Assembly (NCBI RefSeq): GCF_000969985.1
Contig: NZ_CP009526.1
Span: forward strand, 2,666,001-2,730,000
Origin: Methanosarcina barkeri str. Wiesmoor
GTDB taxonomy: Archaea; Halobacteriota; Methanosarcinia; Methanosarcinales; Methanosarcinaceae
Reading direction: 5' to 3'
Length of the DNA: 64,000 bases
Below the pieces are notes generated by a model. That model was not told the origin of the DNA. It saw nothing but the letters and a program-made list of their open reading frames with translations, and did not search any database. Position numbers and translations under genes: made by a program. The first letter of the stretch is position 1, and each line of letters opens with the position of its first letter. Positions 1 to 64,000 of the stretch are shown piece by piece.

Positions 1-2
1 AT

Positions 3-56
3 GCCGAATATGCAGACAGGGTAATAAGGTTGAAGGATGGAATCGTTCAGGAGTGA
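3..56 (+). CDS. ABC transporter ATP-binding protein, C-terminal end only
   Basis: The first codons of the window read AEYADRVIRLKDGIVQE and then stop at TGA. Known of the family: LolD/MacB-type ABC ATPases usually end with a 'A-x-x-A-D-R-V-I-x-L-x-D-G' strand just after the H-loop. The gene enters from outside the window, so only about 17 residues are visible and neither Walker motif can be checked. No partner permease follows; the next 670 bases carry no convincing gene, so it is probably the last gene of its operon. The family call rests on this short motif. Confidence 0.6.
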   Translation, partial: AEYADRVIRLKDGIVQE

Positions 57-517
57 ATTTCTGTACAGGATTGGATTTCTGTTAATATTGGATATTTGAC
101 AGAGTTGAACATTAATCGGGAACGTATACCAATGAAAAAGTATACGTAACTACCCAATATTAACAATACAGTTTTGGAATATATTGACGGGATCATTTTT
201 TTAAAAGTTGGTATAACCAAAATTGATTTTTTCATAATGTATATTAAATAAAAAGCTTAAGTTTTCACACACTGTTTGTTAGGTGAATGCACAACTTTTT
301 TTAGGAAATTATCTTAACTAAAATAAAAGTTATTATTTTTTTAGGCATATTAGAGAAAATTAAATACAGTTTGTATTTATTTGTACAATTTTTGATTTTA
401 AATTATATGTTTGTATATAATATACAATAACTGGTTTTAGAAACGCATTATATGTTGAATATAAGAAACATTAACCAATTATGAATCAAAGAAAAATTGA
501 ACAATTCGTAACAATAA
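57..517. other. AT-rich intergenic region
   Basis: No gene seen. The stretch is very AT-rich and holds scattered TATA-like runs. A 62-codon minus-strand frame at 47-235 has no ribosome site and no recognisable motif, so it is left out. Confidence 0.5.
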
Positions 518-619
518 GGCTCTTCGTTGTTTTGTGTGGATATTCTTACAATGACCTCCTAAAAACCAATGCAGTCTCGAATTGAAAATTATCTTATCCA
601 TAGAGAATGACGAAGAGCC
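518..619. mobile_element. ISL3-like miniature inverted-repeat element (MITE)
   Basis: About 102 bp bounded by imperfect inverted ends. The left end begins GGCTCTTCGTTGTTTTGTG. The reverse complement of the right end begins GGCTCTTCGTCATTCTCTAT, and both continue into TGGATA. The first ten bases are identical. GGCTCTTC-type ends are typical of ISL3-family elements. There is no room for a transposase. The 8 bp on each side (AACAATAA and CAAAATAA) resemble a decayed target duplication. The same type of end recurs at 3619-3859, on the other side of the STAND gene. Confidence 0.6.
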
Positions 620-732
620 CAAAATAATTATAATAATAGATCAAAGATTTGATAAATGTAATATAAACCAACTAATACTGTATTAGAAGTTTTGAAGTAA
701 AAACTGGAATTAAACTAGCGGAGATTTTATAA

Positions 733-3492
733 ATGGCACTTCATCCGACTGATTATTTTAGGAAGGAAAGGATTTTTGTTGATAGGGAAACTTGCATTGA
801 TAATTTTAGACGCTTCATTCAAAACTCTAATAATCAAGATTATAATGCTCTATTTTACTATGGTATAGCAGGCATTGGTAAAAGCAAGTTGCAACATAAG
901 TTGCAAAATATACTGAACACGGAATACCCTGAAATGCTTTGGGTATCCATGGATTTGGAAAACGATACTCACAGAAATGTGAGTACTTTTTTAATAGCAC
1001 TCAGGAACAAAATTCAGAAAAAATGCAATGTGAGGTTTTATAAATTTAACTTGGCTCATGCTATATTCTCGAAAAAAAGTCGACCTGATATCCCGTTAAA
1101 TAAAGAAACATATCCAATGCTTAAAGAAGATGGATTTTTTTACGAAATATTAAATTCCCTTAATGAAACCGCATTTGGACCTTTTATATCAATACCTGTA
1201 AAACGGATAGTTGATATTATAAACCAGGCTCCTGGAAACGTCAGAAGACATTTTGGAGAGCTGCCTATAGATATTAATAAACTTGAATCTATGGAAGCTC
1301 ATGAGATTGAAAAGAAATTGCCTGGTATTTTTGCTGCAGATTTTACAGGTAGTTTAGGCACTAATTCAAGAGCTTGTATTTTTATTGATACTTATGAAGC
1401 CATTTGGAAAGGCTGGCGAGGAATAGGTAGTTTCAGTGAAAAAGATAAATGGATACGAAAATGCCTAATTCCCAATATGCCAGGCGTCTCATGGGTAATA
1501 TGTGGGAGAAAACAGATAAAATCACTATGGATAAAAGACGAGCAAGACTGGGAAATGTGCATGAAAGAGTATCCTATAGAGGATCTACCAGAAGAATATA
1601 GTGAACAATTTTTAAAAGAATATATAGAAGAGGAAGACATTCGAAGTGTAATAGTTAAAGCAAGTGAAGGAGTTCCATGTTACCTTAATCTATCTGTTGA
1701 CACCTATGAGCAAGTCAGCAGAATCAAAAAACCAGAAGTCAAGGACTTTCCAAACACGAAAATAGAGGTTTTTGAAAAGTTTGTGAAATATCTTGATAAT
1801 AACGAAAAAAGAACTCTTTATATCCTCTCAGCACCGAACTCATGGGATCGGAATCTATTCAAAAAATTGATTAATGAATTCAATCCAACTTATTCAATTT
1901 ATGAATTCTCAGACTTAATTAAATATTCTTTTGTTAAAAAAATCACGGATGAAAAATTTTCACTTCACCAATTAATGAGGAAAAATCTTCAAGAATATCA
2001 AGATCCGACATATAGAAAAGACGTTCACCTATTTTTGCATGAATACTATAGTAACAAAATTAAAGATGTCGATGTCAGATCAATCACCCAAGAACATGAA
2101 ATATCGTTAATCGAAGCTTATTATCATGCGAGAGAAGTGCTGAAATTTGAGGACTTAGGTGGATGGATTGCTAAATATACTGAGCCATTTAACGAAGCTG
2201 GATACTGGAAAACGATTTACCCGATGATTGAAGATTTTGCAGAAATATTAAAGGAAAAGTTTGGGCCAGATAATATTTATTATGGTATTTTCGTGAGAAA
2301 ATTAGCTTTTCTAAATGAAGATCGGGGCAAATATAATGAAGCAATCTTTTATTATCAACAAGTTCTAAAAATATTTGAAAAAAATATGGGTAAAAAAATC
2401 TTGGAGAATAATGATCTTGTAGTTGACGACCATTCAATTGCAATGGTAACTAACGATTTAGCAAACTGTTATCTGAGTATTGGTGAGTATGAAAAAGCAC
2501 TTACATTGCAACAAAATTCTTTGAAAACGGTTCAAAATAAAGTTAACAAAGACCCTCTTTATATTGCACTTCTGCAACAAAATATAGCGCTAACTTATCA
2601 GTACTTAGGTCAGTATAACAAAGCAATGGAGCTATGCCAAGAAGCTCTAACTGTTCGAGAAGCTTGTTTGGGGGAAGAAGACCTCGAAGTTGCTAAAACT
2701 GCAGAAAATCTGGCAGTAATTCATCAGCAATTAGGTAATTATAAAGAAGCTTTTGCCCTTGCTAAAAGAGCACTTAATATAAGAGAAAAAAAGCTTGGTT
2801 CTAAACATCCCTTAGTTGCAACAAATCTGTCTAGTTTAGGAGTATTGTGTATTATAATGGGCAACCTTGAAGAGGGTTTGAAATACAATCAAAGAGCAGT
2901 TAAAATTGCAGAAGAAAGATTTGAGGGGGATCATATATCTGTTGCAGAAACGTTATCCAACTTAGGAGCTACTTATCAATATATGCTTAGGTACGATGAT
3001 GCATTAGAAGCTTATCAAAGAGCTTTGAATATAACTGAACACAGTTTGGGATTGGAGAATCCAAAGCTTGTGAATATATTGAATAACATAGCAGAGACAT
3101 ATCGCAAAATGGAAAATTATGAAAAAGCACTAGAATTTTATCAAAGAGCCTTGGATATAGCTAGAAATCATCTGGGAAAAGAGCACCCCACAATTGCATT
3201 AATTATGAACAACCTCGGAAGGCTTTATATGAATACAAAAGAATTTGATAAAGCGCACACAATTTGCCAACAAGCACTTGATATTAGGGGGAAAACTCTA
3301 GGAACTGATCACGTTGATTTCGCAATAACATCATTGGATCTTGGAATTATTTACGGATGCGTTGGAAGACGTGATTACGCTTTACCTTTATTAGAACACT
3401 CTCTACGTATATTCGAACAAAAATTAGGTTCTGATCATATATATACTAAGAACGCTAAACTGGTAGTTGATACTCTAAAAGAATCTAGATAA
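733..3492 (+). CDS. STAND-type P-loop NTPase with C-terminal TPR repeats
   Basis: A 919-residue cytoplasmic protein. Residues 1-60 lead into a Walker A motif, GIAGIGKSKL at about 44-53. A Walker B-like strand, ACIFIDTYE, lies at about 214-222, followed by a winged-helix-like region to about residue 450. From about 530 to the end there are some nine tetratricopeptide repeats of the kinesin-light-chain style (LG-x-Y-x-x-A, then H-P-x-x-A roughly every 42 residues). This is the STAND layout: a nucleotide switch plus a repeat sensor, used for signalling or anti-phage defence. No N-terminal effector domain is recognisable. The ATG follows GCGGAG by 7 nt. The gene is AT-rich, stands alone and is flanked by ISL3-like miniature elements, which suggests transfer. 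Ligand and partner are unknown. Confidence 0.75.
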   Translation: MALHPTDYFRKERIFVDRETCIDNFRRFIQNSNNQDYNALFYYGIAGIGKSKLQHKLQNILNTEYPEMLWVSMDLENDTHRNVSTFLIALRNKIQKKCNVRFYKFNLAHAIFSKKSRPDIPLNKETYPMLKEDGFFYEILNSLNETAFGPFISIPVKRIVDIINQAPGNVRRHFGELPIDINKLESMEAHEIEKKLPGIFAADFTGSLGTNSRACIFIDTYEAIWKGWRGIGSFSEKDKWIRKCLIPNMPGVSWVICGRKQIKSLWIKDEQDWEMCMKEYPIEDLPEEYSEQFLKEYIEEEDIRSVIVKASEGVPCYLNLSVDTYEQVSRIKKPEVKDFPNTKIEVFEKFVKYLDNNEKRTLYILSAPNSWDRNLFKKLINEFNPTYSIYEFSDLIKYSFVKKITDEKFSLHQLMRKNLQEYQDPTYRKDVHLFLHEYYSNKIKDVDVRSITQEHEISLIEAYYHAREVLKFEDLGGWIAKYTEPFNEAGYWKTIYPMIEDFAEILKEKFGPDNIYYGIFVRKLAFLNEDRGKYNEAIFYYQQVLKIFEKNMGKKILENNDLVVDDHSIAMVTNDLANCYLSIGEYEKALTLQQNSLKTVQNKVNKDPLYIALLQQNIALTYQYLGQYNKAMELCQEALTVREACLGEEDLEVAKTAENLAVIHQQLGNYKEAFALAKRALNIREKKLGSKHPLVATNLSSLGVLCIIMGNLEEGLKYNQRAVKIAEERFEGDHISVAETLSNLGATYQYMLRYDDALEAYQRALNITEHSLGLENPKLVNILNNIAETYRKMENYEKALEFYQRALDIARNHLGKEHPTIALIMNNLGRLYMNTKEFDKAHTICQQALDIRGKTLGTDHVDFAITSLDLGIIYGCVGRRDYALPLLEHSLRIFEQKLGSDHIYTKNAKLVVDTLKESR

Positions 3493-3528
3493 AAGATTCC
3501 TAATTTACTTTTTAACATATGATTTCGG

Positions 3529-3594
3529 TATTGTATCTTGAATTATATCGTAGATTAATAACTCTATGAAGTTTAATATCTTATACAAGAGCAG
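3529..3594. repeat. Direct repeat, copy 1 (partner at 5211-5280)
   Basis: A stretch of about 66 bp running from TATTGTATC to TATACAAGAGCAG reappears, about 80% identical by eye, at 5211-5280. The two copies bracket the miniature element at 3619 and the membrane-protein gene at 3864-5081. Confidence 0.7.
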
Positions 3595-3618
3595 GCAACG
3601 CAAAAGTTAAGTGCTTAA

Positions 3619-3859
3619 GGCTCTTCGCTGTTTCTAGTGGGTAACTTACATTTCGTTCCTAAATTTTGAAGTTGCATATTAAATATAGAAACAGTTGTTG
3701 CTGAAAATCACATTCAAACTTGATATTTTCCTATTTGGTCTGAATACTTTCTAACTAAGCAATTATTTTCAACCCATACGTAACAGCTAAGAGCCTTGTT
3801 ATCTATCTAAAATTAGGAAAACTAAAATTTGAGTTACTCACATGAAATAGCGAAGAGTT
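3619..3859. mobile_element. ISL3-like miniature element, second copy
   Basis: About 241 bp with long imperfect inverted ends. The left end is GGCTCTTCGCTGTTTCTAGT and then GGGTAACTTACA. The reverse complement of the right end is AACTCTTCGCTATTTCATGT and then GAGTAACTCAAA. It has no coding capacity. The ends match the type seen at 518-619. The right end stops 4 bp before the stop codon of the neighbouring membrane-protein gene. No clear target duplication is visible. Confidence 0.6.
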
Positions 3860-3863
3860 AAGA

Positions 3864-5081
3864 TTATTTATGTATTGGCTCAACCATGTAATTTTTTTTA
3901 TCAATTATTGTTTCACCGTAATTGCCTTGTGAGGTATCTGTAAATTCATAAATAGTGTGATTTCTTTCTGAAGAAATATTTGTCTTTCCTATAGAGTAAA
4001 AAGTAGAGTTTTTAAAGCAATAAAAGAGGTAAAAAATCAAAAAAATAAAAATAGTTGAAACAATAGGAAATAGTTTAAAAATAAGACCAATTATCCAATC
4101 TGACCCTATTATTACAAAAATTCCCATTGAATAAATGATAATCATTAAGCCTTTAGTTAAACGATATATTAAAACATTGTTATTTAGTTGCACATAGGTA
4201 TTAAATTCATCTCGAAGATAACTAACAGCAGAGTTAAATTCGTCGTATTTACTGGGATCAAAATTAAGATTATTTTTTTTAGATTGAAACCATTTTTGAT
4301 AATATTTTTTAATTTCAAAAATGTTTCTATTAATTGTTTCCTTTTGTTCATTATAATTATCAACTAATGAAAAAATAATTGCCCCGCCGATACTTAGAGT
4401 AAATAAAATTCCAGAAAACGATAACTTATTCCCAGATATTACATCTAACGGTTTATCATCATAAAGTACTGTTGTATTAATCGTTGTATTAATCATATTT
4501 TTAGCTGAACCTGACAAGAAACTATCAAAGTTTAATCCATTTTCTGACAGAAAAATTTTCTGCAAAAAAAACCAGAAAAGGAATATCAAAATAAGAATAA
4601 CAAAGTTATAAAATAAAAACTTGAGATACTTACTCGCAAGATTAAATAAAAAATCAGACATAAAGCTAGTTGTTAAGTTTATCCACTTTTTAACAACCGA
4701 ATTATGAATAGGACTTTGTTTCAAAAAAGTAGTAGCTTTTTTTGAATATATATAAATTTCAGGTAAGAATAAAATAAATTCTATTAATAAAAGGATAATG
4801 TTTCCATATTCAGTTAAAGCAAATAAAAAAGTACTAGCCAACATAAATGAAATAAAAGATAACTTTCTTCCAAAGTTTGAATTATAAATTGCAAATTCGA
4901 CATTTGTTTTTTTACTTAAGTTTTGAAGCAAGTAATTTAATTTTTTGTATTCATTAGATTTGTTACGTACAAATATTTGATTCAATTCATCAAATGAACT
5001 TTTTACCTCAAGCTTATAATACATAGTAGCAGCAATTGAAGAATGAACTAGAATGAAAATGTAGAAAATGGCTGATTGCAT
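3864..5081 (-). CDS. Polytopic membrane protein of unknown function
   Basis: A 405-residue protein that I do not recognise. Hydrophobic segments suggest six or seven membrane spans: at the N-terminus (1-19), a pair at about 55-95, one at about 155-180, one at about 225-245, and a pair at about 315-365. Charged Asn/Lys-rich stretches lie between them. AGGAAG precedes the ATG by 6 nt, so the start is well supported. Base composition is very AT-rich and Lys/Asn/Ile/Phe-rich, unlike the housekeeping genes of the window. The gene lies between two direct repeats (3529 and 5211), and its 3' end touches a miniature element. Those two facts suggest an acquired gene. Confidence 0.6.
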   Translation of the reverse strand: MQSAIFYIFILVHSSIAATMYYKLEVKSSFDELNQIFVRNKSNEYKKLNYLLQNLSKKTNVEFAIYNSNFGRKLSFISFMLASTFLFALTEYGNIILLLIEFILFLPEIYIYSKKATTFLKQSPIHNSVVKKWINLTTSFMSDFLFNLASKYLKFLFYNFVILILIFLFWFFLQKIFLSENGLNFDSFLSGSAKNMINTTINTTVLYDDKPLDVISGNKLSFSGILFTLSIGGAIIFSLVDNYNEQKETINRNIFEIKKYYQKWFQSKKNNLNFDPSKYDEFNSAVSYLRDEFNTYVQLNNNVLIYRLTKGLMIIIYSMGIFVIIGSDWIIGLIFKLFPIVSTIFIFLIFYLFYCFKNSTFYSIGKTNISSERNHTIYEFTDTSQGNYGETIIDKKNYMVEPIHK

Positions 5082-5210
5082 TATGAACTTCCTAATTCCG
5101 AGATAAAATGTAATTTAAGGGATAATATGTGAAGTACTAATGCTTATAAAATCTGCATCCAAACAATTTAAACTTTATCATAATGTAAAATGATAGATCA
5201 GTCTTTTGAT

Positions 5211-5280
5211 TTATTGTATCCTGAAATTATTTTGCAGACTAAAAACTCTATGAAAGTTTAATACCTTATACAAGAGCAGA
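5211..5280. repeat. Direct repeat, copy 2 (partner at 3529-3594)
   Basis: Second copy of the repeat described at 3529, again ending TATACAAGAGCAG. It lies just upstream (in minus-strand terms) of the membrane-protein gene. The bases from here to 5525 hold only an unsupported 86-codon frame with no ribosome site. Confidence 0.65.
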
Positions 5281-5525
5281 TAACACACAATATATATATT
5301 TAGTGAGTTCTAGCTTAATTTTAGTAGCGAATCTTTTATCAATTCCAAAAAAGCAAGTGCATTCATCTTATTTGAGAAGATTAAACTGTGCCGAATCGCT
5401 TACTGTTTTTATTCCGGAAATCTGGGTTTCTGCTCCTGCGAACTATCACGTTTTTCGGCTTCTTTACACCTTTCAGATTCTTCTCATTTTTTCTAAACTC
5501 CAAAAATTATTGGAAAAGTATTTTA

Positions 5526-5548
5526 GTAACATATACAATATATTTAGC
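5526..5548 (+). promoter_or_regulatory. Probable TATA promoter of the MoxR/VWA operon
   Basis: An AT run containing ATATACAATATATTTA lies 30-50 bp before the first ATG of the operon at 5578. From its position transcription would start at about 5560-5570, just before the GGAAGG ribosome site. This is inferred from position only. Confidence 0.4.
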
Positions 5549-5577
5549 GTGAAATTCCAATAATGGGAAGGATTTAC

Positions 5578-6432
5578 ATGTTTTTTGAGCCCGTGCTGGT
5601 AAAATATAAAACTTATTTGAAGCGCTATTACTGGCTTTTGCGGCTCCTAATAATAGCTGAGAGATTTACCTTTCTTTTCCTGCTTATGATTTTATTCAAT
5701 GCCTACGAGTTTGCTTATTTTCTTCCCGGAATGGAGACATTTTCTAAAACCCAGAACTACACTGACCCCTATAGGTTCAATATTATTTTAATGGCTGTAG
5801 GAGCGGTTATAATCACTTTTTTCGTAGTTATCTGCGACAAATTGCTCAGGAAAAAAAAGGAATTTAACCTTATAAGCATGCTTGAAAAGAGTTTTCCAGG
5901 ACTCAGGACAAAGCTAGGTACGGCCTGCGATAACAAACAAAATATTAACATAGTTACAAATAAACTTTTTCATATTGTTTGTAAAGAATTAACCGATATT
6001 GAGATCAAAAAACTTGCTCCACGCAGGCAGATTCTCCGCACGTTTGTGATATTTTTACTGTTTAGTGGATCGATTGTTTTCTGCATAGCTGAAGGTTTTA
6101 GCTTTGACATTTCTCCAAGCCATTTGAAAGAGAAAATTCCTGATTTGCCGGCCGGAAAGGCAGCAGGTGAAGTGGAAAATGAAACTGTTGATGAGACCGA
6201 ATATGGTGTAGAGGCTGTCATAATAAAAAACGGAGAACAGATTGAAATGGAGATCAACCCGAGCCTGGGACTTGGATTTACAAACCAGGTGGATTCAGAA
6301 ACAGCCAGTGAGTTAAATGGAAGCTCAAACGGCTCTAAAAAAGGATTCAGGTACAGCCAGTCCTATACCGAAGACCTGCCTGAAGAATATGAACCGCTGA
6401 TAAAGCAGTACTTTGAAAAGCTCTCATCTTGA
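5578..6432 (+). CDS. Two-span membrane protein, first gene of the MoxR/VWA operon
   Basis: A 284-residue protein not assigned to a named family. One or two membrane spans lie near residues 20-45 and a further one at about 70-95. A cytoplasmic Lys-rich segment follows, then a single span at about 150-170, and an extracellular-type tail rich in Glu/Asn/Gly. I chose ATG 5578 over an in-frame ATG at 5563 because GGAAGG sits 6 nt before 5578, while nothing precedes 5563. The moxR gene follows after 16 bases in the same direction. Known of such operons: a small membrane protein commonly accompanies MoxR, DUF58 and VWA proteins and may act in the same membrane complex. That role is inferred from position. 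Confidence 0.65.
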   Translation: MFFEPVLVKYKTYLKRYYWLLRLLIIAERFTFLFLLMILFNAYEFAYFLPGMETFSKTQNYTDPYRFNIILMAVGAVIITFFVVICDKLLRKKKEFNLISMLEKSFPGLRTKLGTACDNKQNINIVTNKLFHIVCKELTDIEIKKLAPRRQILRTFVIFLLFSGSIVFCIAEGFSFDISPSHLKEKIPDLPAGKAAGEVENETVDETEYGVEAVIIKNGEQIEMEINPSLGLGFTNQVDSETASELNGSSNGSKKGFRYSQSYTEDLPEEYEPLIKQYFEKLSS

Positions 6433-6448
6433 AACGAGAGGAGTTCCA

Positions 6449-7468
6449 ATGCGAGAAATACAGGAAATCCAGCTTGAAGATTCGGAACTTAATTTAAAAC
6501 CAACTTATGAAAAAGCCTCTGAAATATTTGAGGTTATTTTTAAAGAGATAGGCAATTCCATAGTCGGCCAGAAGGAAATGATAAGGCAGATCCTTATAGC
6601 CATGCTGTGCGAAGGGCACGTGCTGGTCGAAAGCAACCCTGGCCTGGGTAAAACCCTGACCATATCCACAATTTCCCAGATTATGAACATGAAGTTCAGC
6701 AGGATACAGTGTACTCCTGACCTCATGCCTGCGGATATTACAGGCACTGATATAATCGAAGATAATGAGAAAGGCTCCAAAAGCTTCAAGTTCAAGCAGG
6801 GCCCGGTTTTTGCAAATATTGTCCTTGCCGATGAGATCAACCGCGCCTCGCCAAAAACCCAGTCTGCGCTGCTTGAGGCCATGCAGGAAAAGCAGGTAAC
6901 AGTGGCAAATACGACATATCTGCTTGACAAACCCTTTTTCATACTCGCTACCCAGAACCCGATTGAGATGGAAGGAACCTATGCCCTTCCCGAAGCTCAG
7001 CTTGACAGATTTTTACTGAAAATCCAGCTGCAATATCCGGACAAAGAAGAGGAATTTGAAATTGTAAATAGATATGCTGAAGCGTTCCGGCCTACTGTCA
7101 GACGATGCATAGACAAAGAGACCTTCCTTGAACTCCAGCAGATCACCCGGAGAATTCCAATTTCCAACAAACTCAAAAGGTACGCAATCGAGATCGTAAA
7201 CCAGACCCGAAATCTGCCTGAACTGATAGAAGCCGGTGCATCCCCGCGTGCGTCAATAGCCCTTATCCTCTGTGCAAAAGCAAATGCGTTTCTTGACAAC
7301 CGGGGATACGTCGAAAAAGAAGACATCGACGCTATGGTACTCCCTGTCCTTCGTCACAGGATTATTCTCTCATTTGAGGCTGCACGGAACAATACTACCA
7401 GCGATAAAATTATACAAAAAATCCTCGAGGATAAAAAACAACTGTATAACGAACAAGAGCGCTGGTGA
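6449..7468 (+). CDS. moxR: MoxR-family AAA+ ATPase
   Basis: A 339-residue AAA+ ATPase. It shows the MoxR-form Walker A NPGLGKT at about residues 70-76, a Walker B ending in ADEINRASPKTQ at about 130-141, sensor 1 ATQNP, and the family signature GTYALPEAQLDRF, followed by the C-terminal lid. Known of the family: MoxR proteins act as chaperones that activate VWA-domain partners, and both partners are encoded immediately downstream. ATG 6449 was chosen because GAGAGGAG lies 6 nt upstream. A TTG 36 bases earlier overlaps the previous gene and lacks a ribosome site. It lies in the operon 5578-13212. The function is firm as an ATPase; the client is inferred. Confidence 0.92.
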   Translation: MREIQEIQLEDSELNLKPTYEKASEIFEVIFKEIGNSIVGQKEMIRQILIAMLCEGHVLVESNPGLGKTLTISTISQIMNMKFSRIQCTPDLMPADITGTDIIEDNEKGSKSFKFKQGPVFANIVLADEINRASPKTQSALLEAMQEKQVTVANTTYLLDKPFFILATQNPIEMEGTYALPEAQLDRFLLKIQLQYPDKEEEFEIVNRYAEAFRPTVRRCIDKETFLELQQITRRIPISNKLKRYAIEIVNQTRNLPELIEAGASPRASIALILCAKANAFLDNRGYVEKEDIDAMVLPVLRHRIILSFEAARNNTTSDKIIQKILEDKKQLYNEQERW

Positions 7469-7480
7469 AACTGACGATAA

Positions 7481-7643
7481 TCGCAGGTGAAACTAAACGC
7501 GGATGAAACTAAACGCGGATGAAACTGACGATAAATCTGGCAGGAGGGTGAGGATAGAGTATAGTTGGAAGTATAATAGGAAGCGGTTGAAGGGAGGAAT
7601 AGGGTATTGGTTAATAGAAAATGGTTGGAGGGAGGAATAGAGT
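7481..7643 (+). repeat. Repeated leader between moxR and the DUF58 gene
   Basis: A 175-base spacer inside an otherwise tight operon. A 16-bp unit (GGATGAAACTAAACGC type) is repeated first. Then come two near copies of a segment, each ending in a GGAGGAATAG(A/G)GTAT-type ribosome site (7594-7605 and 7630-7645). Only the second is followed by an ATG in frame with DUF58. The repetition looks like slippage or duplication that copied a translation start region. Confidence 0.55.
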
Positions 7644-8570
7644 ATGTTTGAGGGTGTAACAAAAATTGGCTGGAGGCAGAGACAGGATATGGACAGTACA
7701 AAACACAAGATAGATACTTCATTCCTGACCCAGCTCGACAGGTATGCCCTCCCGATCAGGAACAGGGTCACAGCCGTTCACTCAGGTAGCCATCTCTCAA
7801 CAAAGAAAGGATCCGGGCTTGACCTTGTAGACCATAGAAAATACAACCCGGGTGACTCATTAAAAAAAATCGACTGGAACCTCTATGCCCGTACTGAAAA
7901 GCTGTATATACGCAGGTTTGAAGAAGACAAAAACCTGAACATGGTAATACTGCTTGATGCCAGCACCAGCATGCTCATTCCTGAGAATAACCCTAACAAA
8001 TTCGAATATGCATCAACTGTAGCTATAGGAATCTCTTACATCGTAATGCGATACAACGACCAGTATATGATTGCAACCTTTGCAGAGAATGTAGACTATA
8101 CTAAAGCCCTCAAAGGAAGGGAAGAATTTCTTCGGACCATTGACAACCTCTCCCGAATCTCAGTCAATGGAAAGACAAAGCTTTCAGACTGTGCAGATTC
8201 CATATATCCCAAAATAAAGTCAAAATCAATGATCTTAGTAATTTCAGATTTTCTGGATGATCCTGATTCTATCCGATATGCTGTCCACAGGTTGTACAGG
8301 CATGAGCTCGTGCTTATACATATCTATGACGAAACCGAGAGAAATCTGCCTGAAACCGTAGACGGAACAGTCAAATTTATTGACGGTGAGACAAACGAAG
8401 AGTTCAGCATCTCAGTGGGTCAGGAATTCAGGAAGGAATATGCAGCCGAATTCGAGAAACATATGGCTGAGCTGGATAAAATCGCACACGATTTTAAAAT
8501 TCCCTATTTCAAAATCAGTATTGATAATCGGCCTATTGACACCGTGCTTACGATCATAGGTAAAGGGTGA
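7644..8570 (+). CDS. DUF58 family protein
   Basis: A 308-residue soluble protein. It carries the DUF58 signature YNPGDSLKKIDWNLYART at about residues 70-87, followed by an RRFEEDKN stretch. A VWA-like core begins with LLDASTSM at about 110-117, which is a DxSxS metal-site motif. Known of the family: DUF58 proteins nearly always sit beside MoxR and VWA proteins. A strong GGAGG lies 9 nt upstream of the ATG. The 3' end overlaps the alternative GTG start of the next gene, so translation is probably coupled. It is likely a MoxR partner acting on cell-envelope or stress functions. Confidence 0.9.
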   Translation: MFEGVTKIGWRQRQDMDSTKHKIDTSFLTQLDRYALPIRNRVTAVHSGSHLSTKKGSGLDLVDHRKYNPGDSLKKIDWNLYARTEKLYIRRFEEDKNLNMVILLDASTSMLIPENNPNKFEYASTVAIGISYIVMRYNDQYMIATFAENVDYTKALKGREEFLRTIDNLSRISVNGKTKLSDCADSIYPKIKSKSMILVISDFLDDPDSIRYAVHRLYRHELVLIHIYDETERNLPETVDGTVKFIDGETNEEFSISVGQEFRKEYAAEFEKHMAELDKIAHDFKIPYFKISIDNRPIDTVLTIIGKG

Positions 8571-8578
8571 CTCTGCCT

Positions 8579-10582
8579 ATGGATTACGAATTTCCCCCGG
8601 GTCTGGCTGCGTTTGCAGGTGTAATTCCCCTGATTATTGTTTACGTACTTAAACCCCGCCCAAAACTGATAATTCTTCCTTCTTTGATGTTTGTTCGGAA
8701 AATCAGCAGGAATGCATTCGATTCCAGGCGTAAGCTCAGTAAAAAAATAACAGACCCACTCTTCTTTTTACAGTTACTTGCACTGATTCTCCTGGCGTTT
8801 GCCATTGCAGGGCCTCTACTCGAGAATCTTACGGAGGATTCGGAAAGAGTTGTGATTATTATAGATTCATCTGCCAGCATGGCTGTACCTGACAGGATAG
8901 AGGCTGCAAAATCCATAGCAATAGAAAGCCTGGGCAAGGAAAACACGATTATCGCTGCCGAAAGCGTGCCTGTGGTACTTGCAAAAGCAATAGAAGCAAC
9001 CGATGCTGAAGAACTAATCAATAATCTGGAAGCCAGGGATACTTCTGGCGAGATTCCTGAAGCTATTCTGACCGTTGTAAACGACAAAGGAAATCAAAAA
9101 TCAAAAATTGTAGTCATCTCTGACTTTGAAAACTGGGCAGGCAAGGCCCCTGAAACATATATCAAAATCGCCAGGGCGAAGAATATGGAACTTGAGTTCA
9201 GGCAGGTCGGCAAAGCAGCTTCCAATTATGCAATTATAGACGGCTATCTCAAAGACCGAAATGACGGGACCTATGAGTACACCTGTACTGTCAAAAATTT
9301 TAATAACGAAAGTGTGAAGCTCGATGTGCAGCTGGAAAGCAAATCAGGCCTGATTTCCACCCAAAAAATAAACAAGCCTGTATCGCTTGGGAAATTCGGG
9401 ACCCAGCAGATAAAATTCTCCAGTATTCCTCAGGGTATGTCTACCGTGGAAATTCTCAATAAGGATTCAGTACCCTGTGATAATATTGCCTGGATTTCTA
9501 TCCCTGAAATCAAGCCGAAACAAATGCTGATATTAACAGACCTTGATCCAACAGGTCTTGACTCAACAGAGGACCTCGATCCAACAGAAGACCTCGATCC
9601 AACAGAAAACCTCGACCCAACAGAAGACCTTGACCCGGCAATAAGTAAATCTCCTGTGATTACGGCCTTGTCCCTTATGCCTGGCCTTACGGTCGATGTA
9701 AAGAACGAACTTCCGCACGAACATCTGGCAGATGTTGAAAAATATGACACTATTGAAAAATATGATACTATTCTCATAGATTGTGAGCATAAACCCCTTC
9801 CAGCATCCACCATAAAGAAAGTCGTTTCTTATGCGCAAAAAGGGAAAGACCTGATAGTTATAGGAAACGGATGCCTGTATAATTCTTCGGAAATGCATGA
9901 GTTATATCCTGTTCTTCCTGTAGAGATCAACTCAATTAAAGAACACTCCAGCCATACGATTGAGACCGCAGGGAGCGGGACACAGGTTTTTGAGGAAGTT
10001 TCATTCAACGAAGTTTATACTCGAAAATACCTGTCTGCGACTCCGCGTGAAAACGCCCTGGTGCTTGCCGAACTCAAAGGAGCAGGGCCTGTAATCTGTA
10101 CCTGGAAGATTAACAACGGGACAGCAACTTATGTGGGGATTAGCGATACTACTGGAAATGACGCGTGGAACAATTTTCCTACGGTTCCCACGTATCCGGT
10201 ATTCTGGGCAAAACTTCTCAAATACTTATGGGGAATCGGGGACATCACTGAAACCAATGTAAATACAGGCAGATACGAGGCGTTTGACCAGAATGTCAGA
10301 GTCAAAACTCCTGGGGAAACGATCAGCAGTAAGTTCGTTTACTACGATAAATGCGGGCTCTATGAGCTGAACCAGAAAACCGTTGCAGCTAATCTCTATG
10401 ATTCCACTGAGTCAAATACCTTTACTGAGAATCGATTAAATCTAACAGGTGAGAGCAAAGATATACAGAAAGAAGACCTGTATACAAAATCACCCGACAA
10501 ATTCCGAAAATACCTGATTTATACCCTGCTGCTCCTTCTTATTCTTGAGAACATGCTCATGTTAAGGAGGAGAATAATATGA
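8579..10582 (+). CDS. BatA-like VWA membrane protein
   Basis: About 667 residues. The N-terminus has the BatA form: a short span, then KPRPKLIILPSLMFV, a second span at about 65-85, and then a VWA domain beginning VVIIIDSSASMAV, with a complete DxSxS motif. The middle resembles a glutamine-amidotransferase-like fold. A last span, LIYTLLLLLILENMLM, precedes Arg-Arg-Arg-Ile-Ile. I prefer ATG 8579, which has GGTGA 8 nt upstream. A GTG at 8567 overlapping the DUF58 stop is the alternative. An acidic DPTE(D/N)L repeat occupies about residues 320-350 and is not a normal part of the family. The ATG of the next gene overlaps the stop (ATGA). Confidence 0.8.
   Translation: MDYEFPPGLAAFAGVIPLIIVYVLKPRPKLIILPSLMFVRKISRNAFDSRRKLSKKITDPLFFLQLLALILLAFAIAGPLLENLTEDSERVVIIIDSSASMAVPDRIEAAKSIAIESLGKENTIIAAESVPVVLAKAIEATDAEELINNLEARDTSGEIPEAILTVVNDKGNQKSKIVVISDFENWAGKAPETYIKIARAKNMELEFRQVGKAASNYAIIDGYLKDRNDGTYEYTCTVKNFNNESVKLDVQLESKSGLISTQKINKPVSLGKFGTQQIKFSSIPQGMSTVEILNKDSVPCDNIAWISIPEIKPKQMLILTDLDPTGLDSTEDLDPTEDLDPTENLDPTEDLDPAISKSPVITALSLMPGLTVDVKNELPHEHLADVEKYDTIEKYDTILIDCEHKPLPASTIKKVVSYAQKGKDLIVIGNGCLYNSSEMHELYPVLPVEINSIKEHSSHTIETAGSGTQVFEEVSFNEVYTRKYLSATPRENALVLAELKGAGPVICTWKINNGTATYVGISDTTGNDAWNNFPTVPTYPVFWAKLLKYLWGIGDITETNVNTGRYEAFDQNVRVKTPGETISSKFVYYDKCGLYELNQKTVAANLYDSTESNTFTENRLNLTGESKDIQKEDLYTKSPDKFRKYLIYTLLLLLILENMLMLRRRII
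9538..9640 (+). repeat. In-frame 18-bp coding repeat (DPTEDL)
   Basis: About five imperfect copies of an 18-bp unit of the type GACCTCGATCCAACAGAA encode DLDPTE repeats inside the VWA protein. The unit length is a multiple of three, so the reading frame survives. A smaller duplication, EKYDTI-EKYDTI, follows at about 9738-9775. Confidence 0.8.
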
Positions 10583-10653
10583 GCTTTGATTTTATGAGCT
10601 TTGATTTTATGAGCTTTGATTTTATGAGCTTTGATTTTATGAGCTTTGGTTTT
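10579..10653 (+). repeat. 15-bp tandem repeat containing the start codon
   Basis: Five units of ATGAGCTTTGATTTT (the last one diverged to GGTTTT) encode MSFDF five times at the very N-terminus. Each unit brings its own ATG in the same frame. Only the first copy has the GGAGGAG ribosome site. Confidence 0.92.
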
Positions 10654-13212
10654 CTATATAAATCCGAGTTGCTTCTCCTGTTGCCTCTTGCGGTCTTCTT
10701 GCTTTTCGGGTTGAGAAAAAAAGCCAGTAAAAAACATCTGTTTTTTCATGTACTTGTCGCATTCCTCCTGATTCTGGCACTTGCAGCTCCATATTCCGCA
10801 GAGATAACTTCTCCCAAAACCAATCAATCCAAGATAACCATAATTTCGGATGAAACCGCAAGTATGGAACTGCTTCAGAAAGGGGCTCTGCAGAATATAT
10901 CCAAGAAACTTAGCGGCAAGGTTCCTGTTACGGTTACAAGCATTTCAGGCTCGCAGACTTCGCTTGGGGATGCTATTCTGCAGCAGGCATCCCCTGAAAA
11001 TTATGTACTTATAGTTTCGGACGGACAGAGCAACTCAGGGACTTCAATTGAAGACGCACTTTCCTACTGCTACAAAAATGGCTTTCCTGTAGCTGCAATT
11101 ATTCCAGATACAGTTAGAGAAGACCTCAGCGTAGAGATTGAAGGAGAAAACGAGCTTGTAATCGGAAATGAGGCTCCTTTCAAGGTTCATGTCCGGAAAT
11201 CAACTGAAAATGAAATGAAGTATGAACTGAGAGTTACGGTTGACCACAAGCAGATGATGGAAAAGAAAGTTACTCAGACCGAGAGGATAGAAAGTTTTGA
11301 TTTCAATCATACATTCGATACACTGGGGCCGCATACAGTAAAAGCAACCCTTCATCCCGCAAGCATAAACGTTAAAGGCCTGGATTATTTTGAGAATAAT
11401 AACCAGTACATGAAAAGCGTATACGTAACGCCAAAACCGAAAGTGCTTTTTGTGACCGATGAACCTGATTCGCCTCTGGCAGCTATACTTAATGAGGTTT
11501 ATGAAGTACATCCTGCAAGGCCATCTGGTTCCCTTTCATCTGGTTCCCTTAACGGCATGGATGCAGTTATAATCGACAATCAAGCAGTATCGACGATTTC
11601 AAGTTCGGAAGTCAAAGTCCTCAGGAAGTATATTATTAATGGCGGCGGCATGGTAGTGGTCGGAGGAGATGCTTCTTTTGACTATCCTGCCGGAAACACA
11701 TATCAAAATACGCAATTCGAGGAACTTCTGCCTGTTACATCCAGCCCTTCAAACTGGAGAGGAGGCAGGAATATTGTCCTGATGCTTGATGTCTCGCCGA
11801 GCACACTGCAAAGTAACAAAATTGGAGGGCGTGTTTTAGATGACATACTCTCCAATGCTATTGTGCTTCTTGAAAACGAGCACCTGAAAGATGCGAGAGT
11901 GGATGTTATCACATTCGGGAGCAAAGGACAGGATATTACAAACGGGTTTGTGGACATGTCCAAAGAATCAAACAGAGTGTGGCTTGAAGGCGAGATCCGC
12001 AAAATTACCCCCTCGGGAGACTCGACATCGCTTGAACGAGGAATGTTAACTGCACGCGGCCTGCTTAGAGGACAGAACAGCAGTGCAGATGCTGAAATTA
12101 TAATCGTTTCTGATGGCGGGGTAGGCAATAAATATGAGGGTGATAAAACGTTTGAACAGGCAGTAAGTTGTGCAGATTCGCTTCTGGAAGAGGAAATAGG
12201 CATCCATTTTGTTCATATCCACTCCCCAAACACCGAGCGTCAGGTCAATCCCAATGGCAATTATTACGCTTATCTCCTGATGAATAAAATCGGTTTACCG
12301 AAAAATTATAACAGGATTGAACCGGGACAGCGGGTAAATGTCAGCTTTTCTGAGAGATCGGATGAGTCTGAGGAGATAGAAGACGATTATTCCAGCGGCG
12401 CACTGATAGTCTATGACCCCAGGCATTTTATTACAAAGGAAATCTCCGAAATACCACATGATCTTCTGGGCTACAATGAAGTAAGCCCCAAGCCTGAAGC
12501 AAACCGTCTCGTAACAACCAGGCTGGGCAAACCCGTAATCACAGTCTGGAGGCTTGGCCTTGGCCGAGTTGCAGCTATTACAACTGACAATGGATATGGT
12601 CATGGAATTCCCTGGGCTCCTTCCCTGTACTCAGGAAACGACAGCCTGGTGATTACAAGAACCTTGAACTGGGCAGTTGCAGATATCGAGATGTACGAGA
12701 GCCTCCAGTTAAAAATTCCTGACCTTAAAATAAATCAGCAAGGCAGGGTCCTTATTACGACAAGGGAAGAAGGGGTTCCTGAGCTTTATTTTGACAAAAA
12801 ACCTATGGAAATAACACCTATCGGAAACAATATGTACGAGTCATATGTCACCCCAACCACCTTTGGACTCCATAAAATCTCCGAAAAACCTGCTGGCGTA
12901 AATCAGACTGAGGAATTTATTCCTGAAAGCTTCGGTATCGAAAACATCTCCTGGAGACCTGCCTCTGCAAACTGCCCTGATGAGTATATGTATGTTGGCG
13001 AAAACCCATTATTTCGAACAGCCCTGCTCGAAAATGGAGGAAAAATTTATACAGCAGCTGATATTTATTCTCGGATAACAACTGATTCCATAACCCGTAC
13101 CGAAAAGAAAGCCATGACAAAAATAATGTATACTAAATATATCCTTATGCTTGCCTTCTTCATATATCTGATATATACGGTATATCATACCTATAACACC
13201 CGTATGAAGTAA
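10579..13212 (+). CDS. VWA-domain membrane protein, last gene of the operon
   Basis: An 877-residue protein with two N-terminal spans (about 25-45 and 55-75) and a long exported region containing a GATase1-like segment. A VWA domain at about 400-560 has the metal-site motif DVSPS at the end of strand 1 and the later motif VSDGG. A final span at about 850-870 leaves a short charged tail. GGAGGAG lies 6 nt before the first ATG, and the start overlaps the preceding stop as ATGA. The first 75 bases are a repeat of ATGAGCTTTGATTTT, so five consecutive repeats each supply an ATG. With MoxR, DUF58 and the BatA-like protein it probably forms a MoxR-dependent envelope complex. Confidence 0.82.
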   Translation: MSFDFMSFDFMSFDFMSFDFMSFGFLYKSELLLLLPLAVFLLFGLRKKASKKHLFFHVLVAFLLILALAAPYSAEITSPKTNQSKITIISDETASMELLQKGALQNISKKLSGKVPVTVTSISGSQTSLGDAILQQASPENYVLIVSDGQSNSGTSIEDALSYCYKNGFPVAAIIPDTVREDLSVEIEGENELVIGNEAPFKVHVRKSTENEMKYELRVTVDHKQMMEKKVTQTERIESFDFNHTFDTLGPHTVKATLHPASINVKGLDYFENNNQYMKSVYVTPKPKVLFVTDEPDSPLAAILNEVYEVHPARPSGSLSSGSLNGMDAVIIDNQAVSTISSSEVKVLRKYIINGGGMVVVGGDASFDYPAGNTYQNTQFEELLPVTSSPSNWRGGRNIVLMLDVSPSTLQSNKIGGRVLDDILSNAIVLLENEHLKDARVDVITFGSKGQDITNGFVDMSKESNRVWLEGEIRKITPSGDSTSLERGMLTARGLLRGQNSSADAEIIIVSDGGVGNKYEGDKTFEQAVSCADSLLEEEIGIHFVHIHSPNTERQVNPNGNYYAYLLMNKIGLPKNYNRIEPGQRVNVSFSERSDESEEIEDDYSSGALIVYDPRHFITKEISEIPHDLLGYNEVSPKPEANRLVTTRLGKPVITVWRLGLGRVAAITTDNGYGHGIPWAPSLYSGNDSLVITRTLNWAVADIEMYESLQLKIPDLKINQQGRVLITTREEGVPELYFDKKPMEITPIGNNMYESYVTPTTFGLHKISEKPAGVNQTEEFIPESFGIENISWRPASANCPDEYMYVGENPLFRTALLENGGKIYTAADIYSRITTDSITRTEKKAMTKIMYTKYILMLAFFIYLIYTVYHTYNTRMK

Positions 13213-13501
13213 GCTGCAATTCAGGTTGATTTTCATCTACATAAGGTCAATTTCATCTGCAATTACTTTATCTTTATTCTCTTATTCTGGAACACTCTTT
13301 CATTTTGAAACGAGATTCTCTTTTATCTTACTCAAAATTTTTATATACTCTATAGTGTAATTTATGAGATTATATTACCATTATATTTTAATGAAATAAT
13401 CATTTGTTTAATGAACTACAGTTAGAAAGGTACACAAAAAAAAAGAAATAAAATAAGATTAACTGTTAAAAATATTATATACGATAACTGCGTAGTATAA
13501 A

Positions 13502-13705
13502 CTGCGTTCTCATCCCTTTAACACCCCACTAGCAAAGAGCACCTACTCCAGAGCATTACTCCACAATAAAGGGATAGAAAGAGAAACTCGCAACGCATGA
13601 GTCAAGTACCTCAATACCTCTTCCCCAACTACAACAAAGTGAGTATCTTGAATACCATTCGGAACTCCTAGGTTTTTCGGATGAGAGCGCTACCTCATTT
13701 TTAAA
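13502..13705 (+). ncRNA. Structured RNA candidate, copy 1
   Basis: No open frame. A TATA-like box (AATATTATATA at 13471-13481) lies about 25 nt before the inferred start. The RNA would begin with GCGTTCTCATCC (13504-13515), which pairs over 12 bp (one G-U) with GGATGAGAGCGC (13679-13690). A U-run follows at 13698-13702. An inner hairpin, CTCGCAACGCATGAG, is shared with copy 2. The sequence is related to 14261-14463 at the same length, with covarying terminal-stem pairs. I do not recognise the family. Confidence 0.65.
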
Positions 13706-13719
13706 AAGTTTTTAAAACT

Positions 13720-13800
13720 CGAGTCCCATCTCGGGAGGACGGTACCCTTTTCGCTCACTTCATTCTCTCAAGAAGGCGGAATTATAATGAAGATACTGAG
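13720..13800. repeat. Dispersed intergenic repeat, copy 1 (partner at 34042)
   Basis: An 81-bp segment starts with a self-complementary CGAGTCCC-(A/G)-TCTCGGGAGGA, passes through CCCTTTTCGCT, and ends GAATTATAATGAAGATACTGAG. It recurs at 34042-34124 with only small changes. It is noncoding and lies just after the first RNA candidate. Confidence 0.8.
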
Positions 13801-13910
13801 TTGTACCAGGAAGGATGATTATAGTACAGAGTTTTTCGTGATCTTTTTCCTTCTGTGGTTTTTTCTTTATTTAAGATCAGTTAGTCAACTTAATAATTGA
13901 CTAAAGTTAG

Positions 13911-14001
13911 TTTAAACTCTATCCTCTTAAACTCTATTCTCTTAAGCTCTATTCTCTTAAACTCTATTCATTTAAACTCTATTCTCTTAAACTCTATTCT
14001 T
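13911..14001. repeat. 15-bp tandem repeat
   Basis: Six units of about TTAAACTCTATTCTC with minor changes. It is noncoding and lies between the two RNA candidates. Confidence 0.85.
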
Positions 14002-14108
14002 TGCTACTGTATCTCAGGGAAATCAGCTTTTTAGAATGAGTTGACTTTTTCTTGTTAACGTACGGGTAATAATTATTAGTATTTATACCCAGTTATATCA
14101 AGTACCAT

Positions 14109-14178
14109 AGTTTAATGCTATAAGGTTAAACCATTAAAGAAAAAGTTTAATGCTATAAGGTTAAACCATTAAAGAAAA
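14109..14178. repeat. 35-bp perfect direct duplication
   Basis: Two adjoining copies of a unit that begins AGTTTAATGCTATAAGG and ends CATTAAAGAAAA. It lies between the 15-bp array and the second RNA candidate. Confidence 0.9.
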
Positions 14179-14260
14179 ATTAGATCTTTATTCCAACAAA
14201 ATAGAGTTAAAGTAATACTATTCATTAAAAATATTATATAGAGTGAGAGCATAGTATAAC

Positions 14261-14463
14261 TTGCGTTCTCATCTACAAGACCACATAGCAAGACCTATTC
14301 CACAAGAAATACTTCAACGCCTACTCCGAAAAATCTACTCTAAAAGTGAAGAGATAAGAAGCTCGCAACCCGTGAGTCCAATAATAAACCTCTTCCTGAA
14401 CAAGACCTAATAAGTGCCGTTCGGAACTTCCAGAATTTTTCAGGTGGGAACGCAGCTCTTTTC
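14261..14463 (+). ncRNA. Structured RNA candidate, copy 2
   Basis: Paralogue of the RNA at 13502. Its TATA-like box (AATATTATATA at 14230-14240) is again about 25 nt before the inferred start. TGCGTTCTCATCT (14262-14274) pairs over 13 bp, allowing G-U, with AGGTGGGAACGCA (14442-14454). A CTCTTTTCT run follows. The hairpin CTCGCAACCCGTGAG and the motifs CCTCTTCC and TTCGGAACT are shared with copy 1. Where the 3' strand differs from copy 1, pairing is kept. The intervening sequence is diverged, so this is an old duplication under structural constraint. Confidence 0.65.
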
Positions 14464-14720
14464 TAAATAAAACTGTTAAGGGTTTCAAGCCTGACAGAAA
14501 ATCCATGCTGAAGTTAATGCGCTCGCTTGTAATTATTTTTCCAAATATACGGCAAAAAATATAAAAAAATAGTATATACAAAACTGGTTACAAAACTGGT
14601 TATAAAACTGGTAGACTGAAAAAAATTCTAAAAAACCTGATAAGATAATTGCTTTAATTTACCCGAAATAAGGCTTAAGCCTATCAATAAAGAAGTAAAA
14701 TATAAAAAAATGAAATAGAG

Positions 14721-14909
14721 TTATAAAGCTATAGTCTCGCTCTCTTTTTTCCGCTTGAAAATTGCAGTTACTCTGCCTTCTTCATTGATATCGTTTCTTA
14801 TCAGAACCAGTTCCCAGCCTTCATTTCCTATTCTTTCAAGTTCACTCATCATCTGCGGCAAGTTTAAGCCGTTAAGCTCGCGAGAATCATACTCCCATAG
14901 ATGTATCAT
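14721..14909 (-). CDS. DUF4177-like small protein
   Basis: A 62-residue protein. It begins MIHLWEY and carries LERIGNEGWELVLIRND at about residues 25-41. This is the DUF4177 hallmark (WEY near the start, then GxEGWELV). A basic C-terminus follows. The molecular role of the family is not established. GTGGGGG lies 8-12 nt before the ATG. It stands alone, with RNA-rich sequence on one side and the AhpD-like gene upstream in the same direction, about 145 bp away. Confidence 0.7.
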   Translation of the reverse strand: MIHLWEYDSRELNGLNLPQMMSELERIGNEGWELVLIRNDINEEGRVTAIFKRKKESETIAL

Positions 14910-15053
14910 TTATTACGCCCCCACTTGACGATAAAGATAAATTTTCCAATGTTTATATTGGAGTAAAACTATAAATAACCTGAACAAAAGGAAAAAAGCA
15001 ATCAGGTATTTGCATCAAGCAAGGCTATTTTTCTCGTCTATCTTTTTTCTTCT

Positions 15054-15440
15054 TCAGGCTTGTTTGCCGGATTTCTTATTTTCCGAACTTTCTTCTTTGT
15101 GAAAATCCAATGCATTCAATGCAAAGCGTGAGTAAGCGGCAGCGGGTCCACCTCCCATTTCGATGGCCACATCAATAGTCTCATATATCTCTTTATCTGA
15201 TGCACCTGCTAAACAAGCCTGTTGAACATGCCATTCAATACAGGGCTCACATTTAGTAACAATGGAAATAGATAGAGCCATTAGTTCCTTATGTTTCCGT
15301 GAAAGGCAACCAGCTTCAAATGCTTTCTTTTCTAATTTAAGAAATGAATTATAAGTATTACAATTCTCTAAAAATCGAGAATGATGTTGCACTCTATCGT
15401 TTATGCTCTGATTTATTTTATCTTTGATGAATTTATCCAT
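15054..15440 (-). CDS. Carboxymuconolactone decarboxylase / AhpD-like protein
   Basis: A 128-residue all-helical protein. HKELMALSISIVTKCEPCIEWH at about residues 46-67 holds the AhpD-type motif E/K-x-CxxC-xxxH. A GASDKEIYETIDVAIEMGG helix pair follows, typical of the family. Known of the family: the CxxC pair and histidine give peroxidase or disulfide-reductase activity in AhpD proteins, and many archaeal members act in oxidative-stress defence. The exact substrate here is not visible. AGGATGTGA lies upstream of the ATG. It is probably transcribed alone. Confidence 0.88.
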   Translation of the reverse strand: MDKFIKDKINQSINDRVQHHSRFLENCNTYNSFLKLEKKAFEAGCLSRKHKELMALSISIVTKCEPCIEWHVQQACLAGASDKEIYETIDVAIEMGGGPAAAYSRFALNALDFHKEESSENKKSGKQA

Positions 15441-15978
15441 GTAGTCACATCCTGACAGATAAAATTACTTTAACTATATATAAATGTTTATTTAGTTAAA
15501 AAAGTGAACTGATCTTAAAACCAACTTAGATTTAATATTAGTAAATTTTTTAAGGTTAAATTGTATCCACTTCAAATTCAAGGGAGAATTTCCCAACTCG
15601 AAAAATATACAACGATTTTGATATACAGTTATCAAGGTGAATGCAATGCTTGAGGTTGTTTCTCAGACCTGACGAAATTCTTAAATTTTCTGCAAGTATG
15701 AAAGTGAAAGATTTTCACTCAATTTGAAGAGGATACTATGAAATTTACTTTTGCCCATATAATTTGAAAAAGATACTTAAAGTTAAATGTTAAATGGTTA
15801 AATATTAAATGTTAAATGTTAAATGTTAAATGTTAAATGTTAAATTCATTTTAACCTTAGTTTCAATAGTCAACTGTTACTTCATTCGTTATTCCATTCA
15901 AGTAATAAATCAAGAGTAAGTGAAATCAAGAGTAAGTGCCAGACAGCTATTAGGAAATAATGTATAGAGTTACCTCCA
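15441..15978. other. Intergenic region with GTTAAAT repeats
   Basis: No gene seen. It contains the dispersed repeat at 15700-15735. A run of about nine TTAAATG units at 15781-15846 looks like polymerase slippage. Confidence 0.7.
15700..15735. repeat. Short dispersed repeat, copy 1 (partner at 19955)
   Basis: A 36-bp segment of the type GAAAGTGAAAGATTTTCACT followed by CAATTTGAAGAGGATA reappears at 19955-19990 with one mismatch. GTGAAAGATTTTCAC is itself an inverted repeat. The two copies lie on either side of the XPB-Bax1 genes. Confidence 0.8.
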
Positions 15979-15990
15979 TTATTATATATA
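15979..15990 (+). promoter_or_regulatory. TATA box of the XPB gene; leaderless transcript likely
   Basis: TTATATATAA is centred about 28 nt before the ATG at 16013, and there is no ribosome site before that ATG. An archaeal transcript from this box would start within a few nucleotides of the ATG. The mRNA is therefore probably leaderless. Confidence 0.55.
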
Positions 15991-16012
15991 ATGTCCAGAC
16001 TTTTAATAAACA

Positions 16013-17488
16013 ATGATCAAAATTAGCTTCAAGCAGGGAACGCTTCTTATAGAAGGTAATGTGAGAGTTCCCAATGCAGTCTGGGATGAAAGAAGCGGAA
16101 ATTTCAGAGCTCTTGCCCTTTATTACAGAGATATAATAGATTATCTGAAAAATTCTAAGATCCCGTTTAAAGATGAGGTGCTTGACCTCCTCCCCTGTCC
16201 TGATCTGGCAGCAGCTTATGAAGCGTCTGGAAAGAAACTTAAGTTAAGAGACTACCAGGCCGAAGCTCTTGTGACCTGGGGAGAAAATAATAGATGGGGA
16301 GCGCTTGTCCTGCCAACAGGAAGCGGAAAAACCCTTGTTGGAATCAGGGCAATTGCAGGCTGCAATAGCCCTGCCCTTGTGGTTGTCCCGACGCTTGACC
16401 TGCTTGAACAATGGAAAAAACAGCTTGAAGAAGCTTTTACGATGGAAATCGGAAAGCTTGGGGGTGGGGAGAAGAAAATTCTTCCAATAACCGTTTCCAC
16501 GTATGACTCTGCTTATATTCACGCCGAAACCCTTGGGAACAGGTTTGGTCTCCTTGTTTTTGATGAAGTCCATCACCTGCCTGCAGCCGGATACAGGAGC
16601 ATTGCCGAGTTTTCCGCAGCGCCTTACAGACTTGGGTTGACAGCCACTTACGAGCGGGAAGATGAGTTACACTTGGAGCTTAACAGGCTTGTCGGGGGAA
16701 AAGTATATGAAAAGCACGTCTCGGAACTTGCAGGCAGCCACCTTGCCCCTTACAGGATAAAACGGATAGCTGCTGCGCTTACGGATGAGGAAAGGAAAGA
16801 ATACAACAAATGTTATTCGGTTTATACAGATTATCTCCGGAAAACCGGAATTGTTCTTCGGGGGCCAAGGGATTTTCAGAAACTGGTTATGAGAAGCGGG
16901 AGAGACCCGGAAGCCAGAAAAGCACTTCTTGCAAGAAACGCAGCAAGAGAACTTGCTTTCAACACGGAGTCTAAAATTGAAAAGTTAAAAGAGATCCTGA
17001 ATACACACCGGGAAGACAGGATCTTCATTTTTACGGAACATAACCGGCTTGTCCACCGGATTTCCAGGGAATTTCTTATCCCTGCGATCACATACAGAAC
17101 GCCTGCAAAAGAAAGGAATTCCATCCTCGAGAAGTTCAAAGAAGGAAAATACAGGGCTGTAGTTACTTCAAAGGTGCTTGACGAGGGCATAGACGTTCCT
17201 GAGGCAAACATAGGAATTATAGCAAGCGGTACAGGGAGCAAATTAGCATATATCCAGCGCCTGGGAAGGATCCTCAGGAAGAAAGAAGGAAAAGAAGCCA
17301 TACTCTATGAGATTATAACCGAAGAAACAACCGAAGCCGGAACTGCCAGGAGAAGAAAAAAAGCTGTTTCAACTCGAAAAGACTTTGGAAAATCAGCGCA
17401 AAAAAATCAGATGAAGAGGATATCAGGAAAGGAAAGTCAGATGAAGAAAGAAAAAAGCTCTGGGGGCGGCTCTTCTGCTCACGTCTGA
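16013..17488 (+). CDS. XPB/Rad25-type superfamily 2 DNA helicase
   Basis: A 491-residue helicase. Motif I PTGSGKT is at residues 101-107, motif II DEVH at 184-187, motif III LTAT at about 209-212, and the XPB-specific RED motif at 215-217. The C-terminal RecA domain ends with QRLGRILRKKEG (motif VI). Known of archaeal XPB: it unwinds DNA with the nuclease Bax1 in a nucleotide-excision-like repair complex, and bax1 is the next gene here. A small N-terminal damage-recognition-like domain precedes the helicase core. The last 40 residues are Lys/Ser/Gly-rich and overlap the likely start of bax1. The transcript is probably leaderless. Confidence 0.92.
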   Translation: MIKISFKQGTLLIEGNVRVPNAVWDERSGNFRALALYYRDIIDYLKNSKIPFKDEVLDLLPCPDLAAAYEASGKKLKLRDYQAEALVTWGENNRWGALVLPTGSGKTLVGIRAIAGCNSPALVVVPTLDLLEQWKKQLEEAFTMEIGKLGGGEKKILPITVSTYDSAYIHAETLGNRFGLLVFDEVHHLPAAGYRSIAEFSAAPYRLGLTATYEREDELHLELNRLVGGKVYEKHVSELAGSHLAPYRIKRIAAALTDEERKEYNKCYSVYTDYLRKTGIVLRGPRDFQKLVMRSGRDPEARKALLARNAARELAFNTESKIEKLKEILNTHREDRIFIFTEHNRLVHRISREFLIPAITYRTPAKERNSILEKFKEGKYRAVVTSKVLDEGIDVPEANIGIIASGTGSKLAYIQRLGRILRKKEGKEAILYEIITEETTEAGTARRRKKAVSTRKDFGKSAQKNQMKRISGKESQMKKEKSSGGGSSAHV

Positions 17489-19364
17489 TCTTCTTGTAAC
17501 CCGCATCTCCGGAGGGAAAATAAAGCCTGTATACGCAGCTTCTGATCCCGAAAACCTGGAACTTGCAAGGCTTCTGATCGAGACTTTTGATCAGCATATT
17601 GGAAAAACCTATGGGGATCTTCTGGCCGAACTTGATGGTTACGAGGAAATGAATTACCGCTTTATTAGGGGGCTTTCCCAGCTACTTGGAAGGCGCACCG
17701 TTATAGAAACGGATGCCGCTGTTGACCCTTCTCTGGCTAGGGAAACGGTTTTTGAAGCCTGCAGAGGCATGGCACTTTCTCCTGCCGAGAGAAAAGAGAC
17801 TCTGCAAAAAGTTGCAAAAGAGCTTTCAATTTCGGTAAAGGAACTTGAAAAGGCACTCTGGGCGGACCTTGAGGAAAACCAGATAGTTAAAAGTTTCGTA
17901 TCCCTTTCTCCTGCAGAGCTCCTAAAACAGTATAACATTTCTCTTACCCAGACCCTGCTTTTCCGAGCTGTTGACCTTGACATCTGGATAAAAGGTGATT
18001 TTCAGAAAATCCTCTGGAAAATCCTTCGTTCGGGACTTATGTATTCCCTTGAAGATACTGATGAGGAAAGAGGCAAAATCGAGAGAGAAATCAATAGAGA
18101 AAAAGAAGAAAAGAAAGGAGATGTCAAAGAAAACTTCGAAGAATTAAAAGCTGTCCACCTGCATCTTGACGGGCCTGCCTCTCTTTTTCGGATATCTGAA
18201 CGCTATGGGAATTCCTTTGCAAAAATTTTTCCTGCGCTGCTGAAGTCAAAAGGCTGGAGGCTCAAGGCAGGCATTCTTCACAAAGGCTACCAGGGAAAGC
18301 GCATCCTGAATTTTACCCTTGATGACTCGGAAAAGTTTTTCAAAATTACTTCTGAAGCAGCCGTGTACCCTGAGACCCTTTCACCAGAGCTTCAAATTAA
18401 AGAAGAAAAGGAAAAATATGAAGCTAGGGTAGAAATCGGGAAAGAAGCCGGAAAAGAGGCAAGGATTGAGGAAATCGATGCCGAAGAAGCAACCTATGAC
18501 AGTACTCTTGAGCAGATGTTTGGCAGCCTTAGTTTGGGAAGCTGGAAAATAAAAAGAGAGCCAACGATTCTTAAAGCTGGAAAATACGCTTTTGTCCCGG
18601 ATTTCTCTCTCCAGAGGGACGGGATGAGGGTATATCTGGAAATAGTGGGCTTTTGGACTCCCGAATACATTGAAAATAAGATTAAGAAGCTTAAGCAGGT
18701 AAAGGAACCTGTTATTCTCCTGATTGACAGAAAACTCAAGTGTTCTGAGAAGGATTTTCCTTCGCAGGAAGTTATCTTCTTTGACAAAAAGATCCCGGCA
18801 AATGAAGTCATGCAGATATTGAGAAAGTACGAGGAAAAAAAGCTTTCAGAAGACCGGTCAAGACTGGAGAAATTGGAATTTCCAATTTCAGGAGAACTGG
18901 TAAATCTTGAGAAAATGGCAGCCGACAAAGGAGTTCTGCCAGACGCTTTAAAGGAAGTGGTTGCAGACAGGCTTGCAAAAGCCGGAGAACTGGAAGAAAT
19001 CGAGGAGCTAGGAAAACTCGGAGAATCAGAAAGAACTGGAGAGTTCGAAAAAGCAAGAGAGTTAGAAGAACTCAGAGAATCCGGAAAGGCTGAAGAATTC
19101 GGAAAAGTCGAAGATCTGGAGAAATATCAAAATTACGTACTTCTTGAAAACTATTTAATTCACAGGCAACTGCTTGAGAGAATCGATCAGGATCTTGAAA
19201 GACCGGGAGCAGGAGAGACTTATGCCGATGCGGTAAAGGTTTTTGAAGGTTTCGGGCTTGACCGTAGTCTCTATTATCCAGTGCTTGAACAGCTAGGGTA
19301 TAAGGTAATATGGGCAGGGCTGAGTGAAGAGAATGCAAAGGTAAAAAAGGCGAAAAAAGTTTGA
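17475..19364 (+). CDS. bax1: Bax1 (DUF790) nuclease, partner of archaeal XPB; probable CTG start
   Basis: About 629 residues. Reading upstream of the first ATG (17649), the frame stays open back to a stop at 17442 and encodes LLTSDLLVTRISGGKIKPVY. This matches the beginning expected for Bax1 proteins. The stretch contains no ATG, GTG or TTG; the best start is CTG at 17475 with GGGGGCGG just before it. The C-terminal half holds a nuclease-like segment, FVPDFSLQRDGMRVYLEIVG, which fits a PD-(D/E)xK core. Known of the family: Bax1 is a structure-specific endonuclease that binds XPB. A charged Glu/Lys/Arg/Leu repeat at about residues 500-560 looks like an expansion. Confidence 0.85.
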   Translation: MLTSDLLVTRISGGKIKPVYAASDPENLELARLLIETFDQHIGKTYGDLLAELDGYEEMNYRFIRGLSQLLGRRTVIETDAAVDPSLARETVFEACRGMALSPAERKETLQKVAKELSISVKELEKALWADLEENQIVKSFVSLSPAELLKQYNISLTQTLLFRAVDLDIWIKGDFQKILWKILRSGLMYSLEDTDEERGKIEREINREKEEKKGDVKENFEELKAVHLHLDGPASLFRISERYGNSFAKIFPALLKSKGWRLKAGILHKGYQGKRILNFTLDDSEKFFKITSEAAVYPETLSPELQIKEEKEKYEARVEIGKEAGKEARIEEIDAEEATYDSTLEQMFGSLSLGSWKIKREPTILKAGKYAFVPDFSLQRDGMRVYLEIVGFWTPEYIENKIKKLKQVKEPVILLIDRKLKCSEKDFPSQEVIFFDKKIPANEVMQILRKYEEKKLSEDRSRLEKLEFPISGELVNLEKMAADKGVLPDALKEVVADRLAKAGELEEIEELGKLGESERTGEFEKARELEELRESGKAEEFGKVEDLEKYQNYVLLENYLIHRQLLERIDQDLERPGAGETYADAVKVFEGFGLDRSLYYPVLEQLGYKVIWAGLSEENAKVKKAKKV

Positions 19365-19369
19365 AATTT

Positions 19370-19391
19370 TTGATTGTTTCAATCAAGCTTT
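19370..19391 (+). terminator. Hairpin after bax1
   Basis: TTGATTG, TTT, CAATCAA forms a perfect 7-bp hairpin six bases after the stop codon of bax1, followed by GCTTTT. It may stop or stabilise the XPB-Bax1 transcript. Confidence 0.5.
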
Positions 19392-19488
19392 TGGTATCAT
19401 CTTCAAATGCTTTTCGTCTTTTGTTTTCTATCATTGAAATGCTGCTTATTTTACAGTTCCCAAAAGGAATAGAGAAAATATTTTAGAT

Positions 19489-19903
19489 GTGCTTTTATGT
19501 GGAAAAAAAACGTACTGCTTTAATGCTAAAACATTTGATCTGATGAAAACGTTTAATGTTTCCCAAATCTGGATGGAAAAGCTCTCTTCTTTGAAAAACA
19601 AAATATTCAACGACAAAGAAATGCATCGTAAGCTTGATTGTGTTTTCTCACTTAATGAATATATAACTACTAGGAAGAAGGTTTTTGAAACCTGTACAAC
19701 TTTTGCCAGAGGTTCCGCTGCATTGTTATGCGGCGGAACTGGCGGCGAGAGCAAAGGTCAGAAAAAGAGATGTGAGTCTTCAAACCATAACAGAGGAAGG
19801 AACAAAGGCAAATAACACATTTATGACGATTATTCAGACGGCAAAGAAACTGGGGGTAATTGCATATCAGTACATGTGTGATAGAGTCAGCAGTACATTT
19901 TAG
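19489..19903 (+). pseudogene. Probable transposase remnant, frameshifted
   Basis: A frame open from 19489 to 19815 is continued, after a shift, by the frame ending at 19903. That frame reads TITEEGTKANNTFMTIIQTAKKLGVIAYQYMCDRVS, and it would run on past a stop as MPSLAQLIREKSS. A C-terminus with a T-A-K-K-x-G-V-x-A-Y-x-Y pattern is characteristic of transposase tails, but I cannot name the family. No intact catalytic domain is present. It is a dead 3' fragment between bax1 and the beta-helix gene. Confidence 0.4.
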
Positions 19904-19954
19904 ATGCCATCTCTAGCTCAACTAATCAGAGAAAAAAGTTCATTGAGTAAAATC

Positions 19955-19990
19955 GAAAGTGAAAGATTTCCACTCAATTTGAAGAGGATA
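19955..19990. repeat. Short dispersed repeat, copy 2 (partner at 15700)
   Basis: Second copy of the GAAAGTGAAAG...CAATTTGAAGAGGATA repeat, on the far side of the XPB-Bax1 genes. No gene is seen from here to 20184. Confidence 0.8.
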
Positions 19991-20184
19991 TAGAGTATCT
20001 GTTTATCCTTCAGCACACAAAAAGTTGACTTTTATTATATATCAAATTTAAAACAATACTATAAAGTCTCGCAAATTATATTAATTTTAAAATACTACAC
20101 TTTAATGGAAAAGTTTAACTATAAAATTTCCCAACATATTATTAACATTATTTATTAAAGAATAAAAGACAAGAGCATATAATA

Positions 20185-21678
20185 ATGAAACCGGCGGATA
20201 AATATCTCTCAGTAAACCTAGTGTTATCAACTCTGATTTTATTCTTAATTTTCTTTCCATTTACGGCATCTGCAGTTACTGAACAAAATAGTACGGCTAT
20301 AATGAAGGAAAATAAGACCATATGCAATTCATTAGATTTAGATAATCTATGCTATAGTAACATCCTAAAGAATAAGACGGTGTATGTAGCTGGAGATGGT
20401 AGTGGAGACTTCAATTGTGATGGAAGTGACGATCAGATAGAGATAAATCAAGCTCTTAAATGTGTTTCAGAAAATCCACAGTTTACAACTGTTCATTTTA
20501 AAGGCCCATATACATATGTTATCTCAGATAGTATTTTTATTGGAAATAACACGACCCTGGAAGGCGATCCTACAGCCGTAATTAAACTTATAGACAATGC
20601 GAGCTGGCCAGTTGATAAGCCATTGATAACGCAGATGGACAGTAACGAAATACATGGAGTAACTATAAAAGGATTTGAAATTGACGGAAACCATGACAAT
20701 AATTTAGATAAAACGGATGGATATGGATTTTACAATATGATCCACTTCTGTAATTCCACGGACATTCAAGTTCATAATATGTACATGCATGACGGACATG
20801 GAGAAGGATTGAAAGTAGATCGCAGTTATGATGTTCAATTTTACGATAACACTATATATAGAACGGGTCATAATGCTCTTTTTGCAGAAGATTGTCAAAA
20901 TTTAGAGGCCTGGAACAATAACATACTCATCAGAACTGATTGTGGTCTTAGAGTTTTAAATTCAAATCATGTAAAATTTCATGATAATGTTATCGACTCC
21001 TATTATCACTGGAGTGCAGGTGGTTCTGGAATTCTGGTTGAGAAAACAACAGAGGTCGTTAACGATGTAGAAATATATAACAATACTATCCATGATACTT
21101 ATGGGCCTGGAATCTGGTTGATAGGTTGGTTAGATTCTTATCCCAAGGAAGAAGCTCAGAATGTCCACATTTTTCATAATATCTTTTATAATACTGGCAT
21201 GAACCCAAATATCGACCTGGTAGGAGGTATAATAACAAGTGGGTTTTACGATACTCTCATCGAAAACAATATCTTTGACGGGGTATACCATGCGGCAATT
21301 ATTCATATGCTTCCTATAGGGACCGACATCTCTCCGACCTATGAAGCTCGTCTCAGTCTTTCATACACAGGCACAAAATACACAACAATTGTTCGTAACA
21401 ACATAATCGTAAATACCCGTAAGTGCAAAAAAGACCCTGAGGGAATGGGATATGCAGTAATCAATTATCTCCCTGAAACTCACACTTTTGTACTGGAAAA
21501 TAACTGTTTGTACAATAACTCTGCAGGCAACTACCGAAACTGCACATCAAGTACAGATATCTATGCAGATCCTCTCTTTGTAAACCAGAGTATACACGAT
21601 TATCATTTGGAACCAAACTCTCCTTGCATTGGTACCGGTATACTTAACTACTGTATCGATTCTCAAATGAATACATAA
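20185..21678 (+). CDS. Secreted right-handed parallel beta-helix protein
   Basis: A 497-residue exported protein. A signal peptide covers about residues 1-32 (a long Leu/Ile/Phe core ending FTASA). It is followed by VYVAGDGSGDFNCDGSDDQIEINQAL, the usual entrance of Methanosarcina pectate-lyase-like surface proteins. Many short turns follow, of the type HNNTI, YNNTIHDT, FHNIFYNTG and IENNIFDG, which build a right-handed beta-helix. Known of the family: such proteins are secreted or surface bound and may bind or cut polysaccharide. Catalytic residues cannot be assigned. The start is supported by the signal peptide; there is no clear ribosome site. It appears monocistronic. Confidence 0.8.
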   Translation: MKPADKYLSVNLVLSTLILFLIFFPFTASAVTEQNSTAIMKENKTICNSLDLDNLCYSNILKNKTVYVAGDGSGDFNCDGSDDQIEINQALKCVSENPQFTTVHFKGPYTYVISDSIFIGNNTTLEGDPTAVIKLIDNASWPVDKPLITQMDSNEIHGVTIKGFEIDGNHDNNLDKTDGYGFYNMIHFCNSTDIQVHNMYMHDGHGEGLKVDRSYDVQFYDNTIYRTGHNALFAEDCQNLEAWNNNILIRTDCGLRVLNSNHVKFHDNVIDSYYHWSAGGSGILVEKTTEVVNDVEIYNNTIHDTYGPGIWLIGWLDSYPKEEAQNVHIFHNIFYNTGMNPNIDLVGGIITSGFYDTLIENNIFDGVYHAAIIHMLPIGTDISPTYEARLSLSYTGTKYTTIVRNNIIVNTRKCKKDPEGMGYAVINYLPETHTFVLENNCLYNNSAGNYRNCTSSTDIYADPLFVNQSIHDYHLEPNSPCIGTGILNYCIDSQMNT

Positions 21679-21802
21679 TAAGAAAATAATTACAGATTAT
21701 GGCACAAATATTATTTTAAAGTCACATGGAATTCTGTAATACGGAAAATGAAACCGGTCTCAGAGTGATTCGGTCTGGATATTACAACCACAGAAAGCAT
21801 GG

Positions 21803-21862
21803 AACACGGAAAGCACGGAAGAACCACGCCCTTACTACTTATTCCCGTGTCTTCCGTGCCTC
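21803..21862. repeat. Palindromic intergenic repeat, copy A
   Basis: A hairpin-forming segment in which ACACGGAAAGCACGGAAGAA faces CCGTGTCTTCCGTGC across CCTTACTACTTATT. A near-identical copy lies at 23358-23432. The two copies bracket the aldo/keto reductase gene. Confidence 0.8.
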
Positions 21863-21990
21863 TGGAACTCTTCTGTAAAATATCCGCTTTCCCCTTTACT
21901 CCCTCTTTCCATTTTTCTCTCTGACCTTTAATCGAACCTTATTGATCGGGTTAATGGTGTATTAACTAGCTTGTGGATTTATTTTTTTAA

Positions 21991-23193
21991 TTACCCTTTC
22001 TTAAAGAGTTTTTTAGCCATGGCCACCCTTTGCTCCAGGTCAGGCCCTTCCAGATCTTCTTCTACGGCTTTGAGCAGATCAGGTATTTTTAGATTTTGGG
22101 GACATTTTTCCATACATTGACCACACTCAGTGCACTGGGAAGCAAATCCTCCAGGTTCAGTGTTTGTAAATACGCCACTCATCCTGACTGCATATTTAAA
22201 CCGGGCACCCTCTACATTACCAAACATATGGAGGTTATTGTAAATTTCAAAACATTCAGGGATATTTACTCCTGAAGGGCAAGGCATGCAGTATCGACAG
22301 CCAGTACAGCCAATTTTCACAAGCTGACGGTACTTTTGCTCAACTCTGTTAACAAGCTGCATTTCAGTGTCAGTCAGGGAGTTTGGATAGGCCTCAGATG
22401 CGATTTTCAGGTTTTCTTCTATATGAGATTCCTCGTTCATGCCTGAGAGTACAACCGTAACTTCTGGATGGTTCCACACCCAGCGAAGAGCCCACTCTGC
22501 AGGTGTACGTTTCGTTTCAGCCTCATCCCAGATATCTTTCACTTCAGCAGGTACCGGGCTAGCCAGATTGCCTCCGAGAAGAGGTTCCATAACAATTACA
22601 CCCAGTCCTTTAGAGGCTGCATATTTAAGTCCTTCAGTTCCTGCCTGATTTCTTTCGTCCATAAAGTTGTACTGGATCTGGCAGAAAGTCCAGGGATAAG
22701 CGTCAACAATCCGCTTAAAATCTTCAATTGGCCCATGAAAAGAAAAACCTGCGTTGGTAATTCGTCCGTCGTCCTTTGCTTTATTAAGAAAATCAATCAC
22801 ACCAAGAGGCTCAAGTTTATCCCATACTTCTCCTGCCAGACTATGAAGTAGATAATAATCTATATGGTCCGTATTAAGTCTCTCTAACTGGGTATTCAGG
22901 AATCTATCCATATCTTCTCGATTTTCCACAAGCCAGGAGGGAAGTTTTGTAGCAAGTTTAATTTTTTCTCGATATCCATCTGTAAGGGCTCGTCCAAGGA
23001 AAGGTTCGCTTTCTCCCATGTGATACGGCCAGGCCGTATCGATGTAATTCACTCCGTGATCGATTGCGTATCTAACTTGCCGGGTAGCCCTTTCTTCGTC
23101 TATTGTTCCATCCTCTATCACAGGGAGGCGCATGCATCCGAATCCCAGTATTGAAAGTTTATCTCCGTTCTTTGGAATTTTTCTGTAAAGCAT
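21991..23193 (-). CDS. Aldo/keto reductase with C-terminal iron-sulfur domain
   Basis: A 400-residue protein. The N-terminal 290 residues form an aldo/keto reductase barrel: LSILGFGCMRLP at the start, YIDTAWPYHMGESE with the catalytic Asp and Tyr, and a conserved HSL strand at about 115-117. A ferredoxin-like C-terminus has CTGCRYCMPCPSGVNIPE and CTECGQCMEKCPQNL, two four-cysteine [4Fe-4S] motifs. Known of the family: such fusions are common in anaerobes and are predicted oxidoreductases; the substrate is unknown. Upstream of the ATG the minus strand reads AGGAGAAAGAC, a good ribosome site. It stands alone between two palindromic repeats. Confidence 0.9.
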   Translation of the reverse strand: MLYRKIPKNGDKLSILGFGCMRLPVIEDGTIDEERATRQVRYAIDHGVNYIDTAWPYHMGESEPFLGRALTDGYREKIKLATKLPSWLVENREDMDRFLNTQLERLNTDHIDYYLLHSLAGEVWDKLEPLGVIDFLNKAKDDGRITNAGFSFHGPIEDFKRIVDAYPWTFCQIQYNFMDERNQAGTEGLKYAASKGLGVIVMEPLLGGNLASPVPAEVKDIWDEAETKRTPAEWALRWVWNHPEVTVVLSGMNEESHIEENLKIASEAYPNSLTDTEMQLVNRVEQKYRQLVKIGCTGCRYCMPCPSGVNIPECFEIYNNLHMFGNVEGARFKYAVRMSGVFTNTEPGGFASQCTECGQCMEKCPQNLKIPDLLKAVEEDLEGPDLEQRVAMAKKLFKKG

Positions 23194-23357
23194 CTGTCTT
23201 TCTCCTGAAATTCTTTTTCTATTATAGTAAACTCACAAATTAATTGCACTATAAAAACCAATTATATTTTCGAAAATGAATATTTACACATAATCACTTG
23301 GAGTTTTATACTACGAAATACGCAGAAAGGTGGGGAAAACTCAACCAAGAAATCGGG

Positions 23358-23432
23358 ACCACGGAAAACACGGAAAGCACGGAAGAACCGTGCCCTTACT
23401 ACTTATTTCCGTGTCTCCGTGCTTTCCGTGGT
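23358..23432. repeat. Palindromic intergenic repeat, copy B
   Basis: Longer than copy A. CCACGGAAAACACGGAAAGC and then ACGGAA can pair with TTCCGTGTCTCCGTGCTTTC and then CGTGG, with CTTACTACTTA in the loop. It lies between the reductase gene and the IS200/IS605 element. Confidence 0.8.
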
Positions 23433-23558
23433 TTATATTCTCGTTTGGAATATAAGCAGCTCAACAATTAACATCACTTTCAAGAATTATTTACAATTAT
23501 TGTTCGTATTTATATGTGTAAATATTTCCTGAGTTGACTATATTTTCATCTTGATATT

Positions 23559-24288
23559 TTATTACTATGGGAGCGCAGAGGGTCACGAATACCCTGACCT
23601 TTAGGTCGGGGATGAAGTGAACCCTCGCTGGCTGTTTTATATTCGCATAACTGTTTCAATCATCAGTTCTTTGTAAAATAAAGTTTTTTTTGGCACCATA
23701 ACCACAGGTGGTGCCAGCCACCTATGGCTAGGATGTGATATAATGTTGGAACTACGTAGTTTTAGCCATGGCTATGGTCAGATTACCTACCACATCGTGT
23801 TGGTACCTAAATATCGATACAGTATATTCTACAACAAGCGGATTAAAAAGGATTGCGAGTTGATTCTCAGCAGTATTTGCATGGAAAAAGGCTACAAAAT
23901 TCATGCAATGGAAGTTGTAGATGATCATGTTCACTTGTTTCTAGAGTTTCATCCAAGTACTTCTCTATCAGAGGTAATTCAATACTTGAAAGGAGGAAGT
24001 TCTTACAGACTTTTCAAGCTTCATCCTGAAATGAGAAAACAGTATTGGAGTGGAAGTCTATGGTCAAGTGGAAAGTTCTATCGATCTGTTGGGAATGTAA
24101 CTGCTGACACAATCAAGCATTATATTAAGGAATCGCAGGGAAAAACGAAAACAGAAGCTCAATCACAGAGGTTAAAAAAATCCGGGCAACGTAGAATTAA
24201 TGAGTTCTAAGTACCAAAATAACCGGGCGGGCGGCCCGAAGCATACCCCATCCTTTAGGGTGGGGTGGCCGCACGCAATTTGATTTTT
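23559..24288 (+). mobile_element. IS200/IS605-family insertion element
   Basis: About 730 bp. The left end has GAGCGCAGAGGGTCACGAAT and then a hairpin (CCCTGACCTTTAGGTCGGGG). The right end has a second hairpin (ACCCCATCCTTTAGGGTGGG), then GGCCGCACGCAATTTGATTT. Single-strand hairpins near each end and the absence of inverted terminal repeats are typical of IS200/IS605. Only the TnpA transposase is present; no TnpB. A deletion derivative with the same ends is at 54968-55165. Confidence 0.85.
23743..24210 (+). CDS. tnpA: IS200/IS605-family Y1 transposase TnpA
   Basis: A 155-residue transposase that appears intact. The HUH motif is HVH in VVDDHVHLFLEF at about residues 63-70. The catalytic tyrosine is likely in TIKHYIKESQ at about 125-134. 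Known of the family: the enzyme cuts and rejoins single-stranded DNA at subterminal hairpins, both of which are present in this element. The start is ATG 23743; an upstream GGATGTGA lies 6 nt away. Length is normal for the family. The element may therefore still be active and able to mobilise the minimal derivative at 54968. Confidence 0.93.
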   Translation: MLELRSFSHGYGQITYHIVLVPKYRYSIFYNKRIKKDCELILSSICMEKGYKIHAMEVVDDHVHLFLEFHPSTSLSEVIQYLKGGSSYRLFKLHPEMRKQYWSGSLWSSGKFYRSVGNVTADTIKHYIKESQGKTKTEAQSQRLKKSGQRRINEF

Positions 24289-24927
24289 GGTTAATTGGCA
24301 GATCACTTCTCTTTTTAAAATATTTTATTATTATATGATCTATTCTTTGGATAAAAGGCAGTGTGCTAATTTTTATGTAAAATCAAAAATTAAGAAATTC
24401 TGGGGTAGAAAATTCCACATCGAAAGATTAACTTTCTATCATACACAAAAATTTGATTTCAAATTTACAGCAAATTCCGACAATGCCACGCCATATCCTC
24501 TGGAGAGATGTTGACGGCACCGGCAGACAGAGGGACTTTTTCATCAGGACAGAGGTTAATAACGAGAGTCTCATATGGCAGAAGTTTCTCAGATCAGCAA
24601 TAGAGAGCGTAAAATATTTTTATCCTGCACCTAGAGAAGGTAAGCCTCATCAGCCGGCTCGATGAAATATGAAGGGCATATTTTTACGCAAATATTGCAT
24701 CCTGTGCAGCGATCTTGAACAACAATAATTTTGCCTCTCCTGTATCTGATGATAAAATTAAGGAGTTTTCTGCTGTTTTATATTATTCAGAAGTTCACCA
24801 CATGCCAGAATTTATGTAAAGTTGATTCACGTCAACTTCTATCACGATAATAGCAAGTCTCAAATGCTTCAACTTCAACTTTCCAATGATTATTTTCTCA
24901 CAACAGTCCAATTAATGGACCGGATTC
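24289..24927. other. Intergenic region, possible gene debris
   Basis: Two overlapping plus-strand frames (75 and 70 codons; the second reads MPRHILWRDVDGTGRQRDFF) and a later open stretch ending HHMPEFM (to about 24820) look protein-like. They are in different frames and match nothing I recognise. They may be a decayed gene. TTACAGCAAATT at about 24467 also occurs near 62657. No gene is called. Confidence 0.3.
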
Positions 24928-25386
24928 TCATGCCCTCTCATCCAGTTTTTTAAAAAAGTATATCAAAGTTTCCATGCTTTCCTGATAATTAACTATTTCT
25001 TCTTCATCCAATCTATCAAGGATCTCCGACACTTTAGCCTGAATTGCCGCATTAAGCCAACTTCTGTACTCTTTGCCTGCTTCGGTAAGGGATAAGATGG
25101 TTTTCCTGCGGTCTTCTGGATCTCCTTTCCTGTAGATAAGTCCCTCTTTTTCCAAAGAATCGATTATCGATGTCAAACTCCCTTTATGGAGATCCAGGTA
25201 TTCTCCCAGGACAGAAGGAATGATTTCACCTTTCTTTCCGATGAGCATAATAGCTCTTTTCTGATTTTTGTTCAGGTTATAAGGACCGTATGTGATCTCA
25301 TGAAAAGCTTTAGCAAAGTTTTTGTGGAAGAGATTTAGGAGGTCAAACTGGAGCTCAGCTACTTCGTTTAATTTTCTCGATTTCAT
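24928..25386 (-). CDS. MarR-family transcriptional regulator
   Basis: A 152-residue winged-helix regulator. The recognition helix region is LGEYLDLHKGSLTSIIDSLE at about residues 63-82. The wing, GLIYRKGDPEDRRKTILSLT, carries the MarR DxRxx signature at about 84-103. Helices for dimerisation flank it on both sides. Known of the family: it acts as a dimer and often represses a nearby exporter. A MATE exporter lies 1.4 kb upstream on the same strand, so a link is possible but unproven. The start codon lies 8 nt after a GGTGTGA-like site. Confidence 0.88.
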   Translation of the reverse strand: MKSRKLNEVAELQFDLLNLFHKNFAKAFHEITYGPYNLNKNQKRAIMLIGKKGEIIPSVLGEYLDLHKGSLTSIIDSLEKEGLIYRKGDPEDRRKTILSLTEAGKEYRSWLNAAIQAKVSEILDRLDEEEIVNYQESMETLIYFFKKLDERA

Positions 25387-25682
25387 ATGATTTCACACCA
25401 TTAATTTGTTATTGTAAGGGTCCGGAAAGTAGATGGACTATTTTATAGTCTGTCCTCTAGGAGTTTCTCGAATGTACTTTTTGGGATATGCCTATTTTCC
25501 GTAAAATTTATTGTAAAATTTATTGTAAAATTTACTATATCTTGTCGAGTAAGTCAGGTGGATTGCTCCTTCTTTTTCCCCAGGAACCGTAGTTGAAAGT
25601 TTCCATTCATACGGCTCGAGTGTTTTCAAACCCTTTCTGTATCAGGCATCAGTTATTTCATAACTGGTTTTGTGGTTCTAGG

Positions 25683-25905
25683 TAACAGCTCACTAATATT
25701 GCTGTCTGTAAATAACAACCTACTAATATTGCTGTCCGTAAATAACAATCTACTAATATTGCTGTCTGTAAATAACAGCTCACTAATATTGCTGTCTGTA
25801 AATAACAGCTCACTAATATTGCTGTCTGTAAATAACAACCTACTAATATTGCTGTCTGTAAATAACAACCTACTAATATTGCTGTCCGTAAATAACAACC
25901 TACTG
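25683..25905. repeat. 30-bp minisatellite
   Basis: About 7.5 units of AATAACAACCTACTAATATT-GCTGTCTGTA with sparse substitutions (AACAACC/AACAGCTC/AACAATC, TCTGTA/TCCGTA). There are no stops in several frames on both strands, which creates false open frames. It is not CRISPR: the units abut and no spacers exist. Confidence 0.93.
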
Positions 25906-26023
25906 GCGTCTTTGAGTATTTTACATTCGTGAGTTTTTTCCGTCCACGCAAGAAAACACTATCAGTAAGTCAGCATCCTTTCGGATTAAGGCAAAGTTTG
26001 AACCCCTATTCAATACATTACAA

Positions 26024-26158
26024 ATTGACATTTGCTTTTACTGAATCCGTTACAAATTGACATTTGCTTTTACTGAATCCGTTACATTGATTTTTCGCAA
26101 GTTGAATTGCTTTTGAATCTGATTACAAATTGACATTTGCTTTTACTGAATCCGTTAC
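26024..26158. repeat. TTACAAATTGACATTTGC repeats
   Basis: Three near-perfect copies of TTACAAATTGACATTTGCTT-TTACTGAATCCG, the first two adjoining and the third 50 bp on. They are noncoding. Confidence 0.85.
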
Positions 26159-26760
26159 CATCTTTGCTATTGTTTCTCTTTACGAAGTTCCTAATCTCTT
26201 AAGGAAACAAATAGGGCTTACCAGGTATTATGTTATGAATAACTATGGGTTCTTTAGGAGCCATCTATAAGCCGGAAACTGTTTGTCCATTTGCTTTAAC
26301 GTCATGTAAGCCGTTGAAGCCTGATTTCATAATATTTTGTTCAAGTGTATCAATTCACTTTCGCTTGGTACACTTAACGACTCTTATAATGGTTAACTTT
26401 ACGTTCCTCGTGTAACCCTTACCCTAGCAAGTTATCTGAAATGGATTTTCAGAGGTTCTCATATTGTCTCAGAAGCTTTGAACCCTCATTATTACTGATG
26501 ACGCACATTATGGTAGTGTTACCCCCAAATGGAAAGGGTAGCAAAAGCAATTCATGGCATAACTTCTTGTCGCACAGCATTAAAGTGCTTTAAAGCATTT
26601 TCATATTTTGGTTCGCTTTTGATTACTATTCCATTTTATATACCTATTTACTGTAGTCTATTCTTCATTAATCAATTTAATAATTCGAGTTATCCATTAA
26701 TGTTTCCGGCAAAAATAACTGATAAAAAAGCTGACAAAATAATGATAACGTGGAGTCTTT
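26159..26760. other. Unassigned stretch between repeats and the MATE gene
   Basis: About 600 bp without a supported gene. It is less AT-rich than usual spacers, and all frames are broken by stops. It could be the relic of a mobile element on the minus strand, but I see no diagnostic motif. Confidence 0.3.
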
Positions 26761-28197
26761 TCAAGCTACGTTTTCCATCGCCCCCTTTATCGAGTGTTCT
26801 GTTCTTATAAGCTCGCTAAGGAACATTCTCGCCCACACAAAGATGATCATACACGATATGCCGTTGCCAGTAATGAGCCCCCACCAGATTCCTTTTTCTC
26901 CCAAATCGAGGGTAAGGGCAAAAATATATGCAAAAAGGGGAGTCATAAAGGTCCTCAGGATCGTTGCAGCAAGGGCGTTCATCCCTTTTCCGGCTCCCTG
27001 GAAAATGCATGAGGACAGCATTCCGAAACCGACCGTTGGCAAGTAAATGGAGACAATTCTCAAAAATACTTCAATGTCTCCTGCAATGTGAGTTGCGGTT
27101 TCTGCCCTGGTAAAGACGGCTGCTATTTGCGGAGCCAATGCAAAGATTAGGAGGGCAATTCCTGTTTCTATAAGGAGTCCCAGCTTTATCGAGTATTTAA
27201 GGGCAATTTCCGCTTTTTCAAAAGCTCGGGCCCCAAAGGAAGCTCCACCTACGGAAACAACGGCTGTTGCAACCCCCATAAGGGGAGCAACGGAGACGGT
27301 TATTACCTTCCAGCCCGTGGAAAATACCGCAACGCCGTCGGTATCGCTAGCCGCAATGATAATGAGGTTCATTGCAAGCAGGATAATGGATAGTGTAATG
27401 TGCTGGATCGAAGACGGAATTCCTACCCTGAGAATGTCTTCTACGATGTCTCTTTTGAAGCCAAATCTCCGAAAGTTGAAGGATATGTAGGTGTTTTTCT
27501 TGATAAAGAACCAGTTAAACATCATGAGTGAAGAAATCGCCAGTGAAAACAATGTGGCCCAGGCTGCACCGGCAATCCCTAAATCCAGGGTATAGATAAA
27601 AATCGGGTCCAGTATGATGTTCAGGCCCGCTCCGAGTACCATGGCCTGCATTGCCCGCTTCGAATCTCCCTCGCTTCGGATTATGGAGTTGGCCACATTG
27701 GTGAAAAAGACCACGATGCTCCCCAGGAAGATAACTCTTGCGTAGTCCACGGCAAGTCCCGTAGTTTTTCCCGCCCCAACCAGAGTAAAGAGTTGCGGGG
27801 CAAAAATGTAGAACGGTATAGAATATATGAGCACGAGGATAAGCATCAATATTAGCGTGTGCACCGCGACGTTGTCCGCTCCTTCTTTATCCTTTGCTCC
27901 GATCCTCCGGGAAATTGCGGTTCCTCCTCCGATCCCGAGTCCGTTCGAAAGGGCCATGCTGACGAAGAAGAAAGGAAAAACAAAGCCCATCGCAGCCATG
28001 GCGTCGGCTCCGAGTCCCGAGACCCAGTAGGTATCGATCAACTGGTAAATGTTCTGCACGGACATGGCAACAATCATGGGAATTGCCAGTTTTATAATAG
28101 CTTTTTTGGGGTCGCCGAGAAGTATATCAACACCTTTTGTTTTTAATTCTGTCACGGAGCATAATGAATTTGCTTTTTTGGCTGGTTTATTGTACAT
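26761..28197 (-). CDS. MATE-family multidrug/toxin efflux protein
   Basis: A 478-residue protein with 12 predicted spans. It shows LLGDPKKAIIKLAIPMIVAM, then QNIYQLIDTYWVSGLG, and GGTAISRRIGAKD in the first loop, all typical of archaeal and bacterial MATE exporters of the NorM/DinF type. The second half repeats the six-span plan. Known of the family: it exports cationic compounds using a Na+ or H+ gradient. I chose ATG 28197 because AGGAAG lies 8 nt upstream; a TTG two codons earlier is too close to that site. It is apparently monocistronic. Confidence 0.92.
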   Translation of the reverse strand: MYNKPAKKANSLCSVTELKTKGVDILLGDPKKAIIKLAIPMIVAMSVQNIYQLIDTYWVSGLGADAMAAMGFVFPFFFVSMALSNGLGIGGGTAISRRIGAKDKEGADNVAVHTLILMLILVLIYSIPFYIFAPQLFTLVGAGKTTGLAVDYARVIFLGSIVVFFTNVANSIIRSEGDSKRAMQAMVLGAGLNIILDPIFIYTLDLGIAGAAWATLFSLAISSLMMFNWFFIKKNTYISFNFRRFGFKRDIVEDILRVGIPSSIQHITLSIILLAMNLIIIAASDTDGVAVFSTGWKVITVSVAPLMGVATAVVSVGGASFGARAFEKAEIALKYSIKLGLLIETGIALLIFALAPQIAAVFTRAETATHIAGDIEVFLRIVSIYLPTVGFGMLSSCIFQGAGKGMNALAATILRTFMTPLFAYIFALTLDLGEKGIWWGLITGNGISCMIIFVWARMFLSELIRTEHSIKGAMENVA

Positions 28198-28736
28198 TCT
28201 CAAATCTTCCTGTGATTCAAAATTTTTTTCTGTTTATCAATGTTTTTCTGTTTTGCTTCCTTTTTTCCTGGATATTTTTTATCAATGGTCTCGCAAAATG
28301 GAAGAGGTTCGGGAATTTGAACTAGAGTTCAGTGACTTCGTTTCTTTTTATTCGTTTCATGAGGTCGTATACAGGTGCTTTGTTGTTGTATTGATTCAGA
28401 AGATCGAATCAATGATCCGTTTCATAGACCACTGATCAGGAGCATTTGATTCATTTTTTGAAAGTTTTATATATAATAGTCATAATTATCATTGTCTTAA
28501 ATTGTATTGTTTATTTTCCAACTGTCTGTTTTCAGACTAAATGATTGAATTCTATTTATATCTTATGATTTGAAAAGGATGTGGATTATATGTTTGTCCA
28601 AAAAATTAATCTGTATAATCTGGATTTAAAACTCAGAGAAAAAGTAGATGGTCAATTTGTATTTGATTGGTATTATATATTTTAACATCATATTTTTATA
28701 TTATGGGAAAATGAGGTCCAAAACCACAATTTTTTG
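28198..28736. other. AT-rich region upstream of the MATE gene
   Basis: No gene supported; a 62-codon frame here is hydrophobic by composition only. Confidence 0.4.
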
Positions 28737-29728
28737 ATGTTGCTTATCCTACAAAAACTGCAAGTTCTATGGTCCTACTAACCAAAGCAATATTACTGAA
28801 CATGGAAATTACATAAGTCGTGGAAAGAAAACGAGAAGATATGTTTGCCACCAGTGTGGCAAAGTATTCTGACCATACAGACACTTTTTATCATGATCTT
28901 CGTAAAGATGAGAAAACTATTGATTTAGCTCTGAAAATGTCTATGAAAGGAATGAGCATTGAAGCCATTGCCGATGTTTTAGAGGTACAATCTGCCAGTG
29001 TAAAGCGATGGTTAACTCGTGCAGCTGAACAATACGATAAAGTAAATGACAATATGATGAAAGACCTGAATACCCCCAAGATAGAAATGGATGAACTATG
29101 GATAATAATTAAAAAAATAGTTTCTAGAATGAAAGATTATGAAGATGATGGACCATGGATGTGGGTAGCTTTTGTGCCAGGTTGTCAGCTAATACTTGGC
29201 TTTGTAATAGGGCCAAGAAAACAGTATGTTACGGATAAGTTAGTAGAGTCAGTTAAAAAACATCTTTCTGATAAAATCCCTCTTTTTGTCACAGATGGGT
29301 TGAACTTTTATAGAGAAGCTCTTTTGAAACATTTTGGAGTTTTGATTGAGTTCCCAAAAACTGGGAAAAGATGGAACATATAACTTCTGTTTAAGGAGTT
29401 GAAAAGCAAGTATGCACTGGACGTTCTTGAGATAAAGAATGTACAGGTAATTGAAGCTCTAATCTGGACGGCAATATTGACACTGATCATTAGCAGAAGA
29501 ATTTATTCCCTTGTAAGAAACTCAACAACTCATCCTGAAAAAATGGCTGGATATACGAAGTTATGTTGGAGTACAATATTTGCAGAGAATGCATCGGATT
29601 TGTTGACAGTAATTTTGTATAGATGTGGGATTCAGAGGACTTTTGAAACTATAATGAGGGTGTATGAAAGTCAAGCATTAGATCCGCATGTAAACAGAGA
29701 AAGATTTAGAGATGAATGGTTTGAGTAA
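28737..29728 (+). pseudogene. Chimeric transposase pseudogene (IS1-type front, IS4-like back)
   Basis: An N-terminal zinc-ribbon region (YVCHQCGKVF, about 28830-28872) is separated by a frameshift from an IS1-type core that includes the DELW motif and FVTDGLNFYREALLKHFGV. The frame then passes, at about 29355, into KRWNI-stop-LLFKELKSKYALD. That is the conserved tail of IS4-like DDE transposases, with one codon changed to TAA. An IS1 protein would instead continue with a Gly/Arg/Pro-rich basic segment. So two unrelated transposase pieces are joined in one frame, and the whole is inactivated by a frameshift and a stop. Confidence 0.7.
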
Positions 29729-29839
29729 AAAATGAAAGAACTGGGTTCAAAAAGAGTAACATGAGAAGGAAATGAATCCTTAACCGATGACGAATGAATT
29801 GATATTAATTTTGATTTCATAAAGGCAGTTGTTCTATAA

Positions 29840-30697
29840 AATAATTGCAGCGACAATAACCTGACCGGTAATACGGCAGGCTCGAATGCAGGTTACGGTT
29901 TTTACCTCATAAATTCAAGCAGCAATAATCTCAATAACAATTCGATAAGCAAAAACGATATGGGAATTTACCTGACAAATTCAAACCTGAATATATCTGC
30001 AGGGAATATTATATCGGAGAATATACGATATGGAATGTGGATCTCACATTCAAACTACAGCACAATTTCCAGAAATACGATTAATGAAAGCAACTGGGGA
30101 ATTCATCTAAACTCTTCGGACAATAGCACGCTTTCTGGAAATATTCTTGCTTTCAATTATGTTTCAGGCCTTTCTATGTGCCCAGCCTGTGATAACAACA
30201 CTATATTCAACAACTATCTTAATAATATCTTTAACGTAGAAGTCGGAAACCGGAGAAATACCTGGAATTCGGAAAAGAAAGCAGGCATAAATAGTACCGG
30301 TGGCCCATATCTTGGAGACAACTTCTGGGCAAGCCCGGGAGAAAAAGGTTTCTCTCAAACCGCACAAGATAAAGATAAAAACGGCGTTGCAGATATAAAA
30401 TATAACGGAAAATATAACGAAACCAACTTTACGGATTATCTGCCACTTGTACCTGTATCCAATCCACAGCAGCAGGCCCCCTATGTTGAAAATTCCAGTA
30501 TAGATTTTACAAATTCCAGTCCAGATTTTATGAACTCGAGCACAAATTTTACGAATTCCAGTACAGGTCTTACGAACTCTAGTACTAATAGTAAAAATCT
30601 CAGTAACGGCCTTACCGATGTTGCTGTTCCAGAAGTGGCTATAACTCCTGTACCTGTAAAAAGCAGCTCAAAAGATGGCAATACCACAACAAGCTGA
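29840..30697 (+). pseudogene. NosD/beta-helix surface protein, 5'-truncated
   Basis: The reading frame starts abruptly after a TAA at 29837 with NNCSDNNLTGNTAGSNAGYG and continues in regular NosD-type beta-helix repeats (SSSNNLNNNSISKNDMGIYL). It then passes DNFWASPGEKGFSQT to a Ser/Asn/Thr-rich tail. Signal peptide and most of the helix are missing. The first in-frame ATG (29960) has no ribosome site. Known of the family: NosD-like proteins are exported and may bind carbohydrate. The break lies 110 bp after the transposase pseudogene, so mobile DNA probably removed the 5' part. Confidence 0.75.
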
Positions 30698-30817
30698 TAA
30701 CCAGGGGTGAACTTTGATAAGAAGCGAAGTTAAGGGCCAGAAGTACTGGAGGGAAATAAAAAGAAAGAAAGGAAGGTCAACCGCTTAGAGACTAAATAAC
30801 TTAAGAGATTAAATAAC

Positions 30818-32398
30818 TTAACCGAGGGCCTTTCTTATTTTTCCCATTTTGGTGAGGGTCGAGCATACAAGCTGGGAAACTTCCTCATCCATGCAGTTTC
30901 CTCTACTTCCTGCCTGCAGGAGGTCAGGCTGCATCATTTCTACCAGGATGCGGTACGAAGGTTCTGGACTAGTTTCAAGAGCAAAGGCCCCATGCAGGAT
31001 GTCTAAATCTTTGCTGACTTCCTTCAGGCATTCACTTGATAGGAAGCGGGAAGCTACATTGAGGTCCAGATATTCTGATGCAAAATTCAGGTCACCTGCA
31101 AGGGAGGGGAAATATTTTGTAAGCAAGTTTTCACAGGCAGCTTCTCCGAGTTTTTCCCGGGCTTCTTCAAGAGCACGGCCTGTCCCTATGAATTCCGGAG
31201 GCAGGCCTATGGAATAAAGAGCGCCTGTAAACTTTATTGCTCTTGGAAGCTGAAGGTCTTCAGCAGGCATACTGGCTTCAAGCTCTTTTCCTATATCGGT
31301 ACGGCAGAGGTTAACTAAGCCTGAGATATCAGGAGCGCTTCTTGAATAGCCACCTGTACCTTTGTGCATAAGACGATCACGTTGCTGTGGGAGAAGGTCA
31401 GCTATCCGGTTTATCGTAGGAGCTAATTGCCTGATAATCCTGCTGTAGCTTGCCCCAAATATCCCAATGAGGTTTATTATTTCTTCTTTTTCCTCGGCCG
31501 AAAATAGTTCAGGCGTTTCAGGTAGCCTGGCCTTTGCAAGTTTTACCAGGGATTCAGCGTCCCCTTTTTTGTGGCTGTACCTGAGCGCGGACTGCAGAGT
31601 AATGGTCCCGACTCCCCGGTATTCCTTGAAAAAGTTCTCTGCATTCATTAGGTCAAGGTGCCCTCTGAAAGGCAGCGTTCCTGCTCCGAATATAATACCA
31701 GTTTGGGTGTCGAGTTCGGAATTTAGTTCACAGATTCCGTTTATTGCGTATTTGCATGAAAGCGTGCTTGCAACATGCCCAAAGGAAAGGGCAGAGTCGG
31801 ATTTACCCAGAAACACCCTGAATTTATCAGGAACTGTCCCGAAATGTCCTTTCCAGGCAAAAAGCGTATTTTCTGCAAGTTCTTTTGCATGCAGCAGCGC
31901 AGGAGCATCCTCTATAAGAGGAATTATGCAAGGGACTTCCATTGAAAAACCAAATTCTTTTTTTGCAAGCTCACTTACGTCTACCATATGCTGTTGAGCT
32001 CCAATAATTTCCCTGACGCTGTCTGTCATGGGATGCACAAACTCATTGATTGCCTGGACATCCGAGTATTCAAGGGCATTGTAATTAGCCTCAGCAATTG
32101 ACATCATAACCATGAGTTGCCTGAACTGGTTTTCCTGAACCGCACTCGGAGCTCGAGGAGTGATAATAATATCTTTTCCTGGGATCAGGTCTGTTTCTTC
32201 TATGAATTTTGATACAACCTGAACATTCTGATGATACGGGGTTGCCTTCCCTTCATAATCCGGCATATACTCATCACAGCCGAATATCTGTGCAGCCTCT
32301 ATAGCTTCTCCGGGCTCTTCCTGTGTTGCGATATATTTCGACGCTGAGTCCGGATGCTGAGTACACATTACTTTTGGAAAAACGGTTTTTCTACTCAT
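30818..32398 (-). CDS. ppcA: Phosphoenolpyruvate carboxylase, archaeal type
   Basis: A 526-residue enzyme: the short archaeal PEP carboxylase, not the 900-residue bacterial type. Recognisable stretches are MCTQHPDSASKY near the start, DEYMPDYEGKATPYHQN, GKDIIITPRAPSAVQEN, HKGTGGYSRSAPDIS and the C-terminal SRGNCMDEEVS. Reaction: PEP plus bicarbonate gives oxaloacetate and phosphate, feeding the incomplete TCA cycle and amino-acid synthesis in methanogens. ATG 32398 was chosen because GAGGAT lies just upstream and the family begins near MSRKTVFPK. An extension to 32455 has no ribosome site. It appears monocistronic. Confidence 0.95.
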   Translation of the reverse strand: MSRKTVFPKVMCTQHPDSASKYIATQEEPGEAIEAAQIFGCDEYMPDYEGKATPYHQNVQVVSKFIEETDLIPGKDIIITPRAPSAVQENQFRQLMVMMSIAEANYNALEYSDVQAINEFVHPMTDSVREIIGAQQHMVDVSELAKKEFGFSMEVPCIIPLIEDAPALLHAKELAENTLFAWKGHFGTVPDKFRVFLGKSDSALSFGHVASTLSCKYAINGICELNSELDTQTGIIFGAGTLPFRGHLDLMNAENFFKEYRGVGTITLQSALRYSHKKGDAESLVKLAKARLPETPELFSAEEKEEIINLIGIFGASYSRIIRQLAPTINRIADLLPQQRDRLMHKGTGGYSRSAPDISGLVNLCRTDIGKELEASMPAEDLQLPRAIKFTGALYSIGLPPEFIGTGRALEEAREKLGEAACENLLTKYFPSLAGDLNFASEYLDLNVASRFLSSECLKEVSKDLDILHGAFALETSPEPSYRILVEMMQPDLLQAGSRGNCMDEEVSQLVCSTLTKMGKIRKALG

Positions 32399-32455
32399 GA
32401 AATGAATCCTCACTACGTACAGCTCAGGCCTTAGTTTACTGCTGAACTGATCCAT

Positions 32456-33188
32456 GAACTTACTGTGGAATCCGCTACTGAGTTTCTTACTGAATCAGTT
32501 AGCGGATTTATTACTAAACTTGCAATTCTTTTAGTAAATAGCAGGTAAATTTCGTTATTGTTAACCATTGATTTGGCGTAAATCAGCATCGAATCATATT
32601 GTTTACTCCAAGATAAATGTTTCCGTTTACAATAAGTTGACATATAGAATCTGAGACAACAAAACTGCTGCGACTATGACAAAAATACTGAGAATCGTAC
32701 CCTGAAATCTCAAGTAGAAAAGATTATTCTGCAAACAAATATGCAAAGTTATCAAAATAGTTATAACTAAAAACTTTTAAGGAGAGTTTGATCCAAAATG
32801 GAAAACTGCTTGCCTACAAGCCTTTTCCAAAAAGGCTTGAGCGAAAAAATGCTAAATCTAAAACGTCTTAGTCGGCGTGATCAACCGGCGCAACGGTTGT
32901 GACACAACCCTTTTGAAAAAAGGCTTGACCGAAAACAACAGCAACGACGTAATCAGCGTGATCAAACGGAGCAACGGTTGCGATCAAACAGAATAACTTG
33001 TAGACTGACTTATTAGCACTTAGATTTACTCATTGTGATATTTCAGGCGGCAACCCTTTCTAATAAAAGCTTTTTAGGGCGACTTACTGTTGCTCCATTG
33101 CTATACAGACAGACTTTTCAAAAAGCACTTGCTACATTAGATTGTATAGAACTGTAATTGCTGTACAGAACTGTAATTGTTAAACAGT
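32456..33188. other. Intergenic region with duplicated hairpin segment
   Basis: No gene seen. At 32821-32902 and 32907-32983 two related segments occur. Each begins with a CCTTTT(C/G)...AAAAAGGCTTGA hairpin and ends GTGATCAA(C/A)CGG(C/A)GCAACGGTTG. This is a local direct duplication. Confidence 0.65.
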
Positions 33189-33923
33189 TTAGAACTTTTT
33201 ACTTAATCTGATTTCATGGTAGCCGCAGTTTCTGCATTTAAAATACCTTATTTTCTTTTGCAAAATATAATTTAATACATCCACGTTTCGATATTCTTCT
33301 ATTGCATGCTCTTCTCCGCATTCCTCGCACGTGTCTTCTTTTAAATTGTCCTGTCTTTTTTCGTAATGGTGGTCTATGGGTTGAGGTTCGATTTTTATCT
33401 CTTCATGCCCGCAATTTATACAGTGCCAGTACTGCGTTATTGTTTTTGTATAGGTATCGATTTTACTTTCTTCTTTTACGAGTGGAACCTGAAATTCCTC
33501 AAAAACTAAATGCTTCCCGCATTTTTCGCAGTATGAATCCGTACAATAATTCTTAATAGCCCTGTAATAACCAAACATATAAAGGAAAACAATTTCTGAC
33601 ACAATCGTAAGGAATCTTCCGACTGATAAAAGAAAGCTTTCGGATTTTACAGAGAAATAAGAAGGGAAAAACATCAAAAACAGAAATAAAAGTATTGAAA
33701 GAAGAAGGAGTTTTGAGAATAATCTGGCTCTTTTTTGAATTTCTTCTACTCCAAGCTTATTTACCAGATCAAAAGCTTCTTCTTTGCTTTCAGGGCTATA
33801 TCTTGGATTCAAGTTCTGGGTCATTTCCACGGTGTCATTCTCAGGGTCTATTTTGTAGTGGACACCTTTATAAAAAGCCTGATATGAGCCGGATGGAAAC
33901 TTTATTCGTTTGTCTTTTGTCAA
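33189..33923 (-). CDS. Membrane protein with four CxxC zinc-ribbon halves
   Basis: A 244-residue protein. Two spans at about residues 65-85 and 95-120 are followed by a cytoplasmic tail with CEKCGKH, CINCGHEE, CEECGEEH and CRNCGYHE. These are four CxxC knuckles, enough for two zinc ribbons, each pair closed by a conserved YW/YF-x-C-x-N-C-G-x-x-E-I strand. I do not recognise the family. The start is TTG at 33923; no ATG lies near, and no clear ribosome site is visible, so the start is uncertain. The duplication of the ribbon module inside the protein is clear. Confidence 0.65.
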   Translation of the reverse strand: MTKDKRIKFPSGSYQAFYKGVHYKIDPENDTVEMTQNLNPRYSPESKEEAFDLVNKLGVEEIQKRARLFSKLLLLSILLFLFLMFFPSYFSVKSESFLLSVGRFLTIVSEIVFLYMFGYYRAIKNYCTDSYCEKCGKHLVFEEFQVPLVKEESKIDTYTKTITQYWHCINCGHEEIKIEPQPIDHHYEKRQDNLKEDTCEECGEEHAIEEYRNVDVLNYILQKKIRYFKCRNCGYHEIRLSKKF

Positions 33924-34041
33924 TGGATCAGCGGCCCGTTTCTGGTTAGGTTAGCTGTTATTCGTGAGTAATTTTATATCATAAGGCATAATAAATGTTT
34001 TTCCAGCAGAGCTGTGGCTCTGCTGCCCGAGTTCCGTCACC

Positions 34042-34124
34042 CGAGTCCCGTCTCGGGAGGATGGAGCCCTTTTCGCTACGCTCTGCTTCGCTCAAGAGGG
34101 CTGAATTATAGTTAAGATACTGAG
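34042..34124. repeat. Dispersed intergenic repeat, copy 2 (partner at 13720)
   Basis: CGAGTCCCGTCTCGGGAGGA and then TGGAGCCCTTTTCGCT, ending TAGTTAAGATACTGAG. It corresponds to 13720-13800. This copy is preceded by a C/G-rich GCTGTGGCTCTGCTGCCCG. Confidence 0.8.
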
Positions 34125-34321
34125 CTACTAAGCTACATTCAAGTAGGGCTGACTTATTATGAGTAGTATTACTTTTGCTTAACCGGATCGGTTTTAAGGA
34201 TATTATAATTCAATTGTTAGTTGTGAATCATTTTTAAAATCAATAGGCTTTTATATATCGAGTTTCTCTCAGGCTCACAGGAAACTGTAGTTCTCTAGGA
34301 TTTGCTTCGTAATCACAACAT

Positions 34322-34398
34322 CACAAATCATAACATCGCAAACATAACATCACAAATCATGACATCACAAACATAACATCACAAATCATAACATCACA
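34322..34398. repeat. ACATCACAAATCATA repeat
   Basis: Overlapping units of CATAACATCACAAAT and shorter variants, about five copies. They are noncoding. Confidence 0.8.
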
Positions 34399-34524
34399 AT
34401 ATCCTTTCCGTTCTCTTATGCTTTGCTAAAAGGATTTAGAAAACTTATTGTAGTTAATTTAGAAATTCTAGCAGCAAATAACTTACAGTTGCCGTAAAGG
34501 TACTTCTTGGAAAAACAAATAGAC

Positions 34525-34539
34525 TTAAATTATATATAT
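34525..34539 (+). promoter_or_regulatory. TATA box of the C-rich sRNA candidate
   Basis: TTAAATTATATATAT is centred about 25 nt before the first base of the stem at 34558-34561, which is the archaeal promoter distance. Confidence 0.55.
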
Positions 34540-34557
34540 CATGAGGTTGACTAGAAT

Positions 34558-34642
34558 GCGGGCATCTGGGAAGGTCAGAATAGACCTTTTAACTTTTTTT
34601 AATAACCCCCAACACCCCCACTCCCCAATATCCAGATGCCTA
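34558..34642 (+). ncRNA. C-rich small RNA candidate
   Basis: About 85 nt. GGCATCTGG (34561-34569) pairs perfectly with CCAGATGCC (34632-34640), with a G-U pair at each end. Inside it AAGGTC/GACCTT forms a 6-bp hairpin with loop AGAATA. Between the hairpin and the closing stem lies an unpaired U-run and a C-rich segment, AACCCCCAACACCCCCACTC (34604-34623). A TATA box lies at the right distance. C-rich loops could pair with G-rich ribosome sites. There is no open frame. The family is not recognised. Confidence 0.6.
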
Positions 34643-34918
34643 ATTTCCATATTATCAGTTTGTCTAATTCTGTTTTAGGAGTATAACTCGAGTTCCGTTT
34701 TAACAGTACTAAATCTATTTATCTCACTTCATTCACTCATTAAGTCAAATTTTTTCAACACTTGCTGTATATTTTAAGAACACATGAGATGGAATATGGT
34801 ATCGATTTCATATAAATAGGACAAAATTTTAGGTAGGCTTCTAATGAAAAATCGATAGCTTTCAGGCAAGAAAATTCCCTAATCAATGACTGATGAAAAA
34901 TTATTTAAAAATAAAAAA

Positions 34919-34990
34919 AGCCAAGGTCCGGATTTGAACCAGGAGTGAATCGCTCTGCTGGCGATTGCGTAACCGCTCTGCCACCTTGGC
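34919..34990 (-). tRNA. tRNA-Cys (GCA)
   Basis: 72 nt on the minus strand. The acceptor stem GCCAAGG pairs with CCTTGGC, the discriminator is U73 (a cysteine identity base), and the T arm contains GGTTCAAATCC. The anticodon stem is ATCGC/GCGAT with the seven-base loop CAGCAGA, giving anticodon GCA. Position 33 is A where nearly all tRNAs have U. A minus-strand TATA-like box, TTTATATATTTTATATG, lies upstream (about 35010-35026). CCA is not encoded. Methanogens commonly charge tRNA-Cys through phosphoserine (SepRS/SepCysS); those genes are not in this window. Confidence 0.93.
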
Positions 34991-35529
34991 AATCTGTTGT
35001 AGGCTCTTATACAGCATATAAAATATATAAATCTATAGGTTGCCAGGTATTATCATACATGCTCTTACGTCTTTTCTTTAATATTAAGCTTTCAAGTTTC
35101 ATAATCAAAGTCGCCAGAATATTGCTTCGGAAATGGGATCCTTCTCAGTTCGATCAAAAGAATTATTTTATTGGTAATTAGGTTCTTTTGTTCGTTCAAG
35201 CGAGATAATTTACAAAAAACACTCAGTTGCGCTCAATAGCACTAATCTTTAGCAAATTTTAATATTTTATTATTTTTATGCGACAGCTCCCTCCAGATTC
35301 GCGAATTAACTGAGACAAAGCAGCGTCATTAGCCATCTTAAACGGAGCTTGTTACGCACGCAGTGCGGCCTTTCCTGAAACAAGTCCAAAAATATTTTTT
35401 AGTGTATTTGTTATTAAGGAATGAAAATTCACTATTGCTATCAATATCTATCAAATTGATTACAATCAAAAATGGAAACGGTGTCATTAATCTGAGCTCA
35501 TATTTATTCTCAAATAATATTTAAATGTA
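34991..35529. other. Intergenic region after the tRNA promoter
   Basis: No gene seen. The plus-strand frame at 34945-35181 overlaps the tRNA and is spurious. Confidence 0.5.
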
Positions 35530-36051
35530 TCAATATCTGCGTACCATTTCCGCCTGCCATTCTGTCTCTGGCCATCCTCTGAAGCCTCTGAGCTTGTTTA
35601 TATCATCCAGATAATTTATCACCTCATCAGCCTGAAAACCAAGATCTTTGAGCACACAACCAAGAACAGTTCCAGTTCTGCCTATACCTCCTATGCAATG
35701 GACAACGATGCCTTTTCCTGCGTCTATTTCTTCTAATATTACATTAGTTGCCTTTCTTACGAGCCATTCCAGCGTGTCAGGATCGTATGGAAAATTACCA
35801 TGATGCAGGTCTTCTAATTCTGCAGAAAAGAGAACCTTGAGAGGATAGGGGTTATAAGATACCTCAGAATCACAGAGACATACAACACTTGAGAAACCCG
35901 CTTTCTCTATTTTCTCCCAAGGCATGTGCATTCTGGGATACGACATGCCAGCCAGAGGTACAGGCTCCTTAAGAACTACATAAAAATTCATTGGGATTCG
36001 GATGCCTTCTATTGCAGGCATCGCCAGAGGACTCAATAAAGAAGACACCAT
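35530..36051 (-). CDS. Dual-specificity/tyrosine protein phosphatase
   Basis: A 173-residue cytoplasmic phosphatase. The P-loop HCIGGIGRTGT at residues 118-128 has the catalytic Cys119 and Arg125 of the CX5R signature. The likely general acid is an Asp in the PYDPDT segment near 90. Known of the family: it removes phosphate from Tyr and sometimes Ser/Thr. There is no ribosome site before the ATG. A minus-strand TATA box (AAATTTATATTTT, centred near 36078) lies about 27 nt upstream, so the message is probably leaderless. The gene stands alone. Confidence 0.88.
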   Translation of the reverse strand: MVSSLLSPLAMPAIEGIRIPMNFYVVLKEPVPLAGMSYPRMHMPWEKIEKAGFSSVVCLCDSEVSYNPYPLKVLFSAELEDLHHGNFPYDPDTLEWLVRKATNVILEEIDAGKGIVVHCIGGIGRTGTVLGCVLKDLGFQADEVINYLDDINKLRGFRGWPETEWQAEMVRRY

Positions 36052-36111
36052 ACTATAAGAGTATGGGGTTAGAAAATATAAATTTCATTAAAAGAATAGA
36101 ATATTTGAGTA

Positions 36112-36178
36112 TAAGTATATTTGATAAGTATATTTGATAAGTATATTTGATAAGTATATTTGATAAGTATATTTGAGT
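36112..36178. repeat. 13-bp tandem repeat GATAAGTATATTT
   Basis: About five perfect units directly upstream of the phosphatase promoter. It is noncoding. Confidence 0.9.
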
Positions 36179-36230
36179 ACAAGCATAATAGCCAAAGAAA
36201 TTACTCAACAATAATTTGTGCAGAAAAAGC

Positions 36231-36531
36231 CTATACAAAAAAATAATTCCTGTAAAATTTGGCATAGAAGCAAGCAGCTTTTTTAGAACCAACTAGTATA
36301 TAATTCAGGAGAATTTCGGCGCCTGAGTTCTTCAGGGCAGCTACGACTTCATCTTGAGTTGCACTCTTGCTCTCAACCGGCAAAAACCGTAACTCTTCTG
36401 GATAATTTGTAATATTTGGTGGGGCAGCCATCCAGTACCCTCCCGACTTTTAAATTCGTCCCTGTCTGCGAAATATTCAGACAGAAAACCGCTGTGCATT
36501 TGGGAAGAGAAAATACAGCTTTGAAATATTG
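36231..36531 (-). pseudogene. Fragment of myo-inositol-1-phosphate synthase
   Basis: Minus-strand reading gives FKAVFSLPKCTAVFCLNISQ and then KVGRVLDG. After a frameshift it gives NITNYPEELRFLPVESKSAT and VVAALKNSGAEILLNYILVG. These match internal segments of archaeal inositol-phosphate synthase, where KxGRVLDG leads to a YPEE...P motif and then an LxxxGAEILLNYLPVGS motif. About 90 of some 370 residues remain. The N-terminal Rossmann part and the catalytic C-terminus are absent. It is a dead remnant; an intact copy, if any, is outside the window. Confidence 0.75.
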
Positions 36532-36654
36532 TTATGGAGCCTATCCTATACCTCAAAACTGCTTCTTTGAATCTGTAATTCAGAATAATCAATGAGTTTT
36601 TGATCATGTTTTGATCACGTTTTGATCACAGGGAATTGTTCTGAAACTTCTATC

Positions 36655-36725
36655 AATTTTGAGTATAAAGCTGGTTTTGGGATAAACTCATGATATAAAG
36701 CTGGTTTTGGGATAAGCTCATGATA
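36655..36725. repeat. 33-bp duplication (AAAGCTGGTTTTGGGATAA)
   Basis: Two adjoining copies of TATAAAGCTGGTTTTGGGAT and then AA(A/G)CTCATGA. The rest of 36608-36943 shows no gene. Confidence 0.85.
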
Positions 36726-36943
36726 TACTTATTCAAATGAGGATTTCAAATACAATCTCAGGTGTTGATTTCGACTCTTGGTTTTAAATCTTGACTCCCA
36801 ACTTTCCACAAATATTTTGCAATTCTCAAATCCAGTTTCCAGAGCGTGATCAGATAAAGGATAAGGAATGAAAACTGTGATGCGTCTTATCTCGTTTAAA
36901 CCATCCTTGTTACTGGTTGAGCCTAAAACTGAGCTCCTTCAGC

Positions 36944-37216
36944 TTAGAGATTGATCCAGAGCACTAAAAGGATATGAATTCCTACAAACGTAGGCACCAG
37001 GAATCTAAAGATCGGTTTCTGGGTCTTGTGCCTGAATTGCTGCATTCCGAGGAGTGCACCGATTGGTCCGAAGAAAGAAACTAGCAACAGGCTCTGTTCT
37101 GAAATTCTCCATTTATTCTTTCTTGCCTTGAATTTATCAATTCCATACAGAGCATATGAAGCTGCATTAATAAGAGCATAAATAATAGGAAAAAGAAGAT
37201 ATACAGTCTCTGTCAT
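36944..37216 (-). CDS. DUF1294 family membrane protein
   Basis: A 90-residue protein with spans at about residues 5-25, 43-60 and 70-88. The family signature is YGIDKFKARKNKWRISEQSL, then GPIGALLGMQQFRHKTQKPIF. These basic motifs lie between the membrane segments. The function is not established. AGGGAGAATCC on the minus strand lies upstream of the ATG. It is divergent from the UPF0104 gene. Confidence 0.88.
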   Translation of the reverse strand: MTETVYLLFPIIYALINAASYALYGIDKFKARKNKWRISEQSLLLVSFFGPIGALLGMQQFRHKTQKPIFRFLVPTFVGIHILLVLWINL

Positions 37217-37414
37217 GGGAAAGGATTCTCCCTAATAATAATTAAAGGCTGTGAAATTTTACTCGATAATACTTATTTGGGAAAGATAAATATAATTACA
37301 GTATTAAATAAATTGTAAATAAATAGCTGCCCAGAAGCATAGCTATATAAAACGTGTCCGATAGTGCTTAGAATAAAATTTTTAAATGTGGATATATGGG
37401 ATAGAGGATTTTAA

Positions 37415-38482
37415 ATGAGTATAGGCCGGAACGAAGGTAAATCAGGGAAAAAAAGTGAGAACGATGTCCACAGAAGTCTGCTATCTCCCCCACCTATGGT
37501 ATTAAAAGTAGGCCGCTACGTCCCAACGCTTATCCTTATAGGGCTGGCTGTTAACCTTATTCTTCCACAACTTGCTTCGGTTGAAGCATCTGCGCATGTT
37601 ATCGAGACAATGATTCCATGGGCTGTGCTACTGGCTGCCCTTGGCCAGGGTGTCAGTTACCTGGGAGCGGGTTACCTTATAAATTCTATCGCAGCAAGAG
37701 TAAACCAGACTATCCCGATATTAAAAGGAGCTATAATAACGCTCGCAGCTTCAAGTATAGGCATGCTGGCAGGAGGTCCTTTCGGGAATGCTGCAGCGAC
37801 ATATCGATGGGTACGGAAATATGGCATTAGTGCCGAAGGTGCAGGGCTTGCGGGCACCCTGCCCAATATTTTCAACAATATGATCTTGACAGTGCTGGCT
37901 ATATCCGGAATTCTTCATCTTCTGTTTACTCACAAACTTTCTTCGGTGCAGTTTTTTGCTTTTATTCTAATCCTCACCTTACTTGGCCTGGGCTTTGCAG
38001 CAGTACACTGGGGCTTAAAAAACAGAAAAGCTTTCACACTTATTGTTGTCAGGATAGCGGCTTACTTTGCCCGGCTCTTGCATAAATCCTACAAACCTGC
38101 TCCAACCAAAGCTTCAGTAAGCCGGATTTTTACAGCTCTTGATACTTTAAGCAACGGAGGTTGGCAACGCCCGCTTCTTGGGTCTGTGATTTTTACGAGT
38201 TTTGATATGCTGACCCTTTATTTCTTCTTCATAGCCGCAGGGTTTCCTGTAGGGTTTGAGGTCCTGGTCGTTGGATATGGGCTCCCTATTCTCTTAGGAA
38301 AAATAGCTTTTCTCTTGCCAGGCGGAATAGGCGTTGTGGAGAGTTCGATGGCTGCTCTCTATACAGGCCTGGGAGTGCCTGGCTCAATTGCTGTTGTTGT
38401 TGTACTCAGCTACCGGGTATTTTCTTTCTGGATTCCAACAATAATAGGGTTTCCACTAGCGTTTTATCTGCAGAGAACGTGA
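37415..38482 (+). CDS. UPF0104/flippase-like (YbhN/AglD-like) membrane protein
   Basis: A 355-residue protein with about eight spans. The hydrophobic regions include VGRYVPTLILIGLAVNLIL, a Gly-rich AASSIGMLAGGPFGNAAATY, and the C-terminal signature FLLPGGIGVVESSMAALYTG with a closing SYRVFSFWIPTIIGFPLAF. The PGG(I/L)G-x-x-E motif is diagnostic of the lysylphosphatidylglycerol-synthase transmembrane region family. Known of the family: proposed roles in lipid or lipid-linked sugar flipping. AGAGGAT lies 6 nt before the ATG. No glycosyltransferase neighbour is present, so the substrate cannot be inferred. Confidence 0.82.
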   Translation: MSIGRNEGKSGKKSENDVHRSLLSPPPMVLKVGRYVPTLILIGLAVNLILPQLASVEASAHVIETMIPWAVLLAALGQGVSYLGAGYLINSIAARVNQTIPILKGAIITLAASSIGMLAGGPFGNAAATYRWVRKYGISAEGAGLAGTLPNIFNNMILTVLAISGILHLLFTHKLSSVQFFAFILILTLLGLGFAAVHWGLKNRKAFTLIVVRIAAYFARLLHKSYKPAPTKASVSRIFTALDTLSNGGWQRPLLGSVIFTSFDMLTLYFFFIAAGFPVGFEVLVVGYGLPILLGKIAFLLPGGIGVVESSMAALYTGLGVPGSIAVVVVLSYRVFSFWIPTIIGFPLAFYLQRT

Positions 38483-38639
38483 ATACAACAATCAATGGAT
38501 GACCAAATTATTTGCAGTCAGGAAAATGCAGTAGAGAAAACGAAGGTTAAAAATACCTTAATAATGTTACTTGCTCATAAAAGACAATAGCTGACCTTTA
38601 AAAGAATTAGGTTAAATATGTTGCACAGGCATTCTCCGA

Positions 38640-38978
38640 TTACCAGGCTGTGACACTGGTAACCCTGATTTCTGGATCTTTTAGCATGGTTTGGAGAGAA
38701 GTTGCGATGTACTGGGCAATGTTTTCCGAAGATGGTGGATTGCTGTCATTAAAGTATTCAAGCTCATTTAAAAAGTTGTGATCCAATCTTGTCACGATTT
38801 CGGATACTTTCTGTTTTAATTCTCCAAAGTCCACCAGTACTCCGGCTTCATTGAGTTTTTCTCCAGCTACACAAACTTCAACCTTCCAGTTGTGTCCGTG
38901 AAGGTTTTCACACTTTTTGGCCACCATTTTAAGCTGATGGGCTGCTGCAAAATGGGTAACAACTTTTAACTCAAACAT
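38640..38978 (-). pseudogene. QueD/6-pyruvoyl-tetrahydropterin synthase family, C-terminus cut by a stop codon
   Basis: A 112-residue frame. It has the zinc-binding and catalytic motif CENLHGHNWKVEV at about residues 23-35, an N-terminal HFAAAHQL, and LVDFGELKQKV and LDHNFLN in the middle. It ends VTSVTAW-TAA. Reading through the TAA gives S-E-N-A-C-A-T-Y-L-T before the next stop, which is the normal family end with the first Glu of W-E-S lost (GAA to TAA). That glutamate anchors the pterin ring in this family. Known role: preQ0/archaeosine precursor or pterin synthesis. The truncated protein is probably impaired, but could be retained. Confidence 0.75.
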
Positions 38979-39467
38979 GGTTACTAGATCTCCTTGCTGA
39001 AATAAAGATACTGTTTCTTGATAAATAGTTTTCCAAATTTGTCAATATGTAAAAAAGTAGAATATTTTTATAGATTTCAATGAACTTTAATGGGATATGT
39101 CCGAGGCTCAAAAAATATGATAAAAAGCAACTTTTGAAGCAACTTTTGAAGCTTCAAAAACCCTGAAGTACTTGATGAGCCTATCCCAAAAGCCACTTTA
39201 CTCTTAATCATTGGGAATTCCCAGAATTATTTTCATGATCATGAGCTTGATTGATTATTCAAAATACAAGGTCCAAGAAGCAAATTTCAAGTTTTGGGAT
39301 GACCTCGGTAAGAAAGTAAAAAATCAAATTGCAGGTGACCATCTCACCCTAAACAGGCTCTCCGACAATTCAGTTTCAGAGAAAAAGCACGCAAAAATAA
39401 GGTATTTAAATTCTCTAAATCAAAAAAGAAGGCGTTTTATTAGCTGATAGTAATAACTTTTTATCAC
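38979..39467. other. Intergenic region
   Basis: No convincing gene. A 78-codon plus-strand frame from a TTG at 39211 has basic composition but no ribosome site or recognised motif. AAGCAACTTTTGAAGCAACTTTTGAAGC is a short local duplication at 39127-39152. Confidence 0.4.
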
Positions 39468-39968
39468 TTACAGGCTTGTGGAGAATCTTCGGAGAATCTT
39501 CGAGGAAACCGCGATTCCCATGCAGGTATCCAGGGTTGTCGAGGTCATCATTCCTATTACTTTTCCTCCTTGCAGGACAGGAGTTCCACTATCCTCAGGC
39601 TCAGGCATATCGTGGCACTGGAAGCCCAGAAAAAGCAAGGAAGCTCCAGAATTAGCCACCCTACAGTAATTAATAGTGCGAGTATCGTTAACAAGAACAG
39701 CCAGCTCCAGTTCGGCCGGGCTTCTAAATTCCGTGATCTCAACCGCAGTGTAAGGAGGAAGCTTTATCAAGGCTATGTCGTATCCTTTTAAAATTCTTGT
39801 AACAACGAGTTTCATTCCGTCAACTGTCAGATGGTCTCCTTCACCCCAAAATATATGAGAAACCGTAACCATGTAAGGTAATCCTTTGAGTAAGATAACC
39901 GCACCAGTAGTACTGCGCTTTCCATTGTGAAAAAAAGAACTACCTGCTTTTATCATAAGTTCCTTCAA
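39468..39968 (-). CDS. Small trypsin-like serine protease
   Basis: A 166-residue protein with a recognisable trypsin-fold triad: His38 in VTVSHIF, Asp64 in GYDIALIKL and Ser127 in EPEDSGTPVL. No signal peptide or PDZ domain is seen, so it is minimal and probably cytoplasmic. The usual GDSGGP is changed to EDSGTP, which keeps the serine but alters the oxyanion-hole neighbours. Activity is plausible but not certain. On the minus strand GAAGGAACTT surrounds the start region, giving an AGGTTGAAGG-type ribosome site upstream of ATG 39968. It has no operon partner. Confidence 0.7.
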   Translation of the reverse strand: MKELMIKAGSSFFHNGKRSTTGAVILLKGLPYMVTVSHIFWGEGDHLTVDGMKLVVTRILKGYDIALIKLPPYTAVEITEFRSPAELELAVLVNDTRTINYCRVANSGASLLFLGFQCHDMPEPEDSGTPVLQGGKVIGMMTSTTLDTCMGIAVSSKILRRFSTSL

Positions 39969-40725
39969 CCTGCAGATTTTGCCTGGGAATAGTTTATGTA
40001 TTTCCGTTTATAGATTAAATAGTGATTTAATTATATTTAGCATTATATATTTGGATGAGAATTTGCTTGTCTCTTGATAGAGGATACTAGAAAACTGAGT
40101 TTTGTTAACCCTTAATTTGGGGTTCAGAGGATAGTTTCTCAAGAAAGTACTCAAAAAGTCTTGAATGTTTCATATGCTAATATACTAATATACTAATATG
40201 TTAATTGAAGAAATTACAATTGGAATTACAATAAATTGGAAATTACAATAACAAGAGTGCATTTCGACCCTTTGCCTCCGTTGAAATCTTCAATTATCCA
40301 TTTTTCCCGAAGATTAATTTGAGATAATAGATGCAGATTTTCGATTAGTTCTCCAAAACGACAACAAGAAAAAAGTTATTTTTTGAAGACATCTGAGAAA
40401 GTCGGTTTTAATTGAATTTTCAATTTTCTTTTTTTAATTTGATATTTTTATATAATATCATGCCAATCCCTTTTCATTCCGTTACGTAAAAATCAGGCCT
40501 GAAGGAATTACTATCTTGCTGAACTGAATTATTTCGCTGAACTGAGTGAGAACTGAGTGAGTTATGCACAGAGGCATGGAGAAAAACCTGCAGGTCTGTA
40601 AAAGCAATTTAAAGGATAAAACAGAAATTCCGGAAAATCTTAAGATTTAGTAAAAATTCACGGTATAAGTTCACAGGTATAGAAAGCTGATTGGTATATA
40701 CCGAATTTAGTTGGGGGGTTAGTAT
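39969..40725. other. AT-rich intergenic region
   Basis: No gene seen. Short repeats ATACTAATATACTAATATG (about 40180) and AATTACAATAAATTGGAAAT (about 40220) occur. A TATA-like TTTTTATATAATATC lies at 40445-40459, too far to belong clearly to the next gene. Confidence 0.4.
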
Positions 40726-41076
40726 ATGATTGCACAGGAATGCAATTTATCGTTAGATGAACTTCTGAAGTTTGATGGGGTAATGGCAGCCGGGATTTTC
40801 AGTCCCGAAGGAAAGCTTGTGGAGTATAAGTCCAGGGATGAAATGCCAAAAGAAATGGCTGAGATGACCGCCAAGTTTTGCGGAGCCGTGAACCTGATGT
40901 TCGATGCTCTGGCCAGTGCTTACACGCAACTCTACAAGATGAACTGGGTACCTCAGCAAAACTGGATGTACAGCGGCGGCGACTGGACTGTTATGATCTC
41001 GGGAACGAGAGGGGTTTTTGTTGAGAAGTCAAAGGCAGATTTAAAGAAGCTCTTTACGGCCCTGGGAATGTGTTAA
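40726..41076 (+). CDS. DUF2173 family protein
   Basis: A 116-residue soluble protein. Its N-terminal part, LLKFDGVMAAGIFSPEGKLVEYK at about residues 14-36, is typical of DUF2173, a roadblock-like fold. GDWTVMISGTRGVFVEKSKADL forms the later strand and helix. The function of the family is not known. GGGGGG lies 8 nt before the ATG. The gene stands alone. Confidence 0.8.
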   Translation: MIAQECNLSLDELLKFDGVMAAGIFSPEGKLVEYKSRDEMPKEMAEMTAKFCGAVNLMFDALASAYTQLYKMNWVPQQNWMYSGGDWTVMISGTRGVFVEKSKADLKKLFTALGMC

Positions 41077-41953
41077 CGCCTGAACAAACTCTGGCTGTCC
41101 GGTCCGAGTCAGGTAATTGGGTCAGGTAATTGGGTCAGGTAATTATTTTATTTTTATCCGGTAGGTCTGCCTGCATTATGGGCAGTTTGCCGAATTTATC
41201 TGTAACCCTTTTAAATAGCTTGCCTGTATCTTGCCCAAAGCTCTAATTCAAGCCTTTAATTAGGTTACACCTTTCTTGCAATACAGTTAAAAAATTACAT
41301 TGTCGTTTATTATACCATTACTTATATACCATTACTTACATAGTAATAATTGGTCCATAGGGTCAAGTCCCGATGTATAAAGAAGACGTACAAAGAAAGT
41401 ATGTAACTTAAATAAGGTAACTTAACTAAGGTGACTTAAATAAGGTAACTTGACTAAGGTGACTTAAATAAGGTAACTTGACTAAGGTGACTTAAATAAG
41501 GTAACTTGACTAAGGTGACTTAAATAAGGTAACTTGACTAAGGTGACTTAAATAAGGTAACTTGACTAAGGTAACTTAAATAAGTACTAACTTAACTGAG
41601 TACAGAACTAAACTACATTAAAATTGGACCAGGCCTTATGGATCACTTCATAAATCTAAAAGGCTTTTTATTATATGATTTTTGACAATTCTTTTGATAA
41701 CTCTTCTGATTCTTCTTTTAGTAGCCTTTATTCGTTAAACTTTAATTAGTAATATTTTCATGCTTACATTTCACCTTGTGTTTCATCTACTTTACTTTTG
41801 TTTCACCTGATGGTTGCTTTCGACTAAATTAGTTATTAGGACTTACGAAGTTGAGGAACAAAATCAATTATGGCAAAGACTGTGGATTAAAGTCATGGTT
41901 TAGACAGTTAACGATCTGATGCTGTTGATTTTTCAGTTCAACTGCGTAAATCC
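41077..41953. other. Intergenic region with 28-bp repeat array
   Basis: No gene seen. At 41399-41590 there are about six units of the type GTGACTTAAATAAGGTAACT-TGACTAAG, the middle four perfect. Another small repeat, GTCAGGTAATTGG, lies at 41107-41145. Confidence 0.8.
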
Positions 41954-42142
41954 TACAGCTTTATTCTCAGGGCAGGCAAGTTTTTTCTTTGTATCTTAGG
42001 TTTCTGTTCCTTTTACAAGCTCAATACCGCCTTCGATCTGGTCCACAAGTATATTTACAAGTTGAAACCCCAGAGAAGAGGTGTGCCTGAAATTAATTTT
42101 CTCTGGAATCCCAACTCCGTTATCTGTGACGACCCGCAAAAA
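41954..42142 (-). pseudogene. Histidine kinase C-terminal remnant
   Basis: Minus-strand reading gives FLRVVTDNGVGIPEKINFRH, then TSSLGFQLVNILVDQIEGGI and ELVKGTET. This is the G1/F/G2 part (DNGVGIP...SLGFxLV) of a histidine-kinase ATPase domain. A TAA lies immediately upstream in frame and no N-terminal sensor or HisKA domain follows. About 60 residues survive. The sequence beyond (to about 42260) may be further diverged parts of the same gene. Confidence 0.75.
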
Positions 42143-42600
42143 TTAAGAGGTCTCAATCCTACCAAACTCTATTTTCTCCGCTGATTTTTCCATTTCCTCT
42201 CCCTATCTTATAGAGCTTAATCTGGATTTTGAGTACTCAATGGCAGGATATACTCCAGAGAGACGAGTTTTACAGGCAATTAGATAGCTCTTAAAGAACT
42301 CCTATCTGGCATTTCATTTTTAATTTACTCGAAATTTATCCTGATTTTTAATACTCTTTGCATATTACCTTAAGATGTCTAAGCTCTGAAATGTCTCATT
42401 TCTGAAGCATCCAGGTTCTAAATTTCGGCCTGTCAACTTTAGCTATATAGATACAATGTAGAGTTTAAAGATTCTCAATCTATATAGTATATTAGGATAA
42501 TCTATATATATCGGATGTGCAAATATAGTGATTGAGGAGAAGAGAAATCGAACCGAAATGAAGAGAAAACTAAAAAATAATAAAAAAGAGGTGATAAAAA

Positions 42601-42813
42601 ATGGAAAGACTAAGGAATTTGATCCTCGAAAACGTAGCAATGTTCAACAATGCGTTTCCGAACAAATTCTGCCATAGTCCGGATGTCATCTCCGCAATCT
42701 CACACGACTATAAGTTCACTTACGGACAGATTGAAAACGAGATTGAGAAGATGGTCCATGAAGGAGTTCTTGATGCAGAACTCTCGGACTGGTGCGGAAT
42801 AAAGCTCGTATAA
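42601..42813 (+). CDS. Conserved-looking small protein, function unknown
   Basis: A 70-residue protein. An unusually complete ribosome site, GAGGTGAT, lies 6 nt before the ATG, which argues for real and strong translation. The sequence is helical, acidic and basic mixed, with YGQIENEIEKMVHEGVL resembling the helix pair of a small winged-helix. It has two cysteines (in KFCHS and DWCGI). I do not recognise the family. It stands alone. Confidence 0.65.
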   Translation: MERLRNLILENVAMFNNAFPNKFCHSPDVISAISHDYKFTYGQIENEIEKMVHEGVLDAELSDWCGIKLV

Positions 42814-43406
42814 GGAGCTTGCTGCCTTTCGAGCAGAAATTAAAGAAATCGAAATCACAAAACACTGCACGACGACAAAAAAGGACTGACTGAGAAATAG
42901 TAAATTGGACTGAATATCTAAGAACTTAACTGGATATTTGGCCGCTTAGTTAAGTATTTGCACACCAAGTCAGGTGTCCAAATAGGATAAAGAAATAACA
43001 TACAGCGAAAACTTCCATACAGATATAAATTCATTTGAAGTTTCGCAGATAGCTAAATTCTTTTTCCCCAAAACCTTTTTTAATCTTAAATAATTTTAAG
43101 AAACGGGTATTTTGCATAACTGCTTTTTTTCTGATAATACATTTTAAGCTTTCAGGCGAAAATATAAGGAGCCACGGTTGAGTTATGCCAAATATCTCGA
43201 GGCCAGCCTTGAAGCTTCGGTAATTATTTATAGAATTAAATCTATATTTTTGTGGTATGTTAAAGAGTGCGTTATGTATTGATTAAGTGTGGAAATTCAG
43301 TCATCCTTTCGTTGTGGAAATGTCTTTTTTGGAGTGAAATTTGTTTTTCAAGGACAAAACTCACTGAGGATAAAACTCACAAATTAGAGAAGTTAATTCT
43401 TTATTT
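42814..43406. other. Intergenic region upstream of the STAND nuclease
   Basis: No gene seen; AT-rich, with a short TTAACTGGATATTTGGCCGC stretch and no evident promoter for the following gene. Confidence 0.4.
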
Positions 43407-43418
43407 TTGATGATTCTC

Positions 43419-46400
43419 ATGACTCATATTTTAGAAATAAAACCTGATGATATAAAAAAACTTGATGAAGTACAATTAACTGATTTGCTATTGCGTCTAT
43501 TGCGTTTAGAAGCGAGAAAATATGGACTTCCCGTCTCCTCAATATCGGGCACTCTTAATACTAAGGCAAAAGATGGAGGGGAAGATGCATGCATAAGATG
43601 GTCAGAAGGACCTGAAAAAACTGATTGGATTCCTAACCGTTATACTTTATTTCAGTGTAAAGCAACAGGAATGCCACCTTCTAAATGCAGTAGTGAGATT
43701 ATATCTAATAGGAAGCTGAAACCACGAGTAAAAGAAGTTTTTGACAACAATGGAAGTTATATTCTATTTTGCACAGACGATTGTACCTCACAGTCAAAAG
43801 AAGATAGAATAAAAGCTTTTCGAAACTCAATAAAAAGTACAGGGACTTCTTACTACGATACTATTGATATCCAGATTTATGATGCAAACTCAATTAGGCT
43901 GTGGGTAAGTGACTATATTTCTCTTATAATTCAAGTTCATCATTGGCTTGGGAAAAATTTACGAAGCTGTATAAGTACATGGGAAGATTGGAGTAAATAC
44001 CATGAGAATAATATTAATTACGTTTTTGATGAAACACTCTCAAACTACATTTCTCAACTAAGAGACCATTTCACTGGAACAAAAAAAGTTGCTCGAATAA
44101 TTGGTTTGTCTGGTCTTGGAAAAACAAGGCTTGCTCTTGAAGTCTTTAGACCCTCTGATAATTCTCCAACAAGTGTTGAGTACCATGCAGTTACAGACCA
44201 AGTAGTATATATTGACGCTGCTGTTAATTCTGCTGGATTGCAAGGAATAGTTAAACAATGGCGTGAGCAGGAGTTAGAAGGAATTTTAGTTGTCGATAAT
44301 TGTGAATTAGAACTACATAGAGGACTAAAAAGAGAAATCGAACATTCTGATAGTCGATTAAGCTTACTTACCTTAGATTACAATTTAGAATCAAACGATG
44401 ATGACTATATTATAAAATTAGAACGAGTATCAAATAACGTTATAAAGGAAATTATAAAGCAAACCCACTCTGAACTATCAGATCCATTTATAAATCGTAT
44501 TGTTGAATTTGCGGAAGGCTTTCCACAAATAGCTGTCAAGCTTGCAGAAGCTAACTTTAATGAAGTGCGTGATTTAAAAGGTTTAAGTAAAAACACTTTA
44601 AGGGATAAGTTAATTTGGGGTCGGAAACCTGAAAACGAAGCAGCACGTAAAGTAATTGTTGCTTGTTCTCTTTTTACGCACCTTGGCTTTTCTGATGATG
44701 TAGTTGATCAGAGCAACTTTGTAGCAGAGCATATATGCAATATTTCAAAAGAGGATTTTTATGAATATGCTGTAAATTTTATTGAACAGGGTATATTAGA
44801 TAGAAGAAATCGATTTGTAAGAGTTGTACCAATGCCATTGGCACTCGGGTTAGCTACAGATTGGTGGAAGGGACACCGAAAAGAAAAATCAATAGAACTT
44901 ATCACAGCTGATATGCCTGATGGGATGGCAGAAGCTCTTTGTGATCAAACTAGCAAGCTTCATAACCTTCCAGAAGTAGTAGAAGTGATAGAAGAATTAT
45001 GCAGCAGTTCATCTCTTTTTGGCCAGTTAGAAGTGCTAAATTCAGATAAGGGTGCAAGGTTATTTCGCTCTTTAGTAGAGGTGAACCCACAAGCTTCAGT
45101 AGAAGCTCTCGAGCGTGTTTTTGGAAGTTGTACCAAAGAACAGCTTCTTCAAGTCGGTCCTGGAAGAAGAAATCTTATATGGGCACTTGAAAAATTGTGT
45201 TTTCATAAGGAAACGTTTCCAATTGCTTCAAAACTAATGTTATCTTTTGCAGTAGCTGAAAATGAAAGTTGTGGAAATAACGCTACCGGTCAATTTTTAC
45301 AATTGTTTCATATTTTCTTGTCAGGAACCCAAGCTCCACCTAATGCTCGTTTAGAAGTGATTGATGAAGCCCTAATTTCAAATGATATTGAATATAAAGC
45401 TCTTGCAGTTAAAGCACTCGGGAGTGCCTTAAGTAGTCATAGTTTCTTTCGTCTTTTAGGTGTAGAATGTCAAGGAAGTCGATTTCCCCAAGAAGAATGG
45501 ATACCCAGATCACGAAATGATGTTCCTAATTACTGGCGTGCTTGTTTACAACGTCTTATTCCAATAGCTTGTTATGATGATGAGCTTGGAAAACTATCTA
45601 GAAGGCAAATCACTGAGAATTTCAGAAGTCTAGTTCAATATGGTTTTATGGATGATATTGGATCTGCATTAACAGCAATATGTAATGAAAGTGGTATTTT
45701 TTGGCCTGAAGTATATAACGAAATTGAAGAATCTATTAATTATGAAGACTCAGCAATCTCAGAGGGAAATCTAAATAGGTTAAAAAAGTGGCTGGAGATG
45801 TTAAAGCCTATATCAATAAGTGAAAAGCTAATATTAATTGTCCTCATTCCTTCCAATATATTTAAAAAAGATGAAAATGGAAATTATATAGACTTATCAT
45901 ATAATAAGGCTGTTTTATTAGCAAAGGAATGTTCTAAAGATATAACTCCTCTCTTAAATCATTTAGATATATTATTTAGCAATAAACAAGTATATGGCTT
46001 TATTTTTGGATCTACATTAGGTGAAAATTTAACTTCTAATGATATTTTTATTGAAAAATCGTTATCTGTAATGAAAAAAATGAACCCAATAGAAGTGGAC
46101 CCTACTGTTTTAGGTGGATTCTTGTCTGCAATAAATACCAGATCTCCTGAACTAGTACAGAAAGCATTAGACAGTATAAGTATGGATGAAAAACTTTATA
46201 TTTATACTGTTTACCTAACAAGCTTTATCACATCTGCTGAAAAAGATCTAATACGAATTGTTGAACTCATTAATGCTGGAAAAATAGGAGTTAAAAACTT
46301 ACAAATACTAGACCTCTCTCATGAATCTCCAAAAACAGTTTTATCTTTTTGCAATGATTTGACTCAATTTGGTCATGAAGGATCACTTTCAGCATTAGCA

Positions 46401-47204
46401 ATACTTTACCATTATACGCTGAATAAACCTGATAAATTAAAAGTCTGTAAAGAAGAAATCAGAAAAATCTTAATGACTCCTGGAATTATAAGTAACTTTG
46501 ATAGAGATTCATTAAATTATGATCATTACTTATTAGAATTTCTAGACACCTTCTTGTTTAATGAGGATGAAGATCGCGAATTAGCTTCACATATTTCAAA
46601 CGAGATTGTCGAGATTTGTTCCAAAAATATAAATGTATATTTATTTTGGAAAATTCTTAAATCAATAACACAAAAGCTTTTGTTAAGATACAAGGAAATC
46701 GTTTGGACAACTTTTGGTATGGGATTACTTTCTGAAAATTATACTATAAAGAGTCACATAATGAGATTGTTTGATTCTTTTAACAATGCAGAAAACTTCA
46801 ATAAAAGTATTTTATCTGAGCTACCATTAGATTTTTTGATTGAATGGTGTAAAGAGAATTCTGAAAAGGCTCCGATATTGATTGCTAAAATAATGCCAAT
46901 CTTTGCGAAAGATGAGAATTCTTGGTCGTTACATCCTCTTGCAAAATTAATAATTAATAATTATGGTGATCGTCCTGATGTACTATTGGAAATAAACAGG
47001 AACTTAGATACTTTTTCATGGAGTGGTTCTGTAATCCCTTATTACGAAAAGCAAATTGAGATAATGATGAAACTATCGGATCACAATATTCCTAATGTTC
47101 GTAAATGGGCTGAGAATAATATAAAATATTTAAATAAGAAAATTGAATCTCTAAAAAAGAAAGAAGAAGAGCATGAATTAGGTATCTTTGATCCAATTTT
47201 TTAA
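43419..47204 (+). CDS. Avs-like STAND NTPase with N-terminal PD-(D/E)xK-type nuclease
   Basis: A 1261-residue protein with three parts. Residues 1-170 form a restriction-endonuclease-like domain with GGEDA (about 53-57) and QCK (79-81), fitting a Mrr/Cap4-type D...(E/Q)xK site. Residues 215-450 form a STAND NTPase: Walker A GLSGLGKT at 229-236 and Walker B ILVVDNCE at 289-296, then a winged-helix region. The remaining 800 residues are helical repeats (HEAT/TPR-like) suited to target sensing. This is the layout of Avs anti-phage proteins, which detect phage proteins and then degrade DNA. Start candidates are TTG 43407, ATG 43410 and ATG 43419; no ribosome site decides. The gene is AT-rich, single, and followed by a miniature element. 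Confidence 0.75.
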   Translation: MTHILEIKPDDIKKLDEVQLTDLLLRLLRLEARKYGLPVSSISGTLNTKAKDGGEDACIRWSEGPEKTDWIPNRYTLFQCKATGMPPSKCSSEIISNRKLKPRVKEVFDNNGSYILFCTDDCTSQSKEDRIKAFRNSIKSTGTSYYDTIDIQIYDANSIRLWVSDYISLIIQVHHWLGKNLRSCISTWEDWSKYHENNINYVFDETLSNYISQLRDHFTGTKKVARIIGLSGLGKTRLALEVFRPSDNSPTSVEYHAVTDQVVYIDAAVNSAGLQGIVKQWREQELEGILVVDNCELELHRGLKREIEHSDSRLSLLTLDYNLESNDDDYIIKLERVSNNVIKEIIKQTHSELSDPFINRIVEFAEGFPQIAVKLAEANFNEVRDLKGLSKNTLRDKLIWGRKPENEAARKVIVACSLFTHLGFSDDVVDQSNFVAEHICNISKEDFYEYAVNFIEQGILDRRNRFVRVVPMPLALGLATDWWKGHRKEKSIELITADMPDGMAEALCDQTSKLHNLPEVVEVIEELCSSSSLFGQLEVLNSDKGARLFRSLVEVNPQASVEALERVFGSCTKEQLLQVGPGRRNLIWALEKLCFHKETFPIASKLMLSFAVAENESCGNNATGQFLQLFHIFLSGTQAPPNARLEVIDEALISNDIEYKALAVKALGSALSSHSFFRLLGVECQGSRFPQEEWIPRSRNDVPNYWRACLQRLIPIACYDDELGKLSRRQITENFRSLVQYGFMDDIGSALTAICNESGIFWPEVYNEIEESINYEDSAISEGNLNRLKKWLEMLKPISISEKLILIVLIPSNIFKKDENGNYIDLSYNKAVLLAKECSKDITPLLNHLDILFSNKQVYGFIFGSTLGENLTSNDIFIEKSLSVMKKMNPIEVDPTVLGGFLSAINTRSPELVQKALDSISMDEKLYIYTVYLTSFITSAEKDLIRIVELINAGKIGVKNLQILDLSHESPKTVLSFCNDLTQFGHEGSLSALAILYHYTLNKPDKLKVCKEEIRKILMTPGIISNFDRDSLNYDHYLLEFLDTFLFNEDEDRELASHISNEIVEICSKNINVYLFWKILKSITQKLLLRYKEIVWTTFGMGLLSENYTIKSHIMRLFDSFNNAENFNKSILSELPLDFLIEWCKENSEKAPILIAKIMPIFAKDENSWSLHPLAKLIINNYGDRPDVLLEINRNLDTFSWSGSVIPYYEKQIEIMMKLSDHNIPNVRKWAENNIKYLNKKIESLKKKEEEHELGIFDPIF

Positions 47205-47221
47205 CCTCATAGGAATCATGT

Positions 47222-47370
47222 AAGAGGCTATTTGAAGAAATTTGAAAATCTGTCAACTATACCCTCACATCAGCGAGGATATGCACAAATACGCCAGCAA
47301 CTATGTCGCGAAACTCAGTCATAGCCAGAAAAACAAATAATAAACTCAAAAAGCCTTCAAATAGCCTCTT
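47222..47370. mobile_element. MITE with 16-bp perfect inverted ends
   Basis: AAGAGGCTATTTGAAG at 47222-47237 is repeated inverted at 47355-47370, and both ends continue into Phe/Lys-poor AT sequence. It is 149 bp with no transposase. A short internal frame (SHSQKNK) looks like residue of a transposase. It inserted 18 bp after the stop of the STAND nuclease gene. Confidence 0.75.
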
Positions 47371-47473
47371 GATAAAGCCTAAAGTTGGACCTTAAATACA
47401 TAGGCTAACCTTTAGCTAGCCCAGCACACATATCCCAGGAATCAGACAAAATCCACTAACCCCTAACTAAATA

Positions 47474-48193
47474 TCATACAGATCTATCTAATTCTGAGTA
47501 AAATCGATCCTCATTAGATGCGCTACCATAAATATAGAGAGCAATTAGGGTAAACCAGATATCACCTACGTAAAATCCATAAATCGCCATGAGAACAGCA
47601 AAAAACTTTCCGATGGAAGCTGCACTATGAGTAGCCTTTACATACGACATTTTCCTGGCAAAAACTGAACGGAGTATCCTGCCTCCATCCATAGGAAAGG
47701 CAGGCAGTAAATTAAAGATCCCAAGCACTAAGTTCATTGATCCAATGACCCAGACAATAAGATATATAGGGTTTTGAGAAAGCGCAGAGTTAGAGGATAT
47801 TACGTAATTGTATGTGAACAGGCAGATAAGACCTATTACGAGGCTCATTAAAGGCCCTGCAAAAGCTATTTTTGCTTCTTGTCCGGGTTTCTGTGGGATT
47901 TCCATAGAGGCTACACCTCCAAACAGGAGAAGAGTGATGCTATGAATATTGGCCCCATAACGCTTTGCAAGATAAGAGTGTGAAAGTTCATGTAAAAGTA
48001 CTGAGACAAAAAGGAAGATAGCAGAAAGAGTAGAAAGAGCATATTTAACTATAATTGGCTCAACTCCCGCAAAACCGTATGGCTGTGAATTGATCGCGAA
48101 AAAATATGCAGATATCGGAAGTGCCAGAAGGAAAGATGTATCCAGTTTGATAGGTATGTCCATTATGTTTCCGATTTTAAAAGATGACTGCAT
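47474..48193 (-). CDS. Site-2-type intramembrane zinc metalloprotease (M50)
   Basis: A 239-residue membrane protein with about six spans. The zinc motif HELSH is at residues 68-72 within LLHELSHSYLAKRYG. The third ligand is in FPMDGGRILRS at about 166-176. Known of the family: it cuts membrane-embedded substrates, often regulatory factors. It lacks the CBS or PDZ additions common in longer members, so it is of minimal type. GGAG lies 10 nt before the ATG on the minus strand. The next gene upstream on the same strand is 86 bp away. Confidence 0.92.
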   Translation of the reverse strand: MQSSFKIGNIMDIPIKLDTSFLLALPISAYFFAINSQPYGFAGVEPIIVKYALSTLSAIFLFVSVLLHELSHSYLAKRYGANIHSITLLLFGGVASMEIPQKPGQEAKIAFAGPLMSLVIGLICLFTYNYVISSNSALSQNPIYLIVWVIGSMNLVLGIFNLLPAFPMDGGRILRSVFARKMSYVKATHSAASIGKFFAVLMAIYGFYVGDIWFTLIALYIYGSASNEDRFYSELDRSV

Positions 48194-48279
48194 GATGAAA
48201 AAACTCCGTTTTATTTCTATAAAATTAAATAATTAATATTTTTAACTTAAGTTCAAAAGAATCTCTAGAATTTATATCT

Positions 48280-48783
48280 TTACTCAATATGTAAGTCCAT
48301 TGTAGTATCCAACTGTGCAGGCTCGTTCTCGACAGCTGGTGTACACTCGCAGTGAATATATTTCAGCTCATATCGTTTATCGATGTCAATACGGTCCAGG
48401 TATTTCTCAAACATTTTGCACATCCGATATTTAGAGTCGCTGAACTCAGTCTGTATTTGCTCCTCTATCGATTGTGCGGACTCCATAATATACTCCTTAC
48501 CAATATACTCCTTACCACACTTTTTACATTCTGTTTTCGTGATACACAACATATGTACAGTTTCAATGCCAGTCACAGACGATTTTTCAGATGCTCGAGC
48601 AATTGCCTTAAGCACAACTCTGGCAGTGTCATTGTTTAGCTCGGAGCCACAATCGCAAAATTTGCTGTTCTCAAATATTTCGCTATAATTAATTTCAATA
48701 CATTTGTTGTTAAGCATTTTCTTATTATCTGCGCAGGCATACACATCCATCGTATTTGTCTCGTCCATAGTACCACAAACCAT
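48280..48783 (-). CDS. Cysteine-rich zinc-ribbon-like protein
   Basis: About 167 residues, soluble. FCDCGSE at about 45-51 and ECKKCGKEYIGKEYIME at about 90-106 give two CxC/CxxC knuckles. A later CEC near the end may complete a metal site. I do not recognise the family. The annotation uses ATG 48783, since a minus-strand TATA box (AAATTTATA, centred near 48805) lies about 25 nt upstream, giving a leaderless message. A TTG at 48795 is less likely. Confidence 0.6.
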   Translation of the reverse strand: MVCGTMDETNTMDVYACADNKKMLNNKCIEINYSEIFENSKFCDCGSELNNDTARVVLKAIARASEKSSVTGIETVHMLCITKTECKKCGKEYIGKEYIMESAQSIEEQIQTEFSDSKYRMCKMFEKYLDRIDIDKRYELKYIHCECTPAVENEPAQLDTTMDLHIE

Positions 48784-49275
48784 TATAGACCACAAACAGT
48801 ATAAATTTTTTTATGTTTAATTTATGTTTAATGAATGTCCAGATGTCGAACTCACAAAATAGTCAACTAAAACAAGAAATCAGAAGAAAAAGAAGAGGGG
48901 AAGAACAATAAATGTAGAGTATGAAGAATACAAAAGGAAAAGTAAAGTAAGAAGATTCAGAGAGGTTCTTTAGCTGGATAAAATCGTGTAAAAATCATAT
49001 AAAAATCATGTAAGAAGGTGTTTCCAAGATATGAAATTAAAGAAACATCATACCTTGGAGTTGTAATGTTAGCAGCAATGATGAAATTACAGGAAGGTTT
49101 TGGATAGTCTCTCAAATAAAAAAAATAAAATTAAAAGTGCCAGTACAACACAAGCAAAAAAATTGTAAGCTCATTTAGGCTGAAACTAAGGATTCCTATG
49201 AAAAACTTTAACATCAGTATAAAGTTTTTCATATATCATGCATGTACCAAAGGCTCATGAGGGTTTCTACAAAGC
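48784..49275. other. Intergenic region
   Basis: No gene seen. It contains an adenine/guanine-rich stretch at 48870-48980 and a short direct repeat, AAAATCGTGTAAAAATCATAT, near 48980. The promoter of the zinc-ribbon gene lies at its left edge. Confidence 0.4.
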
Positions 49276-50133
49276 TCAGGAAAGAACTTCTTCCTTATAC
49301 TTATCAATACCGAGCCTTTCAATGAGTTCTCCTAACCTTTCCCCGTCAAGACCTTCTCTCTTGTAATACTCGAAGGTTTTTTCAAGGACTGAGAAAAGCT
49401 GATCTTCGTCTGCAAGCTCAAGAAGCTTTATTCCCTGCATGGGCTGGCGTCCGGCTTTGCCTCCAACAAAGATCGTGCATCCGGTTTTTTCTGCCTTCAG
49501 GGCATCTTTCCGGCAGGCAGCAATACATGCTCCGCAGAGAATGCATTTTTCAGTATCTATAGAGGCTTTATCTTCCAGGACTTTTATTGCTCCCACCTTA
49601 CAAGCCTTTTCACAGAGCTTGCAGCCAACACAATTTTCCTCGACGATTTTGGGCATTACCGTACCCATGATTCCAAAATCATTTTCCTGAGGCCTTACAC
49701 AGGCTGCAGGGCAACCTGTTACTGCAATCTTGAGCTTTTTAGGGACAGCTTCTCCGAAGTATTTTTCATCGATCCTGCTTGCCAGGCTTTCGCAGTTAAT
49801 CAACCCGTTTCTGCAGACCCTATCTCCCTGGCAGGCGACTACTGCTCTTACTCTTTTTCCGATAGAGCCTCCTGAAATGCCCTGCTTTTCAAGTTCGTTG
49901 TTTGCTGCTTCCGCATCTTCAAGTTTAACAAAAGGAACCTCTATCTGCTGCCTTGAGGTTATGTGAACGTAGCCCGAGCCATATTTCTCGGCTGCAGCTG
50001 CAATTGCTCGCAGTTTTTCGACATCCAGATTCCCACTCACGACCTTCAGACGCATTGAAAACATATTTTCTTGCCTCTGAGGCAGAAATCCTTTACTTTT
50101 TAGTAAAGACTCATCAATTTTTTTCTCATTCAT
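49276..50133 (-). CDS. Dissimilatory sulfite reductase-like protein (Group I)
   Basis: A 285-residue protein. The nitrite/sulfite-reductase half-domain is at 20-90. Siroheme/[4Fe-4S] cysteines are at Cys101, Cys107, Cys141 and Cys145 (CQGDRVC and TGCPAAC). An inserted ferredoxin with CVGCKLCEKAC and CILCGACIAAC is at about 165-210, followed by a helical tail. Known of the family: Group I Dsr-LP proteins of methanogens carry siroheme and iron-sulfur clusters, and their substrate is unsettled. It lacks the second half of a full DsrA/B. The minus-strand ATG follows AAGTGACCTTAC; there is no strong ribosome site. Monocistronic. Confidence 0.88.
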   Translation of the reverse strand: MNEKKIDESLLKSKGFLPQRQENMFSMRLKVVSGNLDVEKLRAIAAAAEKYGSGYVHITSRQQIEVPFVKLEDAEAANNELEKQGISGGSIGKRVRAVVACQGDRVCRNGLINCESLASRIDEKYFGEAVPKKLKIAVTGCPAACVRPQENDFGIMGTVMPKIVEENCVGCKLCEKACKVGAIKVLEDKASIDTEKCILCGACIAACRKDALKAEKTGCTIFVGGKAGRQPMQGIKLLELADEDQLFSVLEKTFEYYKREGLDGERLGELIERLGIDKYKEEVLS

Positions 50134-50309
50134 GTAAGGTCACTTATTACAAAGGCATTATTATGGATGCATATAAATATTTTTGTCTTTTTTCAGTTGG
50201 CTTTCTTATAGATTTTGACATTTAACAGATTGCAGATTTAACCGAACCCCGGTATATGAAGAATTTGGAAACATGCATATACCAGAGAAAAACAGGAGAT
50301 TTTTTCAGA

Positions 50310-50455
50310 AAAGGCAAGAGAACTGGATCACAGAAAGGCAAGAGAACTGGATCACTGAAAGACAAGAGAACTGGATCACTGAAAGAAAGGGGAAAAGTCA
50401 GAGAAAGGCAAAAGAACTGAATCACTGAAAGAAAGAGGAAAAAGTCAGAGAAATG
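50310..50455. repeat. 25-bp repeats after azlD
   Basis: Imperfect units of AGGCAAGAGAACTGGATCAC and then AGAA/TGAA, three or four in number. They continue to the azlD stop at 50445 and create false frames. Confidence 0.75.
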
Positions 50456-50783
50456 AAAAAACGTTGAACTGCACGAGTACCATATAAAGCGCCGTTCCTG
50501 TAAAGATGCTGAGCATGGCATTTCTTTTCCAGAAGTGAAGCCCGGCAACGACACCTATGGTAAACAATTCCGGAATCCCGTAAGGAGCTGTAAGCCATTG
50601 AACGTCTTTCAGGCAGTAGATAACAAGTAGCAGGAGAATCATAGGAGGCAGGTTTTTTTCAATAACCGCAAGCATTGCAGGGGGTTCCCTTGAACCAAAA
50701 AACAGAAACGGAAGAGCTCTGGTTGCAAAGGTTGCAAGCGCTATGACAGTAATGGTTATGAGCATTTGAAGAGCGTCCAGCAT
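50445..50783 (-). CDS. azlD: AzlD branched-chain amino acid exporter subunit
   Basis: A 112-residue membrane protein with three or four spans. It shows ALATFATRALPFLFFG near the N-terminus, the AzlD signature T-R-x-L-P-F, and PPMILLLLVIYCLKD. Known of the family: the small partner of AzlC in branched-chain amino acid export. Its ATG overlaps the azlC stop as TGATG, so translation is coupled. Confidence 0.88.
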   Translation of the reverse strand: MLDALQMLITITVIALATFATRALPFLFFGSREPPAMLAVIEKNLPPMILLLLVIYCLKDVQWLTAPYGIPELFTIGVVAGLHFWKRNAMLSIFTGTALYMVLVQFNVFSFL

Positions 50784-51742
50784 CAGTTTTCCTCCTTTAT
50801 TTTGTCTTCAACAGACTGCATGGGTGTATTAATCAACCGAATTTCCTTCTTTATTTGTGAATTTCCCTGCATTTTCTGTGTTTCCCGAGTTTTCTGTGTT
50901 TTCTGTGTTTTCTGTGTTTTCTGTGTTTCCCGAGTTTTCTGTGTTTCCCGAGTTTTCTGTGTTTCCCGAGTTTTCTGTGTTTTCTGTGTTTTCTCCGTTT
51001 TCTCCGTTTTTTGCTTTCTTTGTGTTCTCTGCACTGACCTTTCCCTGCCAATCAGGATCAGAGTCCCAAGAACAATTGAGGCAAGCAACATATTGTCAGA
51101 GCTGAATAAAATAAGAGACAGGGCTCCTGCGCCAACTGCGGTTATGAAAGGAAAACGCGCTTCTGAACTGAAATACTGCTCTATGGTCAGCACCACAAAT
51201 AGCGCAGTCAGCACGAAACTCATGCCCTCAAGATTAAGATCCAGGACAGAGCCTAGTACAGCTCCCAGAACTGAACCTGCGATCCAGTAGGAGTGGTCAA
51301 GGGCTGCAATATATAAGTAAAACTTTGATTTTGAGCTGCCTTGTGGGACATCTGTTGTAGTCAGGAGAGCGTATGTCTCGTCAGTTAGTGCAAAGATCAG
51401 GTAAGGTTTAACCTTTCCAATCCCGGAAAACTTATCAAGCAGGGACAACCCGTAAAAAGCGTGCCTGAAATTCAGAAGCAACGTGGCTATGGCAAACTCA
51501 GTTAATCCTGCGCCTGCAGAAAGTAAAGCTACTGCCAGAAACTGGCCAGAGCCTGCATAGACAAAAAGGCTCATAATAAATGCGTAGATCCAATGATATC
51601 CTGCACCGTCAAGCAGAAACCCAAAAGCCATCCCAAGGGGTATGTACCCAAGAAGCACAGGAACTGTGGTTTTAAAGGCGGTGGTGAAAAGATCTTTGTT
51701 TTGTTCACCTGCTTCCCTTTTGTACTCCCCATTTCTGACCAT
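50783..51742 (-). CDS. azlC: AzlC family exporter with repetitive Lys/Thr/Gln tail
   Basis: A 319-residue protein. The first 238 residues are a normal AzlC: TVPVLLGYIPLGMAFGFLL, an FRHAFYGLSLL loop and about six spans. Known role: export of branched-chain amino acids with AzlD. About 80 extra residues follow, a KTQKTRETQ-type repeat of Lys, Thr, Gln, Arg and Glu without hydrophobic residues, coded by 9- and 12-bp DNA repeats at 50880-51015. The tail ends in a normal-looking segment. It is unlike any known AzlC end. Start ATG 51742 has no strong ribosome site. Confidence 0.85.
   Translation of the reverse strand: MVRNGEYKREAGEQNKDLFTTAFKTTVPVLLGYIPLGMAFGFLLDGAGYHWIYAFIMSLFVYAGSGQFLAVALLSAGAGLTEFAIATLLLNFRHAFYGLSLLDKFSGIGKVKPYLIFALTDETYALLTTTDVPQGSSKSKFYLYIAALDHSYWIAGSVLGAVLGSVLDLNLEGMSFVLTALFVVLTIEQYFSSEARFPFITAVGAGALSLILFSSDNMLLASIVLGTLILIGRERSVQRTQRKQKTEKTEKTQKTQKTRETQKTRETQKTRETQKTQKTQKTQKTRETQKMQGNSQIKKEIRLINTPMQSVEDKIKEEN
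50876..51020 (-). repeat. Coding 9/12-bp repeat in the azlC tail
   Basis: Plus-strand TTTTCTGTG(TTT/TTTCCCGAG) units, about 14 in number. Both unit lengths are multiples of three, so the frame is preserved and encodes KTQ and KTRETQ on the minus strand. Confidence 0.9.
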
Positions 51743-52023
51743 ATTATCTATCTTCTGCTGCCTGTACAGTAATTCCTTTTGAAAAATGAAAAACAGGAAT
51801 TATATTTATCATATATATCTTTTGTCAATATAGTATTACATTCGGGAGTAAGAACCGTCAGCCTGCTCACAGTTAGAAATCAAATTTGTGCTGGTGCATC
51901 TCACTGAAAGCAACAGGGTATTTAACTGAAATAAATATTAGCTGTTGACAAATGTTGATACATATACTAGACCAGGATTATTTTTATATTTCCTATAAGA
52001 TTATTATCTTTGGGGAGGAATAA
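51743..52023. other. Intergenic region
   Basis: No gene seen; a TATA-like TTATTTTTATATTTCC lies at about 51978-51993 on the plus strand, upstream of the next gene. Confidence 0.4.
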
Positions 52024-52466
52024 ATGTATGGTATAGACAGTGACAAGTTCATGTTGATTTCTTTTGATTTACAAAAAATAGCCTTGGTTCTTATCATTAT
52101 TGGGTTCATCATATTAAGAGTAGGAAAATTAAGTAAGGGAATATTAAATAGACACGATATGATATCCATATTCGGATATTTGCTAGTCGTCTTATCTGTC
52201 CCTTATATAGTTAATTTCACATACGACACCATAATCTCGCAAACCTTTATTCCTGTAATTTTAATCATTCATTGATAGGAATTGTAATTTTATTCCTGGG
52301 ATTTATTTTTGTGATTAACAGAAGAAGCTGGAAAATCAAAAGAGGATGGAAAACTAAAGTTAACATGCAAACTCTTTTAGTTTTATGGCTAGTAAATTTC
52401 ATATTAGGGGGTATATATGGCTTTATTTATTTAATACAGTTGCCACTTTTACTAAAGATGTCATAA
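52024..52466 (+). pseudogene. Four-span membrane protein, probably frameshifted
   Basis: Two overlapping frames (52024-52275 and TTG 52272-52466) look like two halves of one protein. The first gives three spans and ends PVILIIH. The second takes up with SLIGIVILFLGFIFVINRRS and then a basic WKIKRGWKTK, followed by a last span. IIH...G-I-x-x-L-x-L-G-x-x-FV-x-NR-x-x-W is a common motif in small archaeal membrane proteins of DUF420-like type. One inserted or lost base near 52268 would join them. GGGGAGGAATAA before ATG 52024 is a strong ribosome site. If not a frameshift, two translationally coupled genes are the alternative. Confidence 0.55.
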
Positions 52467-52522
52467 GTTCTGGAAGGAAGCTCGTCTTAATGAGTGAAAA
52501 AGAGTCATGACAGGTTTAAAAA

Positions 52523-52693
52523 GCTTTGAGTATAGAATTGAGTATAAAGAATTGAGTGTAAAGAATTGAGTGTAAAGAATTGAGTGTAAAGAATTGAGTG
52601 TAAAGAATTGAGTGTAAAGAATTGAGTGTAAAGAATTGAGTGTAAAGAATTGAGTGTAAAGAATTGAGTATAAAGAATTGAGTGTAAAGAAAC
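52523..52693. repeat. 14-bp tandem repeat AAAGAATTGAGTGT
   Basis: About 12 units with very few differences, right after the frameshifted membrane gene. It is noncoding. Confidence 0.93.
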
Positions 52694-52983
52694 TCATAGC
52701 ATGTTAAAACATTTAAAAATATATGGAAAATCTACAGATCGACCGGAATAGGTTTAAATGAATCATCTTAAAACCGATCCCAAAATGAATTTTATCTCTA
52801 AATTAGTAAAGTTTTAAACTACTCTTGTGGTCAGGGTATCAGTTGATTATTCGGAAGCCGAGATTCAGAGAAGTAATTTTGAGTTTTAGGATCAGTTCCA
52901 TGTCTAAAGGTACTGATATTAGTGAAGATGCTTTCCTTCAAGATAACTAACGGGAACAAGGGAAATTTAAGCAGGCGATCAAA

Positions 52984-53826
52984 ATGACAGATCAGGTTCA
53001 ACCACTTGTAAACTTATCGAAAAAACCCACTGAACCCAAAATGATAATTAACCTCAGACGCATCAAGCGTAAGATCCTGATAATGAGTGGGAAAGGTGGA
53101 GTTGGAAAAAGTACAATTGCAGCAAACCTAGCTATCGGACTGGTTCTGCACGGATATAGAGTGGGACTTCTTGATTGTGATATTCACGGCCCGACTATTC
53201 CCACAATTTTCGGTATGGAATCTATGAAGCCAGAAGTTAGCGAAGAAGGCATAATGCCAGTTGAGGTTCTTCCCAATCTTTTGTTGATGTCTGTAGGTTT
53301 TCTACTAGAAGATAAAGACTCTCCCATCATCTGGAGAGGGCCATTAAAAATGGGGATTATCGAAAAGTTACTGGAAGATGTCGTCTGGGGAGAACTTGAC
53401 TTTCTGATTATAGATCTGCCTCCAGGCACAGGAGATGAACCTTTGAGCCTGGCTTTGCTGATCCCCGAGATTGATGGCTCAGTACTTGTAACAACTCCTC
53501 AGGACGTAGCTCTCGTCAGCGTCCGCAAATCAATCGGATTTTCTAAAGAACTCAATGTTCCTGTTATAGGTATTGTCGACAATATGCATGGATTGATCTG
53601 TCCTCATTGCGGCAAGCCAATAAAAGTGTTTAGAAATGGAGGAGTGGAAAAAGCTTCAAAAGATTTCAATATCCCTATCCTTGCCAGACTCCCGATAGAG
53701 CCAAAAGTCGCAAAAATGGAAGATAAGGGCACAGTTGTCCAGGAAATGCTTAAACATGACACTGAATGGCAGAAAAACTTCGAAAATTTTGTGATTGCAG
53801 TAGAAAAAATCCTGAAGGAAAAATAA
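52984..53826 (+). CDS. Mrp/NBP35-family iron-sulfur carrier ATPase
   Basis: A 280-residue deviant-Walker P-loop ATPase: GKGGVGKST at residues 36-44, DCDIHGPT at about 62-69, and the Walker B region DFLIIDLPPGTGDE. CPHCG at about 208-212 supplies the CxxC that bridges an iron-sulfur cluster between two subunits. Known of the family: it assembles and transfers [4Fe-4S] clusters. AGGCGATC, a near match to the perfect ribosome site, precedes the ATG. Monocistronic. Confidence 0.93.
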   Translation: MTDQVQPLVNLSKKPTEPKMIINLRRIKRKILIMSGKGGVGKSTIAANLAIGLVLHGYRVGLLDCDIHGPTIPTIFGMESMKPEVSEEGIMPVEVLPNLLLMSVGFLLEDKDSPIIWRGPLKMGIIEKLLEDVVWGELDFLIIDLPPGTGDEPLSLALLIPEIDGSVLVTTPQDVALVSVRKSIGFSKELNVPVIGIVDNMHGLICPHCGKPIKVFRNGGVEKASKDFNIPILARLPIEPKVAKMEDKGTVVQEMLKHDTEWQKNFENFVIAVEKILKEK

Positions 53827-53883
53827 GCGGGATAAGTAGTTGAAAAATGTAATGTAGTTCGGAATTATGCACTTGAGGTTCAA

Positions 53884-53958
53884 AATCAATTACACTGAAA
53901 TCAATTACACTGAAATCAATTACACTGAAATCAATTACACTGAAATCAATTACACTAA
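53884..53958. repeat. 15-bp tandem repeat ATCAATTACACTGAA
   Basis: Five almost perfect units after the Mrp gene. They are noncoding; nothing else is seen to 54147. Confidence 0.9.
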
Positions 53959-54147
53959 ATACCATGGTTTTAATTTGCATTTTTAACAGTTAAAGGTTTA
54001 CTAGCTGTTGATTTACCATTTCAACCACGCAAGTTCTAATGCAAGTTCTAATTAGTTATAGTCAAATTCACATTTTGGACAATTGGAAATTTAATACTCA
54101 GTTTATTAAGTTCAACTGACAGGTCCTAAAAAGATAAAATAAGGGAA

Positions 54148-54474
54148 TTAAGCCTTACCGTTACTGCAGTAATACTTACCTACGTTTGCATTCTCCAGAT
54201 TGTGCTCTTTCCAGACAGGGCAGGTATGACAAATGCAGTCTTTGTTAGGATCTAGGTCTTTACAGATAGCTTCACCTGCCGAACAATAGACTCCGGGAAC
54301 ACTTTGCGGTGATGGAGCTTTACCTTCTCCTAAATTTTTCGCTTCACTTTTGAAGTTTCCCATTTTTTCCAGTGCACATGCACTCTCAGATTGTACAGGG
54401 CACTGAGAACACATGCATCTTTCGAGATTTGATGCAATATACGGAACTTCTAAGGATTTACTCATATTACTCAT
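54148..54474 (-). CDS. DUF2769 cysteine-rich protein
   Basis: A 108-residue soluble protein with paired cysteine motifs: CMCSQCPVQSESAC at about 20-33, then GVYCSAG, CICHTCPVW at about 80-88, and YYCSNG near the end. The pattern is the DUF2769 domain in duplicate. The cysteines probably bind metal. The function is not known; it is common in methanogens. AGGGGGAG lies 5 nt before the ATG on the minus strand. Confidence 0.85.
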   Translation of the reverse strand: MSNMSKSLEVPYIASNLERCMCSQCPVQSESACALEKMGNFKSEAKNLGEGKAPSPQSVPGVYCSAGEAICKDLDPNKDCICHTCPVWKEHNLENANVGKYYCSNGKA

Positions 54475-54652
54475 TTTACTCCCCCTATATTATAAGATTC
54501 ATAAAATAATATTCATTCCGTATTCTGAATTTATAGAATAAAATCGTTTTCAGTTTTCAGAATTATTGTGACTTGGAGCCTATCCAAAAAGCCAGTGATG
54601 TATGTTGAAAAGTTAACCCTGGTTGAAAAGTTAAACCTAGCAGGTGAAAGAG

Positions 54653-54787
54653 ATGTATCGCCAATTTTCCGAAAAAGACGAAAATCTCTTCATGGCCTGG
54701 AAACTTGGCAAAGAGGAAAAGATCCGCCAGGATGCCGGAAAAAACGGAATCCTTTCCCAAGAGAAAAGCTTGTCAGGGATTGCGTAG
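54653..54787 (+). CDS. Candidate 44-residue small protein
   Basis: The frame starts MYRQFSEKDENLFMAWKLGK and is hydrophilic and helical throughout, with a Lys/Glu pattern. AGGTGAAAG lies just before the ATG, an excellent ribosome site. It is too short to assign. It lies in a spacer otherwise without genes. It could be a chance frame, but the start region is better than most. Confidence 0.4.
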   Translation: MYRQFSEKDENLFMAWKLGKEEKIRQDAGKNGILSQEKSLSGIA

Positions 54788-54967
54788 GAATAGAAAATGT
54801 GAACTATGAAATTACTCATAGTAGGGAAAGCAATTGATTACTGCTGGAAATTTACTTATTGGGATTACATGGTTATTGCTTTTCTTAATTCCGGACTCTC
54901 ACCGGTTGCAGACGACCGGCTTTTCCGAAAAAACGAATTACAAGATGCAAACTCAAAAGAAGAAATA

Positions 54968-55165
54968 TTTATTACTACTGGAGCGCAGAGGGTCACGAAT
55001 ACCCCATCCTTTAAAGACTGTCTGATAATTATTGGCAGTAATAAAAAATGCTAAAAAGAAAGCAAATAAGACCTTTAAATCAAAAAAGAAGGAATTCTTT
55101 TATTACCAAAAGTAATTGTCGGACAGCTTGTTTAGGGTAGGGTGGCCGCATGCAATTTGATTTTT
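54968..55165. mobile_element. Minimal IS200/IS605 derivative (PATE-like), interrupted
   Basis: GAGCGCAGAGGGTCACGAAT is identical to the left end of the element at 23559. It passes directly into the right-end hairpin sequence CCCCATCCTTTA, then (after the inserted element at 55014) TTTAGGGTAGGGTGGCCGCA and then TGCAATTTGATTTTT. Left and right ends are therefore joined without a transposase. It inserted into the 3' end of the CHAT gene. Confidence 0.75.
55014..55130. mobile_element. 117-bp MITE nested in the IS200/IS605 derivative
   Basis: The left end AAGACTGTCTGATAATTATT and the reverse complement of the right end CAAGCTGTCCGACAATTACT are imperfect inverted repeats of about 30 bp. It sits between TTTA (55010-55013) and TTTA (55131-55134), a 4-bp target duplication that splits the hairpin loop. 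It has no coding capacity. Confidence 0.75.
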
Positions 55166-55798
55166 CCTGCCTGGGCGCAGTTGAAGTCTGAAAGACACAG
55201 TACTGGAGTTGCGAAACCGAAACCATTGATCTTTTCCGAATCTTTCATCGCAATTCTGAATTCATAGAGCGCAACATCAACTGATTTTCCGCTTGCACTT
55301 GTTCTATAAAAAGTGTATGCAAATTTTGTTGCCACGTCATCCAGTACCGAATACTGCATGGCTACTACAGCGGGGATTCTCCGTTTTGAAAGCATCTAGC
55401 TAATTCACAGAAAGCTTCTTTGTTCGAGCCTTTAGCTAATATCCACAGGAGCTGAGCACAACAAGCTTTATGCCCATGTTTGAAAAAAGGTCTGCAAGGG
55501 TTTTATTGCCTATAAGTCTGGCTGTTCTGTCTTCGGACTCAAATACAAGATATCCTTTGCCGTTTCTGTTTACTCCATGTCCAGTGAAATGTACTATGTG
55601 ATAATCTTGCTCGGTGAAATAACTCTGGACGTTTTCAAAGGTGGTATCTTCTGTAAAATCGACTTTGATTTTTTGGCCTTTCTGGAGCTTATCCAGGGCT
55701 TGCAGAATAATTTCCTGCTCTTTTTCAGTGTTTAATGGTGGAAATTCCGGGACTATCTGGACTTTGTTTGTCCTTGCGTTCAAATAAGTATTTAACAA
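55166..55798 (-). pseudogene. CHAT-domain (caspase-like) protease, broken
   Basis: A CHAT domain read in three frames. The first, 55798-55436, has the catalytic histidine in HFTGHG (about His74) and the cysteine in LSSCGY (Cys118). A shifted frame reads LAKGSNKEAFCELARCFQN. A third, 55395 onwards, reads IPAVVAMQYSVLDDVATKFAYTFY. Two frameshifts lie between 55390 and 55440, and the 3' end is cut by the mobile element at 55165. The N-terminal sensor part is absent or lost. Known of the family: CHAT proteases act in TPR-linked cell-death and defence systems. Confidence 0.8.
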
Positions 55799-55864
55799 AT
55801 ATTATAGCAAATATTATATCAGATATTATAGTAAAATTTTAATAGATTTTAAAGAGGTTTTATT

Positions 55865-57106
55865 CTGGAGCTTACCTTTAAAGGCGGGTGCAGAGAAGTA
55901 GGACGTTCGGGTTTGCTGGTAAACGATGAGGTTCTGCTTGATTACGGCATAAAGACCGGGGATATCCCGGAGTATCCACTCAACAGCATGGAACCAAAGG
56001 TTGTGCTTATCTCACATGGACATCTTGATCACTGCGGGGCTGTCCCAAACCTGATGTATCAGGATCCTGAAGTTTTCATGACCCCGCCGACTGCAGACTT
56101 TACTTTTCTGCTTGGAAAAGATACCCTGAAACTTGCAGAAAGCACGCTGTCAGGAGTAGCTCCTTTTGATCCCGATGACCTTCAGAAGCTTGCCAGGCGA
56201 ACACAAAAAATCGATTGTGGAGAGACTTTTAAAAGTCATGGATACAGAATCTGTTTTTACAATGCAGGCCATATTCCTGGAGCATCTGGGATCTTCCTTG
56301 AGTCGGAATCTGGAGAAAGCCTGTTTTATACAGGCGATTTCAACCTTAAGGAAACAAGGCTTGTGCCCGGCGCGGCTGAGTTTCCCGAAACTGATACTCT
56401 TATTCTCGAGAGCACGTATTTTGGGGAAGAACATATCCCGCGAAAAGAGACCGAAGAGAGGTTTATCGAATCAGTTCTCAGCACTCTTGATATCGGAGGC
56501 ACTGCCCTTATCCCTGCCTTTGCAATAGGCAGGACTCAGGAGATACTTATGCTGCTTGATGCCCACGGAATTCAGGCTTATGTGGACGGCATGGGCAGGG
56601 ACGTTTACAAGATCCTTAAAAAATATCCGGAATATCTTAAAAATCCCGAGCTTCTTGATCGGGCCTTCGGGCGTGCTATTCCCGTAAAAAACCATCAGCG
56701 GGATTCAGTACTTAAAGAACCTTCGGTTATTGTTACTACAGCCGGGATGCTGAACGGAGGGCCTGTACTTTACTACCTGAGCCGGCTTTACAAAGACCCC
56801 AGTTCCAAAGTCCTGCTTACAGGTTATCAGGTTGAAGGCACAAACGGCAGGCTTGCGCTTGAGCACCGGATGATAGAAACCAACGGAGATGTCCTGGCTC
56901 TCAAACCCAGGGTAGAACAGTACGACTTTTCCGCACACAGTGGAGACAGTGAGCTCAAGAAGCTTGTGAAGGATTTTTGCAGGAAAGGTACGGAAAGGAT
57001 CTTTGTGATGCACGGGGATAAAACCGAAAGTTTTGCTCAGTGGATTTCGGAAGAGATAGGTGTGGATGCGTATGCTCCCGCAAACGGGGAATCTTTTACC
57101 TTTTAA
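55865..57106 (+). CDS. Beta-CASP metallo-beta-lactamase RNA nuclease (CPSF-like), probable CTG start
   Basis: About 413 residues. Motif 2, HGHLDHCG, is at about residues 48-55. Later come GHIPGA, FYTGDF, the beta-CASP region with ALIPAFAIGRTQEIL, TTAGMLNGGP, and the closing FSAHSGD and VMHGDKTE. Known of the family: archaeal CPSF2/aRNase J relatives cut or trim RNA, for example mRNA 3' ends. No KH domains are present, which fits the short type. The first ATG/GTG/TTG-type codon (TTG 55913) would remove LTFKGGCREVGRSG, a conserved start. The frame is open to a TAA at 55850 with only ATT or CTG available. CTG 55865 follows AGAGGT. Confidence 0.85.
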   Translation: MELTFKGGCREVGRSGLLVNDEVLLDYGIKTGDIPEYPLNSMEPKVVLISHGHLDHCGAVPNLMYQDPEVFMTPPTADFTFLLGKDTLKLAESTLSGVAPFDPDDLQKLARRTQKIDCGETFKSHGYRICFYNAGHIPGASGIFLESESGESLFYTGDFNLKETRLVPGAAEFPETDTLILESTYFGEEHIPRKETEERFIESVLSTLDIGGTALIPAFAIGRTQEILMLLDAHGIQAYVDGMGRDVYKILKKYPEYLKNPELLDRAFGRAIPVKNHQRDSVLKEPSVIVTTAGMLNGGPVLYYLSRLYKDPSSKVLLTGYQVEGTNGRLALEHRMIETNGDVLALKPRVEQYDFSAHSGDSELKKLVKDFCRKGTERIFVMHGDKTESFAQWISEEIGVDAYAPANGESFTF

Positions 57107-57548
57107 AGATAAAAGGAAAGGATAAATAGTTATTAAAAAAGATTCTTAAACATCTTTTTCTATTTGTGTTTTTATTGCATTCGTTGGACAGAATTACTGG
57201 CATTTAAATCATCCAGATATATTCATTATCAACAAGGGCTTGATCACCATCCATTTTAGAAAACACTCATCGAGCACTGATGGATCATCATGAGGTAAAA
57301 CTACTCCTTAAAGAAGGTTGGATGTCCGCTGGGCGCTATCAACAGGATTACCGTCCGGTGGTGAGTCGGACAGCCCTTGACCCAGTCGTTATAAGGCTCG
57401 ATCAGGTAATCAAGCCCTGACACTGGAGATTTCCAGGCCTTCAAGCTTTCCCATACCATGGACGGACCGAAGCTGCCTCAGTCGATTTAGCGTCGCCGAC
57501 GTTCCATATCGGCGACGTGTTTACCTGTTCAGTTCCCACACGAAAGGT
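57107..57548. other. Intergenic region, GC-rich at the right
   Basis: No gene seen. From about 57290 the base composition becomes unusually GC-rich and continues into the lipocalin-like gene, so the spacer probably arrived with it. It contains the hairpin at 57491. Confidence 0.5.
57491..57517. terminator. Strong hairpin downstream of the lipocalin-like gene
   Basis: CGTCGCCGA and TCGGCGACG form a perfect 9-bp stem with a 9-base loop, 32 bp beyond the stop of the minus-strand gene. No U-run follows on that strand, so a terminator role is only inferred. Confidence 0.45.
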
Positions 57549-58955
57549 TCAGTTCTGTTTCTTCACGCTGTGGTTCAGACCGCCGTCGAAACGGATGTAT
57601 CCCGGAGCAGTAGCTTCGGGAAGCCCACGGGCGATTGGCGCTCCTAGTGGAGGTAGCTGCGCCAATTCACAGAACCCTTCTGCTACCACCGGTCCGTCAA
57701 TTGAGCCATTATGGAGCTCCAAAGCTCCTTCTATGAATGGACCCGCAGCGCCTGCGCTCTCCTGGGAGGGAGTGGAAGATGGGGATACGTAGAACGTTCC
57801 TTTCGGCGTCTTCAGTTCTCCATACCACGGGTACGACATATTCGTTATAGGTGATGTCCACCACTTGATCGGCGTGTACACGATAGACGGCCCGAACGCG
57901 TACTGCGGTGGCTGGCCCTTGGGTACAAAAGCGAACCGGTTTTGTTGAATTTGCGGGGAGTCCCAACCCATCATAGCGGCTGTTAAGTTGAAAGGTACGG
58001 TGGTGGGTACAACTCCCGCAGGACTGCCGTAATACTGCCGCCAGGTAAATGAATCCCCGTTGGGGAAACGGGCATAACCCCAGAAGTATCGGAGCTGTTC
58101 AGGTGACTGGAAATTGCCCCACTGGTGTTCAAACCAGGCTATGCCTTCAATCTCATGGACAACGCCGTCATCCAGGGTTACCGTGCCATTCATTTCCATC
58201 TCCGGGGCTACGTAGTAGTATGAAAGACCGTACATAGTCGAAGGGTTCTGATTGTACTGGTCATTGAATCCAATGTTTTCCAGCCCCCAGTAAGCCATTG
58301 GAATGTAGCCTGGGATCTTTACGATCCCGGTGACGTCAAAGTTGTACGGAGTGCCGGCAGTCATATTACTCTCGTTTGTCGCCCACCCTTTGAAATTCCA
58401 CCGTTCCTGGGAATAGCTGTAGTTCGTGGCCAAACCCTGCTCCTTACCAACCTCACCTATCGTATAATTAAAATTTCCATTGGACCCCGTGGTCACAAAC
58501 TTGCCCGTCGGGTCAATGGCATGACTGTAAAACTTGGCTTCATCTTTGTCGAGGTAGGCTACGAGAACCCTGGTGTGGGGCCTTTGTATGTCATTGCGCC
58601 AACCCTGTTGTAAATTGCACACAAACAAAGATATGTTGTGGCCTGTCGTCAGGTCCTTGCCCAGGAATGTAAAGTAGTGCCACTCATCGAAATCGTTAAA
58701 GTGGTAGGTAGGTCCGCTATGCCATTGGTGGTCCCTGGGAAGGTGGTAGAGTCCCTGTTCTTCCGTGTTCAGCCCTGGGCTCGTGAGCCATGGTGCGGAT
58801 CCTGGGGCCGAAGTTGTTGTGTTCATTGAAGTTTCATTATCTGTTTTGACTGCGATGGTTCCTGCAGGTTCTGATGCTTGTGCGGCGCTAGGAGGAATAG
58901 CTAAGCATAGCAATAGTAGAGAAACTAGCAATCCAGTTTTCAATCCAATTTTCAT
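57549..58955 (-). CDS. Secreted lipocalin-like (AttH/CrtC-related) protein
   Basis: A 468-residue exported protein. A signal peptide is at residues 1-27 (MKIGLKTGLLVSLLLLCLAI, ending PSAAQA). Then comes a domain with W-H-Y-F-T-F and a hallmark WFEHQWG strand, as in AttH-like and hydroxyneurosporene-synthase lipocalin folds. A second barrel contains FWGYARFPNGDSFTW. Known of the family: such proteins bind or hydrate hydrophobic molecules; no substrate is visible here. GGGGGGT lies 5 nt before the ATG. The gene and its downstream spacer are markedly more GC-rich than the neighbourhood, which suggests transfer from a bacterium. Confidence 0.7.
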   Translation of the reverse strand: MKIGLKTGLLVSLLLLCLAIPPSAAQASEPAGTIAVKTDNETSMNTTTSAPGSAPWLTSPGLNTEEQGLYHLPRDHQWHSGPTYHFNDFDEWHYFTFLGKDLTTGHNISLFVCNLQQGWRNDIQRPHTRVLVAYLDKDEAKFYSHAIDPTGKFVTTGSNGNFNYTIGEVGKEQGLATNYSYSQERWNFKGWATNESNMTAGTPYNFDVTGIVKIPGYIPMAYWGLENIGFNDQYNQNPSTMYGLSYYYVAPEMEMNGTVTLDDGVVHEIEGIAWFEHQWGNFQSPEQLRYFWGYARFPNGDSFTWRQYYGSPAGVVPTTVPFNLTAAMMGWDSPQIQQNRFAFVPKGQPPQYAFGPSIVYTPIKWWTSPITNMSYPWYGELKTPKGTFYVSPSSTPSQESAGAAGPFIEGALELHNGSIDGPVVAEGFCELAQLPPLGAPIARGLPEATAPGYIRFDGGLNHSVKKQN

Positions 58956-59214
58956 TCTTTACCCCCCGTATGTGAATAGACCATTTGGTCTGCTTTATGA
59001 ATTGGTTAAGCATATTTTGCTTTATCAATTAATCATCTAGATCCGTTTTTTAGAAGATTAATATTGGATAAATTCTATCTCCATATTATATGCCGAAGAA
59101 ATGGGTCTAAATTACAGCAATATTATTATTTAGAGAATATAATATAATAAGAATGATAAATAAGGAAATCAATATTGAAAACCTGAACCGATATTAATGA
59201 AAAGCCGACGTTAT
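58956..59214. other. Intergenic region
   Basis: No gene seen; AT-rich, in strong contrast to the GC-rich gene just before it. Confidence 0.4.
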
Positions 59215-60360
59215 CCAATCGAGTTTTCAGAATATCCTCTACAATTATATTGAGCCGAAAACAATCATGATCTCACATGAGTACCTGAACCACTGCGGGT
59301 CTGTCCCTAACCTTATGTACCTGAATCCTGAAGTCTTCACGACTCCGCCTACCGCAGAGTTTACCTTCCTTCTCGGGAGAGATACCCTCAAACTTGCAGA
59401 GATAACGCTTTCGGATGTAGCCCATTTGACCCCGATGACCCCCAGAAACTTTTACGAGTGACCAGAAAATAGACTATGGGGAAACTTTCAAAATACACGA
59501 CAACAGGGCTTGCTTCCACACCGCAGACCATATTCCGGGAGCTCAGGAAATCCATCTCGAATCCAAATCCAGAAAAAGTCTTTTTTATACAGGAGATTTC
59601 AACCTGGAGGAGACCAGGATTGTACTGGAGGCAGCCAAATTTCCCGAAGCAGACACCCTTATCCTTGAAAGCACATATTTTGGGGAAGATCATATTCCTC
59701 GAAAAGAAACAGAAAAGAAGTTTATAGAAGCCATTCGGAATACTCTGGAAATAGAGAGTACTGCCCTTCTTCCTGCATTTGCAATAGGCAGAATCCAGGA
59801 GATATTATGCTGCTTGATACCCACGGAATTTAGGCTTATGTGGACGGCATGGGCAGAAATATGTACAAAAATCCTCAAAAGTATCCTGAGTACCTGAAAA
59901 CCCCGGACCTCCTGAATGGAGCTTTTGAACATGCTATTTCCGTAAAAGACAGGCAAAGGGAGGCAGTCCTCAAAGAATCATCAGTTATCGTTACTACAGC
60001 CGGAATGCGGAATGGAGGGCCTTTTACTACCTGAGCCGGCTTTACAAAGATCCCAGTTCCAAAGTTCTGCTTACAGGTTATCAGGTTGAAGGCACAAACG
60101 GCAGGCTTGCGCTTGAGCACCGGATGATAGAAACCAACGGAGATGTCCTGGCTCTCAAACCCAGGGTAGAACAGTACGACTTTTCCGCACACAGCGGCGA
60201 TAGCGAGCTCAAAAAGGTTGTGAAGGATTTCTGCAGGAAAGGTACGGAAAGGATCTTCGTGATGCACGGGGATAAAACCGAAAGTTTTGCTCAGTGGACT
60301 TCGGAAGAGATAGGTGTGGATGCGTATGCTCCCGCAAACGGGGAATCTTTTATCTTTTAA
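59215..60360 (+). pseudogene. Degenerate second copy of the beta-CASP nuclease gene
   Basis: Fragments in several frames match the gene at 55865: IEPKTIMISHEYLNHCGSVP (metal motif HGHLDHCG changed to HEYLNHCG), then EFTFLLGRDTLKLAE, and later YVDGMGRNMYKNPQKYPEYL. Frameshifts and stops separate them, and the first 40 residues are missing. In contrast, from about 60074 to 60356 it is almost identical to the intact gene. The metal-site loss means the front half decayed long ago. Confidence 0.85.
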
Positions 60361-60398
60361 CGAGGAAATGAAATATAACAGCCTTTTTAGCCTGCGAA

Positions 60399-60977
60399 AT
60401 GCTTAAACCCGGACAACTCCAATTAGCTGGCATGATTCTCAATCCTGAATCCGAAGTACTTGAAACACTTGCAAAGAATGTACTTCTGGCTGCACGGACT
60501 GCCCCGAAAGCCAAAGGTATAGACGATATAGTGACTGCCCTTGTCGAGAAACCTGATATCGAAGTGCTTGCCTCGAAAATGGAAAAACTGGCGGATGAAA
60601 AAGGCGCAGGCTTTGCTTTTCTAAAAAGGGATGCTGCAAATCTTCGAAATGCAGGGGCTGCTGTCCTCATTGGTGTTAAAACCAGCGGGGCTGCAGGCCT
60701 GGACTGTGGAGCCTGCGGTTTTGAAACCTGTGCTGAGATGCTGAACCGGCAAAAGGTAGAAGGAGATTTCAGGGGTCCTAATTGCATGCTCAAGTATGTG
60801 GACCTGGGAATAGCTATAGGCGCAGCCGTTGCAAAAGCTAAGGATTTCTGCATTGACAATAGAGTGATGTACTCAATTGGTGCAGCAGCTAGAGTTTCAG
60901 GCTTGCTGGATGCAGATGTTGTTTTTGGAATTCCGCTGAGCGTAACCGGGAAAAATATCTTTTTTGATAGAAAATAA
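60399..60977 (+). CDS. DUF2148 (ferredoxin-domain-like) protein
   Basis: A 192-residue soluble protein. VLLAARTAPKAKGIDDIVTA at about residues 28-47 and GLDCGACGFETCAEM at about 101-115 are the hallmarks of DUF2148, whose cysteines likely bind an iron-sulfur cluster. A closing GAAARVSGLLDADVVFGIPLS is also typical. The function is unknown. ATG 60399 has no strong ribosome site. It is separated by 38 bases from the beta-CASP pseudogene. Confidence 0.85.
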   Translation: MLKPGQLQLAGMILNPESEVLETLAKNVLLAARTAPKAKGIDDIVTALVEKPDIEVLASKMEKLADEKGAGFAFLKRDAANLRNAGAAVLIGVKTSGAAGLDCGACGFETCAEMLNRQKVEGDFRGPNCMLKYVDLGIAIGAAVAKAKDFCIDNRVMYSIGAAARVSGLLDADVVFGIPLSVTGKNIFFDRK

Positions 60978-61171
60978 AACCTGTAAGAATAAGGCTCCTA
61001 TAAAAACTCTCAAAAAAGGCTGATACTTGTATGAAAAAGAAAATTTTTTCTGGTCTGGTACCCAGGGTATCTGGCCAGATTATTTTTTCATGTTTTATAT
61101 TTTTTAGAAGTAATAAAAGATTTCCTAATGATGAAGAGAGCTTCTCTAAGGCTCAGGACTTCTTCAAGTAG
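60978..61171. other. Intergenic region with hairpins
   Basis: TACCCAGGGTA (61059-61069) and the surrounding CTGGTACCCAGGGTATCTGG form a short stem. No gene is present. Confidence 0.4.
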
Positions 61172-62329
61172 TTAGAATTTTAGTTTTTTCATCCTTTCGA
61201 CAGCTTCTCTTATTCTCTCGACCGATTTTGTGAGGGCAAATCTAATGTAGCCTTCGCCGGCTTCTCCAAACCCGACACCAGGGGTTGCAATGATTCCAGC
61301 TTCTTCAAGCAGGAGTTTTGCAAAACTCATTGAGGTGAAACCTTCAGGTACCGGAGCCCAGATATAGAAGGTAGCTTTTGGAAGCTTTACTTTGAGGCCC
61401 ATGGCCTTGAGTCCTTCTATCAGAGCATCCCGTCTCTCCTGATATATTTTAGTTGTTTCTTCGACACAGGTCTGCGAAGAACAGAGTGCTGCAATGCCCG
61501 CGATCTGGATAGCATCAAAGACGCCTGAGTCCACATTGGATTTGACCTTACCGAGCCCCATTATAAGGTCTTTATTTCCGACCGCAAACCCGAGCCTCCA
61601 GCCTGTCATGTTATAGGTCTTAGAATGCGAATAGAGTTCCATGCCAATGTCCATTGCCCCGTTGGCAGCAAGGAAAGAGGGAGATTCGTACCCGTCATAT
61701 GTCATCTGGCAGTAGGCGTTGTCATGCACTGCAATGATGTCGTATTTTTTGCAGAACTTAACGACCTTTTCAAAAAACTGCATGTCCGCAGTTGCAGCAG
61801 TTGGATTGTTAGGATAATTAAAGAAGAATAACTTTGCCTTTTTCAGAATATTCTCAGGAATTGAATCCAGGTCAGGCAGGAAATTATTTTCGGCAGTTAG
61901 CGGTAGTGGATACGGTTCTCCACCCGCAAACATTGTTCCTATTTTGTAAACCGGATACCCGGGATCGGTATAGAGCACGACATCTCCAGGGTTGACAAAC
62001 GCGAGTGGAATATGCGCAACCGCTTCCTTTGACCCGATCAGGGCAAGGACTTCAGTCGCAGGGTCAAGCTCAACTCCCTTGTATTTCTTACACCAGTCCG
62101 CCGCCGCTTTCCTGAATTCCGGCATCCCGGCATAAGAAGGATACTGGTGCGTTTTAGGGTCGCAGACAGCTTCCCGCATAGCCTCGACAATGTGCGGGTG
62201 CGTCGGCAGGTCAGGGTCTCCTACGCCAAGGTCTATAACATCGACTCCTCTGGCAATTAGTTCGTCCTTCGCTTCGTCTATGGTAGCAAAAAGGTATGGG
62301 GGTAGTGCATTGATTCGATCAGAGTACAT
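61172..62329 (-). CDS. dapL: LL-diaminopimelate aminotransferase
   Basis: A 385-residue fold-type I PLP enzyme. The pyridoxal lysine lies in SHSKTYNMTGWRLGF. Other conserved parts are DLGVGDPDLPTHPHI, GSKEAVAHIPLAFV and NYPNNPTAA. Reaction: tetrahydrodipicolinate plus glutamate gives LL-diaminopimelate, a lysine-pathway step used by methanogens. ATG 62329 was chosen because AGGTGA lies 8 nt upstream; a GTG at 62341 overlaps that site. Related aminotransferases of other specificity cannot be fully excluded. Monocistronic. Confidence 0.88.
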   Translation of the reverse strand: MYSDRINALPPYLFATIDEAKDELIARGVDVIDLGVGDPDLPTHPHIVEAMREAVCDPKTHQYPSYAGMPEFRKAAADWCKKYKGVELDPATEVLALIGSKEAVAHIPLAFVNPGDVVLYTDPGYPVYKIGTMFAGGEPYPLPLTAENNFLPDLDSIPENILKKAKLFFFNYPNNPTAATADMQFFEKVVKFCKKYDIIAVHDNAYCQMTYDGYESPSFLAANGAMDIGMELYSHSKTYNMTGWRLGFAVGNKDLIMGLGKVKSNVDSGVFDAIQIAGIAALCSSQTCVEETTKIYQERRDALIEGLKAMGLKVKLPKATFYIWAPVPEGFTSMSFAKLLLEEAGIIATPGVGFGEAGEGYIRFALTKSVERIREAVERMKKLKF

Positions 62330-62341
62330 TGATAACGTCAC

Positions 62342-62878
62342 CTGAAGATGATTAGCATGCGTAAGTTTTCATAGTTACGGTATTTTGAATATTAAAAGGT
62401 ATGGGATAAAGTATTGAGAATAAAATTCAAAGATATTCAAAGACATACTATTCATTGTTTTTATTCGTATAATTTTCCATTTAGTCTAAGCGTTTTTTTA
62501 TATTTAGTAAATATACAATTCTTATGAATGTATTATATGTTTTTGTAAATGTGTTATATAATTATTTTTCATTTTCTTTAATATTGAGCATATCCTAAAT
62601 TCCGTATCATGAAATTAATTTTCTTCATATTACGTAAAAAACTTGACTTCAGATTTACAGCAAATTTGAGACACTGCGATTTTGAGCTTTGTAACAGCAC
62701 ATTTAATCGGATAAATATGATCAGATAGTTAGATTTACTTTATTAATAATTAGTATGCAAAAAGATAGAGAAATATATGTGAAATCAAATCTGTTTATTT
62801 AAGCTTGCCAATAAGCAGGTGTGCGTAATCTAATTAACAGAACCTATTAATGGGGAAATAGGGGACTGGTTGAGTTTT
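62342..62878. other. AT-rich intergenic region
   Basis: No gene seen. It holds TTCAGATTTACAGCAAATTT (62649-62668), which is shared with about 24460, and several TATA-like runs. Confidence 0.4.
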
Positions 62879-64000
62879 ATGAATAATTTTTTAGAGTTGC
62901 AAGCTTCCTTATACAGTTTATTTGTGTTTATTATGATGCTTATCATTATATCACTGTTTGTGTATTTAGTTATGTCTTATTATGGAAACAGTACAGATAA
63001 AACCGAAAAGTTGAAAGGATTTAAATATAAAAATATTATTCTTTTTATTATTATATTAACGATTTTTTTTGTTGCTATGTATTTTGTGCATGAGAGCCCA
63101 ATTGCCTGGATTGTAAGAGGAGATGCATTAGCTAATTCTGGTAATTATAAAGAAGCAATAAATGCTTACGATAAAGCAATTGAACTTGATCCTCAAAATC
63201 CAGAGGCTTGGAATAATAAAGGAGTTGCACTTTCCAATTTAAGTAATTATGAAGAAGCAATAAAAGCCTATAATAAAGCAATTGAACTTGACCCTCAAAA
63301 CTCGCTTTTCTGGTATAATAAAGGGAAAACTCTATACGAGTTAGGCAAGCAAGAAGAATCAACAAAAGCCTACAAAGAATCACTAGAGGCTAGTGAAAAT
63401 GCAATTGAACTTGATCCTCGAAACTCGCTTGCTTGGTATAATAAAGGGTCAGCTCTTCAGGAGCTAGGTAATTACCAGGAAGCAATAACAGCCTACAATA
63501 AGGCAATTGAGATCTATCCGGAGTATAAAGAAGCCTGGTATAAGAAAGGATTAGCCTTTTACAACTCAGGTAATTATGAGGAAGCAGTAAAAGCCTGCAA
63601 TAAAACAATTGAGCTTGATCCTCAAAACCCACGTGTCTGGGCTAATAAAGGAAATGCTTTGTCTAAATTAAATAGTTACGAGGAAGCAATTACAGCATAT
63701 AATGAATCAATTGAACTTGATCCTCAAAACTCAGTTGCCTGGAATGGTTTAGGATTCGCTGTAGCTAGTTCAGGTAACTACGAAGAAGCAATCAAATTCT
63801 ACAACAAAGCAATAGAAATTGATCCTCAGAATTCAGAGGCTTTGAGTAATAAAGGATTTGCTCTTTACAATGTAGGTAACCGCGAGGAAGCGATAAAAGC
63901 TTTAGATAAAGCCATAGAAGTAAACCCTCAAAATGCAGTTGCCTGGTATGATAAAGGATCGATTCTCAAAAATTTAGGTAATTACGAAGAGGCAGTTGAA
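62879..64000 (+). CDS. Membrane-anchored TPR protein, incomplete at window end
   Basis: At least 374 residues, without a stop before the window ends. Two N-terminal spans (about residues 12-35 and 52-72, FIMMLIIISLFVYLVM and IILFIIILTIFFV) are followed by nine or more tetratricopeptide repeats of 34 residues with the consensus AWxNKGxALxxLGNYEEAIKAYNKAIELDPQN. The repeats are likely outside or at the membrane surface and bind partner proteins. The repeats are closely alike, so they probably expanded recently. ATG 62879 is chosen; a weak GGTTGAG precedes it. Confidence 0.88.
   Translation, partial: MNNFLELQASLYSLFVFIMMLIIISLFVYLVMSYYGNSTDKTEKLKGFKYKNIILFIIILTIFFVAMYFVHESPIAWIVRGDALANSGNYKEAINAYDKAIELDPQNPEAWNNKGVALSNLSNYEEAIKAYNKAIELDPQNSLFWYNKGKTLYELGKQEESTKAYKESLEASENAIELDPRNSLAWYNKGSALQELGNYQEAITAYNKAIEIYPEYKEAWYKKGLAFYNSGNYEEAVKACNKTIELDPQNPRVWANKGNALSKLNSYEEAITAYNESIELDPQNSVAWNGLGFAVASSGNYEEAIKFYNKAIEIDPQNSEALSNKGFALYNVGNREEAIKALDKAIEVNPQNAVAWYDKGSILKNLGNYEEAVE

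Follow-up and report, generated by a model that had tools for sequence, protein, structure and literature searches.

Species of Methanosarcina are model methanogens with working genetics, but studies have so far dealt with very few of their small RNAs. Elsewhere, LhrC of Listeria and the RsaE-type RNAs are CU-rich small RNAs encoded in multiple copies, Y RNAs of the Ro ribonucleoprotein combine a closing stem formed from both ends with a large pyrimidine-rich loop and a U-tail, and snR30/U17 and U3 are rRNA-pairing assembly RNAs. Within the genus, sRNA162 and sRNA171 of M. mazei are 191 nt long, restricted to Methanosarcina, equipped with their own promoter and terminator, and present in M. 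mazei as a duplicated pair (PMC3510493). sRNA162, which is reported as single-copy in M. acetivorans and M. barkeri, contains three stem-loops and a 39-nt single-stranded linker that pairs with targets, and it masks a ribosome-binding site (PMC3510493).

The RNA family described here was identified in a window of 64,000 nucleotides from M. barkeri str. Wiesmoor. It resembles sRNA162/sRNA171 as an ncRNA of similar length that is restricted to Methanosarcina (plus one sister genus, as described below) and has its own promoter and terminator. It does not appear to be sRNA162, from which it is set apart, at the level of the available descriptions, by copy number and reported structure: instead of a single copy, five are found in genome G015 (presumed M. 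acetivorans) and four in the genome studied here, and instead of three stem-loops, the family-wide consensus comprises one long closing stem only.

The intervals 13502–13691 (copy A) and 14261–14454 (copy B), both on the forward strand, were confirmed as two standalone predicted ncRNA genes of ~190 nt, in agreement with the positions proposed in the earlier note, with U-rich tails extending to ~13705 and ~14464. A covariance model (R1), built from 35 copies, matched copy A with 164.9 bits (E 1.3e-29; G000:C2:2679502-2679691) and copy B with 146.2 bits (E 6.7e-26; G000:C2:2680261-2680454). The same TATA-like box precedes each copy, as had been claimed, at an equal spacing of 22 nt ahead of the stem; the promoter of copy A (13466–13501) reads TTAAAAATAT-TATATA (13476–13481)-N12-AGTATA (13494–13499) and that of copy B (14225–14260) TTAAAAATAT-TATATA (14235–14240)-N12-AGTATA (14253–14258). 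A closing stem of 12–13 bp, termed P1, was likewise found in both copies. In copy A its arms lie at 13503–13514 (TGCGTTCTCATC; located from stem pairing over 139 copies) and 13680–13690 (GATGAGAGCGC), and in copy B at 14262–14273 and 14443–14454 (GGTGGGAACGCA), the latter three located from folding and alignment. The T-run noted behind the stem corresponds to U-rich tails at 13692–13705 and 14455–14464, which are conserved in the downstream profile of the copies and are likely terminators. The motifs CCTCTTCC and TTCGGAACT are common to both copies, and the 139-copy alignment places conserved blocks at 13658–13672 in copy A (TTCGGAACTCCTAGG) and at 14389–14396 (CCTCTTCC) and 14420–14434 (TTCGGAACTTCCAGA) in copy B. 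Between the two genes, TTAAACTCTATTCTC is repeated imperfectly in a run at ~13917–14001, and a ~35-nt direct repeat (AAGTTTAATGCTATAAGGTTAAACCATTAAAGAAAAA) lies immediately upstream of copy B at ~14110–14180.

With copy A as blastn query, two further loci were recovered in its own genome (E down to 3e-20); the further matches comprise 273102–273355 and a promoter-only match at 2383558, with a promoter match at copy B as well. Homologues were present in all 24 other Methanosarcina genomes searched by blastn and in none of 15 genomes from other families of the order. The covariance-model search of Methanosarcinales that the earlier note had proposed listed 148 places in 35 of the 112 genomes of Methanosarcinaceae, comprising all 31 Methanosarcina genomes and all four genomes of one sister genus; across the 186 genomes of the order the same 35 were positive, corresponding to two of 27 genera, and no match was obtained in the other 25. 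The weakest four or five of the 148 matches look spurious or truncated, and 139 distinct copies were retained. Methanosarcina genomes carry one to ten copies, usually three to six, with low counts mostly in fragmented assemblies. When the genomes of 84,980 species were screened for an exact promoter–stem pattern, 41 stretches matched, every one under the title of a Methanosarcina or a euryarchaeal MAG; the pattern had zero matches in viral contigs. The bog MAG G011 (loci L137–L146) has about ten diverged copies, and in several of them the U-tail is weak or missing, possibly reflecting lineage-specific expansion or decay.

No Rfam family matched either RNA at the gathering threshold, the best sub-threshold matches having E > 4. 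The literature searched contained no description of multicopy or structured Methanosarcina RNAs of this kind; a 2009 dRNA-seq list for M. mazei may already contain single members. These data provide good support for a real, genus-wide and previously unnamed ncRNA family. The proposal that the two stretches are tandem paralogues of a structured RNA not described before is borne out by the homologues with a covarying closing stem, the conserved promoter and tail, and the lack of an Rfam family.

The copies occupy several conserved loci: one behind a DUF58/BatA/VWA operon (in the window and in genomes of the M. acetivorans and M. mazei types), one adjoining genes for a CobW-type GTPase and a radical-SAM protein, and one adjoining an FAD oxidoreductase gene. 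Because the neighbouring genes are unrelated between loci, a role in cis is unlikely and the copies would act in trans. In a tree of the family, the 17 rows orthologous to copy A and the orthologues of copy B (within a group of 24 rows) form separate, well-supported clades across species, each retained in many species and not homogenised; the two window copies thus belong to separate ancient clades. This indicates that the paralogues have stayed distinct, and their roles are probably not exactly identical.

The 12-bp closing stem is real. P1 is paired in 1639 of 1668 cells over the 139 copies, a value never reached in 500 column shuffles (mean 1631), and two-sided, pairing-keeping changes, such as GC to AT or TA to CG, occur at five of its 12 pairs, so that the covariation suggested as a check is present. 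The P1 sequence is also strongly conserved, beyond what pairing requires. Stem differences between the two window copies had been read as preserving pairing; within the window these amount to one-sided G-U/A-U wobbles only, and two-sided compensation is seen only across relatives. Folding of the single window copies was modestly better than that of shuffled sequence (z = -2.06 and -1.84), and therefore the structural case rests on comparison across copies.

Besides P1, RNAalifold found no family-wide helix and proposed differing inner helices for the individual clades. A candidate second helix, AAGRGAT/ATCYCTT, with variants AAAAGAT/ATCTTTT and AAGACAT/ATGTCTT, is found in many copies outside clade B, with weak per-copy significance. 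The internal hairpin described earlier, CTCGCAAC..TGAG, forms in some clades, including copy A itself (CTCGCAACGCATGAG, 13587–13601), but does not pair in several others; CTCTCAACCCACAAG in M. mazei-type copies, for example, cannot pair. The hairpin and the further inner helices were consequently rejected as family-wide features, being clade-limited. The designation as a structured RNA holds for the closing stem but not for an elaborate fold: since only P1 is structured across the family, the rest of the RNA is better called an exposed loop with conserved blocks.

The loop between the P1 arms consists of 38% A, 26% C, 24% T and 12% G, and is predicted to be largely unpaired in several copies. 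Over the 139 copies it contains the conserved blocks AACACCCCACTAGC, CCTACTCC, ACTCGCAACCC, TACCTCAAACCTCTTCCC and TTCGGAACTTCCAGG, between which lie variable, A-rich linkers. The motifs CCTAYTCC, ACCTC and CTTCC exceed their frequency in dinucleotide shuffles 3- to 60-fold, whereas CCTCC, the anti-Shine-Dalgarno core, is depleted (0.05 per RNA versus 0.36 in shuffles). The RNAs range from 151 to 230 nt, and this variation in length, together with the lack of a conserved reading frame, indicates that they are not mRNAs; a small protein-coding gene was rejected on the basis of non-conserved frames and indels of any length. One copy (L028:2016-2286, reverse strand) has a 269-nt core in which the loop domain is duplicated internally, suggesting that the family tolerates loop expansion while the stem stays.

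The region between about -50 and the start is also conserved among the aligned copies, 135 of 138 of which have TATATA-N12-WGTATR at a constant spacing; the strict pattern occurs in the 4.9-Mb genome only at this ncRNA family. By sequence, the ncRNA promoter resembles that of the rRNA operons, whose tandem promoters share the same layout, reading TATATACAAGAAATGYCTTGTATR at the level of the genus and TATATACAATAAATGCGTTGTATA in the M. barkeri Wiesmoor genome. Sites within three mismatches of TATATACAATAAATGCGTTGTATA number five in the latter genome, all belonging to rRNA or this family; three in G008, all this family; five in G016, where two are ncRNA copies and the remaining three are promoters of the rRNA type (Rfam confirmed 16S at L231 and L234); and none in G015 and G045. 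Scored with an rRNA-promoter weight matrix, the median ncRNA promoter ranks with the highest-scoring 0.4% among 4020 TATA-like sites of the background, a statistic to be read with the caveat that the ncRNA copies are related to each other. An ACAAG..CTTGT palindrome is present in the rRNA promoters and absent from those of the ncRNAs. The tRNA-Cys gene in the window (34919–34990, reverse strand) has an upstream TATA and a GCTGTATA element resembling the rRNA/ncRNA promoter element, and the orthologous tRNA-Cys in L117 also has a TATA plus a GCTGTATA-like element. The element was rejected as a general tRNA feature, being found upstream of two of 15 tRNA genes examined, both tRNA-Cys; at the other genome matches of the promoter pattern there was no tRNA or known RNA.

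From the computed features, namely the family, its stem, loop composition, conserved blocks and promoter similarity, we infer a function for the ncRNA and somewhat favour a model in which it is a genus-specific, multicopy, trans-acting RNA that is co-regulated with ribosomes and base-pairs through its loop with purine-rich mRNA sites or with 16S rRNA. Each gene would form its own transcription unit: transcription from an rRNA-like promoter is predicted to begin at the opening bases of P1 and to stop at a U-tract just past this stem. The 12-bp stem would join the two ends, probably protecting and stabilizing them, and the G-poor A/C/U loop, presumably single-stranded for the most part, would display four to five conserved pyrimidine-rich blocks. 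These blocks could base-pair with a purine-rich target RNA, candidate classes being ribosome-binding regions of mRNAs or 16S rRNA around 598–657, and the common promoter type would let the RNA's effect scale with ribosome synthesis. A search for base-pairing targets against the rRNA operon and a 128-kb background returned no clearly significant candidate. Presence in every Methanosarcina genome searched, combined with the rRNA promoter type, makes the family a prime candidate for a core role in regulation or in connection with the ribosome.

Different readings of the loop have to be weighed. Regulation of mRNAs in the manner of LhrC/RsaE, with repeated CU-rich loop motifs blocking the purine-rich ribosome-binding regions of several mRNAs, is a tentative possibility that would account for the multicopy and partly tandem genes, the CCTAYTCC/ACCTC motifs repeated far above shuffles and a loop left mostly unpaired in several copies, and M. 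mazei sRNA162 masks such a site (PMC3510493). The depletion of CCTCC, however, is evidence against a simple block of ribosome-binding sites, and, unlike LhrC/RsaE, the present RNAs are archaeal, lack a stem-loop array and have an rRNA-like promoter. The conserved blocks could equally be protein-binding sites. A scaffold or sponge whose blocks titrate an RNA-binding protein is unlikely overall: repeated, conserved single-stranded motifs in several copies recall the known CsrB-type sponges, but the blocks differ from each other with no one exact site repeated, and no partner protein is linked at the copy loci. The end-to-end closing stem, large pyrimidine-rich loop and U-tail are also those of Y RNAs, but a TROVE/Ro-partnered RNA was rejected, as the TROVE protein is found in none of the 31 Methanosarcina genomes, and neither RNA gave a Y RNA match in Rfam. 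A non-functional dispersed repeat or mobile palindrome would fit the several copies per genome and the one internally duplicated copy; the conservation of loci, promoter and tail, the orthologous clades that span many species, the compensatory stem changes and the lack of an exact promoter–stem match among viral contigs make this explanation highly improbable, and it was rejected.

A partnership with 16S rRNA was considered separately. The block TACCTCAAACCTCTTCCC is predicted to pair with 16S 601–619 over 15 bp (-24.5 kcal/mol), which is its best site in the 128-kb background except for the RNA's own complement, and the only one-mismatch complements of TACCTCAAACCTCTTCCC genome-wide lie in the three 16S genes. 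In copy A, a loop stretch at 13559–13627, including the conserved TACCTC..ACCTCTTCCC (13607–13625), contains collinear blocks complementary to 16S ~596–657 (duplex -53.0 kcal/mol), for which controls gave marginal significance. Within the rRNA operon, duplexes formed by the whole loop reach their greatest average strength at 16S ~595–660; pairing with the rRNA leader was weaker and was rejected. A held-out 5' part of the loop mildly favours the next 16S stretch (ranks 2–38 of 506 windows), whereas the part 3' of the block has no preference. With the choice of window corrected for by local shuffles, the observed value of -43.2 compares with shuffled maxima of up to -42.0 in 12 draws, and it was reached by one of 60 shuffled operons with the full consensus and by 10 of 60 with conserved positions only. 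The loop is collinearly complementary to 16S ~598–657, its best place in the rRNA operon, at marginal significance after correction (p about 0.02–0.17), and the pairing is regarded as a lead only.

As an explanation of the family, pairing of the loop with helix 22–23 sequence (~598–657), as an assembly chaperone or ribosome-silencing RNA functionally analogous to eukaryotic snR30/U17-type RNAs but without their boxes, appears rather unlikely. The promoter type common to rRNA and ncRNA speaks for it together with the duplex data; several diverged copies, however, favour windows other than 16S ~600, and the 16S site is identical in both genera, so that compensatory change cannot appear there to back the pairing. 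If the lead holds, the RNA would resemble snR30/U17 and U3 in small-subunit central-domain pairing and in co-expression with rRNA. It differs from them in that no C/D or H/ACA snoRNA family matched the two RNAs at the Rfam gathering threshold, a sub-threshold snoZ5 match being located between the two copies, and in the marginal significance of the pairing. The full version, in which an archaeal RNA made together with rRNA from rRNA-type promoters pairs with the 16S central domain over ~60 nt (helices 22–23) and so chaperones or silences the small subunit, is doubtful. The complementarity offers a concrete and cheaply testable lead to a non-box rRNA-pairing RNA, a kind that we do not know from archaea.

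Elsewhere in the window, in-frame short DNA-level repeats (LDPTEDLDPTED...; MSFDFMSFDFMSFDF...) are present in the genes for the BatA-like and VWA proteins (8567–13212), and a match to RF00029 (Group II intron domain) at 25553–25619 on the reverse strand, with 41.1 bits, exceeds the gathering score.
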